NCBI RefSeq assembly: GCF_003309065.1
Contig: NZ_POAF01000013.1
Location: 1-44,267 of the forward strand
Length of the DNA stretch: 44,267 nucleotides
Direction: 5' to 3'
Source: Glutamicibacter soli
GTDB lineage: Bacteria > Actinomycetota > Actinomycetes > Actinomycetales > Micrococcaceae
In this document: positions 1 to 44,267 of the stretch, piece after piece
Layout of the letters: each line of letters begins with the position of its first letter
Position numbering within the stretch: the first letter of the stretch is position 1
Position numbers and translations under genes: made by a program
The notes under the pieces: generated by a model
What the model was told of the DNA's origin: nothing
Database searches by the model: none
The model's input: only the letters and a program-made list of their open reading frames with translations

Positions 1-451
1 TGTCGGGGTCCCCGGCGGAGCACTCGTCCCCGTCCTCGGCCCAGCCGGCCTTGCCGGCGCTGCCGTCGTCGGCGTTCGCGGGGTCGGAATCGAAGAGGGA
101 TCCCTGGCCCGGGCCGCCGTCCCCGAAGGCGGTTCCGGGCGGGTCCTCGCCGGTGGCGTCCAGCAGGATCTCCAGCAGCGCGTTCAACGCGCGTTCGGCG
201 GCGACCAAATCCATGCGGGTCGCTTCGAAGCCGAGCTGCTGGGCGGTGGTCGCCAGTTCCAGGGCCAGGCGGGGATCGGTGGTATCGGAGAGGGTTTCGC
301 GCAGGGCGGCGAAGGTGTCCAGCAGGCTGGTGCGCAAATCCCGCAGCTGGGTGCCCGATAGTTCGGGCAGGGCGGCACCGGGCGCGGGACGTACCTGGGT
401 CAGTACGTGGTGCAGGCTGGTGAGGCCTTGGGCCAGTGCGGTGGTGTTCAT
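1..451 (-). CDS. N-terminal part of a DUF222/HNH-endonuclease-like protein (cut by window edge)
   Basis: The reading frame runs without a stop from an ATG at 451 to the window edge, giving about 150 residues of the N-terminus. A GGAG lies about 3-6 bases before the ATG. The protein begins MNTTALAQGL, has a helical segment around residues 30-95 rich in Leu, Ala and Glu (including ATTAQQLGFEATRMDLVAAE), then an acidic Gly/Asp/Pro-rich linker. This layout resembles the start of the abundant actinobacterial DUF222 proteins that end in an HNH nuclease domain, which are often repeated in Micrococcaceae genomes. The diagnostic HNH part is outside the window, so the family call is tentative; that it is a gene is fairly secure. 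Confidence 0.5.
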   Translation of the reverse strand, partial: MNTTALAQGLTSLHHVLTQVRPAPGAALPELSGTQLRDLRTSLLDTFAALRETLSDTTDPRLALELATTAQQLGFEATRMDLVAAERALNALLEILLDATGEDPPGTAFGDGGPGQGSLFDSDPANADDGSAGKAGWAEDGDECSAGDPD

Positions 452-762
452 GGCTCCAGTGAACGCCGACTGATCGTGCGGCGGTTGGGGGTGGGGTGCG
501 GATTGTGGAGAAGTGCCGGAAAATTTTTTTGCGGGTTCCGGACATGCCACGCGGCACCATGGCGTGTGGGACACGGCACTGGACGCTGTCCGGCGCGGAT
601 GCGGCGGGTCGACGGAGCGGTCGAACATCGATAGAACACTCTGTGACCTGTAGATACCGTGTGCGGCGGAAGCGCCGGGAGGCGGGGGAGGAGCGGGCGA
701 TGTGGACAAGCTCCCATGCCTGTGCGCCCCATGAAAGCGTCGTACGTACTAGACTGGATGGC
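452..762. other. 311-base intergenic region between divergent genes
   Basis: I see no convincing gene here. The region holds the start signals of the minus-strand gene on the left and the -10 hexamer of the DUF3039 gene at its right end. A run of seven T follows the word CCGGAA (516-521), and its inverse TTCCGG lies at 536-541, so a weak inverted repeat frames an AT-rich patch that could be part of the promoter of the minus-strand gene. The remainder is GC-rich with no recognised RNA element. Confidence 0.4.
750..755 (+). promoter_or_regulatory. -10 hexamer TAGACT for leaderless DUF3039 gene
   Basis: TAGACT is followed by 7 bases and then the ATG at 763, so transcription should begin at or next to the start codon. 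There is no Shine-Dalgarno sequence. The same layout recurs elsewhere in the window, which supports 763 as the start. Confidence 0.5.
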
Positions 763-1014
763 ATGGTGGAACAGTCTGAAGAAACCCGCGGTGGCACGGC
801 CACGATCGAACGCACCGAGACGACCCAGAGCGTCGAGGCCGGCGATCACGAGCGTTTTGCGCACTATGTGCAGAAGGACAAGATCATGGAGTCGGCGCTG
901 TCCGGCGAGCCGGTGATCGCCCTGTGCGGCAAGGTCTGGACCCCTGGCCGCGACCCGAAGAAGTTCCCGGTATGCCCGGAGTGCAAGGAAATCTACGAAT
1001 CCTTGATGGGGTAG
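763..1014 (+). CDS. DUF3039 domain protein
   Basis: 83 residues. The N-terminal third is polar and acidic; the C-terminal part carries a conserved block with three cysteines, in ALCGK and in PVCPECKE, spaced like a small zinc-binding ribbon. The ending IYESLMG is typical of the DUF3039 family, a short actinobacterial protein of unknown function commonly found just before an SF2 helicase gene. The frame is open further upstream, but ATG 763 sits 7 bases after a TAGACT -10 element and gives the usual family length. The helicase gene follows 58 bases downstream on the same strand, so a functional link with it is possible but is inferred from position only. Confidence 0.85.
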   Translation: MVEQSEETRGGTATIERTETTQSVEAGDHERFAHYVQKDKIMESALSGEPVIALCGKVWTPGRDPKKFPVCPECKEIYESLMG

Positions 1015-1072
1015 TGCGGCGTTTCAAGCACGCACTTCCTACAACTTCTGCACGCGGCCGGGAAAAGGGTAA

Positions 1073-2839
1073 ATGACGCAGGCACTTTTTGACTTTGGTG
1101 ACAAGCTTCCTCTGGAAGACAAGCTACCGGTAGCGTATCCGGAGCGAGCGGCCTGGGGCACCGGGCCGAAGCTCCGCGCCTGGCAGGCCGAGGCGCTGGC
1201 CAAGTACTTCGAGGCGGAGCCCAAGGACTACATGGCCGTGGCGACCCCCGGAGCGGGCAAAACCACGTTCGCGCTGCGCTTGGCCAAGGTGCTGATCGAC
1301 TCCGGCAAGATCAACCGAATGATCGTCGTCGCGCCTACCGACCACCTGAAGAAGCAGTGGGCGGACGCGGCGGCGCGCGTGGGCATCGCGCTGGATCCGA
1401 ACTACAAGAATTCCGACGGGCGCCACGGCTCGCACTACATGGGCGTCGTCGTGACCTACGCCCAGGTGGCGCTCAAGCCCGCGGTGCACCGCGCGAAAAC
1501 CGAGAACGCGCGCACCCTGGTGATCATGGACGAGGTCCACCACGCAGGCGACGCACTCAGCTGGGGCGATGGCATCCGCGAGGCCTTCGAGCCCGCCGCC
1601 CGGCGCCTGGCGCTGACCGGCACCCCGTTCCGTTCCGACGCGGCCCCGATTCCCTTTGTGCAGTACGTCGACGAGGGCGACGGCATCCGCCGCTCCAAGG
1701 CCGACTACACCTACGGCTACGGCAGCGCGCTGGCGGACCACGTCGTGCGCCCGGTGCTGTTCATGGCCTATTCGGGCAACATGCGCTGGCGCACCGCCGG
1801 CGGGGAGGAGATGGAGGCTAACCTCGGCGAGGGCTTCACCAAGGACGTCACCGCGCACGCCTGGCGCACCGCGCTTGACCCGCACGGCGACTGGATCCCC
1901 TCGGTGCTGCAGGCGGCCGACCGCCGCCTGTCCGAGGTGCGCCGCACCGTGAAGGACGCCGGTGGCCTGGTGATCGCCACCGACCACGAGGATGCGCGCG
2001 GCTACGCGGCCCAGCTGGAGGCGATCTGCGGGGAGAAGGTCACTACGATCCTCTCCGACGACCCGAAGGCCTCGGAAAAGATCGACGAATTCTCCGCGTC
2101 CGATTCGCGCTGGATGGTCGCTGTGCGCATGGTCTCCGAAGGCGTCGACGTGCCCCGGCTGTGCGTGGGCGTGTACGCCACCTCCACCTCCACCCCGCTG
2201 TTCTTCGCGCAGGCCGTGGGCCGCTTCGTGCGAAGCCGCAAGCGCGGCGAAGTCGCCAGCGTGTTCCTGCCCTCCGTGCCGGTGCTCATGGCGCTGGCCA
2301 ACGAGATGGAGGTCGAGCGCGACCACGCGCTGGATCGCGAGGGCGACAAGGTCGAGGACGGCCTGGACGATGCGCTGCTGGAAGAAGCCAACAAGGAGGA
2401 CAAGGCCAGCGACGAGCTGACGCGCAACAAGTTCGAGGCGCTGAACTCGCAAGCCTCCTTCGACCGCGTCTTGTTCGACGGCGGCGAGTTCGGCACCGGC
2501 GCCGACATCGGCAGCGACGAGGAGCTGGGCTTCTTGGGCATCCCCGGGCTGCTGGACACCGAGCAGGTCTCCGAGCTGTTGCGCGCGCAGCAGAACAAGC
2601 AGATCAGCCGCGGCGCCTCCAAGCCCGCCCCGGTCTCCGACCACCGCCGGATGATGGACCTGCGCACCAAGCTGTCCAAGAACGTGTCGGCCTGGTCCGC
2701 GCGCACCGGAACCCCGCACGCGCAGATCCACACCAAGCTGCGCACCGTGTGCGGCGGGCCGGCCGTGCCGCAGGCGACGGCCGAGCAGCTGCAGGCCCGG
2801 CTGGACAAGCTCTCCGACTGGTTCGTCGGCCGCAAATAA
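1073..2839 (+). CDS. DEAD/DEAH-type superfamily 2 helicase
   Basis: 588 residues, a complete SF2 helicase-like ATPase. Visible motifs in order: an upstream WQ (residues 37-38, Q-motif-like), Walker A ATPGAGKTT (58-66), Walker B of the DEVH type (MDEVHH, near 152-157), motif III LTGTPF (181-186), motif V SEGVDVP (355-361) and motif VI QAVGRFVR (380-387). The domain order resembles the UvrB/XPB-like helicases that follow DUF3039 genes in Micrococcales. The C-terminal 200 residues are charged and lack a domain I recognise; they could be a partner- or nucleic-acid-binding tail. The ATG at 1073 has an AAGGG-type ribosome site. A role in DNA repair or RNA handling cannot be decided from sequence. 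Confidence 0.85.
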   Translation: MTQALFDFGDKLPLEDKLPVAYPERAAWGTGPKLRAWQAEALAKYFEAEPKDYMAVATPGAGKTTFALRLAKVLIDSGKINRMIVVAPTDHLKKQWADAAARVGIALDPNYKNSDGRHGSHYMGVVVTYAQVALKPAVHRAKTENARTLVIMDEVHHAGDALSWGDGIREAFEPAARRLALTGTPFRSDAAPIPFVQYVDEGDGIRRSKADYTYGYGSALADHVVRPVLFMAYSGNMRWRTAGGEEMEANLGEGFTKDVTAHAWRTALDPHGDWIPSVLQAADRRLSEVRRTVKDAGGLVIATDHEDARGYAAQLEAICGEKVTTILSDDPKASEKIDEFSASDSRWMVAVRMVSEGVDVPRLCVGVYATSTSTPLFFAQAVGRFVRSRKRGEVASVFLPSVPVLMALANEMEVERDHALDREGDKVEDGLDDALLEEANKEDKASDELTRNKFEALNSQASFDRVLFDGGEFGTGADIGSDEELGFLGIPGLLDTEQVSELLRAQQNKQISRGASKPAPVSDHRRMMDLRTKLSKNVSAWSARTGTPHAQIHTKLRTVCGGPAVPQATAEQLQARLDKLSDWFVGRK

Positions 2840-2849
2840 GCCGCCGGAA

Positions 2850-2868
2850 CCGGGCGCACGCCGCCCGG
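2850..2868 (+). terminator. Short GC-rich hairpin after the helicase gene
   Basis: CCGGGCG (2850-2856) and CGCCCGG (2862-2868) form a perfect 7-bp stem with a 5-base loop. There is no clear T run, so this is a weak or factor-assisted terminator. It ends only 9 bases before the -10 hexamer of the next gene. Confidence 0.45.
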
Positions 2869-2877
2869 CTTAAGTGG

Positions 2878-2883
2878 CATACT
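2878..2883 (+). promoter_or_regulatory. -10 hexamer CATACT for leaderless MprF-like gene
   Basis: CATACT ends 7 bases before ATG 2891, and no Shine-Dalgarno is present. The layout matches the other leaderless starts in the window and supports the start at 2891. Confidence 0.4.
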
Positions 2884-2890
2884 TCCTGCT

Positions 2891-4582
2891 ATGACCAGCA
2901 GGAATCCCTCCATCGCCGTCCGGGTGCAGCGGCGCGACCGCTCCCGGGCGGCGTCCGCGTACCTGGGCATCGGACTCGGGCTGCTCAGCCTGCTCTCCGC
3001 GCTGCTGCGCCCGCTGCACTCGTGGCTGCACGGGCCGCTGGCGGTGCTGCCCGAATTCCTCATCCAGGTCTCCGCGATCTACGTGGTGTTCGGCTCCTTC
3101 GGCCTGTTCGTCCTCGCGCGCTACCTGCGCTCGGGCAACCGGGTGGCCTGGGCCGGATCGGTGCTGCTGCTGGCGTTGATCGCGGTGCTGCACGCGGGCA
3201 AGCGCGCTGACTGGCCGCTGGCGGCGCTCTGCGCGGCGGCCGCGCTCTGGCTGGGGCTGCAATACCGCGCCTTCCCGGTCTGGCCCGGGCGGCTGGCCTT
3301 GAAGCGCGCGCTGCTGGTGGCCGGGGCGGCGCTGGCGCTGGCGAGCCTGCTGGTCGGCGCGCTGGTGCTGCGCCTGGCCCTGGCCACCGACCAGGACCTG
3401 GGCTCCGGCGCCCGGCAGTTCGCCGCGGTGCTGGACGCCGAACTGCATGAACACCACCTGGCGCTGAGCTTCGCGCTGGTCGCCGCGGTGCTGCTGGGCC
3501 TGGCCGGGCTGCTGTGCTGGTACCAGTACACCGGCTCGCACACCGCCCCCGCCGATGCCGCCGCGCACCTGGCCGACCGCGAACGGGCACGGGAGATCGT
3601 CGCCCGCCACGGCGGCGGCACCCTTGACTATTTCGCGCTGCGCGACGACAAGCGCTGGTTCTTCCTGGGGCAGAGCGTGATCGCCTACGCGGTGCGCGGC
3701 TCGGTCTGCCTGGTCTCCCCGGATCCCATCGGGCCGGCCGCCGAGCGCGGGGAAACCTGGGCCGAATTCATGGTGTTCGCCGAGCAGCGCGGCTGGTCGG
3801 TCAGCGTGCTGGGAGCCGCGGAAAACTGGCTGGAGACCTACGAGCGCTCGGGCCTGCGCACGGTGTACCTGGGCGACGAGGCGATCGTGGACAGCGCAAG
3901 CTTCAGCTTGGCGGGCAAGAAATCCAAGTCGCTGCGCCAATCCCACGCCCGGCTGCTGCGCGCGGGCTACCGCGTCGAGCACGTGGACCCGCTGCGGCTG
4001 GATCCGGCGGTGCGCGCCCGGCTGGCCGACCTGGCCGGCGAGAGCCGGCGCGGGGAGGCTGAGCGCGGCTTCTCCATGACGCTCTCGCGCCTGTTCGACC
4101 CGGCGGACACCGGCCTGCTGCTGTCCATCGCCTACGACGGGGCCGGCACCCCGCAGGCGTTCATCCAGTGGGTGCCGGCCCCCGCGCTGCGCGGCTGGTC
4201 GCTGGATGTGATGCGGCGCAGCACCTCCGGGCAGCTGCCCGGCGGCCTGATGGACTTGTTGATCATCGAGATGCTCGGCAAGCTGGCGGGCGAGGGTGGC
4301 GGCGAGCTGGGGCTGAACTTCGCGGTGCTGCGCGAGGCGGTGGCCGGCGGGCAACAGGCAGCCGGCGGCTGGTTCGAACGCCTGGTCGCCAAGCAGGCTT
4401 CCAAGCACGCCCAGGTGGAGTCGCTGTACCGCTTCAATACGAAGTACGATCCGCGCTGGCAGCCACGCTACGCCGCGGTGGGCACCGTGGATTTGTGGCT
4501 CTCCCAGGGCCTGCGCATGGCCCAGGCCGAGGGGCTGGCCGAGCTGCCGGCGCTGCCCAGGCTGCGTCCGGAGCGTGCCTGA
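2891..4582 (+). CDS. Phosphatidylglycerol lysyltransferase-like (DUF2156) membrane protein
   Basis: 563 residues. The first 211 residues hold about six membrane segments (near 21-41, 56-77, 84-102, 106-124, 137-161 and 188-211). Residues from about 228 to 550 look like the DUF2156 aminoacyl-transferase domain of MprF and LysX, beginning at ADRERAREIVARHGGG and containing DYFALRDDKRWFFL. Such enzymes move an amino acid, usually lysine, from charged tRNA to phosphatidylglycerol on the inner membrane face, lowering surface charge and raising tolerance of cationic peptides. The membrane part is shorter than the full MprF flippase. The gene is coupled to the next by a 4-base overlap. The amino acid donor and lipid acceptor cannot be read from sequence. 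Confidence 0.8.
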   Translation: MTSRNPSIAVRVQRRDRSRAASAYLGIGLGLLSLLSALLRPLHSWLHGPLAVLPEFLIQVSAIYVVFGSFGLFVLARYLRSGNRVAWAGSVLLLALIAVLHAGKRADWPLAALCAAAALWLGLQYRAFPVWPGRLALKRALLVAGAALALASLLVGALVLRLALATDQDLGSGARQFAAVLDAELHEHHLALSFALVAAVLLGLAGLLCWYQYTGSHTAPADAAAHLADRERAREIVARHGGGTLDYFALRDDKRWFFLGQSVIAYAVRGSVCLVSPDPIGPAAERGETWAEFMVFAEQRGWSVSVLGAAENWLETYERSGLRTVYLGDEAIVDSASFSLAGKKSKSLRQSHARLLRAGYRVEHVDPLRLDPAVRARLADLAGESRRGEAERGFSMTLSRLFDPADTGLLLSIAYDGAGTPQAFIQWVPAPALRGWSLDVMRRSTSGQLPGGLMDLLIIEMLGKLAGEGGGELGLNFAVLREAVAGGQQAAGGWFERLVAKQASKHAQVESLYRFNTKYDPRWQPRYAAVGTVDLWLSQGLRMAQAEGLAELPALPRLRPERA

Positions 4583-5457
4583 TGCTGCCGGGGCTCACCG
4601 CGGCGCTGGCCGCCAGCATCGGCTACGGCACCGCCTCGGTGCTGGAAGCCGTGGCGGCGCGCCGGGTCGGCGGGGCGAAAGTCTACGCCCACCCGCTCTA
4701 CCTCGCCGGGATCGGCCTGGACCTGTTGGCCTGGCTGTGCTCGCTGGTGGCCCTGCAGCATCTGACCCTGTTCACGGTGCAGGCGTTGCTGGCTGGATCG
4801 CTGGTGGTCACCATGCTGCTGGCGCGCTGGGTGTTCGCCAGCGAGCTGAGCCGCGCGCAGCTTCTCGCCATGGGCCTGCTGATCGCAGGGCTGGCGGTGC
4901 TCGCCCTGTCCACCGGAACCCAGCCAGCGCAGCCCGCCGCCCAGCCGCTGGTCTGGACGCTGGCCGGAGCGCTGCCGGTGCTCGCTGCGGCTCTGGCAGT
5001 GCTCTACCGCAAGCGGGCGCCGATGCCGACCGCGGTGCTCGCCGGGCTGGCCGCCTCCGGCGCTGCGCTGGGCGCCCGCGGGCTGGTGCTGGACGGCGGG
5101 GTGATCCAGCTGCTGCGCGAGCCGATGCTCTGGCTGGTGCTCGGCTTCGGGGTGGTGGCGATGGCCGGCTACACCCGGGCGCTGGAATTCGGCCACGTGG
5201 GACCGGCGACAGCGGTGTTCACCGTGATCGAGGTGGTGGTGCCGGGCATTGCAGGCATGCTGCTGCTGGGCGATGCGGCCCGCGAGGGCTGGGAGCTGGC
5301 CAAGTACGGCGCCATCGCGTTGAGCCTTGGATCCTGCCTGTGGCTGACCCTGGGCAGCCCGGGCGCAGGACTGCCGGCCGAGCCGGCGCTGAAGGCGGGC
5401 GGCTCCGAGAGGGAGCACGACGCAGCGGAGCACGGCGAAGGGAGCGCAGGAGAATGA
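4582..5457 (+). CDS. DMT-superfamily (EamA-like) membrane transporter
   Basis: 291 residues, almost entirely hydrophobic, with about nine or ten membrane segments in two halves, as in drug/metabolite transporters. The ATG overlaps the TGA of the preceding MprF-like gene (ATGA at 4582-4585 covering the stop end), so translation is probably coupled. The last 30 residues are a charged cytoplasmic tail. Its position between a lipid-aminoacylating enzyme and a DUF998 protein suggests envelope work, perhaps moving a lipid or small molecule, but the substrate is unknown. Confidence 0.75.
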   Translation: MLPGLTAALAASIGYGTASVLEAVAARRVGGAKVYAHPLYLAGIGLDLLAWLCSLVALQHLTLFTVQALLAGSLVVTMLLARWVFASELSRAQLLAMGLLIAGLAVLALSTGTQPAQPAAQPLVWTLAGALPVLAAALAVLYRKRAPMPTAVLAGLAASGAALGARGLVLDGGVIQLLREPMLWLVLGFGVVAMAGYTRALEFGHVGPATAVFTVIEVVVPGIAGMLLLGDAAREGWELAKYGAIALSLGSCLWLTLGSPGAGLPAEPALKAGGSEREHDAAEHGEGSAGE

Positions 5458-6176
5458 ACGAAATCCAAGACCCTGGCGGGGGCGCGGAACTGCGGCGTGC
5501 GAGGATCCGGGCGGCGGCGCTGGGCGCGGGCGCCGCGGCCTACTCGCTGGGCATCCTGGGGGAGGCGGTGCTTGGCTGGCCGCTGGATCCGCGCACCGCC
5601 ATGCTCTCCGAGCTGGCGGCCCGGGACCGCTGGCATCGGGGGCTCTTCCAATGGACAGATATGGCCTCGGCCGGGTGCTACCTGGTGGCGGCCTGCGCCT
5701 CGCGGCCGGGGGACTCGGATCCGCCCGGGCTGCTGAGCGCGTCGCTGGCCGCCTTCGGGGCCGCGACCATCGGCGATGCGCTCAGCCCGCTGGACTACCC
5801 GGTGTCCTTCGACGATCCAGGATCCCCGCGGCGCGCCGAGCGCCCGGACGGTTCCGGAACCAGCGCCAGCCACGGGCGCCACTATGTAACCACGGCGCTG
5901 GCCTCGGCCGCTTCGATGGGGCTGGTGGCGAGCTACTGGCGGGAGTTCGGCCGGCAGCCAGGGGCCTCGGCGCGCCGCCGGCTGGCGGCTCCCGCGCTGC
6001 TGGGCCTGCTGGCGGCCAGCGCGGCGAGCCTGGTTTCCCCGAAGCTGCACCCGGGCACCGTGCAGCGCCTCTACACCCTGGGATTCAGCGCGCTGTGCGT
6101 GGACTTCGCCCGCCGGGACCTTGCCCGCAGCAATCCGGCCAGCAGCGACCCGGCCCACGCCGTCGCACCGCGCTAG
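5454..6176 (+). CDS. DUF998 membrane protein
   Basis: 240 residues with about six hydrophobic segments. The pattern GILGEAVLGWPLDP, then SELAARDRWHRGLFQWTD, matches DUF998 proteins, which have the conserved phrase on ending a stay at a surface-exposed loop (SELG/A) after the first helix. The ATG overlaps the stop of the DMT gene (ATGA, 5454-5457), with a GCAGGAGA ribosome site inside the end of that gene. This completes a three-gene coupled membrane operon (2891-6176). Function of the family is unknown. Confidence 0.7.
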   Translation: MNEIQDPGGGAELRRARIRAAALGAGAAAYSLGILGEAVLGWPLDPRTAMLSELAARDRWHRGLFQWTDMASAGCYLVAACASRPGDSDPPGLLSASLAAFGAATIGDALSPLDYPVSFDDPGSPRRAERPDGSGTSASHGRHYVTTALASAASMGLVASYWREFGRQPGASARRRLAAPALLGLLAASAASLVSPKLHPGTVQRLYTLGFSALCVDFARRDLARSNPASSDPAHAVAPR

Positions 6177-6203
6177 GCGGTACCAGTCAGCGCAACGCAA
6201 CAG

Positions 6204-6223
6204 GCCGCCGGAAAACCGGCGGC
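6204..6223. terminator. Hairpin between convergent DUF998 and pncA genes
   Basis: GCCGCCGG (6204-6211), loop AAAA, CCGGCGGC (6216-6223): a perfect 8-bp stem between two converging genes. It lacks a T run. It may serve both strands. Confidence 0.55.
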
Positions 6224-6251
6224 GGACTGCCGCAGGAGCGTGGAGGGAAAG

Positions 6252-6845
6252 CTAGCCCAGGGTCAGCACCGTGACCCCGGCGGCGCGCAGCTGGTCGTTC
6301 ACCGCCGGCATGTTCTCCGGGGAAACCGCGGCGGTCAGTGGGGCGAGCACGGTGGTGGCGAAGCCCGCCGCGGCCGCGTCCAGGGCGGTGGCGCGCACAC
6401 AGTGGTCGGCGGCCAGGCCCACCACGTCCACGGCGGTGATGCCGCGTTCGGTGAGCCAGTCGCCCAGCAGCGCACCGGACTCGTCGGCGGGGTCGGCGGC
6501 CGGGTCGAGCCGGCGCGCCTCGAAGCCCGAGTAGGCGGCGGCGAAGCGGCCCTTGGCGAAATGCGCGTCGACCTGGAGCCCGGCGATCTGCGGGTGCAGG
6601 GCCGCCCCGTCGCTCCCTGCCACGCAGTGCACCGGCCAGGAGTCGATGAAGTCCGGCTCCTGCGAGAAGTGCGCCCCGGGATCGATGTGCCAGTCCTGGG
6701 TGGTGGCGATCGCGGCGTAGCTTGCGCGGCGCGAGCGCACGTCCCCGGCGATGCCCGCGGCGACCAGGTTGCCCCCGGCCACGGCCAGCGCACCTCCTTC
6801 GCAGAAGTCCGGTTGCACGTCGATGATCAGCAGGGCGCGGTTCAT
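6252..6845 (-). CDS. pncA: Nicotinamidase PncA
   Basis: 197 residues, the normal length of the isochorismatase-fold nicotinamidases that turn nicotinamide into nicotinate and ammonia in NAD salvage. The catalytic triad is visible: Asp9 (in LLIIDVQPDF), Lys98 (in DAHFAKGRF) and Cys149 (in GLAADHCVRAT). The metal site is also present as Asp51, His53 and His59 (QDWHIDPGAHF). An AAGGAGG ribosome site precedes the ATG. The gene lies 89 bases behind pncB on the same strand, and its product is the substrate of PncB. A TATACC -10-like word inside the 89-base gap suggests it may also have its own promoter. Confidence 0.95.
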   Translation of the reverse strand: MNRALLIIDVQPDFCEGGALAVAGGNLVAAGIAGDVRSRRASYAAIATTQDWHIDPGAHFSQEPDFIDSWPVHCVAGSDGAALHPQIAGLQVDAHFAKGRFAAAYSGFEARRLDPAADPADESGALLGDWLTERGITAVDVVGLAADHCVRATALDAAAAGFATTVLAPLTAAVSPENMPAVNDQLRAAGVTVLTLG

Positions 6846-6868
6846 GGCAGCCTCCTTGGGGCGTGGCG

Positions 6869-6876
6869 GTATAACG
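6869..6876 (-). promoter_or_regulatory. GTATAACG word upstream of pncA (possible -10 or operator)
   Basis: On the minus strand this reads CGTTATAC. The inner ATAACGC (6871-6877) is repeated at 6893-6899, exactly 22 bases apart, about two helical turns. The identical 8-mer occurs upstream of pncB at 8301-8308. It could be a promoter -10 (TATAC) or a shared NAD-salvage operator. Confidence 0.35.
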
Positions 6877-6934
6877 CTCGGGTGGATGGATCATAACGCC
6901 CGCCGCTGTGCGCGTGGTGGGCGTCGGGTGCGGG

Positions 6935-8233
6935 TTAGCTGCGCACCATGACGGTGGGGATGACCGGTTCGCCGCGCTGCAGCTTGCGGGCCTCGCCGGG
7001 CATTTCCTGGATCGAGGCGCGGTGCCGCGCGGCGGCCTTGGCCACGCCCTGCGCGCCGATGAACGAAGCATCGATCTCGCCGTTGACCACCAGCGGGACC
7101 ATCAGGTCGCGCTCGGGTCCGCCGGTGGTGTACTCGGAGGTGGAGACGACCTCGGCGACGGCGCGGCCGCGCTCGTTCAGCTCACGCATCGCGTACTTGC
7201 GTCCGCCCACGCTGGCCTTGTTCGCGGCGGCCTTGGCCACCGGGATCCAGTCGCCGGCGTCGTTCTGCCGGGAGACCAGCTTGTAGACCATGGAGGCGGT
7301 CGGGTGGCCGGAACCGGTGACCAGGGCGGTGCCCACGCCGTAGGAGTCCACCGGGGCGCTGGCCAGCGCGGCGATGGCGTATTCGTCCAGGTCCGAGGTG
7401 ACGGTGATCTTGGTGTTCCAGTTGCCCAGATCGTCCAGCAGGGCGCGCACCCAGCCGGCCTGCTGGACCAGGTCTCCAGAGTCCAGGCGCACGCCGCCCA
7501 GCTCGGGACCGGCCACCTCCACCGCGGTGCGCACGCCGGTTTCCACGTCGTAGGTGTCCACCAGCAGGATGGTGTCGCGGCCCAGCGAGGCGACCTGCGC
7601 TTCGAAAGCCGCGCGCTCGGTGTCGTGCAGCAGGGTGAAAGAGTGCGCGGAGGTGCCCACGGTCTTCAAGCCGTAGCGGGCCCCGGCCTCCAGATTGGAG
7701 GTGGAGTCGAAGCCGGCGATGATCGCGGCGCGGGCCGCGGCGACCGCGGATTCCTCGTGGGTGCGGCGCGAGCCCATCTCGATGCACGGGCGGTTCGCGG
7801 CGGAGGCGATCATGCGCGAGGCGGCGGAGGCGATGGCCGAGTCGTGGTTCATCACCGAGAGCAGGTAGGTCTCGATCACGCAGGCTTCGGCAAAGGTGGA
7901 CTCGACCATGAGCAGCGGCGAGTTCGGGAAGTACAGCTCGCCCTCCGCGTAGCCGGTGATGGTGCCGGTGAAGGTGAAGTTCTCCAGGTACTTCAGGGTC
8001 TCGGCATTCACGACCTTGTTGTCCGAGAGGAACTTCAACTCGTCATCGCCGAAGTGGAAGTCGGCCAGTCCTTCGAGCAGGCGGCCGGTTCCGCCGACCA
8101 CGCCGTAGCGCCGTCCCTCGGGCAGCCGGCGGGAGAAGGCTTCAAACACGCTCGGGCGGTGCGCCGCGCCGGAGGCCAGGGCGGCCTGCAGCATGGTCAG
8201 CTCGTAGTGGTCGGTGAAGAGGCTGGTGCGCAT
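6935..8233 (-). CDS. pncB: Nicotinate phosphoribosyltransferase PncB
   Basis: 432 residues. The enzyme joins nicotinate and phosphoribosyl pyrophosphate, with ATP, to form nicotinate mononucleotide. Family features seen: the N-terminal LFTDHYELTMLQAAL, the GSRRTHEESA block (about 154-163), the catalytic-loop histidine in GTSAHSF (His197) and LDSGDL near the PRPP-binding end. The frame is open further upstream, but the ATG at 8233 has an AGGAG at a good distance and begins with the usual MRTSLFTDHYELTM. pncA follows on the same strand. The gene is divergent from clpS, as in mycobacterial genomes. Confidence 0.95.
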   Translation of the reverse strand: MRTSLFTDHYELTMLQAALASGAAHRPSVFEAFSRRLPEGRRYGVVGGTGRLLEGLADFHFGDDELKFLSDNKVVNAETLKYLENFTFTGTITGYAEGELYFPNSPLLMVESTFAEACVIETYLLSVMNHDSAIASAASRMIASAANRPCIEMGSRRTHEESAVAAARAAIIAGFDSTSNLEAGARYGLKTVGTSAHSFTLLHDTERAAFEAQVASLGRDTILLVDTYDVETGVRTAVEVAGPELGGVRLDSGDLVQQAGWVRALLDDLGNWNTKITVTSDLDEYAIAALASAPVDSYGVGTALVTGSGHPTASMVYKLVSRQNDAGDWIPVAKAAANKASVGGRKYAMRELNERGRAVAEVVSTSEYTTGGPERDLMVPLVVNGEIDASFIGAQGVAKAAARHRASIQEMPGEARKLQRGEPVIPTVMVRS

Positions 8234-8300
8234 GAACGCTCCTGAATCGTGTGTGTGCTCTGGACTCTGCCGCCTCCCAGGAGGCGAACCAGCTTTTACT

Positions 8301-8308
8301 GTATAACG
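8301..8308 (-). promoter_or_regulatory. GTATAACG word upstream of pncB (probable -10 region)
   Basis: Minus strand reads CGTTATACAGTAAA, with TATACA as a good -10 hexamer about 70 bases before the pncB ATG. The 8-mer is identical to the one upstream of pncA. Confidence 0.4.
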
Positions 8309-8363
8309 GCTGACCGCATTGCCGTGATTCGGGCCGGACGGCGCCGCGCTCAGGAAGCGGGCG

Positions 8364-8369
8364 TAAAAT
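8364..8369 (+). promoter_or_regulatory. -10 hexamer TAAAAT for leaderless clpS
   Basis: TAAAAT overlaps an upstream in-frame ATG (8368) and ends 7 bases before the ATG at 8377. This favours 8377 as the start, because the earlier ATG would lie inside the promoter. Confidence 0.5.
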
Positions 8370-8376
8370 GGTTGGC

Positions 8377-8661
8377 ATGACCGCAATGCCCGATGTACTT
8401 TCCTCCCCTGAAATCCGGGAATCCACCGAGAAGGCCTGGCGCCTGATCGTGTGGAACGACCCCGTCAACCTGATGAGCTACGTGTCCTACGTGTTCCGCT
8501 CGTACTTTGGTTTCAGCCCGGAAAAAGCCGAAAAGCTGATGCTCCAGGTGCATCACGACGGCTTCTGCACCGTGCGCAGCGGCGCGCGCGAGGCGATCGA
8601 GTCCGACGTGCACGCCATGCACGGTTTCGGACTGCAGGCCACCATGACCCAGGAGGCCTAG
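8377..8661 (+). CDS. clpS: ATP-dependent Clp protease adaptor ClpS
   Basis: 94 residues from the chosen ATG (97 if 8368 is used). ClpS binds N-degron substrates and hands them to the ClpC/ClpA unfoldase. Family marks are WRLIVWNDPVNLMSYV (the substrate-pocket Asn-Asp and following helix), YVFRSYFGFSPEKAEKLMLQVHHDG and the ClpC-contact segment near the C-terminus. The start was chosen because a TAAAAT -10 element ends 7 bases before 8377. The DUF2017 gene begins 2 bases after the stop, using an AGGAGG inside the clpS end, so the two are co-translated. Confidence 0.93.
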   Translation: MTAMPDVLSSPEIRESTEKAWRLIVWNDPVNLMSYVSYVFRSYFGFSPEKAEKLMLQVHHDGFCTVRSGAREAIESDVHAMHGFGLQATMTQEA

Positions 8662-8663
8662 GC

Positions 8664-9242
8664 GTGGCGAAAGCCTTCAAGTACGGCTCGCGGGGCATCA
8701 CCGGCTCGCTGCATTCGGCCGAGCGCAAGCTGCTGCGCGACCTCTTTTCCGACATCATCCACATGCTCGAAGAGCGCGCCGAGATGCACCGCCTGCCCGA
8801 GGACATCGATCCGCTGTACGCGCTGACCGGCATGCGCCCGGCGGACTTGAAGCTGCCGCCGATCAGCGACCCGGCGCTGGCCCGGCTGCTGCCCGACGCG
8901 AGCGATGACCCGCAGGTTGCCGAGGAGCACCGCCGGCTGACCGAATCGGATCTGATCGGTGAGAAGATCGGCCGGCTGCGCGAGGCGCAATTCCTGCTGG
9001 AAACCGACAAGATCGTGCTCGACCCGGCCGGGGCCCGGCGTTTCGCCCAGGCGCTGAACGACGTGCGCCTGGTGCTCTCCGAGCGGCTGGAAATCCGCAG
9101 CGAGGCGGACTCCGAGCGCATCTCGCAGATCAACGACGCTAAGGACGTGACCACCTCGGAGGAATACCTGGGCCTGGTCTACAACCTGGTTTCCTGGGTG
9201 CAGGACACCTTGATGCACGCGCTGATGAATGCGGAGTACTAG
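8664..9242 (+). CDS. DUF2017 protein
   Basis: 192 residues from a GTG at 8664 that has AGGAGG 7 bases upstream, within the end of clpS. The protein is helical and charged, with [16 protein letters not shown] near the start and [20 protein letters not shown] near the end, as in DUF2017 proteins, which always follow clpS in actinobacteria. Their role is unknown; co-occurrence with ClpS suggests a part in regulated proteolysis, which is an inference. No signal peptide or membrane segment is seen. Confidence 0.85.
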
Positions 9243-9247
9243 GACAC

Positions 9248-10171
9248 GTGAACTCATTTTTCGCCACCGGACAGGTTTCCGCACCGGACGCCGACACCCC
9301 CATCGGCATCTTCGACTCGGGCGTGGGCGGGCTGACCGTCGCGCGCGCCATCATCGACCAGCTGCCGGGGGAGTCGCTGATCTACGTCGGGGACACCAAG
9401 AACTCTCCCTACGGCCCGCTGCCCATCGCCCAGGTGCGCGCGAACGCGCTGGGCGTGATGGACGAACTGGTGGACGCCGGGGTGAAGCTGCTGGTCATCG
9501 CCTGCAACTCGGCCTCCGCCGCGGTGCTGCGCGACGCCCGTGAACGCTACACCGCCCGCTACGGCATCCCCGTGGTCGAGGTCATCCAGCCGGCCGTGCG
9601 CCGCGCGGTGGCAGGCACCAAGAACGGCAAGATCGGCATCATCGGCACCCAGGCCACCGTGGGCTCGCGCGCCTACGAGGACGCCTTCGCCGCCGCCCCG
9701 AACCTGGAAGTGACCTCCGTGGCGTGCCCGCGGTTCGTGGAGTTCGTCGAATCCGGCATCACCGCCGGACCGGAGCTGCTGGGCATCGCCGAGGAGTACC
9801 TGGCCCCGCTGCAGGCCAAGGGCGTGGACACGCTGATCCTGGGCTGCACCCACTACCCGCTGCTCACCGGCGTGATCTCCTACGTGATGGGGGATTCGGT
9901 GACCCTGGTGTCCTCCGCGGAGGAGACCGCCAAGGACGCGTTCAGGGCGCTGACCAAGCATTCCCTGGTCCGCGAGGACGGGGCGACGGCGCGTCACGAA
10001 TTCCTTGCGACGGGCAACGCTGATAGCTTTGGGATACTGGCACGCCGCTTCCTCGGCCCCGAGGTATTGCAGGTGCGCCATGTGGACCATGTGGCCGCCC
10101 ACTATCCGACAGGAGCCATCGCGCGGATTACCCCGCAGATGATCGCCGCGTCGAAAGCGAGAACCGAATGA
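9248..10171 (+). CDS. murI: Glutamate racemase MurI
   Basis: 307 residues. It makes D-glutamate for peptidoglycan. The two catalytic cysteines are visible, Cys86 in ACNSAS and Cys200 in GCTHYPLL, along with the N-terminal [12 protein letters not shown] and the [10 protein letters not shown] loop. The start is GTG at 9248, 5 bases after the DUF2017 stop, with a short AGGA just before it. A racemase of standard length would begin near IGIFDSG, so there is an extra leader of about 18 residues. The stop overlaps the next ATG by 4 bases. Confidence 0.93.
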
Positions 10172-11109
10172 AGTTGACCATCATTGGATGCACCGGGTCG
10201 TTCCCGGGGCCGGGCTCTCCCGCGTCCTGCTACCTGGTGTCGGCCTTTGATGGCACGCGTGACTGGAAGATCCTGCTGGATCTGGGCTCCGGCGCGCTCG
10301 GCGTCCTGCAGCGCTACACCGATCTGAAGGACATCGACGGGATCATGATCTCGCACCTTCATCCGGATCACTGCATGGACTTGTGCGGCCTGCACGTGGC
10401 GATCCGCTGGGATCCCACCGGCTGGGGCCGCGAGAAGATGCTGGTGCACGGCCCGGCCGACACGGCCAACCGCATCGAGACCGCCTACGGGCTGCCCGAG
10501 GGCGACACCATGCACCAGGACTACAACTTCCAGGTCTGGGAGCCGCTGACGCCGGTGCACCTTGGACCGTTCACGATCACCCCGTACCCGGTGCGCCACC
10601 CGATCGAGGAGGCCTACGCCCTGCGCGTGGAGGCCCGCGAACCGACCCCCGAGGGCGAGATCATGACCAGCGTGCTTACCTACTCGGGAGACACCGACAC
10701 CTGCCAGGGCCTGGTCGATGCAGCCCACAAGGCGGACATGTTCCTGTGCGAGGCAGCCTTCGAGGAAGGCCGCGACGACGCGATCGACGGCGTGCACCTG
10801 ACTGGCAAGCGTGCCGGCGAAATGGCGACCGCCGCACAGGCCGAACGCATGCTGCTGACCCACATCCCGGTGTGGACCGACATCAACAAGGTGGTCGAAG
10901 AGGCTCGGGAAACCTACGACCGCGGCATCGCCGTGGCGGTTTCCGGTGTCACCTACGGCGTGTACTCGGGCAGCCTGAAGGACGGCAAGGATCCGGAGCT
11001 GTTCAAGGGCGACCGCGGCACCGACTACATCGTCTCGGAAACCGGTACACTGCCGGTGGTCAAGTACGAGAAGACCCGCAAGTTCCCGCTGCTCAAGCGC
11101 AAGAAGTAG
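10168..11109 (+). CDS. Metallo-beta-lactamase-fold cyclic-nucleotide phosphodiesterase-like hydrolase
   Basis: 313 residues. The metal-binding HxHxDH signature is His63, His65, Asp67, His68 (SHLHPDH), followed later by YSGDTDT and LTHIPVW, which supply the remaining ligands. The gene overlaps murI by 4 bases. In mycobacteria the equivalent position after murI is held by Rv1339, an atypical cyclic-AMP phosphodiesterase, so the same role is plausible here. RNase-Z-like or other hydrolase activity cannot be excluded. In many actinobacteria rph follows directly; here a 4-kb cassette intervenes. Confidence 0.82.
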
Positions 11110-11124
11110 CAGCGCGGCAACGCG

Positions 11125-11165
11125 CATCAGGCCCGGAACCGGTATCACCGGTTTCGGGCCTGATG
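11125..11165 (+). terminator. Strong 18-bp hairpin terminator after the murI operon
   Basis: Arms at 11125-11142 and 11148-11165 pair over 18 bp with a single G-T pair and a 5-base loop (TATCA). It starts 15 bases after the phosphodiesterase stop. There is no long T run. Confidence 0.75.
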
Positions 11166-11343
11166 AGTTAATGCGCAGGTGGTGAGCTTGATTACCAGTT
11201 AATGCCCCGGTGTTTCCTTGGTGCTAGCGTTAAATCAGCAGGGCAGGCAGGATTACCGCCGCCTTGCCGGTTTATTCACTGACCATGGACGCGAAACCTC
11301 ATCGAGGACTTCCTGTGGCATCAACGTATTGGGAGAGATTTTC

Positions 11344-11793
11344 GTGTCCGCCACGCTTCGCCGGGTTGTTTACGTGGTCAGCTATGAGCTCATCGCCATA
11401 GTCGCGACCACCTTCGGCCTTTCGCTTCTCGGGTTTTCCGGATCGCATTCATCCACCGTCGCAGTCGTTTCCTCGGCGGTCGCGCTGATCTGGAACTACC
11501 TCTTCAACATGATGTTCGACGCGTGGGAGCAGCGGCAGGACAACACCCAGCGCACGCTGCGCCGCCGCATTGCCCACGCGCTGGGCTTCGAGGGCGGACT
11601 GGTGGTCATCCTGGTCCCCATCCTTGCGCTCATCCTCGGCGTCACGATTCTTGAGGCGCTGATGCTGGAAGCAGGCCTGCTGGTCTTCTTCCTGATCTAC
11701 ACCTTCGTTTTTGCCTGGGTCTTCGACAAGATCGTCCCGCGCGCCAAGCAGAAGGCAGCCGCGCCGTCCACGGAGCACTGCGCGAGCATGTAG
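11344..11793 (+). CDS. PACE-family multidrug efflux protein
   Basis: 149 residues in two tandem pairs of membrane helices, the bacterial transmembrane pair fold. Signature motifs are visible: WNYLFNMMFDAWE after the second helix and RIAHALGFEGG at the start of the third, which fit the PACE family (AceI type) of proton-driven exporters of chlorhexidine and related amines. The frame is open upstream, but GTG 11344 has GGGAGAG at a good distance and gives the usual family length. The upstream stretch (11166-11343) carries two GTTAATGC words and would form a leader of up to about 120-170 bases. It is a single gene between two strong terminators. Confidence 0.8.
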   Translation: MSATLRRVVYVVSYELIAIVATTFGLSLLGFSGSHSSTVAVVSSAVALIWNYLFNMMFDAWEQRQDNTQRTLRRRIAHALGFEGGLVVILVPILALILGVTILEALMLEAGLLVFFLIYTFVFAWVFDKIVPRAKQKAAAPSTEHCASM

Positions 11794-11816
11794 CCGCTGG
11801 CTGGCGGCCAAGGCAA

Positions 11817-11860
11817 TCGGCCATCCGGGACTTCCCAGAAGGGAGGTTCCGGATGGCCGA
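11817..11860. terminator. Long bidirectional hairpin between convergent genes
   Basis: TCGGCCATCCGG (11817-11828) pairs perfectly with CCGGATGGCCGA (11849-11860). Inside it ACTTCCC (11830-11836) and GGGAGGT (11841-11847) continue the stem with one T-G pair and an AGAA loop. It separates the PACE gene from the flavoprotein gene and can serve both. Confidence 0.8.
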
Positions 11861-11893
11861 CTGCTTTAACCAGATGGTGCCTGACCGGATCTC

Positions 11894-13126
11894 CTAGAAC
11901 AGATCGCCCAGGGGAACTGACGGATCGGCGAGCTTGGCCGGATCAACGCCCTTCCGGGACAGGATCAGCGCCTTGAAGTCGTCCATGACATCCCAGATGT
12001 TCACGTTCATGCAGGCGAGCACCTGGTTCTGGGCATTGACCCAGAACGCCATGAATTCGCGCACCGACGGATCCCCGCGCACGATGATGCGGTCGTAGGA
12101 CCCGTTGGGTGCGTGCCCGATGTATTCCATACCCAGGTCGTACTGGTCGCTGAAGAAGTAGGGCAGCTCCGTGTATTCGGTGCGTGTGCCGGTGATGCTC
12201 GCCGCCACGGCGGCCGGCTGGTTCAGCGCCGTGGCCCAGTGCTCCACGCGCACCCGGCGTTCGAGGGCCGGATGGTTGTGGTTCGCGATGTCGCCCACCG
12301 CGTAGATGTCCGGATTGCTGCTCTGCAGCGCGGAATCCACCAGCACGCCGTTCTTGGTTTTCAGCCCGGCGGCCTGCGCCAGCTCGATCTGCGGGGCGAC
12401 GCCGATGCCGATGACCACCGCATCGGCCGGCACCACCTCGCCGTCGGCCAGCAGGACCCCGGCGGCCCTGCCGTTCTGGGTGGCGACCTCGGTGATCTTC
12501 ACGCTGCAGCGCAGGTTGACCCCGTGGTCGGTGTGCAGCTTGGCGAAGTGCGGGGAGATCTCCGGGCCGAGCACCGCCAGCAGCGGCTGCGCGGCTCCCT
12601 CCAGGATGGTCACCTCGGTTCCTGCCCGTTGCGCTGCGGCGGCGACCTCGAGTCCGATCCAGCCGCCGCCGATGAGCACCAGCCGCCGGCCGGGCCCGAA
12701 GTGCTCGCGGATCGCGGTGGAGTCCTCGACGGTGCGCAGGTAGTAGACGTTCTGAGCGTCGGTGCCGGGCAGCGGCAGGCGGCGCGGGGCGGAACCGGTG
12801 GCGAGGATCAGGGTGTCCCAGTCCACTGTGTCCCCGGCCGAGGTCCGCAGCTTCTTGTCCACCGGGTCGAGCGCCACGACGCTGGTTGCCTGCCGGACGT
12901 TGACGTGGTTGACCGCGTACCACTGCTTGGGGTGCACCAGCGCCTGGTCGAACTCAGACTTGCCCTGCAGGTAGTCCTTGGAAAACGGCGGGCGCTCGTA
13001 GGGCAGGTGGTCCTCGCCGGCGAAGATCGTGACCGGCCCCGTGTAGCCCTGCAGCCGCAGGTGCTCTGCGCTCTTTGCCGCGGCCAACCCGCCGCCGACG
13101 ATCACCAGATGTCCATCGGTGCTCAT
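11894..13126 (-). CDS. FAD/NAD(P)-dependent ferredoxin/rubredoxin reductase-like oxidoreductase
   Basis: 410 residues with two dinucleotide folds. The FAD site is LVIVGGGLAAAKSAEHL at the N-terminus; the NAD(P) site is LIGGGWIGLEVAAAAQRAG; the second FAD motif is IYAVGDIANH. A C-terminal reductase domain follows, ending in PSVPLGDLF. This matches single-chain ferredoxin reductases of oxygenase systems. No cysteine pair for a disulphide centre is seen. AAAGGA precedes the ATG. It is the third gene of the DoxX-folE-oxidoreductase operon, 56 bases behind folE. No ferredoxin gene is nearby, so the electron acceptor is unknown. Confidence 0.85.
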   Translation of the reverse strand: MSTDGHLVIVGGGLAAAKSAEHLRLQGYTGPVTIFAGEDHLPYERPPFSKDYLQGKSEFDQALVHPKQWYAVNHVNVRQATSVVALDPVDKKLRTSAGDTVDWDTLILATGSAPRRLPLPGTDAQNVYYLRTVEDSTAIREHFGPGRRLVLIGGGWIGLEVAAAAQRAGTEVTILEGAAQPLLAVLGPEISPHFAKLHTDHGVNLRCSVKITEVATQNGRAAGVLLADGEVVPADAVVIGIGVAPQIELAQAAGLKTKNGVLVDSALQSSNPDIYAVGDIANHNHPALERRVRVEHWATALNQPAAVAASITGTRTEYTELPYFFSDQYDLGMEYIGHAPNGSYDRIIVRGDPSVREFMAFWVNAQNQVLACMNVNIWDVMDDFKALILSRKGVDPAKLADPSVPLGDLF

Positions 13127-13182
13127 TGGATGTTCCTTTCACTAGGCGTACAGCCCGGGCAAAGCGCTGTCGAGCCGGAATC

Positions 13183-13845
13183 TCAGTTGTTCATCAGGCC
13201 GGAGAAGGACAGGAATTCCTGGCGTGCGCCGGCGTTGTCCCGCAGGTGCCCGAGCAGGGCGGAGGTCACCGTGCTGGTGCCCGGGATGTTGGCCCCGCGC
13301 AGGCTCATGCACGAATGCTCGGCTGAAATCACCACTCCGACCGCCCGCGGGCTCAGCACCTTGCGCAGCCAATCGGCGAACTGCTGGGTCAGCCGTTCCT
13401 GGGTCCGCGGACGGCAGGCGAAGTGCTCGACGATGCGCGCCAGCTTCGACAGGCCCACGCTGCGCTCGCCGGGCAGGTAGCCCACGCCGGCCCGCCCGGT
13501 GAAGGGGAGCAGGTGGTGCCCGCACACCGGGCGAACCGGATTATCGCGCAGCACCACCAGCTCGTCGTAGTGCTCCTCGTTGGGGAATGTCGTGAAGGTG
13601 AAGTCGCGCGGGGTCAGCATCTGCGCCCAGGCTTGCGCCATGCGGGCGGGGGTGCGCTGCAGATGCACCGCGCCCAGGTCCATGCCCAGTGCACGCAGGA
13701 ATTCGCCGGCGGCGTGTTCGGCGCCCGCGAGGTCCATTTCCCCGGCCTGCTGAGGAGACAGCACCCGGGCGGGCAGGCCGGGAGCCTGCCCGCCGAGTTC
13801 CTCCACCTCGGCCAAGGCCTCGCCGAGTTGGTCGAGTGGATTCAT
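13183..13845 (-). CDS. folE: GTP cyclohydrolase I (probably a second, accessory copy)
   Basis: 220 residues. The enzyme opens GTP to 7,8-dihydroneopterin triphosphate, first step to folate and other pterins. The zinc ligands are visible: Cys108 and His111 in PVCGHHLLPF, and Cys179 in AEHSCMSLRG. Active-site phrases GYLPGERSVGLSKLAR and RPRTQERLT are intact. The first 45 residues are less conserved. The ATG overlaps the DoxX stop by 4 bases, so the pair is translated together. In relatives folE for folate synthesis usually sits beside ftsH and folP; none of these is here, so this copy probably serves another pathway or a stress condition. That inference needs the rest of the genome. Confidence 0.9.
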   Translation of the reverse strand: MNPLDQLGEALAEVEELGGQAPGLPARVLSPQQAGEMDLAGAEHAAGEFLRALGMDLGAVHLQRTPARMAQAWAQMLTPRDFTFTTFPNEEHYDELVVLRDNPVRPVCGHHLLPFTGRAGVGYLPGERSVGLSKLARIVEHFACRPRTQERLTQQFADWLRKVLSPRAVGVVISAEHSCMSLRGANIPGTSTVTSALLGHLRDNAGARQEFLSFSGLMNN

Positions 13846-14315
13846 GAGGTCCGTGCCTTCCGCTGGCGCGCACCGAAGGGCGGATCGAATTCCGCGGCGA
13901 GGCGGGAGAGCGCCAGCGCCGCGACGAGCAGCCCGACATCGCGCAGGGCGACATCCAGCACGCCGCCGAGCAGCAACAGGTTCACGATGATGCCAAGCAG
14001 CCAGAGGGCAACGATGTAGCTGGCATAGCGCGGCTTGATCGCGATCGCGATGCCTGCGATGATCTCCACCGCCCCGACCAGGTACATCGCCGTGGCCGCC
14101 GAGAACGGCAGCAGCGAGAGAACCCACGGGGCCAGGTAGTCCGGCCAGTAGGTCATGACGTTGAAGAACTTGTCCACGCCCATCAGCAGCGGCAGGAGGA
14201 CAAAACCGATACGCAAGATCCAGAATGCACCGAACGACGGATCACTGAAGATCCGTGTACCAAAAGTTGCCGGGGCCAGGGACGCAGGGAGACGCCCGCT
14301 GTAGGCAGCATTCAT
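13842..14315 (-). CDS. DoxX-family membrane protein
   Basis: 157 residues from the ATG at 14315, chosen because GAGGG lies 8 bases upstream; GTG codons at 14321 and 14324 are possible but fall next to that ribosome site. Four membrane helices are seen, with the family pattern RIGFVLLPLLMGVDKFF in the first and YLVGAVEIIAGIAIAI in the third. DoxX proteins are small quinone- or thiol-linked membrane proteins; in mycobacteria one forms a complex with superoxide dismutase and a thiosulfate sulfurtransferase. It is first in the operon with folE and the flavoprotein. Confidence 0.8.
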   Translation of the reverse strand: MNAAYSGRLPASLAPATFGTRIFSDPSFGAFWILRIGFVLLPLLMGVDKFFNVMTYWPDYLAPWVLSLLPFSAATAMYLVGAVEIIAGIAIAIKPRYASYIVALWLLGIIVNLLLLGGVLDVALRDVGLLVAALALSRLAAEFDPPFGARQRKARTS

Positions 14316-14324
14316 GATCACCAC

Positions 14325-14405
14325 CCTCTAAAACTAATGTATGTGCATCTTAGAATTCTCCGCTTAACCCTATTTGTCAAGATCTATTGTTGATAGAATT
14401 CGGTC
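14325..14405. promoter_or_regulatory. Divergent promoter region with duplicated TAGAATTC
   Basis: TAGAATTC occurs at 14351-14358 and again at 14394-14401, 43 bases apart. The second copy supplies the TAGAAT -10 of the plus-strand regulator gene. On the minus strand TTGACA (14380-14375) is a good -35, and TAAGAT (14352-14347) a possible -10 although the spacing is long. The repeated word flanks both promoters and is a candidate operator for the regulator. Confidence 0.4.
14394..14399 (+). promoter_or_regulatory. -10 hexamer TAGAAT for leaderless regulator gene
   Basis: TAGAAT ends 6 bases before ATG 14406 and no Shine-Dalgarno is present. Confidence 0.5.
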
Positions 14406-15065
14406 ATGTCGAAGATGCAGAAACCCACGTCCCAGCAAATGCTCAAAACGCTGACGGATCCGGTGCGCCGCCGCCTCTTCGACTACGTCCTTTCCCGCAG
14501 CGAGCCGGTTAGCCGGGACGAGGCGGCGGCCGCGGCCGGGATCAGCCGCACGCTGGCCGCCTACCACCTGGACAACCTGAGCGAGGCCGGGCTGCTCGCG
14601 ACCACCTATGCCCGGCTGCAGGGGAAAACCGGGCCCGGCGCCGGCCGTCCGGCCAAGCTCTACGAGCCTGCGCAGCAGGAGATCTCGCTGACCGTGCCGC
14701 CGCGCAACTACCGGCTGCTCGGAAGCCTGCTGGCCACCGCTGCCGCGAGCGATAGCAGCGGCGTCGTGATGGGTGCGCTGCTGGCCGCCGCGCGCAGCGA
14801 GGGGATCGAGCTGGGGGAGTCGGGCGAGGACTTGATGCAGCTGCTGCGCGAGCTGGGCTACGAGCCGGTGCAGGAGGAGAACGGCGGCATCACCATGGCC
14901 AACTGCCCCTTCCACCTGGTGGCCCAGCACCAGACCCAGATGGTCTGCTCGATGAACCAGGAGCTGATCTCCGGGGTGCTCGCCGGATGCCGCTGCGATG
15001 CGCGGCGCGCCGAGCTCAGCCCCGCCGAGGGGCGCTGCTGTGTGGTGATCCACCCCGAAGCGTAG
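14406..15065 (+). CDS. Winged-helix regulator with SufR-like cysteine cluster
   Basis: 219 residues. Residues 10-85 form an ArsR/DeoR-like winged helix (LTDPVRRRLFDYVL, then SRDEAAAAAGISRTLAAYHLDNL). The C-terminal third holds six cysteines at 167, 181, 195, 197, 211 and 212, that is C-X13-C-X13-C-X-C-X13-C-C. This regular spacing resembles the iron-sulfur ligands of SufR-type regulators, which sense iron, oxygen or nitric oxide through a labile cluster. No suf genes are nearby; the gene faces the DoxX-folE-flavoprotein operon, its most likely target. The cluster is inferred from spacing only. Confidence 0.72.
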   Translation: MSKMQKPTSQQMLKTLTDPVRRRLFDYVLSRSEPVSRDEAAAAAGISRTLAAYHLDNLSEAGLLATTYARLQGKTGPGAGRPAKLYEPAQQEISLTVPPRNYRLLGSLLATAAASDSSGVVMGALLAAARSEGIELGESGEDLMQLLRELGYEPVQEENGGITMANCPFHLVAQHQTQMVCSMNQELISGVLAGCRCDARRAELSPAEGRCCVVIHPEA

Positions 15066-15098
15066 GCCCGATGTGCGCGGCGGAGCCCGGCCAGTGGA

Positions 15099-15104
15099 TA
15101 GGAT
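15099..15104 (+). promoter_or_regulatory. -10 hexamer TAGGAT for leaderless rph
   Basis: TAGGAT ends 6 bases before the rph ATG at 15111. An AGGATGGAAG stretch could also be read as a weak ribosome site, so both modes are possible. Confidence 0.45.
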
Positions 15105-15110
15105 GGAAGC

Positions 15111-15845
15111 ATGACTTTACGTGCCGACGGCCGAGGCGCCGCGCAACTTCGAGACATTACCATCACCCGCGGCTGGTCCGCCCAGGCCGAAGGCTCGGCC
15201 CTGATTGAATTCGGCAACACCCGCGTGCTGTGCACCGCCTCCTTCACCCAAGGGGTGCCGCGCTGGCTCAAGGGCGAGGGCACCGGCTGGGTCACCGCCG
15301 AATACGCCATGCTGCCGCGCGCCACCAACACCCGCAACTCCCGCGAATCCGTCAAGGGCAAGCTCTCCGGGCGCACCCATGAGATCTCCCGCCTCATCGG
15401 CCGCTCGCTGCGCGCCGTGGTGGACACCAAGCAGCTGGGTGAGAACACCATCGTGCTGGACTGCGACGTTCTGCAGGCCGACGGTGGTACCCGCACCGCC
15501 GCCATCACCGGTGCCTACGTGGCGCTGGCCGAAGCCATCGAGTGGGCGCGCGCCCAGGGCATCCTCAAGTCCGGTGCCACGGTGCTGACCGACTCGGTGG
15601 CAGCGATCTCGGTGGGCATCATCGACGGCACCCCGATGCTTGATCTGCCCTACGAGGAGGATGTGCGCGCGGAGACCGACATGAACGTCGTGGTCACCGG
15701 CTCCGGCGACTTCGTCGAGGTGCAGGGCACCGCCGAGGGCGCGCCGTTCAAGCGCGCCGAGCTGGACGCGCTGCTGGACCTCGCCCTGGGCGGCACCAAC
15801 GAGCTCGCGCAGATCCAGCGGGAGACCCTGCGGGCCGCCCAGTGA
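15111..15845 (+). CDS. rph: Ribonuclease PH
   Basis: 244 residues. RNase PH trims the 3' ends of tRNA precursors using phosphate. It contains the expected [19 protein letters not shown] start, the [11 protein letters not shown] strand, the RSLRAVVD phosphate-site arginine region and the [19 protein letters not shown] block, with the usual total length. The next gene starts on a GTG that overlaps the rph stop by 4 bases. rph-rdgB is a widely conserved pair in actinobacteria. Confidence 0.96.
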
Positions 15846-16477
15846 GCGCGCCCGTGCTGGTCCTGGCCTCGCACAACGCCGGCAAGCTGCGCGAACTGCG
15901 CGAGCTGCTGCGCGGCAAGGTGCCGGGGCTGGACGTCGACACCCAAGTGATCGACGCGGCCGCCGCCGGGGCCAGCGACCCGGTCGAGGACCAGGTCACC
16001 TTCGCCGGCAACGCGCTGAAGAAGGCCCGCGAGGTCGCCGCCTCCAGCGGGCTGATCGCGCTGGCCGACGACTCCGGGCTGAGCGTCGACGTGCTGGGCG
16101 GCGCCCCGGGCATCTTCTCCGCCCGCTGGTCGGGCGTGCACGGCGACGACGAGGCGAACATCGACCTGCTGCTCGCTCAGCTGGGGGATATCGGCGCAGA
16201 GCACCGCGCCGCGCAGTTCGTCTGCGCCGCCGCGCTGGCCACCCCGGCCGGTGCCGAGCACGTGGAACTGGGCACCTCGGCCGGAGTGCTGCGCACCCAG
16301 CGCGCCGGATCCCACGGCTTCGGCTACGACCCGATCTTCGAACCCGAGGGCTCCGGCAAGACCATGGCCGAGCACACCCCCGAGGAGAAGAACGCCATCT
16401 CGCACCGCGCCCGCGCGTTCGCCGCGCTGCTGCCGGTGATCATCGACGAGGTGACCAGGGCGCTCGCCGCCCGCTAG
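15842..16477 (+). CDS. rdgB: XTP/dITP diphosphatase (RdgB/HAM1)
   Basis: 211 residues from a GTG at 15842 overlapping the rph stop. It removes non-canonical purine nucleoside triphosphates. Motifs: [14 protein letters not shown] for the triphosphate site, [23 protein letters not shown] (metal-binding acidic residues and substrate loop), and [12 protein letters not shown] followed by the [10 protein letters not shown] ending. Length and order are normal. A strong terminator follows. Confidence 0.95.
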
Positions 16478-16496
16478 CAGCCGGCCGCAACATCAC

Positions 16497-16542
16497 AATC
16501 CGGCATCCTTCCGCCTCGCAGTGGCGGGATGCCGGATTTTTT
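16497..16542 (+). terminator. Rho-independent terminator after rdgB
   Basis: AATCCGGCATCC (16497-16508) pairs with GGATGCCGGATT (16527-16538), with CCGCC/GGCGG as inner stem, and a run of six T at 16537-16542. This is the clearest intrinsic terminator of the window; it also separates rdgB from the convergent CotH gene. Confidence 0.9.
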
Positions 16543-16591
16543 CCTGCCCCTGGATGGTTCAGGACTGGCCGGAGTCGGGGTCCGCCGTGTT

Positions 16592-18244
16592 TTACGTCGC
16601 CTCGTCCTGCCGGGAACCGCGCTGCGGAGCCTGCCCCGGAACCAGACCCGGCGCCTGGCCCGCGCCCGAGCCGGTGTCCTTGGTGAAGTAGGCGCTGATC
16701 GCTTCCGCCTCCGATGCCACCGTATCCGCGTCGACCAGGTCGTCTGCCTGGCTGGTGAGCAGCGCGCTCCAGGTGTCCAGGATCTGCTGCGCCGCCCCCG
16801 AATCGTAGAGCTTCGCGGTCAGTTCGGTTTTCGCCTGTTCGACCTTGGCACTGAAGTCCGTGTTGGCCAGGAACCGGGTGACCAGCGGATTGTCGTTCGC
16901 TGCGCGCGGGCGCCCTGCCTGGAGATCGCCCTGCCCGTCGCCCTGCGCCCCGGGGTCGGCAGATCCGCCTGCGTCCTGCTGCCCGGGGCCCTGCCCGTCC
17001 TGCGGTGACAGGCCGGCGGGCATCTCGCCCTTGGCCAGCTGCTGCAGCACCTGCAGCAAGGTGGTGTCCCCGGTGAGCTTCATGCCTTCGGGCAGGGCCG
17101 CGCCCTCGGGCAAGATTCCCTGCGTGATCTGCGCCGTCGCCGCCTGCACATCCGCGCCGGCGGGAAGGAAGCGTTCGAGCATCGCGTCGGTCCCCGGGCC
17201 GCTCCCGACTGGGCCGTCGGCGTCGCCGCGAGCACCGCCCATGCCACCCATGCCGCCGAAGGACAGGTTCTGGTCCCACGCGACCACGGTCATCGTGCCG
17301 CTGGAGGTGTCGTAGCGCAGGAACGAGTTGTTGCCCGGCCCGTCGATGTCATCGGAATTCGCGACCAGGTCCTGCATCGCAAGATAGGTCGCGAACTGGT
17401 CGACGTCCAGGTGCTCGGCCAGCTGCGCGGCGAAGTCCGCGTCGGAGGAGTTGTTCACGAAGTCTAGGAACTCGGCGATCGGCGTCAGGTCCTCGGCCCC
17501 TGACTCCACGCTGAAGGCGCTGTCGTAGTCGCTGCCGCTGGCGCCTCGGTAGGAGTAGTCGCCGCTGGAATCGGCCTTGTAGGTGATGCCTTCGCCGGTG
17601 AACACCGCCGCGCTGTACAACTCATCGGAGGGATTGTCGATGACCAGTCGGAGCTGGGCCGCGGAGCCGTTCAGCGTGAACCGGGTGGCCGCCGCCTGCT
17701 CGGTGGCCAGCCCCGCCTCGCCGAGCAACGCCAGCGCCACTGCCTCGTTCAGCGAGGTCTGCGAGGTGTTGGTGCGCACCACGAACTGCGTGCGGCCCGC
17801 GTAGCTCTGGCCGTCGACGAATTTGTCCAGCCGGATCTGCCAGGGCAGGTCCTGCGGGTCCGAACCGGTGTCCGCCTGGCGCAGCGTGGAATTGCCCTTC
17901 AGCCGCAGGCCGGCGTTCAGGAATACGGTGCCGTCGATGGTGACGGTTGCGCTGATCCATTCCTTGGACTGCTCCGACTCATAGGCCTCCAGCGCTGCGG
18001 CCACGTCCTGCTCGTCGGCCTCGACGTTGATCTCGTGCACCGAGTCGCTGTTGAAGAAGCTCGCGGTCTCGGCGCTGACCTGGGTGTTGACGATGCCGTC
18101 GGAGGCCTGGGCGCCGGGGACCGGGCTGCATCCGGCCAGCGCCATGGCGGCGATGGACAGCGTCGCGGCCATGGTCATCAGGTTGCGGGCGCCGCGCCGG
18201 GGACCGTCGGGGGCGGAATGCGTGAATTTGTCGCGGGGATACAT
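16592..18244 (-). CDS. CotH-family kinase-like lipoprotein
   Basis: 550 residues. A signal peptide ends in the lipobox LAGC (Cys39), so the protein should be lipid-anchored outside the membrane. CotH marks follow: AGLRLKGNST (111-120), the ITYKAD lysine (Lys223) and the DDIDGPGNNSFLRYD...VAWDQNLSFG stretch (298-330). CotH proteins have an atypical kinase fold and phosphorylate secreted proteins. Gly/Met and Gly/Gln/Asp-rich low-complexity inserts follow near 331-350 and 430-460. The start at 18244 has AGGAG at a good distance; longer starts overlap the VTC gene. It is 11 bases behind the VTC gene, in one operon. Confidence 0.8.
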   Translation of the reverse strand: MYPRDKFTHSAPDGPRRGARNLMTMAATLSIAAMALAGCSPVPGAQASDGIVNTQVSAETASFFNSDSVHEINVEADEQDVAAALEAYESEQSKEWISATVTIDGTVFLNAGLRLKGNSTLRQADTGSDPQDLPWQIRLDKFVDGQSYAGRTQFVVRTNTSQTSLNEAVALALLGEAGLATEQAAATRFTLNGSAAQLRLVIDNPSDELYSAAVFTGEGITYKADSSGDYSYRGASGSDYDSAFSVESGAEDLTPIAEFLDFVNNSSDADFAAQLAEHLDVDQFATYLAMQDLVANSDDIDGPGNNSFLRYDTSSGTMTVVAWDQNLSFGGMGGMGGARGDADGPVGSGPGTDAMLERFLPAGADVQAATAQITQGILPEGAALPEGMKLTGDTTLLQVLQQLAKGEMPAGLSPQDGQGPGQQDAGGSADPGAQGDGQGDLQAGRPRAANDNPLVTRFLANTDFSAKVEQAKTELTAKLYDSGAAQQILDTWSALLTSQADDLVDADTVASEAEAISAYFTKDTGSGAGQAPGLVPGQAPQRGSRQDEAT

Positions 18245-18255
18245 GTTCCGTGCTC

Positions 18256-19047
18256 CTAGTCCTGGAGGGAAAACTCGGTGGTGATCTTGTATTTGGTGCT
18301 CTGGTGCCAGCGGTTCGCCGGGAGCCCTGCGTGCAGCAGGCCCATTCCGGTGGCGAACTTGGAGATGCGCGAGGGGCGCACCCCGTGGCGCCACAGCAGC
18401 CGGTCGACCTCCCCGGCATTCAGCGCCGACTTGGTCTCCAGCACCACCTCGTTGCAGCGCAGCAGGCCGCGCCCGAGCGGATCGGCCCAGCGCAGCTGCT
18501 CGTCGATCGTGACGCGGCTGCCGGATTCGGCCCGGTAGAGCGTGGTGCGCCGGTAGGAGGACTCGATGACCGGTGCGAGCAGTTCCACGTCGATTCGGCA
18601 GTCGCCCAGTTCGTGCTCCAGCGTCTGCCGGACGTAGTCGCGGGCTTCGGCGTCCAAATTGCTGCGTTCAGCCGGGTTGTGTTCGATGCGCTCCTTGACC
18701 GTCTGCTCCCGTGCGCCTTCGGTCTTGACTTCCAGGAAACAGGCTCCGGTGTCCAGATAGCTTCGGGTGCGGACCTTGAAGCGCCGCCGCCGCGGGTGGG
18801 CCGCGAGGTGGAAGCTGGCCAATTCGGGGGTGTCGAAGTAGACCGACGAGTACCTGAAACTGCGCAGCTGGTCGATCTGCAGCACCTGGGCCCCGGCGGC
18901 CAGCACCGGGAGCAGCTGACCTGCTTGCGCTGCGGTGAGGATGTACTTGCGGTCGACACGGGTTTGCAGGGCCGCGTTGTCGTTGAGCTCCTCCAAGGTG
19001 ATGGAGGGAAGCTGATGGACCCAATCCGTGACGATTTCCCGGTTCAT
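18256..19047 (-). CDS. VTC-domain polyphosphate polymerase
   Basis: 263 residues, a stand-alone VTC catalytic domain. The basic tunnel residues known from yeast Vtc4 appear in order: RVDRKYI (30-36), FKVRTRSY (90-97), FLEVKTE (104-110), SYRRTTLYR (164-172), VVLETKSAL (201-209) and SRISKFATGMG (226-236). In yeast this domain makes inorganic polyphosphate from ATP. The ATG overlaps the DUF4956 stop by 4 bases (19044-19047), and the CotH gene follows closely. The protein has no membrane segment, so the DUF4956 partner may anchor it. Alternative: a VTC-like domain acting on another triphosphate substrate. Confidence 0.85.
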   Translation of the reverse strand: MNREIVTDWVHQLPSITLEELNDNAALQTRVDRKYILTAAQAGQLLPVLAAGAQVLQIDQLRSFRYSSVYFDTPELASFHLAAHPRRRRFKVRTRSYLDTGACFLEVKTEGAREQTVKERIEHNPAERSNLDAEARDYVRQTLEHELGDCRIDVELLAPVIESSYRRTTLYRAESGSRVTIDEQLRWADPLGRGLLRCNEVVLETKSALNAGEVDRLLWRHGVRPSRISKFATGMGLLHAGLPANRWHQSTKYKITTEFSLQD

Positions 19048-19712
19048 CGCGACTCCTGGGAGATGACTTCGTGGTTTTCGGCGGTCAGTGCGGTGCCGGC
19101 CGGCTTCGTGCGCGGCAGCGGCGGAACGGGTCTGGCCGAAGCAGGGCCGCCAAGCCCGCTGGACGGCGCGGCGGCGGAGAAGCGGACCTTGACGATCGTT
19201 TTGTCATTGACCAGGTCCACCTGCTGCACCGTGCACTGGTGGATCCGGGCACCGGGAAGCACCGAGGACAGATAGGCGTGCAGCTCCTCGTCGCCGCCCA
19301 CGGCCCGGTCCAGGACGATTTCCTGGTGTCGGTAGCGGGGCAGCACCTTGGAGCCGTCGGCGGCGAACATGACCAGCAGGATCAGCGTGATCAGCGCGAT
19401 CGGCAGCCACAGCGGATCCGGGGCCATGCCCGCAATCAGGCCGATGGCCAGGGCACAGAAGTAGTAGGCGATCTCATGCTGCTCAAGCTCGGTGGAACGC
19501 AGGCGGATGATCGACAGAACGCCGAACAGGCCGAGTCCCATGCCGATGCCGACGGAACTGCCGGATAGGGCCGCGGCCACGGCGAAAACGCCGATGTTGA
19601 TGCCGAAGTAGGACACCACCAGATCGCGTCGTCGATGCCGGGGCAGGTAGAGGCCGATGGCCAGCACCGCGATGGCTACCAGGTCCACGGCGGCGAAAAG
19701 CAGGATATTCAT
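19044..19712 (-). CDS. DUF4956 membrane protein, partner of VTC polymerase
   Basis: 222 residues. About four membrane helices occupy the first 120 residues, with the family phrase GLGLFGVLSIIRLRSTELEQHEIAYYF between helices 2 and 3. A soluble domain of about 60 residues follows (DGSKVLPRYRHQEIVLDRAVG onward), then a Pro/Ala-rich tail. AAGGAAG precedes the ATG. DUF4956 genes regularly sit beside VTC-domain genes; a role as a polyphosphate-conducting or anchoring membrane subunit is possible, in analogy with the membrane part of the eukaryotic VTC complex, but unproven. Confidence 0.82.
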   Translation of the reverse strand: MNILLFAAVDLVAIAVLAIGLYLPRHRRRDLVVSYFGINIGVFAVAAALSGSSVGIGMGLGLFGVLSIIRLRSTELEQHEIAYYFCALAIGLIAGMAPDPLWLPIALITLILLVMFAADGSKVLPRYRHQEIVLDRAVGGDEELHAYLSSVLPGARIHQCTVQQVDLVNDKTIVKVRFSAAAPSSGLGGPASARPVPPLPRTKPAGTALTAENHEVISQESR

Positions 19713-19813
19713 GGGGTTTCTTCCTTGGATGGGACGTTGGGGAGGGGCGCTTTCAGCTTTGTACCAGTGACTGTGTGCTTTCTTTGGCTGCCTCCTGAAA
19801 CACCTAAGGCGCA

Positions 19814-19835
19814 GGTCAGATTCGGGTCAACGGGC
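19814..19835 (+). promoter_or_regulatory. Possible PHO-box-like direct repeat upstream of VTC operon
   Basis: GGTCA at 19814-19818 and 19825-19829 is repeated with the exact 11-base period of actinobacterial PhoP boxes. The rest of each 11-mer fits the consensus only in part, and the repeat points away from the DUF4956 gene, so this is a weak candidate. Confidence 0.25.
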
Positions 19836-19954
19836 TTCCGGCGGAGCTCTTTGCTGTGAATGGAATCGCTGGATTTTTGCGGGAATCCGGGCGTTGGACG
19901 ACTTTGCTTGAGCAAGCAGTTTAAGAATTCTTAGAATCCATTCGCCCCGAGGTA

Positions 19955-19983
19955 TTGCGTCACCATTGCCAAGGTCCTATGGT
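19955..19983 (+). promoter_or_regulatory. Promoter of the GntR-ABC operon
   Basis: TTGCGT (19955-19960), a 17-base spacer and TATGGT (19978-19983) make a fair -35/-10 pair about 63 bases before the GntR start. Confidence 0.5.
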
Positions 19984-20002
19984 TAGTTACATGAGTAACG
20001 AA
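19983..20002. promoter_or_regulatory. Operator-like inverted repeat for the GntR regulator
   Basis: TTAGTTAC (19983-19990), ATGA, GTAACGAA (19995-20002): near-perfect 8-base half sites with one mismatch. It lies just downstream of the -10, where a bound repressor would block initiation, so autoregulation by the YtrA-type protein encoded next is likely. Confidence 0.6.
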
Positions 20003-20045
20003 CCCACTAAGTGAGGTGTGGGATCGGGCGTGGAGAGGAGCAAAG

Positions 20046-20405
20046 ATGATCGATGATTCCAAGCCGATCTTCATGCAGATTTCCGAACTGATCGAAAACG
20101 ACATCATTTCCGGAACCCTGCCCGAAGAGTCGCAGGTTCCATCCACCAACGAGTTCGCCGCCTTCTACCGGATCAACCCGGCAACCGCCGCCAAGGGCAT
20201 CAACAGGCTGGTGGAAGAGGGGCTTTTGTACAAGAAAAGGGGCATCGGAATGTTCGTCGCCCAGGGCGCGCCGGCCAAGCTGCGCAGCAGCCGCCGGGAA
20301 CACTTCGCCAAACAGTTCGTCACCCCCTTGACCGCCGAAGCGGCCAAGCTCGGGATCGAAATGGATGAACTGATTGCCATGATCAAATCAACCTCGGCCG
20401 GTTAA
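20046..20405 (+). CDS. GntR-family (YtrA subfamily) transcriptional regulator
   Basis: 119 residues, the short YtrA form: a winged helix of about 70 residues (FMQISELIENDIISG, QVPSTNEFAAFYRINPATAAKGINRLVEEGLLYKKRGIGMFV) and a 40-residue dimerisation tail. ATG 20046 has GGAG about 7-8 bases upstream. YtrA-type regulators repress ABC exporter operons in which they sit and respond to cell-envelope agents. The ABC ATPase gene follows 36 bases downstream, and an inverted repeat overlaps the promoter. Confidence 0.88.
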   Translation: MIDDSKPIFMQISELIENDIISGTLPEESQVPSTNEFAAFYRINPATAAKGINRLVEEGLLYKKRGIGMFVAQGAPAKLRSSRREHFAKQFVTPLTAEAAKLGIEMDELIAMIKSTSAG

Positions 20406-20441
20406 CACCGCCGGACTTAGAAGCACAGGCAGGAATGAGCC

Positions 20442-21359
20442 ATGAGTGAAACACCAGCCATCACCACCCGGGACCTGGCCAAGACCTACAAGGATGTCAG
20501 GGCGCTGGATGGGGTCAGCCTCAATCTCGCGCCGAACCGGATCTACGGGCTGCTCGGACGCAACGGAGCGGGCAAAACCACGTTGATGTCCATCCTCACC
20601 GGGCAGAACTTCGCGGACCGGGGCACGGCTGAAATTTTCGGGCACACACCCTTTGAGCATGACCCCACCTTGGCGCGGCTGTGCTTCATCCGCGAATCGC
20701 AGAAGTACCCTGACGATTTCAAGGTCCGACAGGCATTCAGCGCCGCGGCTATCTTCTTCGAGAACTGGAACGAGCAGCTCGCCCAGGACCTGGTGAAGGC
20801 CTTCAACCTTCCGCTCAATCGGCGGATCAAGAAACTCTCGCGCGGCCAGCTTTCCGCGGTGGGCGTGATCATCGGGATGGCCTCGCGTGCCGAGATCACC
20901 TTTTTCGACGAGCCCTACCTGGGACTGGACGCCGTGGCCCGGCAGATCTTCTACGACCGCCTGGTCGAGGACTTCGCGCAGCACCCGCGCACCATCGTGC
21001 TCTCCAGCCACCTGATCGACGAGGTCGCCAACCTGCTGGAGCACGTGATCGTGATCGACCAGGGCAGGATCATCATCGATTCCGAGGCCGAGGATCTGCA
21101 GGGCGCGGCCGTCACCGTCACCGGCAGCGCCCAGAAGGTCGAGGAATTCATCGCCGGCTACCCGGTCATCCACCGCGATGCACTGGGCTCGCTGGCCAGT
21201 ATTTCCATCCGCGCCCGGCTCACCGCCGAACAGCGCGCACGGGCGCAGATCCTGGGGCTGGAACTCAGCCCCGTATCGCTGCAGCAGCTGGTGGTCCGCA
21301 GCACGCTGAGCTCCCAATCGGACCGGGAACAGACTACCGAGAGGCAGGCCATCAAATGA
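20442..21359 (+). CDS. ABC exporter ATP-binding protein
   Basis: 305 residues. Walker A is GRNGAGKTT, the signature is LSRGQLSA (a variant of LSGGQ), Walker B is ITFFDEPYLGLDA, and the switch histidine is in LSSHLIDEVA. A C-terminal regulatory stretch of about 90 residues follows. AGGAA precedes the ATG. It pairs with the membrane protein encoded next, whose ATG overlaps this stop. The layout matches the YtrBC-type exporters controlled by YtrA regulators. Substrate unknown. Confidence 0.9.
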   Translation: MSETPAITTRDLAKTYKDVRALDGVSLNLAPNRIYGLLGRNGAGKTTLMSILTGQNFADRGTAEIFGHTPFEHDPTLARLCFIRESQKYPDDFKVRQAFSAAAIFFENWNEQLAQDLVKAFNLPLNRRIKKLSRGQLSAVGVIIGMASRAEITFFDEPYLGLDAVARQIFYDRLVEDFAQHPRTIVLSSHLIDEVANLLEHVIVIDQGRIIIDSEAEDLQGAAVTVTGSAQKVEEFIAGYPVIHRDALGSLASISIRARLTAEQRARAQILGLELSPVSLQQLVVRSTLSSQSDREQTTERQAIK

Positions 21360-22051
21360 GCCGCATCATGAAAGTCGCACGCATGCAACTGATCAACAAG
21401 TGGACGTTCATCGGCATCCCCCTGATCGTGCTGGCCGGATCGTTCCTGTTCACCTTGGCCGTCTGGTACCTGGTACGCCGCGGCGGAGGCGAAGGAACCC
21501 TCTACGGCGGAGGTGCCCAGGCGCCCATGTGGTACTTCCTGGCCCTCGGCATCCAGGCCCTGACGCTCACCTTCCCGTTCGCGATGGCCATGAGCGTCTC
21601 GCGGCGCAGCTTCTACCTGGGAACTCTCGCGCTGTTCGGCGGCTGCGCCATGGTGCTGGCAGTCTTCTACTACCTGATGGGCCTGCTGGAGGAGGCCACC
21701 GGTGGCTGGGGAGTGGACGGCCGGTTCTTCGCCCTGCAGTGGATCGCCGAGAACAACTGGCTGACGCAGATCCTGTTCTACTTCATGCTCACGGTGCTGC
21801 TGTTCATGGTCGGCTTCTACGCCGCGACGCTGTACATGCGCTGGCGGACCACCGGAGTGCTGGTCTTCACCATCGGACTGGGGCTTGCCCTGCTGGGAAC
21901 GGTTGCGCTGATCACGCTGACCGAAAGCTGGCCCGAGGTCGGCCGCTGGCTGGCAGGCTGGACCGCGGCGGGGGTCACGGCACTCGGCGCAGGACTGGCC
22001 GTCCTGCTGGCGGGATCGTCCTACCTGACCCTGCGCAAGGCCACCATCTAG
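21356..22051 (+). CDS. ABC exporter permease (six-helix)
   Basis: 231 residues with about six membrane segments, starting MSRIMKVARMQLINKWTFIGIPLIVLAGSF; it overlaps the ATPase gene by 4 bases. No family signature beyond ABC-2-like permeases is visible. Its fixed position after the ATPase makes it the membrane partner. Confidence 0.75.
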   Translation: MSRIMKVARMQLINKWTFIGIPLIVLAGSFLFTLAVWYLVRRGGGEGTLYGGGAQAPMWYFLALGIQALTLTFPFAMAMSVSRRSFYLGTLALFGGCAMVLAVFYYLMGLLEEATGGWGVDGRFFALQWIAENNWLTQILFYFMLTVLLFMVGFYAATLYMRWRTTGVLVFTIGLGLALLGTVALITLTESWPEVGRWLAGWTAAGVTALGAGLAVLLAGSSYLTLRKATI

Positions 22052-22077
22052 GGCACGGGAGACGAAGTCCTGGAGAT

Positions 22078-22128
22078 ACGGCGGACCGGGAAGCCTGTGC
22101 GGAATGCGGCAGGACCCCGGTCCGCCGT
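22078..22128 (+). terminator. 13-bp hairpin after the ABC exporter operon
   Basis: ACGGCGGACCGGG (22078-22090) pairs perfectly with CCCGGTCCGCCGT (22116-22128). The 25-base loop can itself fold through CCTG/CAGG. No T run follows. Confidence 0.6.
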
Positions 22129-22264
22129 TGCCATGCCCGCTCGTCGTGCGGCCATGTGAGACGCCTTGCGGGGTGGATGCGGAAACCAGAAAGTAGTCGC
22201 GGTCCGGCAGGCCGTCCGAATACCGATGAAAACACTGGTCACCACGAAGATGCGGGGATCTGGA

Positions 22265-22317
22265 GCGGCACCTTGGCAACTCGGCCCGCAACCCGCCCGC
22301 CCACGAGAAGGTGCCGC
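22265..22317. repeat. 10-bp perfect inverted repeat of unknown role
   Basis: GCGGCACCTT (22265-22274) and AAGGTGCCGC (22308-22317) with a 33-base GC-rich loop, 66 bases before the exonuclease start. Confidence 0.45.
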
Positions 22318-22369
22318 CGGGAGCGCGCCCCACCGGGCCTGCGTCACAGCCAGGAGCTGCAAAGCAGAG

Positions 22370-22375
22370 TAAACT
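22370..22375 (+). promoter_or_regulatory. -10 hexamer TAAACT for leaderless exonuclease gene
   Basis: TAAACT ends 7 bases before the GTG at 22383. This selects the GTG over the longer open frame. Confidence 0.5.
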
Positions 22376-22382
22376 GTGTGGC

Positions 22383-23384
22383 GTGGCTTTGGACTTCACT
22401 GCAGTAGATTTTGAGACAGCAAACGGTTTTATCGGCTCGGCCTGCTCGGTCGGCCTGGTCAAGGTACGCTCCGGGCGCATCGTTGAAACCGAGCAATGGC
22501 TCATGAAGCCGCCGGCAGGGTTCGACCATTTCGACCCGCGCAACGTCTCCATCCACCACATCACCGCAGACATGGTCGCCGACGCTCCGCGCGTGGATAC
22601 GAAGCTGCCTGACCTGCTGGACTTCGTCGGCTCCGACGTGCTCGTGGCGCACAATTCCGCCTTCGACTCCGGGGTGATCCGCGCGGCTTCCGAGGCCAGC
22701 GAGCGCCCGGTGCCGCAGATCGCGCACCTGTGCACCGTCAAGCTCTCCCGCAAGGCCTACGACCTGCCCAGCTACTCGCTGCCGTTCGTGGCCGAAGAAG
22801 CCGGCCATCCCATCGAGAACCACCACGAGGCGCTCGCCGACTCCGTGGCCTGCGCCTGGGCGATGATCGACATGGCCGAGCGCAGTGGCACCAGCTCGGT
22901 GCTGCAGACCGCCGACCACTACCGCGTGGGGCTTGGCCTGACCCAGGCCTGGAACCCGGGCGACGCGCTTTCCCGTGCCACCCGCGACGCGCAGGGCTGG
23001 CTTGCCTCCGGCAACCCGCTGCCCCCGCAGGGTGAGTTCGGCAACTGGCCGCAGGAAGGCCCCAACCCGCAGCCGAACCTGGATTCGGATCCCAGCCACC
23101 CGCTCTACGGCCAGGTCATCGTGTTCACCGGCAACCTGAGCCTGCCGCGGCCCAAGGCCAAGGAAATGGCGGCCGAGCACGGCGCCCAGTCGGCATCCCG
23201 CGTCACCCGCGCCACCACCGCACTGGTGGTCGGCGACGGCTTCGTCCCGCAGGATCTGGCCACCGGCCGGCTGACCAACAAGGCCAAACACGTGCTGCGC
23301 CTGCGCGAAAAGGGCCAGCGCGTGTCCATCATCTCCGAGGGCGAATTCCTGCAGATGGTCGGCGGTTTCGGGCTGACCGCCTAG
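22383..23384 (+). CDS. DnaQ-like 3'-5' exonuclease with C-terminal BRCT domain
   Basis: 333 residues from GTG 22383. The DEDDh exonuclease residues are visible: Asp9 and Glu11 (AVDFETANG), Asp95 (HNSAFDSG), and the His147/148 with Asp153 of HHEALADS. After a linker rich in Pro, Gly and Asn (about 205-235), residues 240-330 look like a BRCT domain (HPLYGQVIVFTGNLSLPRPKAKEMAAEHGA), as found at the end of DNA ligase. This fusion suggests a proofreading or repair nuclease recruited through its BRCT part. It is transcribed alone. Confidence 0.85.
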   Translation: MALDFTAVDFETANGFIGSACSVGLVKVRSGRIVETEQWLMKPPAGFDHFDPRNVSIHHITADMVADAPRVDTKLPDLLDFVGSDVLVAHNSAFDSGVIRAASEASERPVPQIAHLCTVKLSRKAYDLPSYSLPFVAEEAGHPIENHHEALADSVACAWAMIDMAERSGTSSVLQTADHYRVGLGLTQAWNPGDALSRATRDAQGWLASGNPLPPQGEFGNWPQEGPNPQPNLDSDPSHPLYGQVIVFTGNLSLPRPKAKEMAAEHGAQSASRVTRATTALVVGDGFVPQDLATGRLTNKAKHVLRLREKGQRVSIISEGEFLQMVGGFGLTA

Positions 23385-23480
23385 GTGCCAGTTCACTGGG
23401 AATACCGCTGGTGTTCACCTCCGGCACGCCGCGCAGCTGATAGGTTTGCACTGAACTAGCCGCCGAACGAAGCACTGTGC

Positions 23481-23870
23481 ATGATCGATTTTCTTTCCGA
23501 ACCGCCGGCAGGTTTTGTCCTGTCGCTGGCGGGACTGCTTTTCGCCGCCTGCCTGGCCATCTTCCTGGCCCGGCGCACCCGCATGGCCCGTTGCGGCGCC
23601 TGCATCGCCGGGGCCGCGGTCCTGCTGACCGGCGCTGCAGCGCTGGCCATGCTGTGTCCGCTCTCCTTCCAGGGGGCCGCCTGCGGCATGCCCGCCGGGG
23701 CACTGGATCTGGGCGCCGCGGCCGGCGAATGCGGGATCGTCGCCAAAACCGTGTTCGACACCGCGCTGTGGCTGGGCCTGGCCGGAGCCGCCGCAGCGTT
23801 CCTCAGCTTCGCCCCGGGACTGCGCACCACGCAGCCGGGAAGCGCCGACCCGCACGGCACGCACGCATAG
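23481..23870 (+). CDS. Small hypothetical membrane protein
   Basis: 129 residues with three predicted membrane segments (about 12-30, 38-60 and 90-110) and several cysteines (in RCGACIAG, LCPLSF, AACGM, GECG). I do not recognise a family. The start ATG 23481 is the only good one but lacks a clear ribosome site. A strong terminator follows directly, which supports it as a transcribed unit. Confidence 0.5.
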   Translation: MIDFLSEPPAGFVLSLAGLLFAACLAIFLARRTRMARCGACIAGAAVLLTGAAALAMLCPLSFQGAACGMPAGALDLGAAAGECGIVAKTVFDTALWLGLAGAAAAFLSFAPGLRTTQPGSADPHGTHA

Positions 23871-23887
23871 CAGGCCACCTAAAACAG

Positions 23888-23923
23888 AACGCCGCACACC
23901 CCGAAGGGTGCGCGGCGTTTTTT
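23888..23923. terminator. Intrinsic terminator, bidirectional
   Basis: AACGCCGC (23888-23895) pairs with GCGGCGTT (23912-23919) and CACCC with GGGTG inside, CGAA loop, followed by six T (23918-23923) and preceded by A-rich sequence. It serves the two converging genes. Confidence 0.88.
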
Positions 23924-23941
23924 ATCCGGGCTTGGTGCGGG

Positions 23942-24883
23942 CTAGACGAGCAGCGCCATCCAGCGGTCGTGCAGCTCGGAGATGATGTCATCCAGCGCGC
24001 TGGCTGGGCGTTCGCCCACCGCATCCGAGCCGTGGATGGCCGACAGCAGGGCCACCGCGTAGGCGTCGACCTCCGGATCGCGGACCACCTCGGCCTGGGA
24101 GGAAGCTGCCGGCATGGCGGCGATGTCCGAGTCCTCCTCGGCCTGCTCCTGCTCGTCCTCGGCGAAGTAGGCGTTGTAGGCGTCGACCGGCGACTGGCCG
24201 AGCCCCTCGCCGACGCGGGACACGATCTCGCGCAGCGCCTGCGCGGCGGTGCCTTGAAGCGGCTCCAGCAGCTGCTGCCACTCGGCGGCGGCGTCCTCGC
24301 CGCGTTCCATGGCGGAGCGGATGATCTTCGCGGCGGCGATGCAGGTCTCGGCGGCCTGGGCGTCGTGGGTGAGGTACGCGGCAGCGCGGGCCAGGGTCGC
24401 GGTGGTGCTCACCGGCACGCGCCCGAGCAGCGCGGCGATCGCGGCGCGCGGCAGCACGCCGGTGGAGTCGGCGCCGGGACCTGTCGGGCGCCCGGGCTGG
24501 CCCATGTCCTTGGAGTCCAGGCCGGCAAGGTTCAGCGGGTCGCCGGGGTGGATCGTCTCGAAGATCTCCACGCGGGAGAATTCCTCGTCGATCCAGCGGT
24601 TCAGCGGCTGCGGGGCGTTGTCCGGGAAGGACCCGGCCAGCTTGTTGTAGCCGCGCAGCGCGGCGAGCCACATGCAGGCGGCTTCGTCGCTGGCCACCCC
24701 GTCGTTGGCCCATTCGAGGGCTTCGAGCAGGCCGTCGGCCAGGTAGAGCGGGAGGATTTCGGTGGCACCGGGATCGATGTCGTCGCGGGCGTGGGTTGCG
24801 CCGTCGGCCAAGCCGAGCAGGATGGCGAACACCTTGTCTGAGTAGTTCTCTGGCAGGAGTGCAATTTCACCGGTTTCATTCAC
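23942..24883 (-). CDS. ADP-ribosylglycohydrolase-like protein with degenerate metal site
   Basis: 313 residues. The overall pattern follows the DraG/ADP-ribosylglycohydrolase family: LLGLADGA near the start, YLADGLLEALEWANDG, MWLAALRGY, PGDPLNLAGL, VLPRAAIAALLGRVP, AAYLTHDAQAAETCIAAAKII, and a C-terminal DAYAVALLSAIHG. But the paired-Asp metal motifs are missing: the usual TDDT place reads GATE, and the C-terminal GDSDST place reads PEVDAY. An acidic insert (EDEQEQAEEDSD) lies near residue 245. The protein is therefore probably not an active hydrolase. GGGAG precedes the ATG, and the gene is divergent from sbcD by 52 bases. Confidence 0.58.
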   Translation of the reverse strand: MNETGEIALLPENYSDKVFAILLGLADGATHARDDIDPGATEILPLYLADGLLEALEWANDGVASDEAACMWLAALRGYNKLAGSFPDNAPQPLNRWIDEEFSRVEIFETIHPGDPLNLAGLDSKDMGQPGRPTGPGADSTGVLPRAAIAALLGRVPVSTTATLARAAAYLTHDAQAAETCIAAAKIIRSAMERGEDAAAEWQQLLEPLQGTAAQALREIVSRVGEGLGQSPVDAYNAYFAEDEQEQAEEDSDIAAMPAASSQAEVVRDPEVDAYAVALLSAIHGSDAVGERPASALDDIISELHDRWMALLV

Positions 24884-24922
24884 ATCTCCCAGTCTAATGT
24901 CCTTTGTGTCGGTGGTTTTGCA

Positions 24923-24928
24923 TAAGGT
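24923..24928 (+). promoter_or_regulatory. -10 hexamer TAAGGT for leaderless sbcD
   Basis: TAAGGT ends 7 bases before ATG 24936; no Shine-Dalgarno is seen. Confidence 0.4.
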
Positions 24929-24935
24929 GGGTTTT

Positions 24936-26102
24936 ATGCGATTGCTTCACACCTCAGACTGGCATTTGGGCCGCACCTTCCACGGCGCTTCTCTGCTTGA
25001 ATCCCAACGGGCGGTCCTCCAGGAGATCATCGACATCACCCGCGAGCGGAACATCGACGCGGTGCTGATTGCCGGGGACATCTACGACCGGGCGCTGCCC
25101 CACGTGGATGCGGTGAAGCTGTGCAACTGGGCGCTGCGCGAGCTGGCCGGCACCGGGGCGCGGATCATCATGACCAGCGGCAACCACGACTCCGCCTCGC
25201 GGCTGAACTTCGGCGCGGACCTGCTGGACGCCGCCGGGGTGCACATCATCGCGGATCTCGAGCGCATGCTGCAGCCGGCGGTGCTCGACGCGCCGGACCA
25301 CCGGGTGGCGATCTACGGCATTCCGTACCTGGAGCCGCGGATGGTCATGGACCAGCTGGGCGTGCAGAAGGCCACCCACCAGGCGGTGGTGGCCGCTGCC
25401 ATCACCCGCATCGACGAGCACCTCGAACAGCTGCGCGCCGAGGGCACCGCGGTGGTCTGCGTGTCGCTGGCCCACCTGTTCGCCGCCGGGGGAGTCGGCA
25501 GCGATTCGGAACGCGAACTGAGCACCGGCAACCTGGACGTGGTCCAGGTGGAGCTGTTCGAGCACTTCGACTATTCGGCCCTGGGCCACCTGCACGGCCG
25601 CCAGCAGGTGCGCGAGCATGTGCGCTACTCGGGCTCGCCGCTGGCCTATTCCTTTTCCGAGGCGAACCACAAGAAGGGCGTGTGGATTATCGAAACCGGC
25701 CCGCAGGGGATTGCCGGCATCGAGGAGGTGCTGCTGGGTGTCCCGAAGCAGCTGGTGATCCTGCGCGGCGAGCTGCAGCAGCTGCTGGCGGACCCCGAGC
25801 TGGAATACGCGGTGGACGCCTGGTGCCAGGTCACGCTCACCGACCCGGAACGCCCTGCCGACGCCATGCAGGCGGTCCGCGGCCGCTTCCCGGACACCGT
25901 GGTGCTGAACTTCGACCCGCAGGGAATCGAGGACAAGGACAAGCCGACCAGCTACGCCGAACGGCTGGCCAAGGCAGCCAGCACCGAGGAGGTTGTTCAG
26001 GACTTCATCGAGCACGTACGCGAACGCGCCGCCGATGAAGCCGAACGCGACATCCTCCAGTCAGTCATCCAGCGCACCCGAGAGGCACAGGTCAGCCGAT
26101 GA
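24936..26102 (+). CDS. sbcD: Exonuclease SbcCD subunit D
   Basis: 388 residues from ATG 24936, which starts MRLLHTSDWHLGRTF as usual for the family; an earlier in-frame ATG at 24897 would lie upstream of the probable -10. Calcineurin-like phosphoesterase motifs are in order: SDWHLGR, IAGDIYDRA, TSGNHDS and the later GHLHGRQ. SbcD (Mre11-like) is the manganese nuclease that trims hairpins and blocked DNA ends. The stop overlaps sbcC by 4 bases, so subunits are made together. Confidence 0.95.
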   Translation: MRLLHTSDWHLGRTFHGASLLESQRAVLQEIIDITRERNIDAVLIAGDIYDRALPHVDAVKLCNWALRELAGTGARIIMTSGNHDSASRLNFGADLLDAAGVHIIADLERMLQPAVLDAPDHRVAIYGIPYLEPRMVMDQLGVQKATHQAVVAAAITRIDEHLEQLRAEGTAVVCVSLAHLFAAGGVGSDSERELSTGNLDVVQVELFEHFDYSALGHLHGRQQVREHVRYSGSPLAYSFSEANHKKGVWIIETGPQGIAGIEEVLLGVPKQLVILRGELQQLLADPELEYAVDAWCQVTLTDPERPADAMQAVRGRFPDTVVLNFDPQGIEDKDKPTSYAERLAKAASTEEVVQDFIEHVRERAADEAERDILQSVIQRTREAQVSR

Positions 26103-29100
26103 GAATCCACAAGCTGCAGATCCAGGCGTTCGGCCCGTTCGCCGAAACCGAGGTGGTCGACTTCGACGAGCTCGCCGAGGGCGGGCTGTTCCTGCTCGAC
26201 GGACCCACCGGCGCCGGCAAGTCCAGCATCCTGGATGCCATCTGCTATGCGCTCTACGGCTCGCTGCCCGGCAACCGCACCGGCAGCCGCCAGATCCGCT
26301 CGGACCACGCCGCCGCCGGGCTTGAACCGCAGGTGGTCTGCGAACTGACCATTGGCAACCGCCGCTTCGAGGTGACCCGCTCCCCGGCGTGGATGCGCCC
26401 GGCCAAGCGCGGCAAGAACAAGGTCACCGAGCAGAAGGCAGTGAGCCTGCTGCGCGAATTCACCGGCGGCGCCTGGGAACAGCTCTCCACCCGCAACGAC
26501 GAGGTCGGGCAGGTGCTCGGCGGGCTGCTGGGACTTGACCGCGACCAGTTCACCAAGGTCGTGATGCTGCCGCAGGGCGGCTTCGCAGATTTCCTGCGCG
26601 CGAAGGCCAAGGACCGCGAGGACCTGCTGGCCAACCTCTTCGACACCAGCGACTATGCCGCCATCGAGGTCGAATTCGCCGCACGCCTGGCCGCCGAGCG
26701 TCAGAAGACCGAGGCGCTGGAATCGACGCTGGCCGCCAGCGAGAATGCGATCCGCGCCGACGCCACTGGCTTCCTGGCCGTCCATGAGGTTCTCGAACCG
26801 GTTGCACAAACGGGTGGCGGCGCCGAGCCCGCCGTGGACATCGCGGAGGAAATCGGGGACGACCCGGCCGCCGAGGCAATCGGCGTGGAGCAGGAATTCG
26901 AGGCCTACCAGCAGCGGATCGTGCGAACCCACCACCGGCTCGCCGACGCCGCAGGCCAGCTGCGCACCAAGCTGTCCGCCGCGCGGGAGCGTTCGGCCAA
27001 CCTGGCCGAGCAGGTCCGGGTGTTCGCCCGCCGGCAGGAGCTGGCGCAGCTGAAGGCGGCCTATGCCGAACAGCATCCGGCCGCGGAAGCCGCCGGGGAG
27101 AAACTCGACCGCGATGCCCGGGCCGTTGCCGTCAAGGCCTACAAGGAGCAGGCCGACCAGGCCGCGCAGAAGCACCGGGCCACGGCCGCTGCCTGGCGCG
27201 AGATCCAGGCCAAGCTTGCCAAGGAATGGGATGTCACCGGCCAGGCCGACGCCGACACCCAGCAGCGGCTGGCCAAGCTGCTCAAGAACAACGAAGCGGA
27301 GCTGACCCGGGCTAAGGACGCGGCCGCTGAGGAGGCCGGCCGTGCCGGGCTCGTGTCCAAGCTCGACGCGCTCACCGCCCAGGTCGCCGCCCAGCAGAGC
27401 GCCAAAACCGCAGCCGATCAGCAGCTTGCCGTCTTGCGCGCCGAACGCTCAGCTCTGGAAGAACAGGATTTGGACCAGGAATCCGCGGCCGCGCTGGTGC
27501 AGCAGCTGCGCGAATCCACCCAGCTGCTGGCCAGCCGTCTGGAGCATGCGAAGACCCGCGACAAGCTGGAAAAGACCGTGGCAACGGCCGAATCGGACTT
27601 CGCCGCACAAAGCCTGAAAGTTGTCGAGGCTGAAAAGTCGCTGGTTGCGCTGCAGCGCCAGCAGCTGGAACAGAGTGCCCTGCGCTTGGCCGCGGCGTTG
27701 GAAGACGGCCAGGCCTGCCTGGTCTGCGGCGCCACCGAGCATCCGAACCCCGCCCAGGCCGATGCCGGGGCGGAGCTGGTCGACGACGAGCAGATCCAGC
27801 GGCTGGACGACGCAGTCCGCGCCGAACGCGCCACACTGGATGCGGCCACCAGCAAACGAGACATCGCCGTCACCAAGTTCGAGGCCGCCAGCGAAGCGGC
27901 CGCCGGGCAGCCCGTCGACGTGCTCGGCGAGCAACTGGCCGCCGGCGCCAAGCAGCTGGAGACCGCCGAGCAGGAACAGGCCCGGATCGCCGCGGTGATC
28001 AAAAAAATCGATCAGCTGCGCACCCGGATCGAATCGGAAGCGGAGCGCGCCACGCAGGCAGCGGTGGAGCATGCAGCCGCGGTGAAGGCCGCCGAGGCGC
28101 TGGCCGAGAAGCTTGCGGACCTGGATGCCAAGCTGGAGAAGGTCCGCCAGGGCCAAGACAGCCTGGAGCAGCTGGTCGACAAGCTGCAGCGGGCCGTGGC
28201 CGACTACACCCGGGGGCACAACGCCGTCTACCACTATCGCGAGGCCGATGCGGCGGCGCTGAAGGCGGAGAACACCTGGCACACCGAGCGCAAGGCCGCA
28301 GGCTTCCCGGATCAGGCCGCCCACGAGGCCGCGCTGCTTCCTCAGGCCGAGCGCGCACAGCTGCGCGCGCTGGCCGCAGCGGATGCCGACCGGGCCAGCT
28401 CCATCACCACCCTGGAAGCCTCGGAGGACTGCCGTCGCGCCGCGAAGCTGGCCGCCGAGGGCATCGAGCCTCCCACCGAACTGGATCTCGAACTGGCCGC
28501 CGAGTCGGTGGCCCAGGCGGATGCCGATTTCGAGCAGGCCCGCGAGCGCGAAGTGCTGGCGCAGAGCACCGCCACCCGGCACGAGCAGTCGGTGGCGGCG
28601 CTGGAGGCGCTGAGGGCGGATTCAGGGCCGGTGATCGAGGCCTACCGGCGGCTTCGCGGGCTGGCCGACGTCATCCGCGGCGGGGGAGAAAACCTCTACA
28701 AGATGACGCTGAGCACCTACGTGCTCGCCGCGCGCCTGGAGGAGGTAGCAGTGGCCGCCTCCCAGCGCCTGGATGTCATGTCCGGCGGGCGCTACTCGCT
28801 GCACCACGACGACTCCAAGCAGGGCAACAACAAGTCGGGGCTCGGCCTGCGCGTGCTGGATGCCTGGACCGGCAAGCACCGCGAAACCCAGACGCTCTCG
28901 GGCGGCGAGACCTTCATGGCCTCGCTGGCCCTCGCCCTGGGGCTGGCCGACGTCATCTCGCACCACTCCGGCGCGGTTGACATGCAGACCTTGTTCGTGG
29001 ACGAGGGCTTCGGCTCGCTGGACGCCGAGACCCTGGAGCAGGTCATGAGCGCGCTGGAGAACCTGCGCGCCGGCGGGCGGACCATCGGCCTGGTCTCGCA

Positions 29101-29203
29101 CGTGGCGGAGATGAAGCAGCGGATCACCAACCGGGTGACGGTGGTGAAGACCCAGCATGGTTCGCGCATCGAACGCGAGGTGCAGCCGCTGGTGTCCATC
29201 TAG
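26099..29203 (+). CDS. sbcC: Exonuclease SbcCD subunit C (SMC-like ATPase)
   Basis: 1034 residues. Walker A GPTGAGKSS (35-43) lies at the N-terminus; long Ala/Glu/Gln/Lys-rich coiled-coil arms fill residues 170-530 and 560-880; the zinc hook CLVCG is near 539-543 at the centre; the signature TLSGGETFMASLALALG and Walker B TLFVDEGFGSLDAETL close the ATPase head near 930-980. This is the Rad50-like partner of SbcD. An acidic Gly/Glu/Asp insert around 240-265 (GGGAEPAVDIAEEIGDD) interrupts the first arm. The normal length is about 1000-1050. Confidence 0.95.
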   Translation: MRIHKLQIQAFGPFAETEVVDFDELAEGGLFLLDGPTGAGKSSILDAICYALYGSLPGNRTGSRQIRSDHAAAGLEPQVVCELTIGNRRFEVTRSPAWMRPAKRGKNKVTEQKAVSLLREFTGGAWEQLSTRNDEVGQVLGGLLGLDRDQFTKVVMLPQGGFADFLRAKAKDREDLLANLFDTSDYAAIEVEFAARLAAERQKTEALESTLAASENAIRADATGFLAVHEVLEPVAQTGGGAEPAVDIAEEIGDDPAAEAIGVEQEFEAYQQRIVRTHHRLADAAGQLRTKLSAARERSANLAEQVRVFARRQELAQLKAAYAEQHPAAEAAGEKLDRDARAVAVKAYKEQADQAAQKHRATAAAWREIQAKLAKEWDVTGQADADTQQRLAKLLKNNEAELTRAKDAAAEEAGRAGLVSKLDALTAQVAAQQSAKTAADQQLAVLRAERSALEEQDLDQESAAALVQQLRESTQLLASRLEHAKTRDKLEKTVATAESDFAAQSLKVVEAEKSLVALQRQQLEQSALRLAAALEDGQACLVCGATEHPNPAQADAGAELVDDEQIQRLDDAVRAERATLDAATSKRDIAVTKFEAASEAAAGQPVDVLGEQLAAGAKQLETAEQEQARIAAVIKKIDQLRTRIESEAERATQAAVEHAAAVKAAEALAEKLADLDAKLEKVRQGQDSLEQLVDKLQRAVADYTRGHNAVYHYREADAAALKAENTWHTERKAAGFPDQAAHEAALLPQAERAQLRALAAADADRASSITTLEASEDCRRAAKLAAEGIEPPTELDLELAAESVAQADADFEQAREREVLAQSTATRHEQSVAALEALRADSGPVIEAYRRLRGLADVIRGGGENLYKMTLSTYVLAARLEEVAVAASQRLDVMSGGRYSLHHDDSKQGNNKSGLGLRVLDAWTGKHRETQTLSGGETFMASLALALGLADVISHHSGAVDMQTLFVDEGFGSLDAETLEQVMSALENLRAGGRTIGLVSHVAEMKQRITNRVTVVKTQHGSRIEREVQPLVSI

Positions 29204-29207
29204 AACT

Positions 29208-29217
29208 GGACATGTCC
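29208..29217. repeat. Perfect palindrome GGACATGTCC after sbcC
   Basis: A 10-base palindrome starting 5 bases after the sbcC stop. It is not a LexA-type box. It may be chance or part of the regulation of the following transporter gene. Confidence 0.3.
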
Positions 29218-29229
29218 GGTGGGGCTGGC

Positions 29230-29329
29230 TATGTTGAGGATAGTGCCAATCGGCATATTTGGGCAGATTGTGCGTCGGGGGGTGTGGGACGACGCACGCT
29301 TCGTCATGGAGTTGTGTTGTCTCAACATA
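29230..29329. promoter_or_regulatory. Nine-base inverted repeat in the MFS upstream region
   Basis: TATGTTGAG (29230-29238) and CTCAACATA (29321-29329) are exact inverse copies 82 bases apart; the right copy also sits in TGTTG-TCT-CAACA. They could form a stem in a leader or a pair of operator half sites. Confidence 0.35.
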
Positions 29330-29361
29330 TCTTGTCGCGCGAAAATGCTGAGGAATCCGCG

Positions 29362-30591
29362 ATGAAATCCGGATATTCGGCGCTGGTCCCCATGGTGGGA
29401 CTGCCATACATTCCGCTGACCTTCCTGGCCCGCCTTCCGCTGGCCATGCTCACCATCGGTTCGATGACCTTGGTCACCGCCAACACCGGTTCCTACGGCC
29501 TCGGCGGCCTGGCCGCTGCGATGGTCGGGCTCGGCTCGGCCGTGGGCGGGCCGAGCATCGGCTACCTGGCCGACCGGCGCGGACAGCGTCCGGTGCTGCT
29601 GGCCGCCGCGGTGCTGCACACCATCTTGCTGGTCACCTTCACGTTGTTCGCCAATTCCGGCTCCGAGCTCGCGGTCGGAACCCTGGTCGCCCTGAGCCTG
29701 CTGGCCGGAGCCACCGGTCCGCAGGTCGGCCCGATGTCCAGGGTCCGCTGGATCGCCATGTCCCGCAGGCAGAACCAGAAACCCAAGACGCTGACCGCCG
29801 CCTTGAGCCTGGAATCCATGCTCGACGAGCTCGGCTTCGTGTTCGGACCGGTGGCGGTCGGCCTGCTGGCCTCGCTGGTCTCCCCGGTGCTTCCGCTGTA
29901 TCTGGCCGCCGCGCTGACCATCGTGCTCGTGCCGCTGTTCGCCATGCACCGCACCGCCGGGGGTCTGCAGCCGGGAGCCGCCGCCCATTCCGCCGCCAAG
30001 GTGAAGATCACCGCGGGACAGGTGGCCGCGATCGGTTCGCTGGTGCTGAGCATGATCGCGCTGGGCACCGTCTTCGGTTCAACCGCCGCCGGCACCCTGG
30101 CCTTCGCCGGGGCGCAGGGCGACTCGAACCAGGGCGGCCTGCTCTACGGCGCCATGGGCGTCTCCAGCGCCATCGCCGCGATTTCCGTCGCCGCCTGGCC
30201 GCAGGGCTTCAGCCAGATCAGCCGTTGGATCGCCTGCGGCGCCGCGCTGAGCGTGCTCAGCTTCGGGCTGCACGTGGCCGATTCGACCCCCTGGATGCTG
30301 GCCGCGTTGTTCGTGGCAGGCTTCGCGGTGGGCCCGGTGATCGTGACCGTGATGACCCTTGGCGGCGAGGTCGCGCCGCCGCAGCGACTGTCCACCGTGA
30401 TGACCATGCTCTCGGCGGGCATCGTCGTGGGCACCGCCATCGGCAACGGACTGGCAGGCCTGCTGGCCGACTCGCTGGGCTACCTCGGAGCATTCTGGGT
30501 CGCCACCGGGGGAGCCTTCGTGATCCTGCTGGCCGGCGTGATCATGAAGGTCCTCGCCTCCCGGGCCGCCTCCCTGAAGCGCGTCCGCTAG
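29362..30591 (+). CDS. MFS transporter
   Basis: 409 residues with about twelve membrane helices and the MFS motif A variant GYLADRRGQRPVLL between helices 2 and 3. The frame is open for another 50 codons upstream, but ATG 29362 has GAGGAA at a good distance and the upstream part is not membrane-like. A central loop (about 195-215) links the halves. The gene is a single unit between sbcC and a strong terminator. The substrate is unknown; efflux of small molecules is the usual role of such proteins. Confidence 0.8.
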   Translation: MKSGYSALVPMVGLPYIPLTFLARLPLAMLTIGSMTLVTANTGSYGLGGLAAAMVGLGSAVGGPSIGYLADRRGQRPVLLAAAVLHTILLVTFTLFANSGSELAVGTLVALSLLAGATGPQVGPMSRVRWIAMSRRQNQKPKTLTAALSLESMLDELGFVFGPVAVGLLASLVSPVLPLYLAAALTIVLVPLFAMHRTAGGLQPGAAAHSAAKVKITAGQVAAIGSLVLSMIALGTVFGSTAAGTLAFAGAQGDSNQGGLLYGAMGVSSAIAAISVAAWPQGFSQISRWIACGAALSVLSFGLHVADSTPWMLAALFVAGFAVGPVIVTVMTLGGEVAPPQRLSTVMTMLSAGIVVGTAIGNGLAGLLADSLGYLGAFWVATGGAFVILLAGVIMKVLASRAASLKRVR

Positions 30592-30611
30592 GACCTGCAG
30601 CTTCACGCACG

Positions 30612-30656
30612 AACCCGCCGATGGAATTTCCGGATTCCATCGGCGGGTTTGTTTTT
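30612..30656. terminator. 16-bp perfect hairpin with T run, bidirectional
   Basis: Arms at 30612-30627 and 30634-30649 pair over 16 bp with a 6-base loop (TTCCGG), followed by TTTGTTTTT. On the other strand the hairpin is followed by shorter T-rich sequence, so it may also end the IclR gene. Confidence 0.88.
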
Positions 30657-30696
30657 CGCGCTCGTATTTCAGCCAGCGTGTCCAGCCGGCTGGCGC

Positions 30697-31404
30697 TTAG
30701 CTGCCCAGCTCCTCGGCGATGTTCAGCGCTGCTTCCTTCAGTGCGCGGATCACGCTGTTCCGGTCGGTGACGGTGCTGGCCGCGAATACCACTGCGAGCG
30801 ACGCCGGGGTGGTGAGCGGGCTGGGGATCGGCACGGCGATGGACGCAACGCCTTGGATGACCTCGTTCTCGCTCGTGGCGTATCCGTCGATCCGGGCTTC
30901 GCGCGCCTGCGCCCGGTATTCGATCTTTGTATCCAGCGCCTGCCACTGTTCCTTGGTGTACATAGACTGGATGGCGATGCCTGCGGCGCCGACGTCCATG
31001 CCGTGCACGGATCCGGGCCGGTGCACGATGGCGCTGTGCGAATGCAGCGGTTCCACGGATTGCAGCGTGGTGCACAAATCGTGTTCCCACACCGCGAGGA
31101 ACGCGGTCATGGAGAGCTTGTTGGCCAGCGTGGTCAGTTCGGGCGTCGCCGCGGCCTGCAGATCGCGCTGCACCGAACGAGCCAGCACGGCAAGTCCGGA
31201 GGCGGGTCGGATAAGCCCGGCCTCGTCCCGGCTCAGCAACCGGTGGTTTTCCAGCGTCCGGATAATGCGGTAGGCGATCGAGCGGTGCACTTCGAGCTCG
31301 GCGGCGACCTCGGCGATGGACAGGTAGGTCGATGAGGCGGCGACGATTTCCAGCACGCGAATGCCTCGGGAAAGTGTCTGTGAAGTTGGCATGTCGATAG
31401 TCAT
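30697..31404 (-). CDS. IclR-family transcriptional regulator
   Basis: 235 residues from ATG 31404 (an ATG at 31392 is also possible; neither has a strong ribosome site). The N-terminal winged helix is LSRGIRVLEIVAASSTYLSIAEVAAELEVHRSIAYRIIRTLE; the C-terminal effector domain contains SVHGMDVGAAGIAI and DGYATSENEVIQGVASIAVPI, as in IclR proteins that bind small acids. It is divergent from an MHS-family carrier gene, whose expression it probably controls. Two copies of a 12-base word in the gap are candidate operators. Confidence 0.88.
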   Translation of the reverse strand: MTIDMPTSQTLSRGIRVLEIVAASSTYLSIAEVAAELEVHRSIAYRIIRTLENHRLLSRDEAGLIRPASGLAVLARSVQRDLQAAATPELTTLANKLSMTAFLAVWEHDLCTTLQSVEPLHSHSAIVHRPGSVHGMDVGAAGIAIQSMYTKEQWQALDTKIEYRAQAREARIDGYATSENEVIQGVASIAVPIPSPLTTPASLAVVFAASTVTDRNSVIRALKEAALNIAEELGS

Positions 31405-31494
31405 TCTGGCGCGGGGCGGACCAGGGACAGGGCCGGGCACCGTTGGTTCGAGCGAATGGGGATTCTGGTCCTCGTGTTCTCTATTAGAACAGAT

Positions 31495-31514
31495 TGTCCG
31501 GACGGTGCGGTAAT
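31495..31514. promoter_or_regulatory. Candidate IclR operator, copy 1
   Basis: TGTCCGGACGGT (31495-31506) followed by GCGGTAAT. The centre GTCCGGAC is a perfect palindrome. The same word recurs at 31626 with one change (TGTCCGAACGGT, then CGGTAAC). Confidence 0.5.
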
Positions 31515-31581
31515 TTCGCGGGTAACCCGGGGATTTATCGTGACCCGGACCTCGCTGCCATGAAATATGCATCACTCCATG

Positions 31582-31611
31582 TTGTGAGGTGATTCACTTG
31601 TCGTTTATAGT
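31582..31611 (+). promoter_or_regulatory. Promoter of the MHS carrier gene
   Basis: TTGTGA (31582-31587), 18-base spacer, TATAGT (31606-31611). The predicted start of transcription lies just before the second operator copy, a position that suits repression. Confidence 0.5.
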
Positions 31612-31625
31612 GTTGTCTACGTAAC

Positions 31626-31644
31626 TGTCCGAACGGTCGGTAAC
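31626..31644. promoter_or_regulatory. Candidate IclR operator, copy 2
   Basis: TGTCCGAACGGT (31626-31637), then CGGTAAC. It is flanked on both sides by GTAAC. It lies 28 bases before the MHS start codon. Confidence 0.5.
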
Positions 31645-31671
31645 TTAATTCGCATCAAGGGATCATTCACT

Positions 31672-33042
31672 ATGTCTCAGAACGTTTCGCGCACTCAGGA
31701 GGAGCGCCGGGTCCTTGCCGGCACCCTGGTGGGCACCACGATCGAGTGGTACGACTTCTTCATCTTCGCCCAGCTGACGGCAACGCTGCTGACTCCGCTG
31801 TTCCTCGCCCCGCTGGGCGAATCGAACCCGGGTCTGGCACAGATTCTCTCCTTCGCCATGATCGGCATTTCCTTCTTCTTCCGCCCGCTGGGCGCCATCG
31901 TCGCCGGACACCTCGGTGACCGCTACGGACGCAAGCGCATTCTGGTCCTGACACTGATCCTGATGGGTGTAGCCACCGCGTTGATCGGTGTGCTGCCGAC
32001 CTACGCTGCCGTGGGCATCGCGGCACCGATCATGCTCGTGGCGCTGCGCATCATCCAGGGCTTCTCGGCCGGCGGCGAGTGGGGCGGCGCGGCCCTGATG
32101 GCCGTTGAGCACGCCCCGAATAACCGTCGTGGCTACTTCGGTGCCTTCCCGCAGATCGGTGTGCCCCTGGGCATGATCCTGGCGACCGGTCTGCTGTACG
32201 TCCTGCGCATTTCGATGACTCCCGAGCAGTTCCAGGCATGGGGCTGGCGCATCCCGTTCCTGATGTCCGTCGTGCTGATCATCGTCGGCTACATGATCCG
32301 CCGCGCGGTGGAGGAATCCCCGATCTTCAAGCAGATGGCACTGCGCAAGGCTTCGGAGCACACCCCGCTGAAGGAGCTCATGCGGAGCAACTTCAAGCAG
32401 GTGATCCAGGCCGCACTGATCTTCATCTCGAACAACGCCGCCGGCTACCTGGTGATCGCGTTCTTCATCTCCTACACCACGTCCGTGCTGAAGATGCCGG
32501 TCGCGCCGGTCCTGCTTGCGACCACCATCGGCTCGTTCGGCTGGCTGATCTTCACCTTGGTTGGCGGTTGGCTGTCCGACGTCATCGGCCGCCGCGCGAC
32601 ATTTGTGATCGGCTACGCGCTGGTGTTCGTCTGGATGATCCCGATGTTCCTGCTCGTGAATACCGGCAACATCATGCTCTACGGCGTGGCGGTCTTCGTA
32701 TTGACCATCGGTCTGGGCCTGTCCTACGGGCCGCAGTCGGCCATGTACGCCGAGATGTTCCCGGCGCACATCCGCTACTCGGGCATCTCCATTGGCTACG
32801 CGCTGGGTGCGATCCTCGGCGGCGCGTTCGCTGCCACCGTGGCGCAGATCCTGCTCGAAGCCACCGGCAACTCGATCTCCATCGCCATCTACATCATGGT
32901 GCTGACCATCATCTCGGTGGCGGCTGTGCTGTGGGTCGGCGAGACCCGCGGGCGCAACCTGCACGTGGAGGACATCGACGAGGAGCTGGCGGCCGCGGCC
33001 GCCCACGAGGCAGAGGTCGAGCGCAAGCACCACTCGAACTAG
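31672..33042 (+). CDS. MHS-family metabolite:H+ symporter (MFS)
   Basis: 456 residues, twelve membrane helices. The MHS signature GTTIEWYDFFIF opens the first helix, then GHLGDRYGRKRILV (motif A) and GFSAGGEWGGAAL, all typical of carriers for organic acids, shikimate, aromatic acids, proline or betaine. The substrate cannot be told from sequence. AAGGGA precedes the ATG. It is divergent from an IclR regulator. A very strong hairpin ends the unit. Confidence 0.88.
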   Translation: MSQNVSRTQEERRVLAGTLVGTTIEWYDFFIFAQLTATLLTPLFLAPLGESNPGLAQILSFAMIGISFFFRPLGAIVAGHLGDRYGRKRILVLTLILMGVATALIGVLPTYAAVGIAAPIMLVALRIIQGFSAGGEWGGAALMAVEHAPNNRRGYFGAFPQIGVPLGMILATGLLYVLRISMTPEQFQAWGWRIPFLMSVVLIIVGYMIRRAVEESPIFKQMALRKASEHTPLKELMRSNFKQVIQAALIFISNNAAGYLVIAFFISYTTSVLKMPVAPVLLATTIGSFGWLIFTLVGGWLSDVIGRRATFVIGYALVFVWMIPMFLLVNTGNIMLYGVAVFVLTIGLGLSYGPQSAMYAEMFPAHIRYSGISIGYALGAILGGAFAATVAQILLEATGNSISIAIYIMVLTIISVAAVLWVGETRGRNLHVEDIDEELAAAAAHEAEVERKHHSN

Positions 33043-33072
33043 TCTCAGCCGCCGATGCCGGCGCAGCTATCC

Positions 33073-33117
33073 AAGGCCCAGGCGGCCCGCGTTCGACGCG
33101 GGCCGCCTGGCCCTTTT
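33073..33117 (+). terminator. Strong hairpin terminator after the MHS carrier
   Basis: CCAGGCGGCCCGCGT (33078-33092) pairs with ACGCGGGCCGCCTGG (33096-33110) over 15 bp; after one C-C mismatch four more pairs follow, and TTTT (33114-33117). Confidence 0.85.
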
Positions 33118-33128
33118 CGGGACGTAAA

Positions 33129-33156
33129 CCTGGGAGCAGATAGGGCTGCTTCCAGG
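33129..33156 (-). terminator. Hairpin terminator of the LacI gene
   Basis: CCTGGGAGCAG (33129-33139) and CTGCTTCCAGG (33146-33156) pair over 11 bp with one G-T pair, six bases beyond the LacI stop on the minus strand. Confidence 0.6.
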
Positions 33157-33161
33157 AGTGG

Positions 33162-34175
33162 CTAATGGTCGGCCGGCGGCCGGCTGGTGGAGTTGCGTAC
33201 GATCAGTTCGTGGCCCAGCGTGTGGGCCCGTGCTGGTTCCTCCTTGCGGATGGCGCGCAGCAGCATCGCAACGGCGAGTTCACCCTGCTCGTGCGGAAGC
33301 TGCCGGATGGTGGTCAGTCCGAAGAACTCGGCCAGTTCGTGGTCGTCCACGCCGACCACCGAAAGCTCGCGGGGCAACTGCATCCCCAGATCCCTGGCAG
33401 CTAGGATGGCGCCGATAGCCATTTCGTCGCTGGCTGCGAAGATGGCGGTGGGACGGGCATCCGGGTTTCCCAGCAGCTGCTTGGCCACCGTGTATCCCTG
33501 GGCCATCGTGAAGTCTGCGCCGACGCACAGAGCCTCATCGAGGTCGATGCCAGCTTCGGCCAGCGCACGTTCGTAGCCGATGCGCCGGTGGGAAGGGACA
33601 CGGAAATCCACATCGGTTTCCGATGAACCACCGATGTAGCCCACCCGGGTGTGCCCCAGGGACAGCAGGTGCGCAGTGCCCAGCGCGGATACCGCTTCGT
33701 CGTCCACCTGCAACGTCGGGACACCCGGCAGCGGACCACCTACTCCGACCAGCGGCTTGTCCAGTGCGTGCAGGGCCACCACTTCGGTCTCGCTGAGTTC
33801 GACGTTCACTGCGATAACTGCGTCGACCCGTTGGCGCTGCAGGAAATCGGAGAAGATCTGGTGCCGCTGTGCGGGATCCTTGGTCAGCTGGTAGAGCGTG
33901 GTGTCGTAGCCCTCGCGCATCAGGGCCGTGCAGATGCCCTCCAGCACGCTGGCGTAGAACCAGTGGTTGATTACCGGTACCAGCACGCCGATGTTCCGGG
34001 TGCGCCCGGAGGCCAACCCCGAGGCGGTGGAAGATACCACGTACCCCAGATCGTGGGCGGCCTGCTGGACCGCGGCCAGCGCGCTAGGGGAAACGTTGCC
34101 GCGTCCGGAAAGCGCGCGCGAAACGGTCGCCACGGAGACGCCCGCGGCTCGGGCTACGTCCTTGATGCCGGCCAA
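33162..34175 (-). CDS. LacI-family regulator of maltose/alpha-glucoside genes
   Basis: 337 residues. The N-terminal HTH is complete (IKDVARAAGVSVATVSRALSG, then hinge TASGLASGRTRN), followed by a periplasmic-binding-protein-like effector domain (NIGVLVPVINHWFYASVLEGI). The start codon is TTG at 34175, chosen because AAGGA lies at the right distance, no ATG or GTG is near, and the family start MAGIKDVA is restored. Direct neighbours are a GH13 glucosidase and malEFG; two copies of a TGTAAACGCTTACA-type operator lie between those genes, so it most likely represses both units until sugar is present. Confidence 0.88.
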   Translation of the reverse strand: MAGIKDVARAAGVSVATVSRALSGRGNVSPSALAAVQQAAHDLGYVVSSTASGLASGRTRNIGVLVPVINHWFYASVLEGICTALMREGYDTTLYQLTKDPAQRHQIFSDFLQRQRVDAVIAVNVELSETEVVALHALDKPLVGVGGPLPGVPTLQVDDEAVSALGTAHLLSLGHTRVGYIGGSSETDVDFRVPSHRRIGYERALAEAGIDLDEALCVGADFTMAQGYTVAKQLLGNPDARPTAIFAASDEMAIGAILAARDLGMQLPRELSVVGVDDHELAEFFGLTTIRQLPHEQGELAVAMLLRAIRKEEPARAHTLGHELIVRNSTSRPPADH

Positions 34176-34225
34176 GAAATTCCTTCCGACACAGTGGTGG
34201 ATGAAAATACAATATAGGTTTGACT

Positions 34226-34259
34226 GGGCGCGACGGAACCGGGAAGGCCAGTCGCGCCC
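34226..34259 (-). terminator. Hairpin between glucosidase and LacI genes
   Basis: GGGCGCGAC (34226-34234) and GTCGCGCCC (34251-34259) form a perfect 9-bp stem with a 16-base loop, 28 bases beyond the glucosidase stop. No T run. Confidence 0.5.
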
Positions 34260-34286
34260 TGTTCACCAGACTACCTGCTGGGGCGA

Positions 34287-35966
34287 TCAGCCGCGTAACC
34301 ATACAGTGGATTCCGCTGCGATCTGCCGTTCCGACGGCTGAGGTGCGCTGGAGGCGATGACGGTCAAGTCTATGGTGCAGGCAGGCAGCTCGCGCTCGGA
34401 GCCTGCGAAGCTGGAGACCACCACCACGTCATTGTTCTTGAAGGCCAGAACGTCGGGGTCGCCGGTGTCCAGCCATTCCAGTGTCCCCAGCCCCAGATCG
34501 TGATTGCGGCGCAGTCGGAGCAGAGATATGTAGAGGTTCAGGGTGGAGTCGGGGGTCGCGCTTTGAACGTCCCGGGCGTAGTCTTCCCACCCCGCGGGCT
34601 GCGGCAGCCAGCTGTTTCCAGTAGGGGAGAAGCCCGCAGCGGGTGCTCCTGTTTCCCACGGAATCGGCACCCTGCACCCGTCCCTGCCGTAGCGTTTGCC
34701 GTTGGTGCGGAACCACGTGGGGTCCTGGCGCGCCTCGTCGGGCAGCTCGACGACTTCCGGGAGCCCGAGTTCCTCGCCCTGGTACAAGTAGGCTCCGCCG
34801 GGCAACGCGAGCATCAGCGTGCTGGCGGAACGGGCGCGGCGCAGGCCGATGGCGGGATCCGGGAGGTTCGGTGTCAGTGGGCCTATGCCCTCGCCTTGGG
34901 GATTGTCCTCAGTTAGCGCGAGCCTAGTTGCATGGCGGACCACGTCGTGGTTCGACAGCACCCAGGTGCTCGGTGCGCCGACTGCTGCGAACTCCTGCAG
35001 CGATTCGTCGATCGTCGCGCGGATTTGAGCGGCGTTGAAGCTACAGGACAAGTACGGGAAATTGAAGGCCTGGTGCATTTCGTCGGAACGAACCCATTTG
35101 GCCATCAGGGATAACGGGCTGACCCAGGCTTCCGCGCAGAGCACGCGATCACCTTCGTATTCATCCAGCACCTTGCGCCAGTCGCGGTAGATTTCATGCA
35201 CGCCATCTTGGCCCCACCACGGGGCCAGCTCCTCGGTGCCGCCCATCGACGCAGCGGCCGGGTCTACCACGTAATCCGGCAGCCCATCGGATTTGATCAG
35301 TCCATGGGCTACATCCACCCGGAAGCCGTCCGTTCCGCGGTCCAGCCAGAACCGCAGCACGTCGCGGAACATCTCCCGGACCTCATCGTTGTGCCAGTTG
35401 AAGTCCGGCTGCGAAGAATCAAAGATGTGCAGATAATATTGCCCCGGGGTGCCATCTGGGTTGACTGTCTGCGTCCACATGGGACCGCCAAATACCGATT
35501 CCCAGTTGTTCGGAAGCCCCGCATCCGGCGCATCGTGGAAAATGAAACGTTCACGCTCCGGGGACCCCGGTGCGGAGGCTAACGCTTTCTGGAACCACGG
35601 ATGCTGATCCGAACAGTGATTCGGCACCAGATCCACGATGACGCGCAGCCCCAGCTCGTGGGCGTGGGCAATCATGGCATCGAAGTCTTCCAGCGTCCCG
35701 AACAGGGGATCCACATCGCAGTAGTCGGAGACATCGTAGCCGGCGTCTTTCTGGGGGGATTTGAAGAAGGGGGACAGCCAAATGGCATCGACCCCGAGGT
35801 CTGCCAAGGATTGCAGCCGTGCAGTGATTCCTGGTAGATCACCCATGCCGTCGCCGTTCGCATCAGCGAAGGAGCGCGGATAGATCTGGTAGATCACCGA
35901 AGAGCGCCACCAATCGGTAGCCGCCTCGGGCTCTCGGGTCTCTGCGAGGGAGCGGATTTCAGTCAT
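34287..35966 (-). CDS. GH13 alpha-glucosidase
   Basis: 559 residues from ATG 35966 (563 if ATG 35978 is used; neither has a good ribosome site; 35966 gives the common family start). A complete TIM-barrel GH13 enzyme: IYQIYPRSFADANGDGMGDL, VDLVPNH, the nucleophile Asp218 in DGFRVDVAHG, the acid/base Glu279 in LCAEAWV, and Asp341 in LSNHDVVRH. QPDFNW before the nucleophile is typical of intracellular alpha-glucosidases and not of secreted amylases; there is no signal peptide. It would split the maltodextrins imported by MalEFG. Linkage preference cannot be read safely. Confidence 0.92.
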   Translation of the reverse strand: MTEIRSLAETREPEAATDWWRSSVIYQIYPRSFADANGDGMGDLPGITARLQSLADLGVDAIWLSPFFKSPQKDAGYDVSDYCDVDPLFGTLEDFDAMIAHAHELGLRVIVDLVPNHCSDQHPWFQKALASAPGSPERERFIFHDAPDAGLPNNWESVFGGPMWTQTVNPDGTPGQYYLHIFDSSQPDFNWHNDEVREMFRDVLRFWLDRGTDGFRVDVAHGLIKSDGLPDYVVDPAAASMGGTEELAPWWGQDGVHEIYRDWRKVLDEYEGDRVLCAEAWVSPLSLMAKWVRSDEMHQAFNFPYLSCSFNAAQIRATIDESLQEFAAVGAPSTWVLSNHDVVRHATRLALTEDNPQGEGIGPLTPNLPDPAIGLRRARSASTLMLALPGGAYLYQGEELGLPEVVELPDEARQDPTWFRTNGKRYGRDGCRVPIPWETGAPAAGFSPTGNSWLPQPAGWEDYARDVQSATPDSTLNLYISLLRLRRNHDLGLGTLEWLDTGDPDVLAFKNNDVVVVSSFAGSERELPACTIDLTVIASSAPQPSERQIAAESTVWLRG

Positions 35967-35996
35967 GACGGTAACCATAAACGAATTTTCGGCATA

Positions 35997-36010
35997 TGTA
36001 AACGCTTACA
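35997..36010. promoter_or_regulatory. LacI-type operator at the glucosidase promoter
   Basis: TGTAAACGCTTACA, near-perfect palindrome. It adjoins GATAAT (36015-36010, minus strand), a good -10 for the glucosidase gene, so binding here would block transcription start. Confidence 0.75.
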
Positions 36011-36117
36011 TTATCGGCCTAGTAGACGCCGCTAGGTGTTGCCTGTTTTGGGGAATCTGGCGCGAAAATGACTGATTTACATGAATTTCTTGTCAAAAAG
36101 CATGATCTATGCCACTC

Positions 36118-36131
36118 TGGAAACGCTTACA
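36118..36131. promoter_or_regulatory. LacI-type operator at the malE promoter
   Basis: TGGAAACGCTTACA, differing from the other copy at one base. It lies about 103 bases before malE, downstream of a TTGTCA -35-like word (36090-36095) and overlapping the expected -10. Confidence 0.7.
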
Positions 36132-36233
36132 TTCGAGTTGTCACTCGCACTCGAAAGAACCGACCGGCCCATACCGCGGTGACTCGCAGTCGATCCGGTC
36201 CTCTGGACAAAGTTGTCACGAAAGGACACCCCC

Positions 36234-37496
36234 ATGATGGTGAACAAGCGCTCCCTTCTTCTGGGTGGGGCGGTGACCGCAATTGCGGCGCTATCCCTGA
36301 CCGCCTGCGGTGGTTCGAACAGTTCAACCCCGCAGCCTTCGGAAACGGCTGCGCAGTCCTCGCCGGCCGCCGCCGAAGCAGGATCGCTGACCGTGTGGGT
36401 CGATGCCAACCGCGAGCCGGTCCTGAAGGATGCCGCAGCGGATTTCCAGGCCAAATCGGGCGTCAAGGTCGATCTGGTGATCAAGGACTTCTCCAAGATC
36501 CAGGAAGACTTCCTCAAGCAGGTACCAACCGGCAAGGGCCCGGACATCACCATCGGTGCCCACGACTGGCTGGGCAACCTCGTCAACAACGGCGTAGTCC
36601 AGCCGGTCGAGCTTGGCGACAAGAGCGCGGACTTCCAGGATGTCGCCATGGACGCGATGAGCTATGAGGGCAACACCTATGGCGTCCCGTACGCAACGGA
36701 GAACCTCGCACTGCTGCGCAACAAGGATCTCGCCGACAAGGCCCCGGCAACCTTCGACGAGATGATCGCCGAGGGAGAGAAGGCGGGCACCGAATTCCCG
36801 TTCCTGGTACAGGTATCGGAGCTGGGCGACCCGTTCCACGCCTACCCATTCCAGACCTCCTTTGACGCTCCGGTGTTCGGAACCGATGAAAACGGCGCCT
36901 ACGACGCCAGCGACCTGCAGATCGGCAACGAGGGCGGCCTGGAGTTCGCCCAGTGGCTCGCCGACCAGGGCGAAGCGGGAACCTTGAAGACCTCCGTGGA
37001 CGCTGACATCGCCAAGGAGAAGTTCATTTCCGGCGATTCGCCCTTCCTGCTGACCGGCCCGTGGAACGTGGAAGCGGCCGAAGACGCCAAGATCGACCTG
37101 GCCATCGACCCGATCCCAAGCGCCGGCGGCGACGAAGCACAGCCATTCGTGGCAGTCCAGGGCTTCTTCGTCTCCTCCAAGACCGAGAACCTGCTGGCAG
37201 CAACGGAGTTCCTGACCAATTACATCGGCACCGCCGAGGTCCAGACCAAGCTCTACGAAGTGGGCAACCGTCCGCCGGCCAACAAGGAAGCCTTCGAGGC
37301 GGCCAAGTCCGATGAGACCATCGCGGCCTTCGGCGCGGTCGGCGAAGACGGCGTTCCGATGCCGAACATCCCTGAAATGGCAGCCGTGTGGGAATTCTGG
37401 GGCGTCGCCGAAGCAGAGATCATTTCCGGCAAGGCCGAACCGGCCAAGCGCTGGAAGCAGATGACCGCCGATATCGAAAAGTCCATCTCAAAGTAA
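36234..37496 (+). CDS. malE: Maltose/maltodextrin-type ABC substrate-binding lipoprotein
   Basis: 420 residues from ATG 36234, which has AAAGGA 7 bases upstream. The signal peptide ends in a lipobox LTAC (Cys25). The mature part is a family-1 extracellular solute-binding protein (SLTVWVDANREPVLKDAAADF, KGPDITIGAHDWLGNLV, YGVPYATENLALLRN, AFGAVGEDGVPMPNIPEM), close in pattern to MalE. The genes for two permeases follow. The exact sugar is inferred from the neighbouring glucosidase and the MalF-like P2 domain of the permease. Confidence 0.88.
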   Translation: MMVNKRSLLLGGAVTAIAALSLTACGGSNSSTPQPSETAAQSSPAAAEAGSLTVWVDANREPVLKDAAADFQAKSGVKVDLVIKDFSKIQEDFLKQVPTGKGPDITIGAHDWLGNLVNNGVVQPVELGDKSADFQDVAMDAMSYEGNTYGVPYATENLALLRNKDLADKAPATFDEMIAEGEKAGTEFPFLVQVSELGDPFHAYPFQTSFDAPVFGTDENGAYDASDLQIGNEGGLEFAQWLADQGEAGTLKTSVDADIAKEKFISGDSPFLLTGPWNVEAAEDAKIDLAIDPIPSAGGDEAQPFVAVQGFFVSSKTENLLAATEFLTNYIGTAEVQTKLYEVGNRPPANKEAFEAAKSDETIAAFGAVGEDGVPMPNIPEMAAVWEFWGVAEAEIISGKAEPAKRWKQMTADIEKSISK

Positions 37497-37521
37497 CACC
37501 GCCGCACGTGCGCGTGCCGGA

Positions 37522-37554
37522 CGTGTCGGGGCGGCAATTTGCCGTCCCGACACG
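37522..37554 (+). promoter_or_regulatory. 15-bp hairpin between malE and malF
   Basis: Arms 37522-37536 and 37540-37554 pair over 15 bp with one G-U pair and a three-base loop. No T run follows, and malF has no clear promoter of its own. It probably stabilises the 3' end of malE messenger or partly terminates, so that binding protein exceeds permease. Confidence 0.6.
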
Positions 37555-37625
37555 CGACCACATCCTCGGCACGGCCTACGCCGTACCGCAAGTTCGCCGA
37601 CCTCCGACCCAGGAACAAGCCACAG

Positions 37626-39221
37626 ATGTCACTGACCCACCAGAAGCCGCCGCACAGCAGCGAGCCTGAGCAGGCCGACGCGCTGTCCCCGGCCGCCAAG
37701 CGGCTGTCCACCGCAGCATCAACCTCCACCGGCTTGATCCTGGCCAAGATCGCGATGATCGGCATCGTGGACGCCACCGCCATATTCGCGCTGTTCACCG
37801 CGATCGGCCGCGAAGCCTGGGCGATCGCCGCGGTGGTCGCCGTGATCACCGCGGCCATCAACGTCGTGTATTTCAAGCGGGGCTGGCTGCCGGCCAAGTA
37901 CCTGCTGCCGGGCACCATCTTCCTGCTGATTTTCCAGGTGTTCGTGATCGGCTACACCGGCTATATCGCCTTCACCAACTACGGTTCGGGCCACAACTCG
38001 GACAAGGACGACGCAGTCATGGCGCTGCTCCAGTCCAACCAGAGCCGCGTCCCGGACTCCCCGGGGCTGCCCGTGACGGTGCTGGATGACGGCGGTGAAT
38101 TGTCGCTGCTGGTCGAGCGCGACGGGGTGCAGATGGCAGGCACCACGGAGCAGCCGCTGGAGCCGATCACCGCGGATGAGCTTGCCGGATACACGCAGCT
38201 CAGCTTCGCCGACCTGCTCGGCCGCCAGCAGGAAGTCACCTCCCTGGCGGTGCCGATGAGCGATGACCCGGCCCAGGGGTCGCTGCGCACCTCCGACGGG
38301 CGCACCGCCTACCAGTACACGTCGAACCTGGTCTACGACGAGGCCGCCGGAACCATGACGGACTCCACCACCTCGGTGGTCTACAGCGACACCGGCGTCG
38401 GCGCCTTCACCGCCCCGGACGGCACCCAGCTGATGCCCGGCTGGTCGATCAACGTGGGCTTCGACAACTTCGCCAAGGCCTTCACCGACTCCTCCATTCG
38501 CACCGCCTTGGGATCGGTGACCGCATGGACCTTCGCCTTCGCCCTGCTGTCGGTGGCCACCACCTTCTTCCTGGGCCTGTTCCTGGCGCTGGTTTTCAAC
38601 GACCTGCGTATGAAGGGCCGCAAGATCTACCGAGTCATCTCGATCCTGCCCTATGCCTTCCCGGCGTTCCTGGGCGGCCTGGTCTGGGCAGGCATGCTCA
38701 ACAAGGATTTCGGCTTCGTGAACCAGGTGCTCTTCGGCGGTGCGCCGATCCCATGGCTGACCGATCCGTGGTTGGCGAAGTTCTCCGTGCTCTGGGTCAA
38801 CCTCTGGCTCGGCTTCCCCTACATGTTCCTGGTCTGCACCGGGGCGCTGCAGTCGATCCCGGATGAACTGGCCGAGGCGGCCAAGATCGACGGTGCCAAG
38901 CCGTTCCAGGTCTTCCGCCTGATCAAGCTCCCGCTGCTGCTGGTCTCTGTGGCCCCGCTGCTGATCAGCTCGTTCGCGTTCAACTTCAACAACTTCAACG
39001 TGATCTACATGCTCACCGAGGGAGGACCGCGGCTCGAAGGGGCAGGGCTCAACGTGGGCTCCACCGACATCCTGATCTCCATGGTCTACAAGGTCGCCTT
39101 CGTCGGCTCCCAGCGCGACTACGGCCTGGCCAGTGCATTCTCCATCATCATCTTCGTGCTGGTCTCCGTCATCGCGGTCATCAGCTTCAAGCAGACCAAG
39201 GCTCTGGAGGAGCTGAACTAA
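37626..39221 (+). CDS. malF: Maltose ABC transporter permease MalF
   Basis: 531 residues from ATG 37626 with AGGAA upstream; the longer open frame lacks a ribosome site. Membrane helices lie near 37-60, 66-83 and 92-115; a large external loop at about 120-285 follows, as in the P2 domain of E. coli MalF; then five more helices. The EAA loop that contacts the ATPase is ELAEAAKIDGAKPFQVF (414-430). It overlaps malG by one base. No MalK/MsiK ATPase is in the window, so a shared ATPase encoded elsewhere must drive it. Confidence 0.92.
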   Translation: MSLTHQKPPHSSEPEQADALSPAAKRLSTAASTSTGLILAKIAMIGIVDATAIFALFTAIGREAWAIAAVVAVITAAINVVYFKRGWLPAKYLLPGTIFLLIFQVFVIGYTGYIAFTNYGSGHNSDKDDAVMALLQSNQSRVPDSPGLPVTVLDDGGELSLLVERDGVQMAGTTEQPLEPITADELAGYTQLSFADLLGRQQEVTSLAVPMSDDPAQGSLRTSDGRTAYQYTSNLVYDEAAGTMTDSTTSVVYSDTGVGAFTAPDGTQLMPGWSINVGFDNFAKAFTDSSIRTALGSVTAWTFAFALLSVATTFFLGLFLALVFNDLRMKGRKIYRVISILPYAFPAFLGGLVWAGMLNKDFGFVNQVLFGGAPIPWLTDPWLAKFSVLWVNLWLGFPYMFLVCTGALQSIPDELAEAAKIDGAKPFQVFRLIKLPLLLVSVAPLLISSFAFNFNNFNVIYMLTEGGPRLEGAGLNVGSTDILISMVYKVAFVGSQRDYGLASAFSIIIFVLVSVIAVISFKQTKALEELN

Positions 39222-40114
39222 TGTCGACGCAAACTCCCGTCCAGCAGCCCGCAGCACGCCGCAGCTTCGGAAAATGGTTCGCTACTACCGGTTGGCGCCA
39301 CCTGATCGGCGTGGCGCTGTGCATCTACGCGGCGTTCCCGCTGCTCTACGTGCTCTCGGCGTCGCTGAACCCCAACGGAACGCTGCTCTCATCCAACGGG
39401 TTGTTCACCCAGCTCGGCCTGCAAAGCTATGTCGACCTGTTCCGCAACGAGCAGCGGCCCTTCGCCGCCTGGTTCGGAAACACCCTGCTCATCGGGTTGA
39501 CCACCGCCGCCGCTTCGGTATTCCTCGGCGCACTGGCGGCCTACAGCTTCTCGCGCATGCGTTTCACCGGGCGCCGTTTCGGATTGGTCAGCCTGCTGGT
39601 CGTCCAGATCTTCCCGCAGCTGCTGGCAGTCGTGGCCATCTTCATCCTGCTGACCTCGCTGGGCGATGTGTACCCGGCCCTGGGGATCGACAACAAGATT
39701 GCACTAATCATGGTGTACCTGGGCGGAGCGCTCGGCGTGAACACCTACCTGATGTACGGATTCTTCAACACCATCCCGGTGGAGATCGACGAAGCCGCCA
39801 AGATCGACGGCGCCGGCCACGCCAGGATCTTCTTCACCATGATCCTGCGCCTGGTCGCACCGATCCTGGCCGTGGTGGGGCTGCTGTCATTCATTTCCAG
39901 CACGTCGGACTTCGTCATCGCCTCGGTTGTGCTCGTCTCGCCGGAAAACCAGACACTTGCGGTGGGACTGTACTCCTACGTGTCCGAGGAGTTCACTTCC
40001 AACTGGTCGGTGTTCGCCGCCGGGGCGGTACTGGCGGCGCTGCCGGTCATGGTGCTCTTCCTCTTCCTGCAGAAGTACATCGTGGGCGGTTTGACCGCCG
40101 GCGCGGGAAAATAG
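39221..40114 (+). CDS. malG: Maltose ABC transporter permease MalG
   Basis: 297 residues, six membrane helices, EAA loop VEIDEAAKIDGAGHARIFF. The ATG shares its A with the TAA stop of malF. The ending FLQKYIVGGLTAGAGK is typical of MalG. It completes malEFG. Confidence 0.93.
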   Translation: MSTQTPVQQPAARRSFGKWFATTGWRHLIGVALCIYAAFPLLYVLSASLNPNGTLLSSNGLFTQLGLQSYVDLFRNEQRPFAAWFGNTLLIGLTTAAASVFLGALAAYSFSRMRFTGRRFGLVSLLVVQIFPQLLAVVAIFILLTSLGDVYPALGIDNKIALIMVYLGGALGVNTYLMYGFFNTIPVEIDEAAKIDGAGHARIFFTMILRLVAPILAVVGLLSFISSTSDFVIASVVLVSPENQTLAVGLYSYVSEEFTSNWSVFAAGAVLAALPVMVLFLFLQKYIVGGLTAGAGK

Positions 40115-40186
40115 CGCGTCGCCCCCGTGCAGCTGGAGCGCGCCGCGCGAACCGCCAGACGATCGCCAACTCTCAGGCTGGCCACG

Positions 40187-40192
40187 TAAGCT
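40187..40192 (+). promoter_or_regulatory. -10 hexamer TAAGCT for leaderless HAAS-domain gene
   Basis: TAAGCT ends 6 bases before ATG 40199. The word TAAGCTGGA also precedes the META lipoprotein gene at 43688. Confidence 0.5.
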
Positions 40193-40198
40193 GGATGG

Positions 40199-41188
40199 AT
40201 GCAATCTCATCTGCCGCGGGCCGCGCGCAACTATCTTGAACAGCTGCGTCGGGAATTGAGTTTTCTTTCCGACGCCGAGCGCACCGAGATCCTTGCACAT
40301 ACCCGCGAACAGATATCCCGGCTACCCGGCAAGGGCCGGCGCAAGTCCGAACTGCTGCGCCGCCTGGGGGAGCCGGCTGCGGTCGCCGCCGGGTTCACCC
40401 CTACCGAACCAACGGTGCTGAAGGTCAGCAGCGGCCGCCAATTCCTGACCCGCATTCTGGCCTGGCCGATCTTCGCGCTGTCGGTGCTCACCGCCGCGCT
40501 GCTGGTGCTCGGTTCGCAATTTGTTGCGCTCGCCGAGCCGTTGTCCTTCGGCTACGTCGACGGCACGATCTTCGGCACCCTAGCCGAGCTGGAATTGTCG
40601 CTGGGCTCCGCGGTGATGATTTTCGCCTTCATCCCGGTGCTCTTCAGCCTGCTGCCGCTGGTTGTCCACGGAATTCCCGGCCTGGTCCTGCAGGTCATTG
40701 GAGCGTTGGCGACCACCGCCGCCTGCGTACTGGGACTGGCGAGCCTGGGCGCGTTCCTCCTCCCGCTGGCGGTGCTGCTCTGGGCGCAGGTGTTTACCCC
40801 GCTGCTGATGATGCGCGGATCCATGGCCAGCCCCGGTCCGGCCTGGCTGATCTGCGCTTCCGCGGCCCTGCTTGCGGCCATCGGCTACACGACCTACCGT
40901 GGCCTACAGGGCTTCACCGGGAATGCGTGGCTGATCCTTGTTCCGGCGGCGGCGCTTGCGGCCCTGGCGCTGCTGCTTCCGCTGCGGCGGCGCTGGAGCC
41001 ACATCGCATTGATCGCCACCGGCCTGCTGGTCATGGTCGCGGGCTTCATCGCGGCGCTGCCGACCACCTACGAAGCGCCGCTGCTGTGGCCGTGGCTTGC
41101 CGGGGCGATGTCCTTCGCCGGCGGCCACCTGGCCCTGGCCGCCGGCATGTGGCATGAACGGGCGCGAAACCTGCTGGCGCTGTTGTAA
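40199..41188 (+). CDS. HAAS-domain (DUF1700-like) multi-spanning membrane protein
   Basis: 329 residues. The first 65 residues form the helical HAAS domain (YLEQLRRELSFLSDAERTEILAHTREQI, then KSELLRRLGEPAAVAAGF), a short sequence found at the start of membrane proteins paired with PadR regulators. About eight membrane helices follow. No PadR gene is next to it. A TAAGCT -10 ends 6 bases before the ATG. Function unknown. Confidence 0.72.
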   Translation: MQSHLPRAARNYLEQLRRELSFLSDAERTEILAHTREQISRLPGKGRRKSELLRRLGEPAAVAAGFTPTEPTVLKVSSGRQFLTRILAWPIFALSVLTAALLVLGSQFVALAEPLSFGYVDGTIFGTLAELELSLGSAVMIFAFIPVLFSLLPLVVHGIPGLVLQVIGALATTAACVLGLASLGAFLLPLAVLLWAQVFTPLLMMRGSMASPGPAWLICASAALLAAIGYTTYRGLQGFTGNAWLILVPAAALAALALLLPLRRRWSHIALIATGLLVMVAGFIAALPTTYEAPLLWPWLAGAMSFAGGHLALAAGMWHERARNLLALL

Positions 41189-41240
41189 CCAGGGGTCGTT
41201 GCCGGATGATGGACGATGAACACCGTGAAAGGGTAGCCAG

Positions 41241-41984
41241 ATGAGCGACGTGGATCGCACTGAAGACGATACTCCGGTGAAGCGGGGGCGGGGACGCCCG
41301 CGCAAGGACGCCTCCCAGGTTCCCATCACCAAGGAAGCCATCGCTTCCGAAGCGTTGAAGATCATCGGTTCCGAAGGCTTTACCGCGCTGACCATGAACG
41401 GCCTGGCGGGACGGTTCGGGGCCACCTCGCGGGCGTTGTACAACTACGTGAGCGACCGGCAGGAGGTCGTGAACATGGCGGTGGAGCTTTTCATCCGCAG
41501 CACGCCGCTGCTGGAGTTCGACCCGGTCAATTGGCGTGACACCGTGCGCAAGTTCTACCGGGTCAGCCGAGCGCTGTACCGCACCTATCCGCTGGTTGCG
41601 GTGGTTCCGATCTCCGAGCGCGTGGAGGTGGACGGCGGACCGCGCTACATCGAGATGATGGAACGGCTGCTGCGGTTCTACACGGACATGGGCTTCGAGA
41701 TGCCGCAGGCGCTGACCCTGATCCGGGCGTTCAGCCGCGACATCATGTCATTTGCCCTGCAGGCGGACTACTTCCTGGACCGTGTCCCGGAAGGCCGGAA
41801 CGACTACATCTCCCGTGTGGTGCCGCAGGCTTGGCTGGAGCGCTACCCGGAGGCCGAGGCCCCGCTGGTACGCGAATCCCTGAAACAGCCGCGCATGGAC
41901 AGCGACGACCTGTTCGAAGAGCTGCTCCAGCTGCGCATCCTCTCCATCCAGGGAATGCTGGACGCGCTGCCAGCCGCTGACTGA
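41241..41984 (+). CDS. TetR-family regulator with AT-hook-like N-terminus
   Basis: 247 residues. A basic KRGRGRPRKD (14-23), like an AT-hook, precedes the HTH (EAIASEALKIIGSEGFTALTMNGLAGRFGATSRALYNYVSDRQEV). The long ligand-binding part contains FYRVSRALYRTYPLVAVVPISERV, and C-terminal half as in TetR_C-like efflux regulators. AAAGGG precedes the ATG. The DHA2 pump gene follows 140 bases downstream on the same strand and is the likely target. Confidence 0.85.
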   Translation: MSDVDRTEDDTPVKRGRGRPRKDASQVPITKEAIASEALKIIGSEGFTALTMNGLAGRFGATSRALYNYVSDRQEVVNMAVELFIRSTPLLEFDPVNWRDTVRKFYRVSRALYRTYPLVAVVPISERVEVDGGPRYIEMMERLLRFYTDMGFEMPQALTLIRAFSRDIMSFALQADYFLDRVPEGRNDYISRVVPQAWLERYPEAEAPLVRESLKQPRMDSDDLFEELLQLRILSIQGMLDALPAAD

Positions 41985-42000
41985 CCAGAGCAAACGCCAG

Positions 42001-42019
42001 CCCCGCAGCAGGTGCGGGG
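42001..42019 (+). terminator. Small hairpin after the TetR gene
   Basis: CCCCGCA (42001-42007) and TGCGGGG (42013-42019), 5-base loop, no T run. It may be an attenuator before the pump gene. Confidence 0.4.
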
Positions 42020-42124
42020 AATATCCCGGTGCCTCCGGACGCTATACCCAGCGCGTGCCATGAACCGCCCGGCGGCTTCGGCGCGCACCGAACCAGCTCC
42101 GCCAGCCGTTGTCCGAAAGTTGCC

Positions 42125-43615
42125 ATGCCTGCCATCCAGCCCCCGCAAGACCCCCCGTTGGCTGCCGAGGTTGCGCCCGCCGCAGCCGCCATTCCGGCGC
42201 CTGGGGCGCTTTCGCCGGCCGGACGCTGGAAGCTGCTCGGTGTGCTGCTGGCCGTCATGTTCATGTCGCTGGTCTCGGTCAGCATCGTCAACGTGGTGCT
42301 TCCCTCGATCGAAACCACCCTGCAGGCCACCGAGGCCGACATGCAGTGGGTGCTCGCCGGCTACGCGCTGACCTTCGGCGTAGTGCTGGTAGCCGCCGGG
42401 CGTGCCGGGGACCTGCTGGGCCGCGGCATGATGTTCATCGCCGGCGTCGTGATCTTCACGCTGGCTTCCGTGCTGGCCGGGCTGGCCGCCGACCCGCTGA
42501 TGCTGAACATCGCCCGCTTCGTCATGGGCGTCGGCTCCGGCCTGCTCAACCCGCAGGTCATGGGCCTGATCCAGCAGCATTTCACCGGCGCGGAACGCGG
42601 ACGGGCCTACGGGCTGCTGGGCACGGTCATCGGATTCTCCGTGGCCATCGGCCCGGTGATGGGCGGGGCGCTGATCAACTGGCTGGGGGCCGAGGCAGGC
42701 TGGCGCTCCACGTTCCTGATCAACGTGCCGATCGGGATCATCGCGTTGCTGCTGGCAGTCATCTGGCTGCCGCGTCCGCTGTTCACCAAACCCTCCGGTC
42801 GGCTCGATCTGGATCCGGTGGGCGGGCTGCTGCTGGCGCTGGGCATCTTCGCCTTCCTCTTCCCGTTCGTGCAGGGTCGCGAGAACCCGTGGCTGTGGGC
42901 CCTGCTGCCGGTGGCGCTGCTGTTCATGCTGCTGTGGATCGCATGGGAGAAACGCTACAAGGCGCGCGGCGCGGCCCCGATGGTGGACCTGGCGCTGTTC
43001 AGGGTGCGCAGCTTCACCAACGGCACAGTAATCGCCGGCCTGTACTTCATGGGCGTGTCCAGCGTCTGGGTGCTGGTGGCAGTCTACACCCAGCAGGCGC
43101 TGGGCTTCAGCGCGCTGCAGGCAGGGCTGATCGCGCTGCCGGCGGCCTTGCTCTCGGCGCTCAGCTCGAACGTCGCCGGCCGCTACGTGATGACCGCCGG
43201 GCGCCGGCTGGTCATCGGCGGCACGCTCAGCGCGCTGTTCGGGCTGGTCGTCACGGTGGCCGTGGTCGAGCTGGAGGCGCGCGGGATCGTGAGCATCTGG
43301 TGGATGCTGCTCTCGCTGGCATTCATCGGCGCCGCCCAGGGCTTCATCATCTCCCCGAACCAGGCACTGACCCTGATGGAGGTACCCGTTCAGAACTCTG
43401 GCTCCGCCGGCGGGCTGATGCAGACCTCGCAGCGCGTGGGCACCGCCGTGGGCATCGCGGTCATCACCGCCGTGTTCTACGGCATGAACCAGGTTGTCGG
43501 CTACCCGCTGGCGATGACGCTGTCCTTCGCCGCCACGGGCCTGCTGGTGATCGCCACGCTCTGGGTCGCCGTGGCCGACTGGCGCCACGACCACCACGGA
43601 GCCCAGCCTCAATAG
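42125..43615 (+). CDS. DHA2-family (14-helix) MFS drug efflux pump
   Basis: 496 residues from ATG 42125, the best of several starts although the GAAAG ribosome site is weak. Fourteen membrane segments are expected. Family marks are VNVVLPSIETTLQATEADMQWVLAGYAL, GRAGDLLGRGMMF (motif A) and GFSVAIGPVMGGALI (motif C of drug/H+ antiporters). The N-terminal 25 residues are Pro/Ala-rich. It follows the TetR gene and probably exports a toxic compound recognised by it. Confidence 0.88.
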   Translation: MPAIQPPQDPPLAAEVAPAAAAIPAPGALSPAGRWKLLGVLLAVMFMSLVSVSIVNVVLPSIETTLQATEADMQWVLAGYALTFGVVLVAAGRAGDLLGRGMMFIAGVVIFTLASVLAGLAADPLMLNIARFVMGVGSGLLNPQVMGLIQQHFTGAERGRAYGLLGTVIGFSVAIGPVMGGALINWLGAEAGWRSTFLINVPIGIIALLLAVIWLPRPLFTKPSGRLDLDPVGGLLLALGIFAFLFPFVQGRENPWLWALLPVALLFMLLWIAWEKRYKARGAAPMVDLALFRVRSFTNGTVIAGLYFMGVSSVWVLVAVYTQQALGFSALQAGLIALPAALLSALSSNVAGRYVMTAGRRLVIGGTLSALFGLVVTVAVVELEARGIVSIWWMLLSLAFIGAAQGFIISPNQALTLMEVPVQNSGSAGGLMQTSQRVGTAVGIAVITAVFYGMNQVVGYPLAMTLSFAATGLLVIATLWVAVADWRHDHHGAQPQ

Positions 43616-43687
43616 CAGGGCTGGCACCGCAGGCCGAAACGACGCTCCGGGTCTGCGATTGCACTGGTCAGCGCGCTAAGCGTGGCT

Positions 43688-43693
43688 TAAGCT
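43688..43693 (+). promoter_or_regulatory. -10 hexamer TAAGCT for leaderless META-lipoprotein gene
   Basis: TAAGCT ends 7 bases before ATG 43701. Confidence 0.5.
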
Positions 43694-43700
43694 GGAAGAC

Positions 43701-44078
43701 ATGAAACGACTTGCAGGATTGATGGCAGCAGGAGCGCTGGCGCTGAGCCTGGCCGCATGCGGATCGAGCAGCGGCCCGGCCGAACAGGCCCCGGCGAGTC
43801 TGGACGGCACCTGGGGCACGGAGGCCGAAGGCCAGCCGTGGCTGAACCTCGGCTCCGACGGCAAGATCAGCGGCAGCGACGGGTGCAACAACCTCATCGG
43901 CCAGTGGACCGAAAAGGACGGCACCGTGGACTTCGGCGCCATGGGCAGCACCCAGATGTACTGCGAGGGCGTCGATTCCTGGCTCGGCGGGGCCGCCACC
44001 GCCACGATCTCCGGCGACAAGATGACCTTCTCGGATGCCAAGGGCGACCAGATCGGCACGCTCACACGCAGCAAGTAG
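43701..44078 (+). CDS. META-domain lipoprotein
   Basis: 125 residues. Signal peptide with lipobox LAAC (Cys20). The mature domain shows META marks: LDGTW, LGSDGKISGSDGCNNLIGQW and FGAMGSTQMYC. META proteins (HslJ-like) are small surface lipoproteins, in part linked to heat or antibiotic stress. The leaderless promoter at 43688 supports this start. Converges on the desaturase gene with only 22 bases between. Confidence 0.87.
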   Translation: MKRLAGLMAAGALALSLAACGSSSGPAEQAPASLDGTWGTEAEGQPWLNLGSDGKISGSDGCNNLIGQWTEKDGTVDFGAMGSTQMYCEGVDSWLGGAATATISGDKMTFSDAKGDQIGTLTRSK

Positions 44079-44100
44079 CCGGGCAGGGTCCATCTGGTCC

Positions 44101-44267
44101 CTAGCTGCTGCGGTATCCGGAAATCATGGGGCACTCGAACGGGTCGCGGCCCGAAAGCCCGACCTTGTTCAGGTAGGAGATGACCTGGGCGTAGGACTCG
44201 CGGACGCTGGCCACGGTGTAGGGGATCCGGTGCTCGGCGCAGTAGCTGCGCACGATCCTTGAAACCC
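44101..44267 (-). CDS. C-terminal end of a fatty-acid (acyl-CoA) desaturase
   Basis: The minus-strand frame ending with a TAG at 44103-44101 gives about 55 residues: YCAEHRIPYTVASVRESYAQ, then YLNKVGLSGRDPFECP. This matches the last part of actinobacterial membrane-bound fatty-acid desaturases (DesA3 type), where the C-terminal Tyr-Cys-X3-His-X-Ile-Pro-Tyr stretch follows the last histidine box. The catalytic His boxes lie outside the window. Confidence 0.75.
   Translation of the reverse strand, partial: VSRIVRSYCAEHRIPYTVASVRESYAQVISYLNKVGLSGRDPFECPMISGYRSS

Follow-up and report, generated by a model that had tools for sequence, protein, structure and literature searches.

The window considered here, a stretch of 44,267 nucleotides from Glutamicibacter soli (contig NZ_POAF01000013.1), carries side by side the genes for a DUF4956 membrane protein, a VTC (triphosphate tunnel) protein and a CotH-family lipoprotein, raising the question of whether the three form a membrane-coupled polyphosphate synthase with a partner on the cell surface. 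An earlier note on this DNA had described a tight minus-strand trio with a 4-base overlap and an 11-base gap, and coordinates, strand and spacing all match that description (Table 1). Convergent plus-strand rph-like and rdgB-like genes (15111-16477) lie on one side and divergent genes for a GntR-like regulator and an ABC transporter begin at 20016 on the other, all named by sight, so that the trio looks like a free-standing operon. The region holds 2 hairpin sites against 2.1 expected, which is not significant.

Table 1 Features of the DUF4956-VTC-CotH locus (positions in the window)
Feature	Position	Strand	Size or basis
DUF4956 membrane protein gene	19044..19712	-	222 aa; PF16316 E 3.9e-56
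VTC (triphosphate tunnel) gene	18256..19047	-	263 aa; PF09359 E 8e-26
CotH-family lipoprotein gene	16592..18244	-	550 aa; PF08757 E 9.1e-25
ATGA in which the DUF4956 stop overlaps the VTC start	19044-19047	-	4 bases
Gap between VTC and CotH	18245-18255	-	11 bases
GLGLFGVLSIIRLRS motif of DUF4956, residues 59-73, including R70 and R72	19494..19538	-	conservation, hhalign
CotH lipobox LAGC, residues 36-39	18128..18139	-	sequence
CotH D301 to D324, 23 residues apart	17273..17344	-	as B. subtilis D228, D251
Short hairpin in the trio/rdgB-like intergenic region	16522..16534	.	weak possible shared terminator

A near-constant pair and an exchangeable third gene

In a sample of 119 genomes from the phylum, which includes the window's own, VTC was found in 15 genomes at 17 places, and DUF4956 in the identical 15 at 17 places, always within 300 bases of VTC and on the same strand. 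DUF4956 and VTC form a near-obligate pair, the constant core of the locus. CotH occurred in 12 of the 119 genomes, every one among the 15 with VTC, and 14 of its 15 matches lay within a few kilobases of the pair, the exception (G105) being on another contig. At the 17 VTC places, CotH adjoins 12 and Cthe_2159 adjoins two (G027 and G063); neither was found in G105, in G103 (a contig end) or at the second VTC locus in the window's own genome. Within the genus, VTC was present in 17 of 18 genomes and CotH in nine, adjoining VTC in all nine. Fourteen control genomes, scored for gene presence alone, contained VTC and DUF4956 in the same three (Bacteroides ihuae, Corynebacterium glutamicum and Methanosarcina acetivorans), with CotH in two of these and in B. 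subtilis, which has neither VTC nor DUF4956. The clustering of the three families is far above chance expectation.

The window's genome itself holds a second DUF4956-VTC pair (L018:7623-9109, G000:C22), with neither CotH nor Cthe_2159 beside it, which is convergent with two-component-system-like genes and whose VTC forms the longest branch in the tree described below. It also holds a lone Cthe_2159-type lipoprotein gene (L101:6547-8097, G000:C25), on a contig apart from both pairs and adjoining a 6-phosphogluconate dehydrogenase-like gene.

The gene neighbourhood was compared among named relatives, the best 80 of 390, which are mostly Micrococcaceae and Microbacteriaceae, so that this sample leans to close kin. 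DUF4956 lies directly upstream of VTC in 77 of these 80; L022 and L047 begin at a contig end, and none was detected by tblastn in L049, the sole named locus among the best 80 with ample upstream DNA and no DUF4956 beside VTC. The 4-base DUF4956/VTC overlap recurs in 67 of 78 related loci, the start codon being taken as the one nearest the stop. Among the best 80 of 390, VTC is followed directly by Cthe_2159 in 56 loci and by CotH in nine, with one further Cthe_2159 and two further CotH genes near but not directly downstream; the slot contains neither in nine, and the contig is cut in three. Pfam confirmed the third gene in six loci (three Cthe_2159, three CotH), and the remaining assignments rest on profiles made from those six and the window's CotH. 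With the slot occupied in this way, surface phosphorylation is no constant theme of the locus. When the presence of CotH is mapped onto a tree built from 82 VTC proteins, it requires five gains or losses, each imposed by branches with good support. CotH is optional in the third position. Co-occurrence, a check that the earlier note itself proposed, was borne out and supports a functional unit; in the phylum, CotH is nearly always beside the pair when present.

In other phyla, for which 8 of 16 plasmid records were inspected (two without annotation, gene names being the records' own), the order DUF4956-VTC-phytase-like was seen in records of Aminobacter (two) and Shinella (one), and a Nitratireductor plasmid reads DUF4956-VTC-phosphate transporter-phytase-like. 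A Deinococcus taeanensis plasmid carries CotH-VTC-DUF4956, and Deinococcus QL22 carries VTC-DUF4956 with an acid phosphatase gene on the opposite strand, after which comes phnDCE. Pfam confirmed the phytase-like gene in two records and, in D. taeanensis, both CotH and DUF4956. Gene order shifts across phyla while the DUF4956-VTC pair persists. On the Aminobacter and Nitratireductor plasmids (L102, L106 and L108), the pair lies near annotated S8 peptidase, sigma factor and anti-sigma factor genes.

The trio itself is already known from print. PMC7112168 describes cotH-PPP-DUF4956, with DUF4832 or DGC/PDE, as an accessory set of Gram-positive Pel operons, reports the trio from Pel clusters of streptococcal, clostridial and bifidobacterial genomes, and proposes that Pel is regulated through CotH phosphorylation. 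That set resembles ours in having the same three families, contiguous, one of them termed a poly-phosphate polymerase there; unlike it, the window's trio is not contiguous with any pel operon found, and PelG was not found in the trio's own genome, a 25-contig assembly in which a gap is possible. A literature search made without subscription papers and preprints found DUF4956 named in three papers and brought up no title on the testing of a bacterial VTC enzyme.

The neighbours of the pair also bear on what it may serve. Cthe_2159 and, at two loci tested, CotH proteins bearing the cellulose-binding CBM2 domain (L076, and L069 together with chitobiase C-terminal domains) lie beside the pair and point to an extracellular glycan. 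They and the Pel association (PMC7112168) would suit a polyphosphate that serves as a store or as part of a calcium-polyphosphate-exopolysaccharide matrix, with CotH using ATP on its own, unrelated substrates; against this, CotH is almost never away from the pair in the phylum (14 of 15) or the genus (nine of nine), which suggests dependence, and we consider such an arrangement unlikely. Upstream, genes for NAGPA (phosphodiester glycosidase) and GT2/GtrA closely precede the pair in 34 of the 71 loci with more than 3 kb of upstream DNA among the best 80 of 390, as well as in L040, which has less than 3 kb; they were named by Pfam in L021. The gene that follows VTC in Nocardioides sp. Root140 (L055:8736-10511) gave a Tat-signal match just below the cut-off and a weak metallophosphoesterase match.

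Catalytic residues of the VTC and CotH proteins

The VTC protein matched PF09359 at 91.5 bits against a cut-off of 23, its sole Pfam domain above cut-off. The combination that marks the catalytic subunit of eukaryotic VTC, an SPX domain with a fused three-helix membrane domain, is absent from this SPX-free protein, in whose model all helices span 15 residues or fewer. Its nearest fold and profile are those of the yeast polyphosphate polymerase Vtc4. The profile alignment paired K34 with K200, R93 with R264, R95 with R266, K108 with K281, K118 with K294, R167 with R361 and R178 with R373 (Vtc4 numbers from the full-length chain 8i6v_E), and the aligned catalytic tunnel residues were kept in 40 of 40 sequences. 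We take K200, K281, K294, R361 and R373 to be basic tunnel residues of Vtc4; for R264 and R266, a tunnel role is given in PMC9911596. The claim that all basic tunnel residues are present thus stands for the seven that can be aligned, and stops short of the counterpart of the acidic residue E426: E204, invariant in 40 of 40, sits at the expected E426 position in a stretch outside the profile alignment.

Judged from fold and residues, VTC likely synthesizes polyphosphate. The TTM fold of its structural matches also covers tripolyphosphatases and cyclases, and the single sequence, searched against the PDB without a profile, matched zero Vtc chains; both points count against a synthase. That the protein is an inorganic tripolyphosphatase or another TTM hydrolase, making no chain, is very improbable in our estimation, given that the PDB matches of its profile were Vtc proteins only and that VTC has a near-constant membrane partner. 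The likeness to the yeast Vtc1/Vtc3/Vtc4 complex comprises the TTM polymerase fold, the aligned tunnel residues and the membrane partner. Unlike that complex, the bacterial trio has no SPX domain, and its membrane component, DUF4956, is a protein in its own right with a different build; furthermore, yeast VTC exports into the vacuole, whereas bacterial export would go out of the cell.

The CotH protein had been described as a lipid-anchored CotH-type kinase; its anchor and family were borne out by the lipobox and by a PF08757 match of 88.3 bits against a cut-off of 23.8, and both catalytic aspartates are retained. Motif and spacing match D301 and D324 to D228 and D251 of the B. subtilis protein; according to PMC7821199, D228Q and D251A are both inactive. 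D324 was kept in 13 of 13 aligned proteins and D301 in 12 of 13 (exception, L044). The solved CotH 5jd9 has the identical 23-residue spacing, although its alignment to the window's protein is weak (E 1.2) and it reads WDYD where the window's CotH reads WDQN. Compared with the Bacillus spore-coat kinase, the window's CotH shares the Pfam family and the equally spaced aspartates, but has a lipid anchor and a link to VTC and DUF4956. Elsewhere in the phylum, two distant genomes have paired CotH matches in apparent single frames of 1261 and 1238 aa (G019:C1:204892-207705 and G046:C10:42177-44975, respectively).

DUF4956 and its possible distant kinship with MgtC

DUF4956 had been called a four-helix protein; the AF2 model instead shows, at moderate confidence (pLDDT 80.0, pTM 0.58), five helices followed by a C-terminal beta-alpha-beta-beta domain. 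The loops that follow helices 1, 3 and 5 hold clusters of basic residues, whereas those after helices 2 and 4 have none, and by the positive-inside rule this pattern would place the soluble domain in the cytosol, on the VTC side. We infer that the soluble domain and the conserved arginines face the cytosol in this model. All 34 aligned sequences share R25, R70 and R72, along with 12 of the 15 residues of the GLGLFGVLSIIRLRS motif, which hhalign placed opposite the GxGFLGAGxI motif of MgtC.

Profile-profile comparison of DUF4956 with MgtC gave a probability of 89, P 2.3e-6 and a score of 44.4 over 107 columns, against best scores of 20.6 among 100 full and 27.2 among 100 block column shuffles of MgtC; other controls against the DUF4956 profile reached 13.0 (GtrA) and 21.5 (reversed MgtC). 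With the 51 close DUF4956 rows alone, P was 1.1e-4, and an initial, smaller comparison fell short of significance (P 0.035). The DUF4956 profile set included zero MgtC loci. By these alignments, DUF4956 may be distantly related to MgtC, which it resembles in the GxGFxGxxxI motif and in membrane helices followed by a C-terminal domain; unlike MgtC/SapB, it is missed by the Pfam MgtC model, as PF02308 was unmatched in an hmmscan of the protein up to E 1. No PF02308 match was present in the trio's own genome either.

MgtC is known as a regulator, and this putative relationship underlies the main rival to a synthase, in which an MgtC-like DUF4956 sensor and a VTC module binding triphosphate or polyphosphate would switch on surface polysaccharide or phosphate uptake, with CotH, Cthe_2159, NAGPA and GT2 as outputs. 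Such a role is consistent with the excess of the MgtC match over its shuffled controls, with NAGPA and GT2/GtrA upstream of the pair in 34 of 71 loci, with the same trio in Pel clusters (PMC7112168) and with the activation of PhoR and phosphate transport by MgtC (PMC6658541). Tunnel residues kept in every aligned sequence are, however, more than binding seems to need, and the polymerase structures closest to VTC also argue against it; we regard this role as possible but doubtful.

Proposed function of the operon

Our preferred reading, held with slightly less than even confidence, is that the three genes specify a bacterial polyphosphate synthase that is coupled to the membrane and has a partner at the cell surface. 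Cytosolic VTC would take gamma-phosphates from ATP and build polyphosphate in its basic tunnel, as its fold and residues suggest. DUF4956, MgtC-like and five-helix, may hold VTC at the membrane and guide the chain outward, doing the job of the fused membrane domains of yeast VTC. The secreted third protein would then use or handle the product: here, an outside-anchored CotH is predicted from its catalytic residues to modify a surface protein or glycan, and in other lineages a carbohydrate-binding or phytase-like protein would fill the slot. A near-constant pair with changing secreted partners that concern extracellular glycan or phosphate agrees with polyphosphate synthesis at the membrane followed by transfer to the outside. 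Outward transfer or export is plausible and the use of polyphosphate by CotH speculative. Of the membrane polyphosphate unit first proposed for the trio, the co-occurring genes, the Vtc4-like tunnel and the CotH aspartates hold up, and the part of CotH is reduced to an optional one.

Several observations count against a synthase. The commonest third gene (56 of the best 80 of 390) is carbohydrate-binding and no phosphate enzyme; the C22 pair and nine of those 80 loci have neither CotH nor Cthe_2159; and the B. subtilis CotH exists without VTC or DUF4956. Moreover, no channel was prominent among the structural matches of DUF4956, whose putative distant relative MgtC is known as a regulator. Ppk1 was found in 72 of the 119 phylum genomes, including the window's, and in 13 of the 15 with VTC (missing from G019 and G046); VTC is thus no replacement for Ppk, and the presence of a second enzyme for polyphosphate calls for its own explanation.

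In its most specific form, polyphosphate made by VTC from cytosolic ATP would exit via DUF4956 and donate phosphoryl groups to CotH outside the membrane, which we judge quite unlikely. If true, bacteria and archaea would carry out extracellular phosphorylation without extracellular ATP, and a swapped third gene would mean other uses of the same exported polymer. PMC7821199, on spore-coat phosphorylation, terms the phosphate source of CotH an unanswered question, and the operon offers a concrete candidate source for CotH kinases. Our findings suggest that bacteria have, in addition to Ppk, a second, VTC-type polyphosphate route whose enzyme has a near-obligate partner in the membrane.
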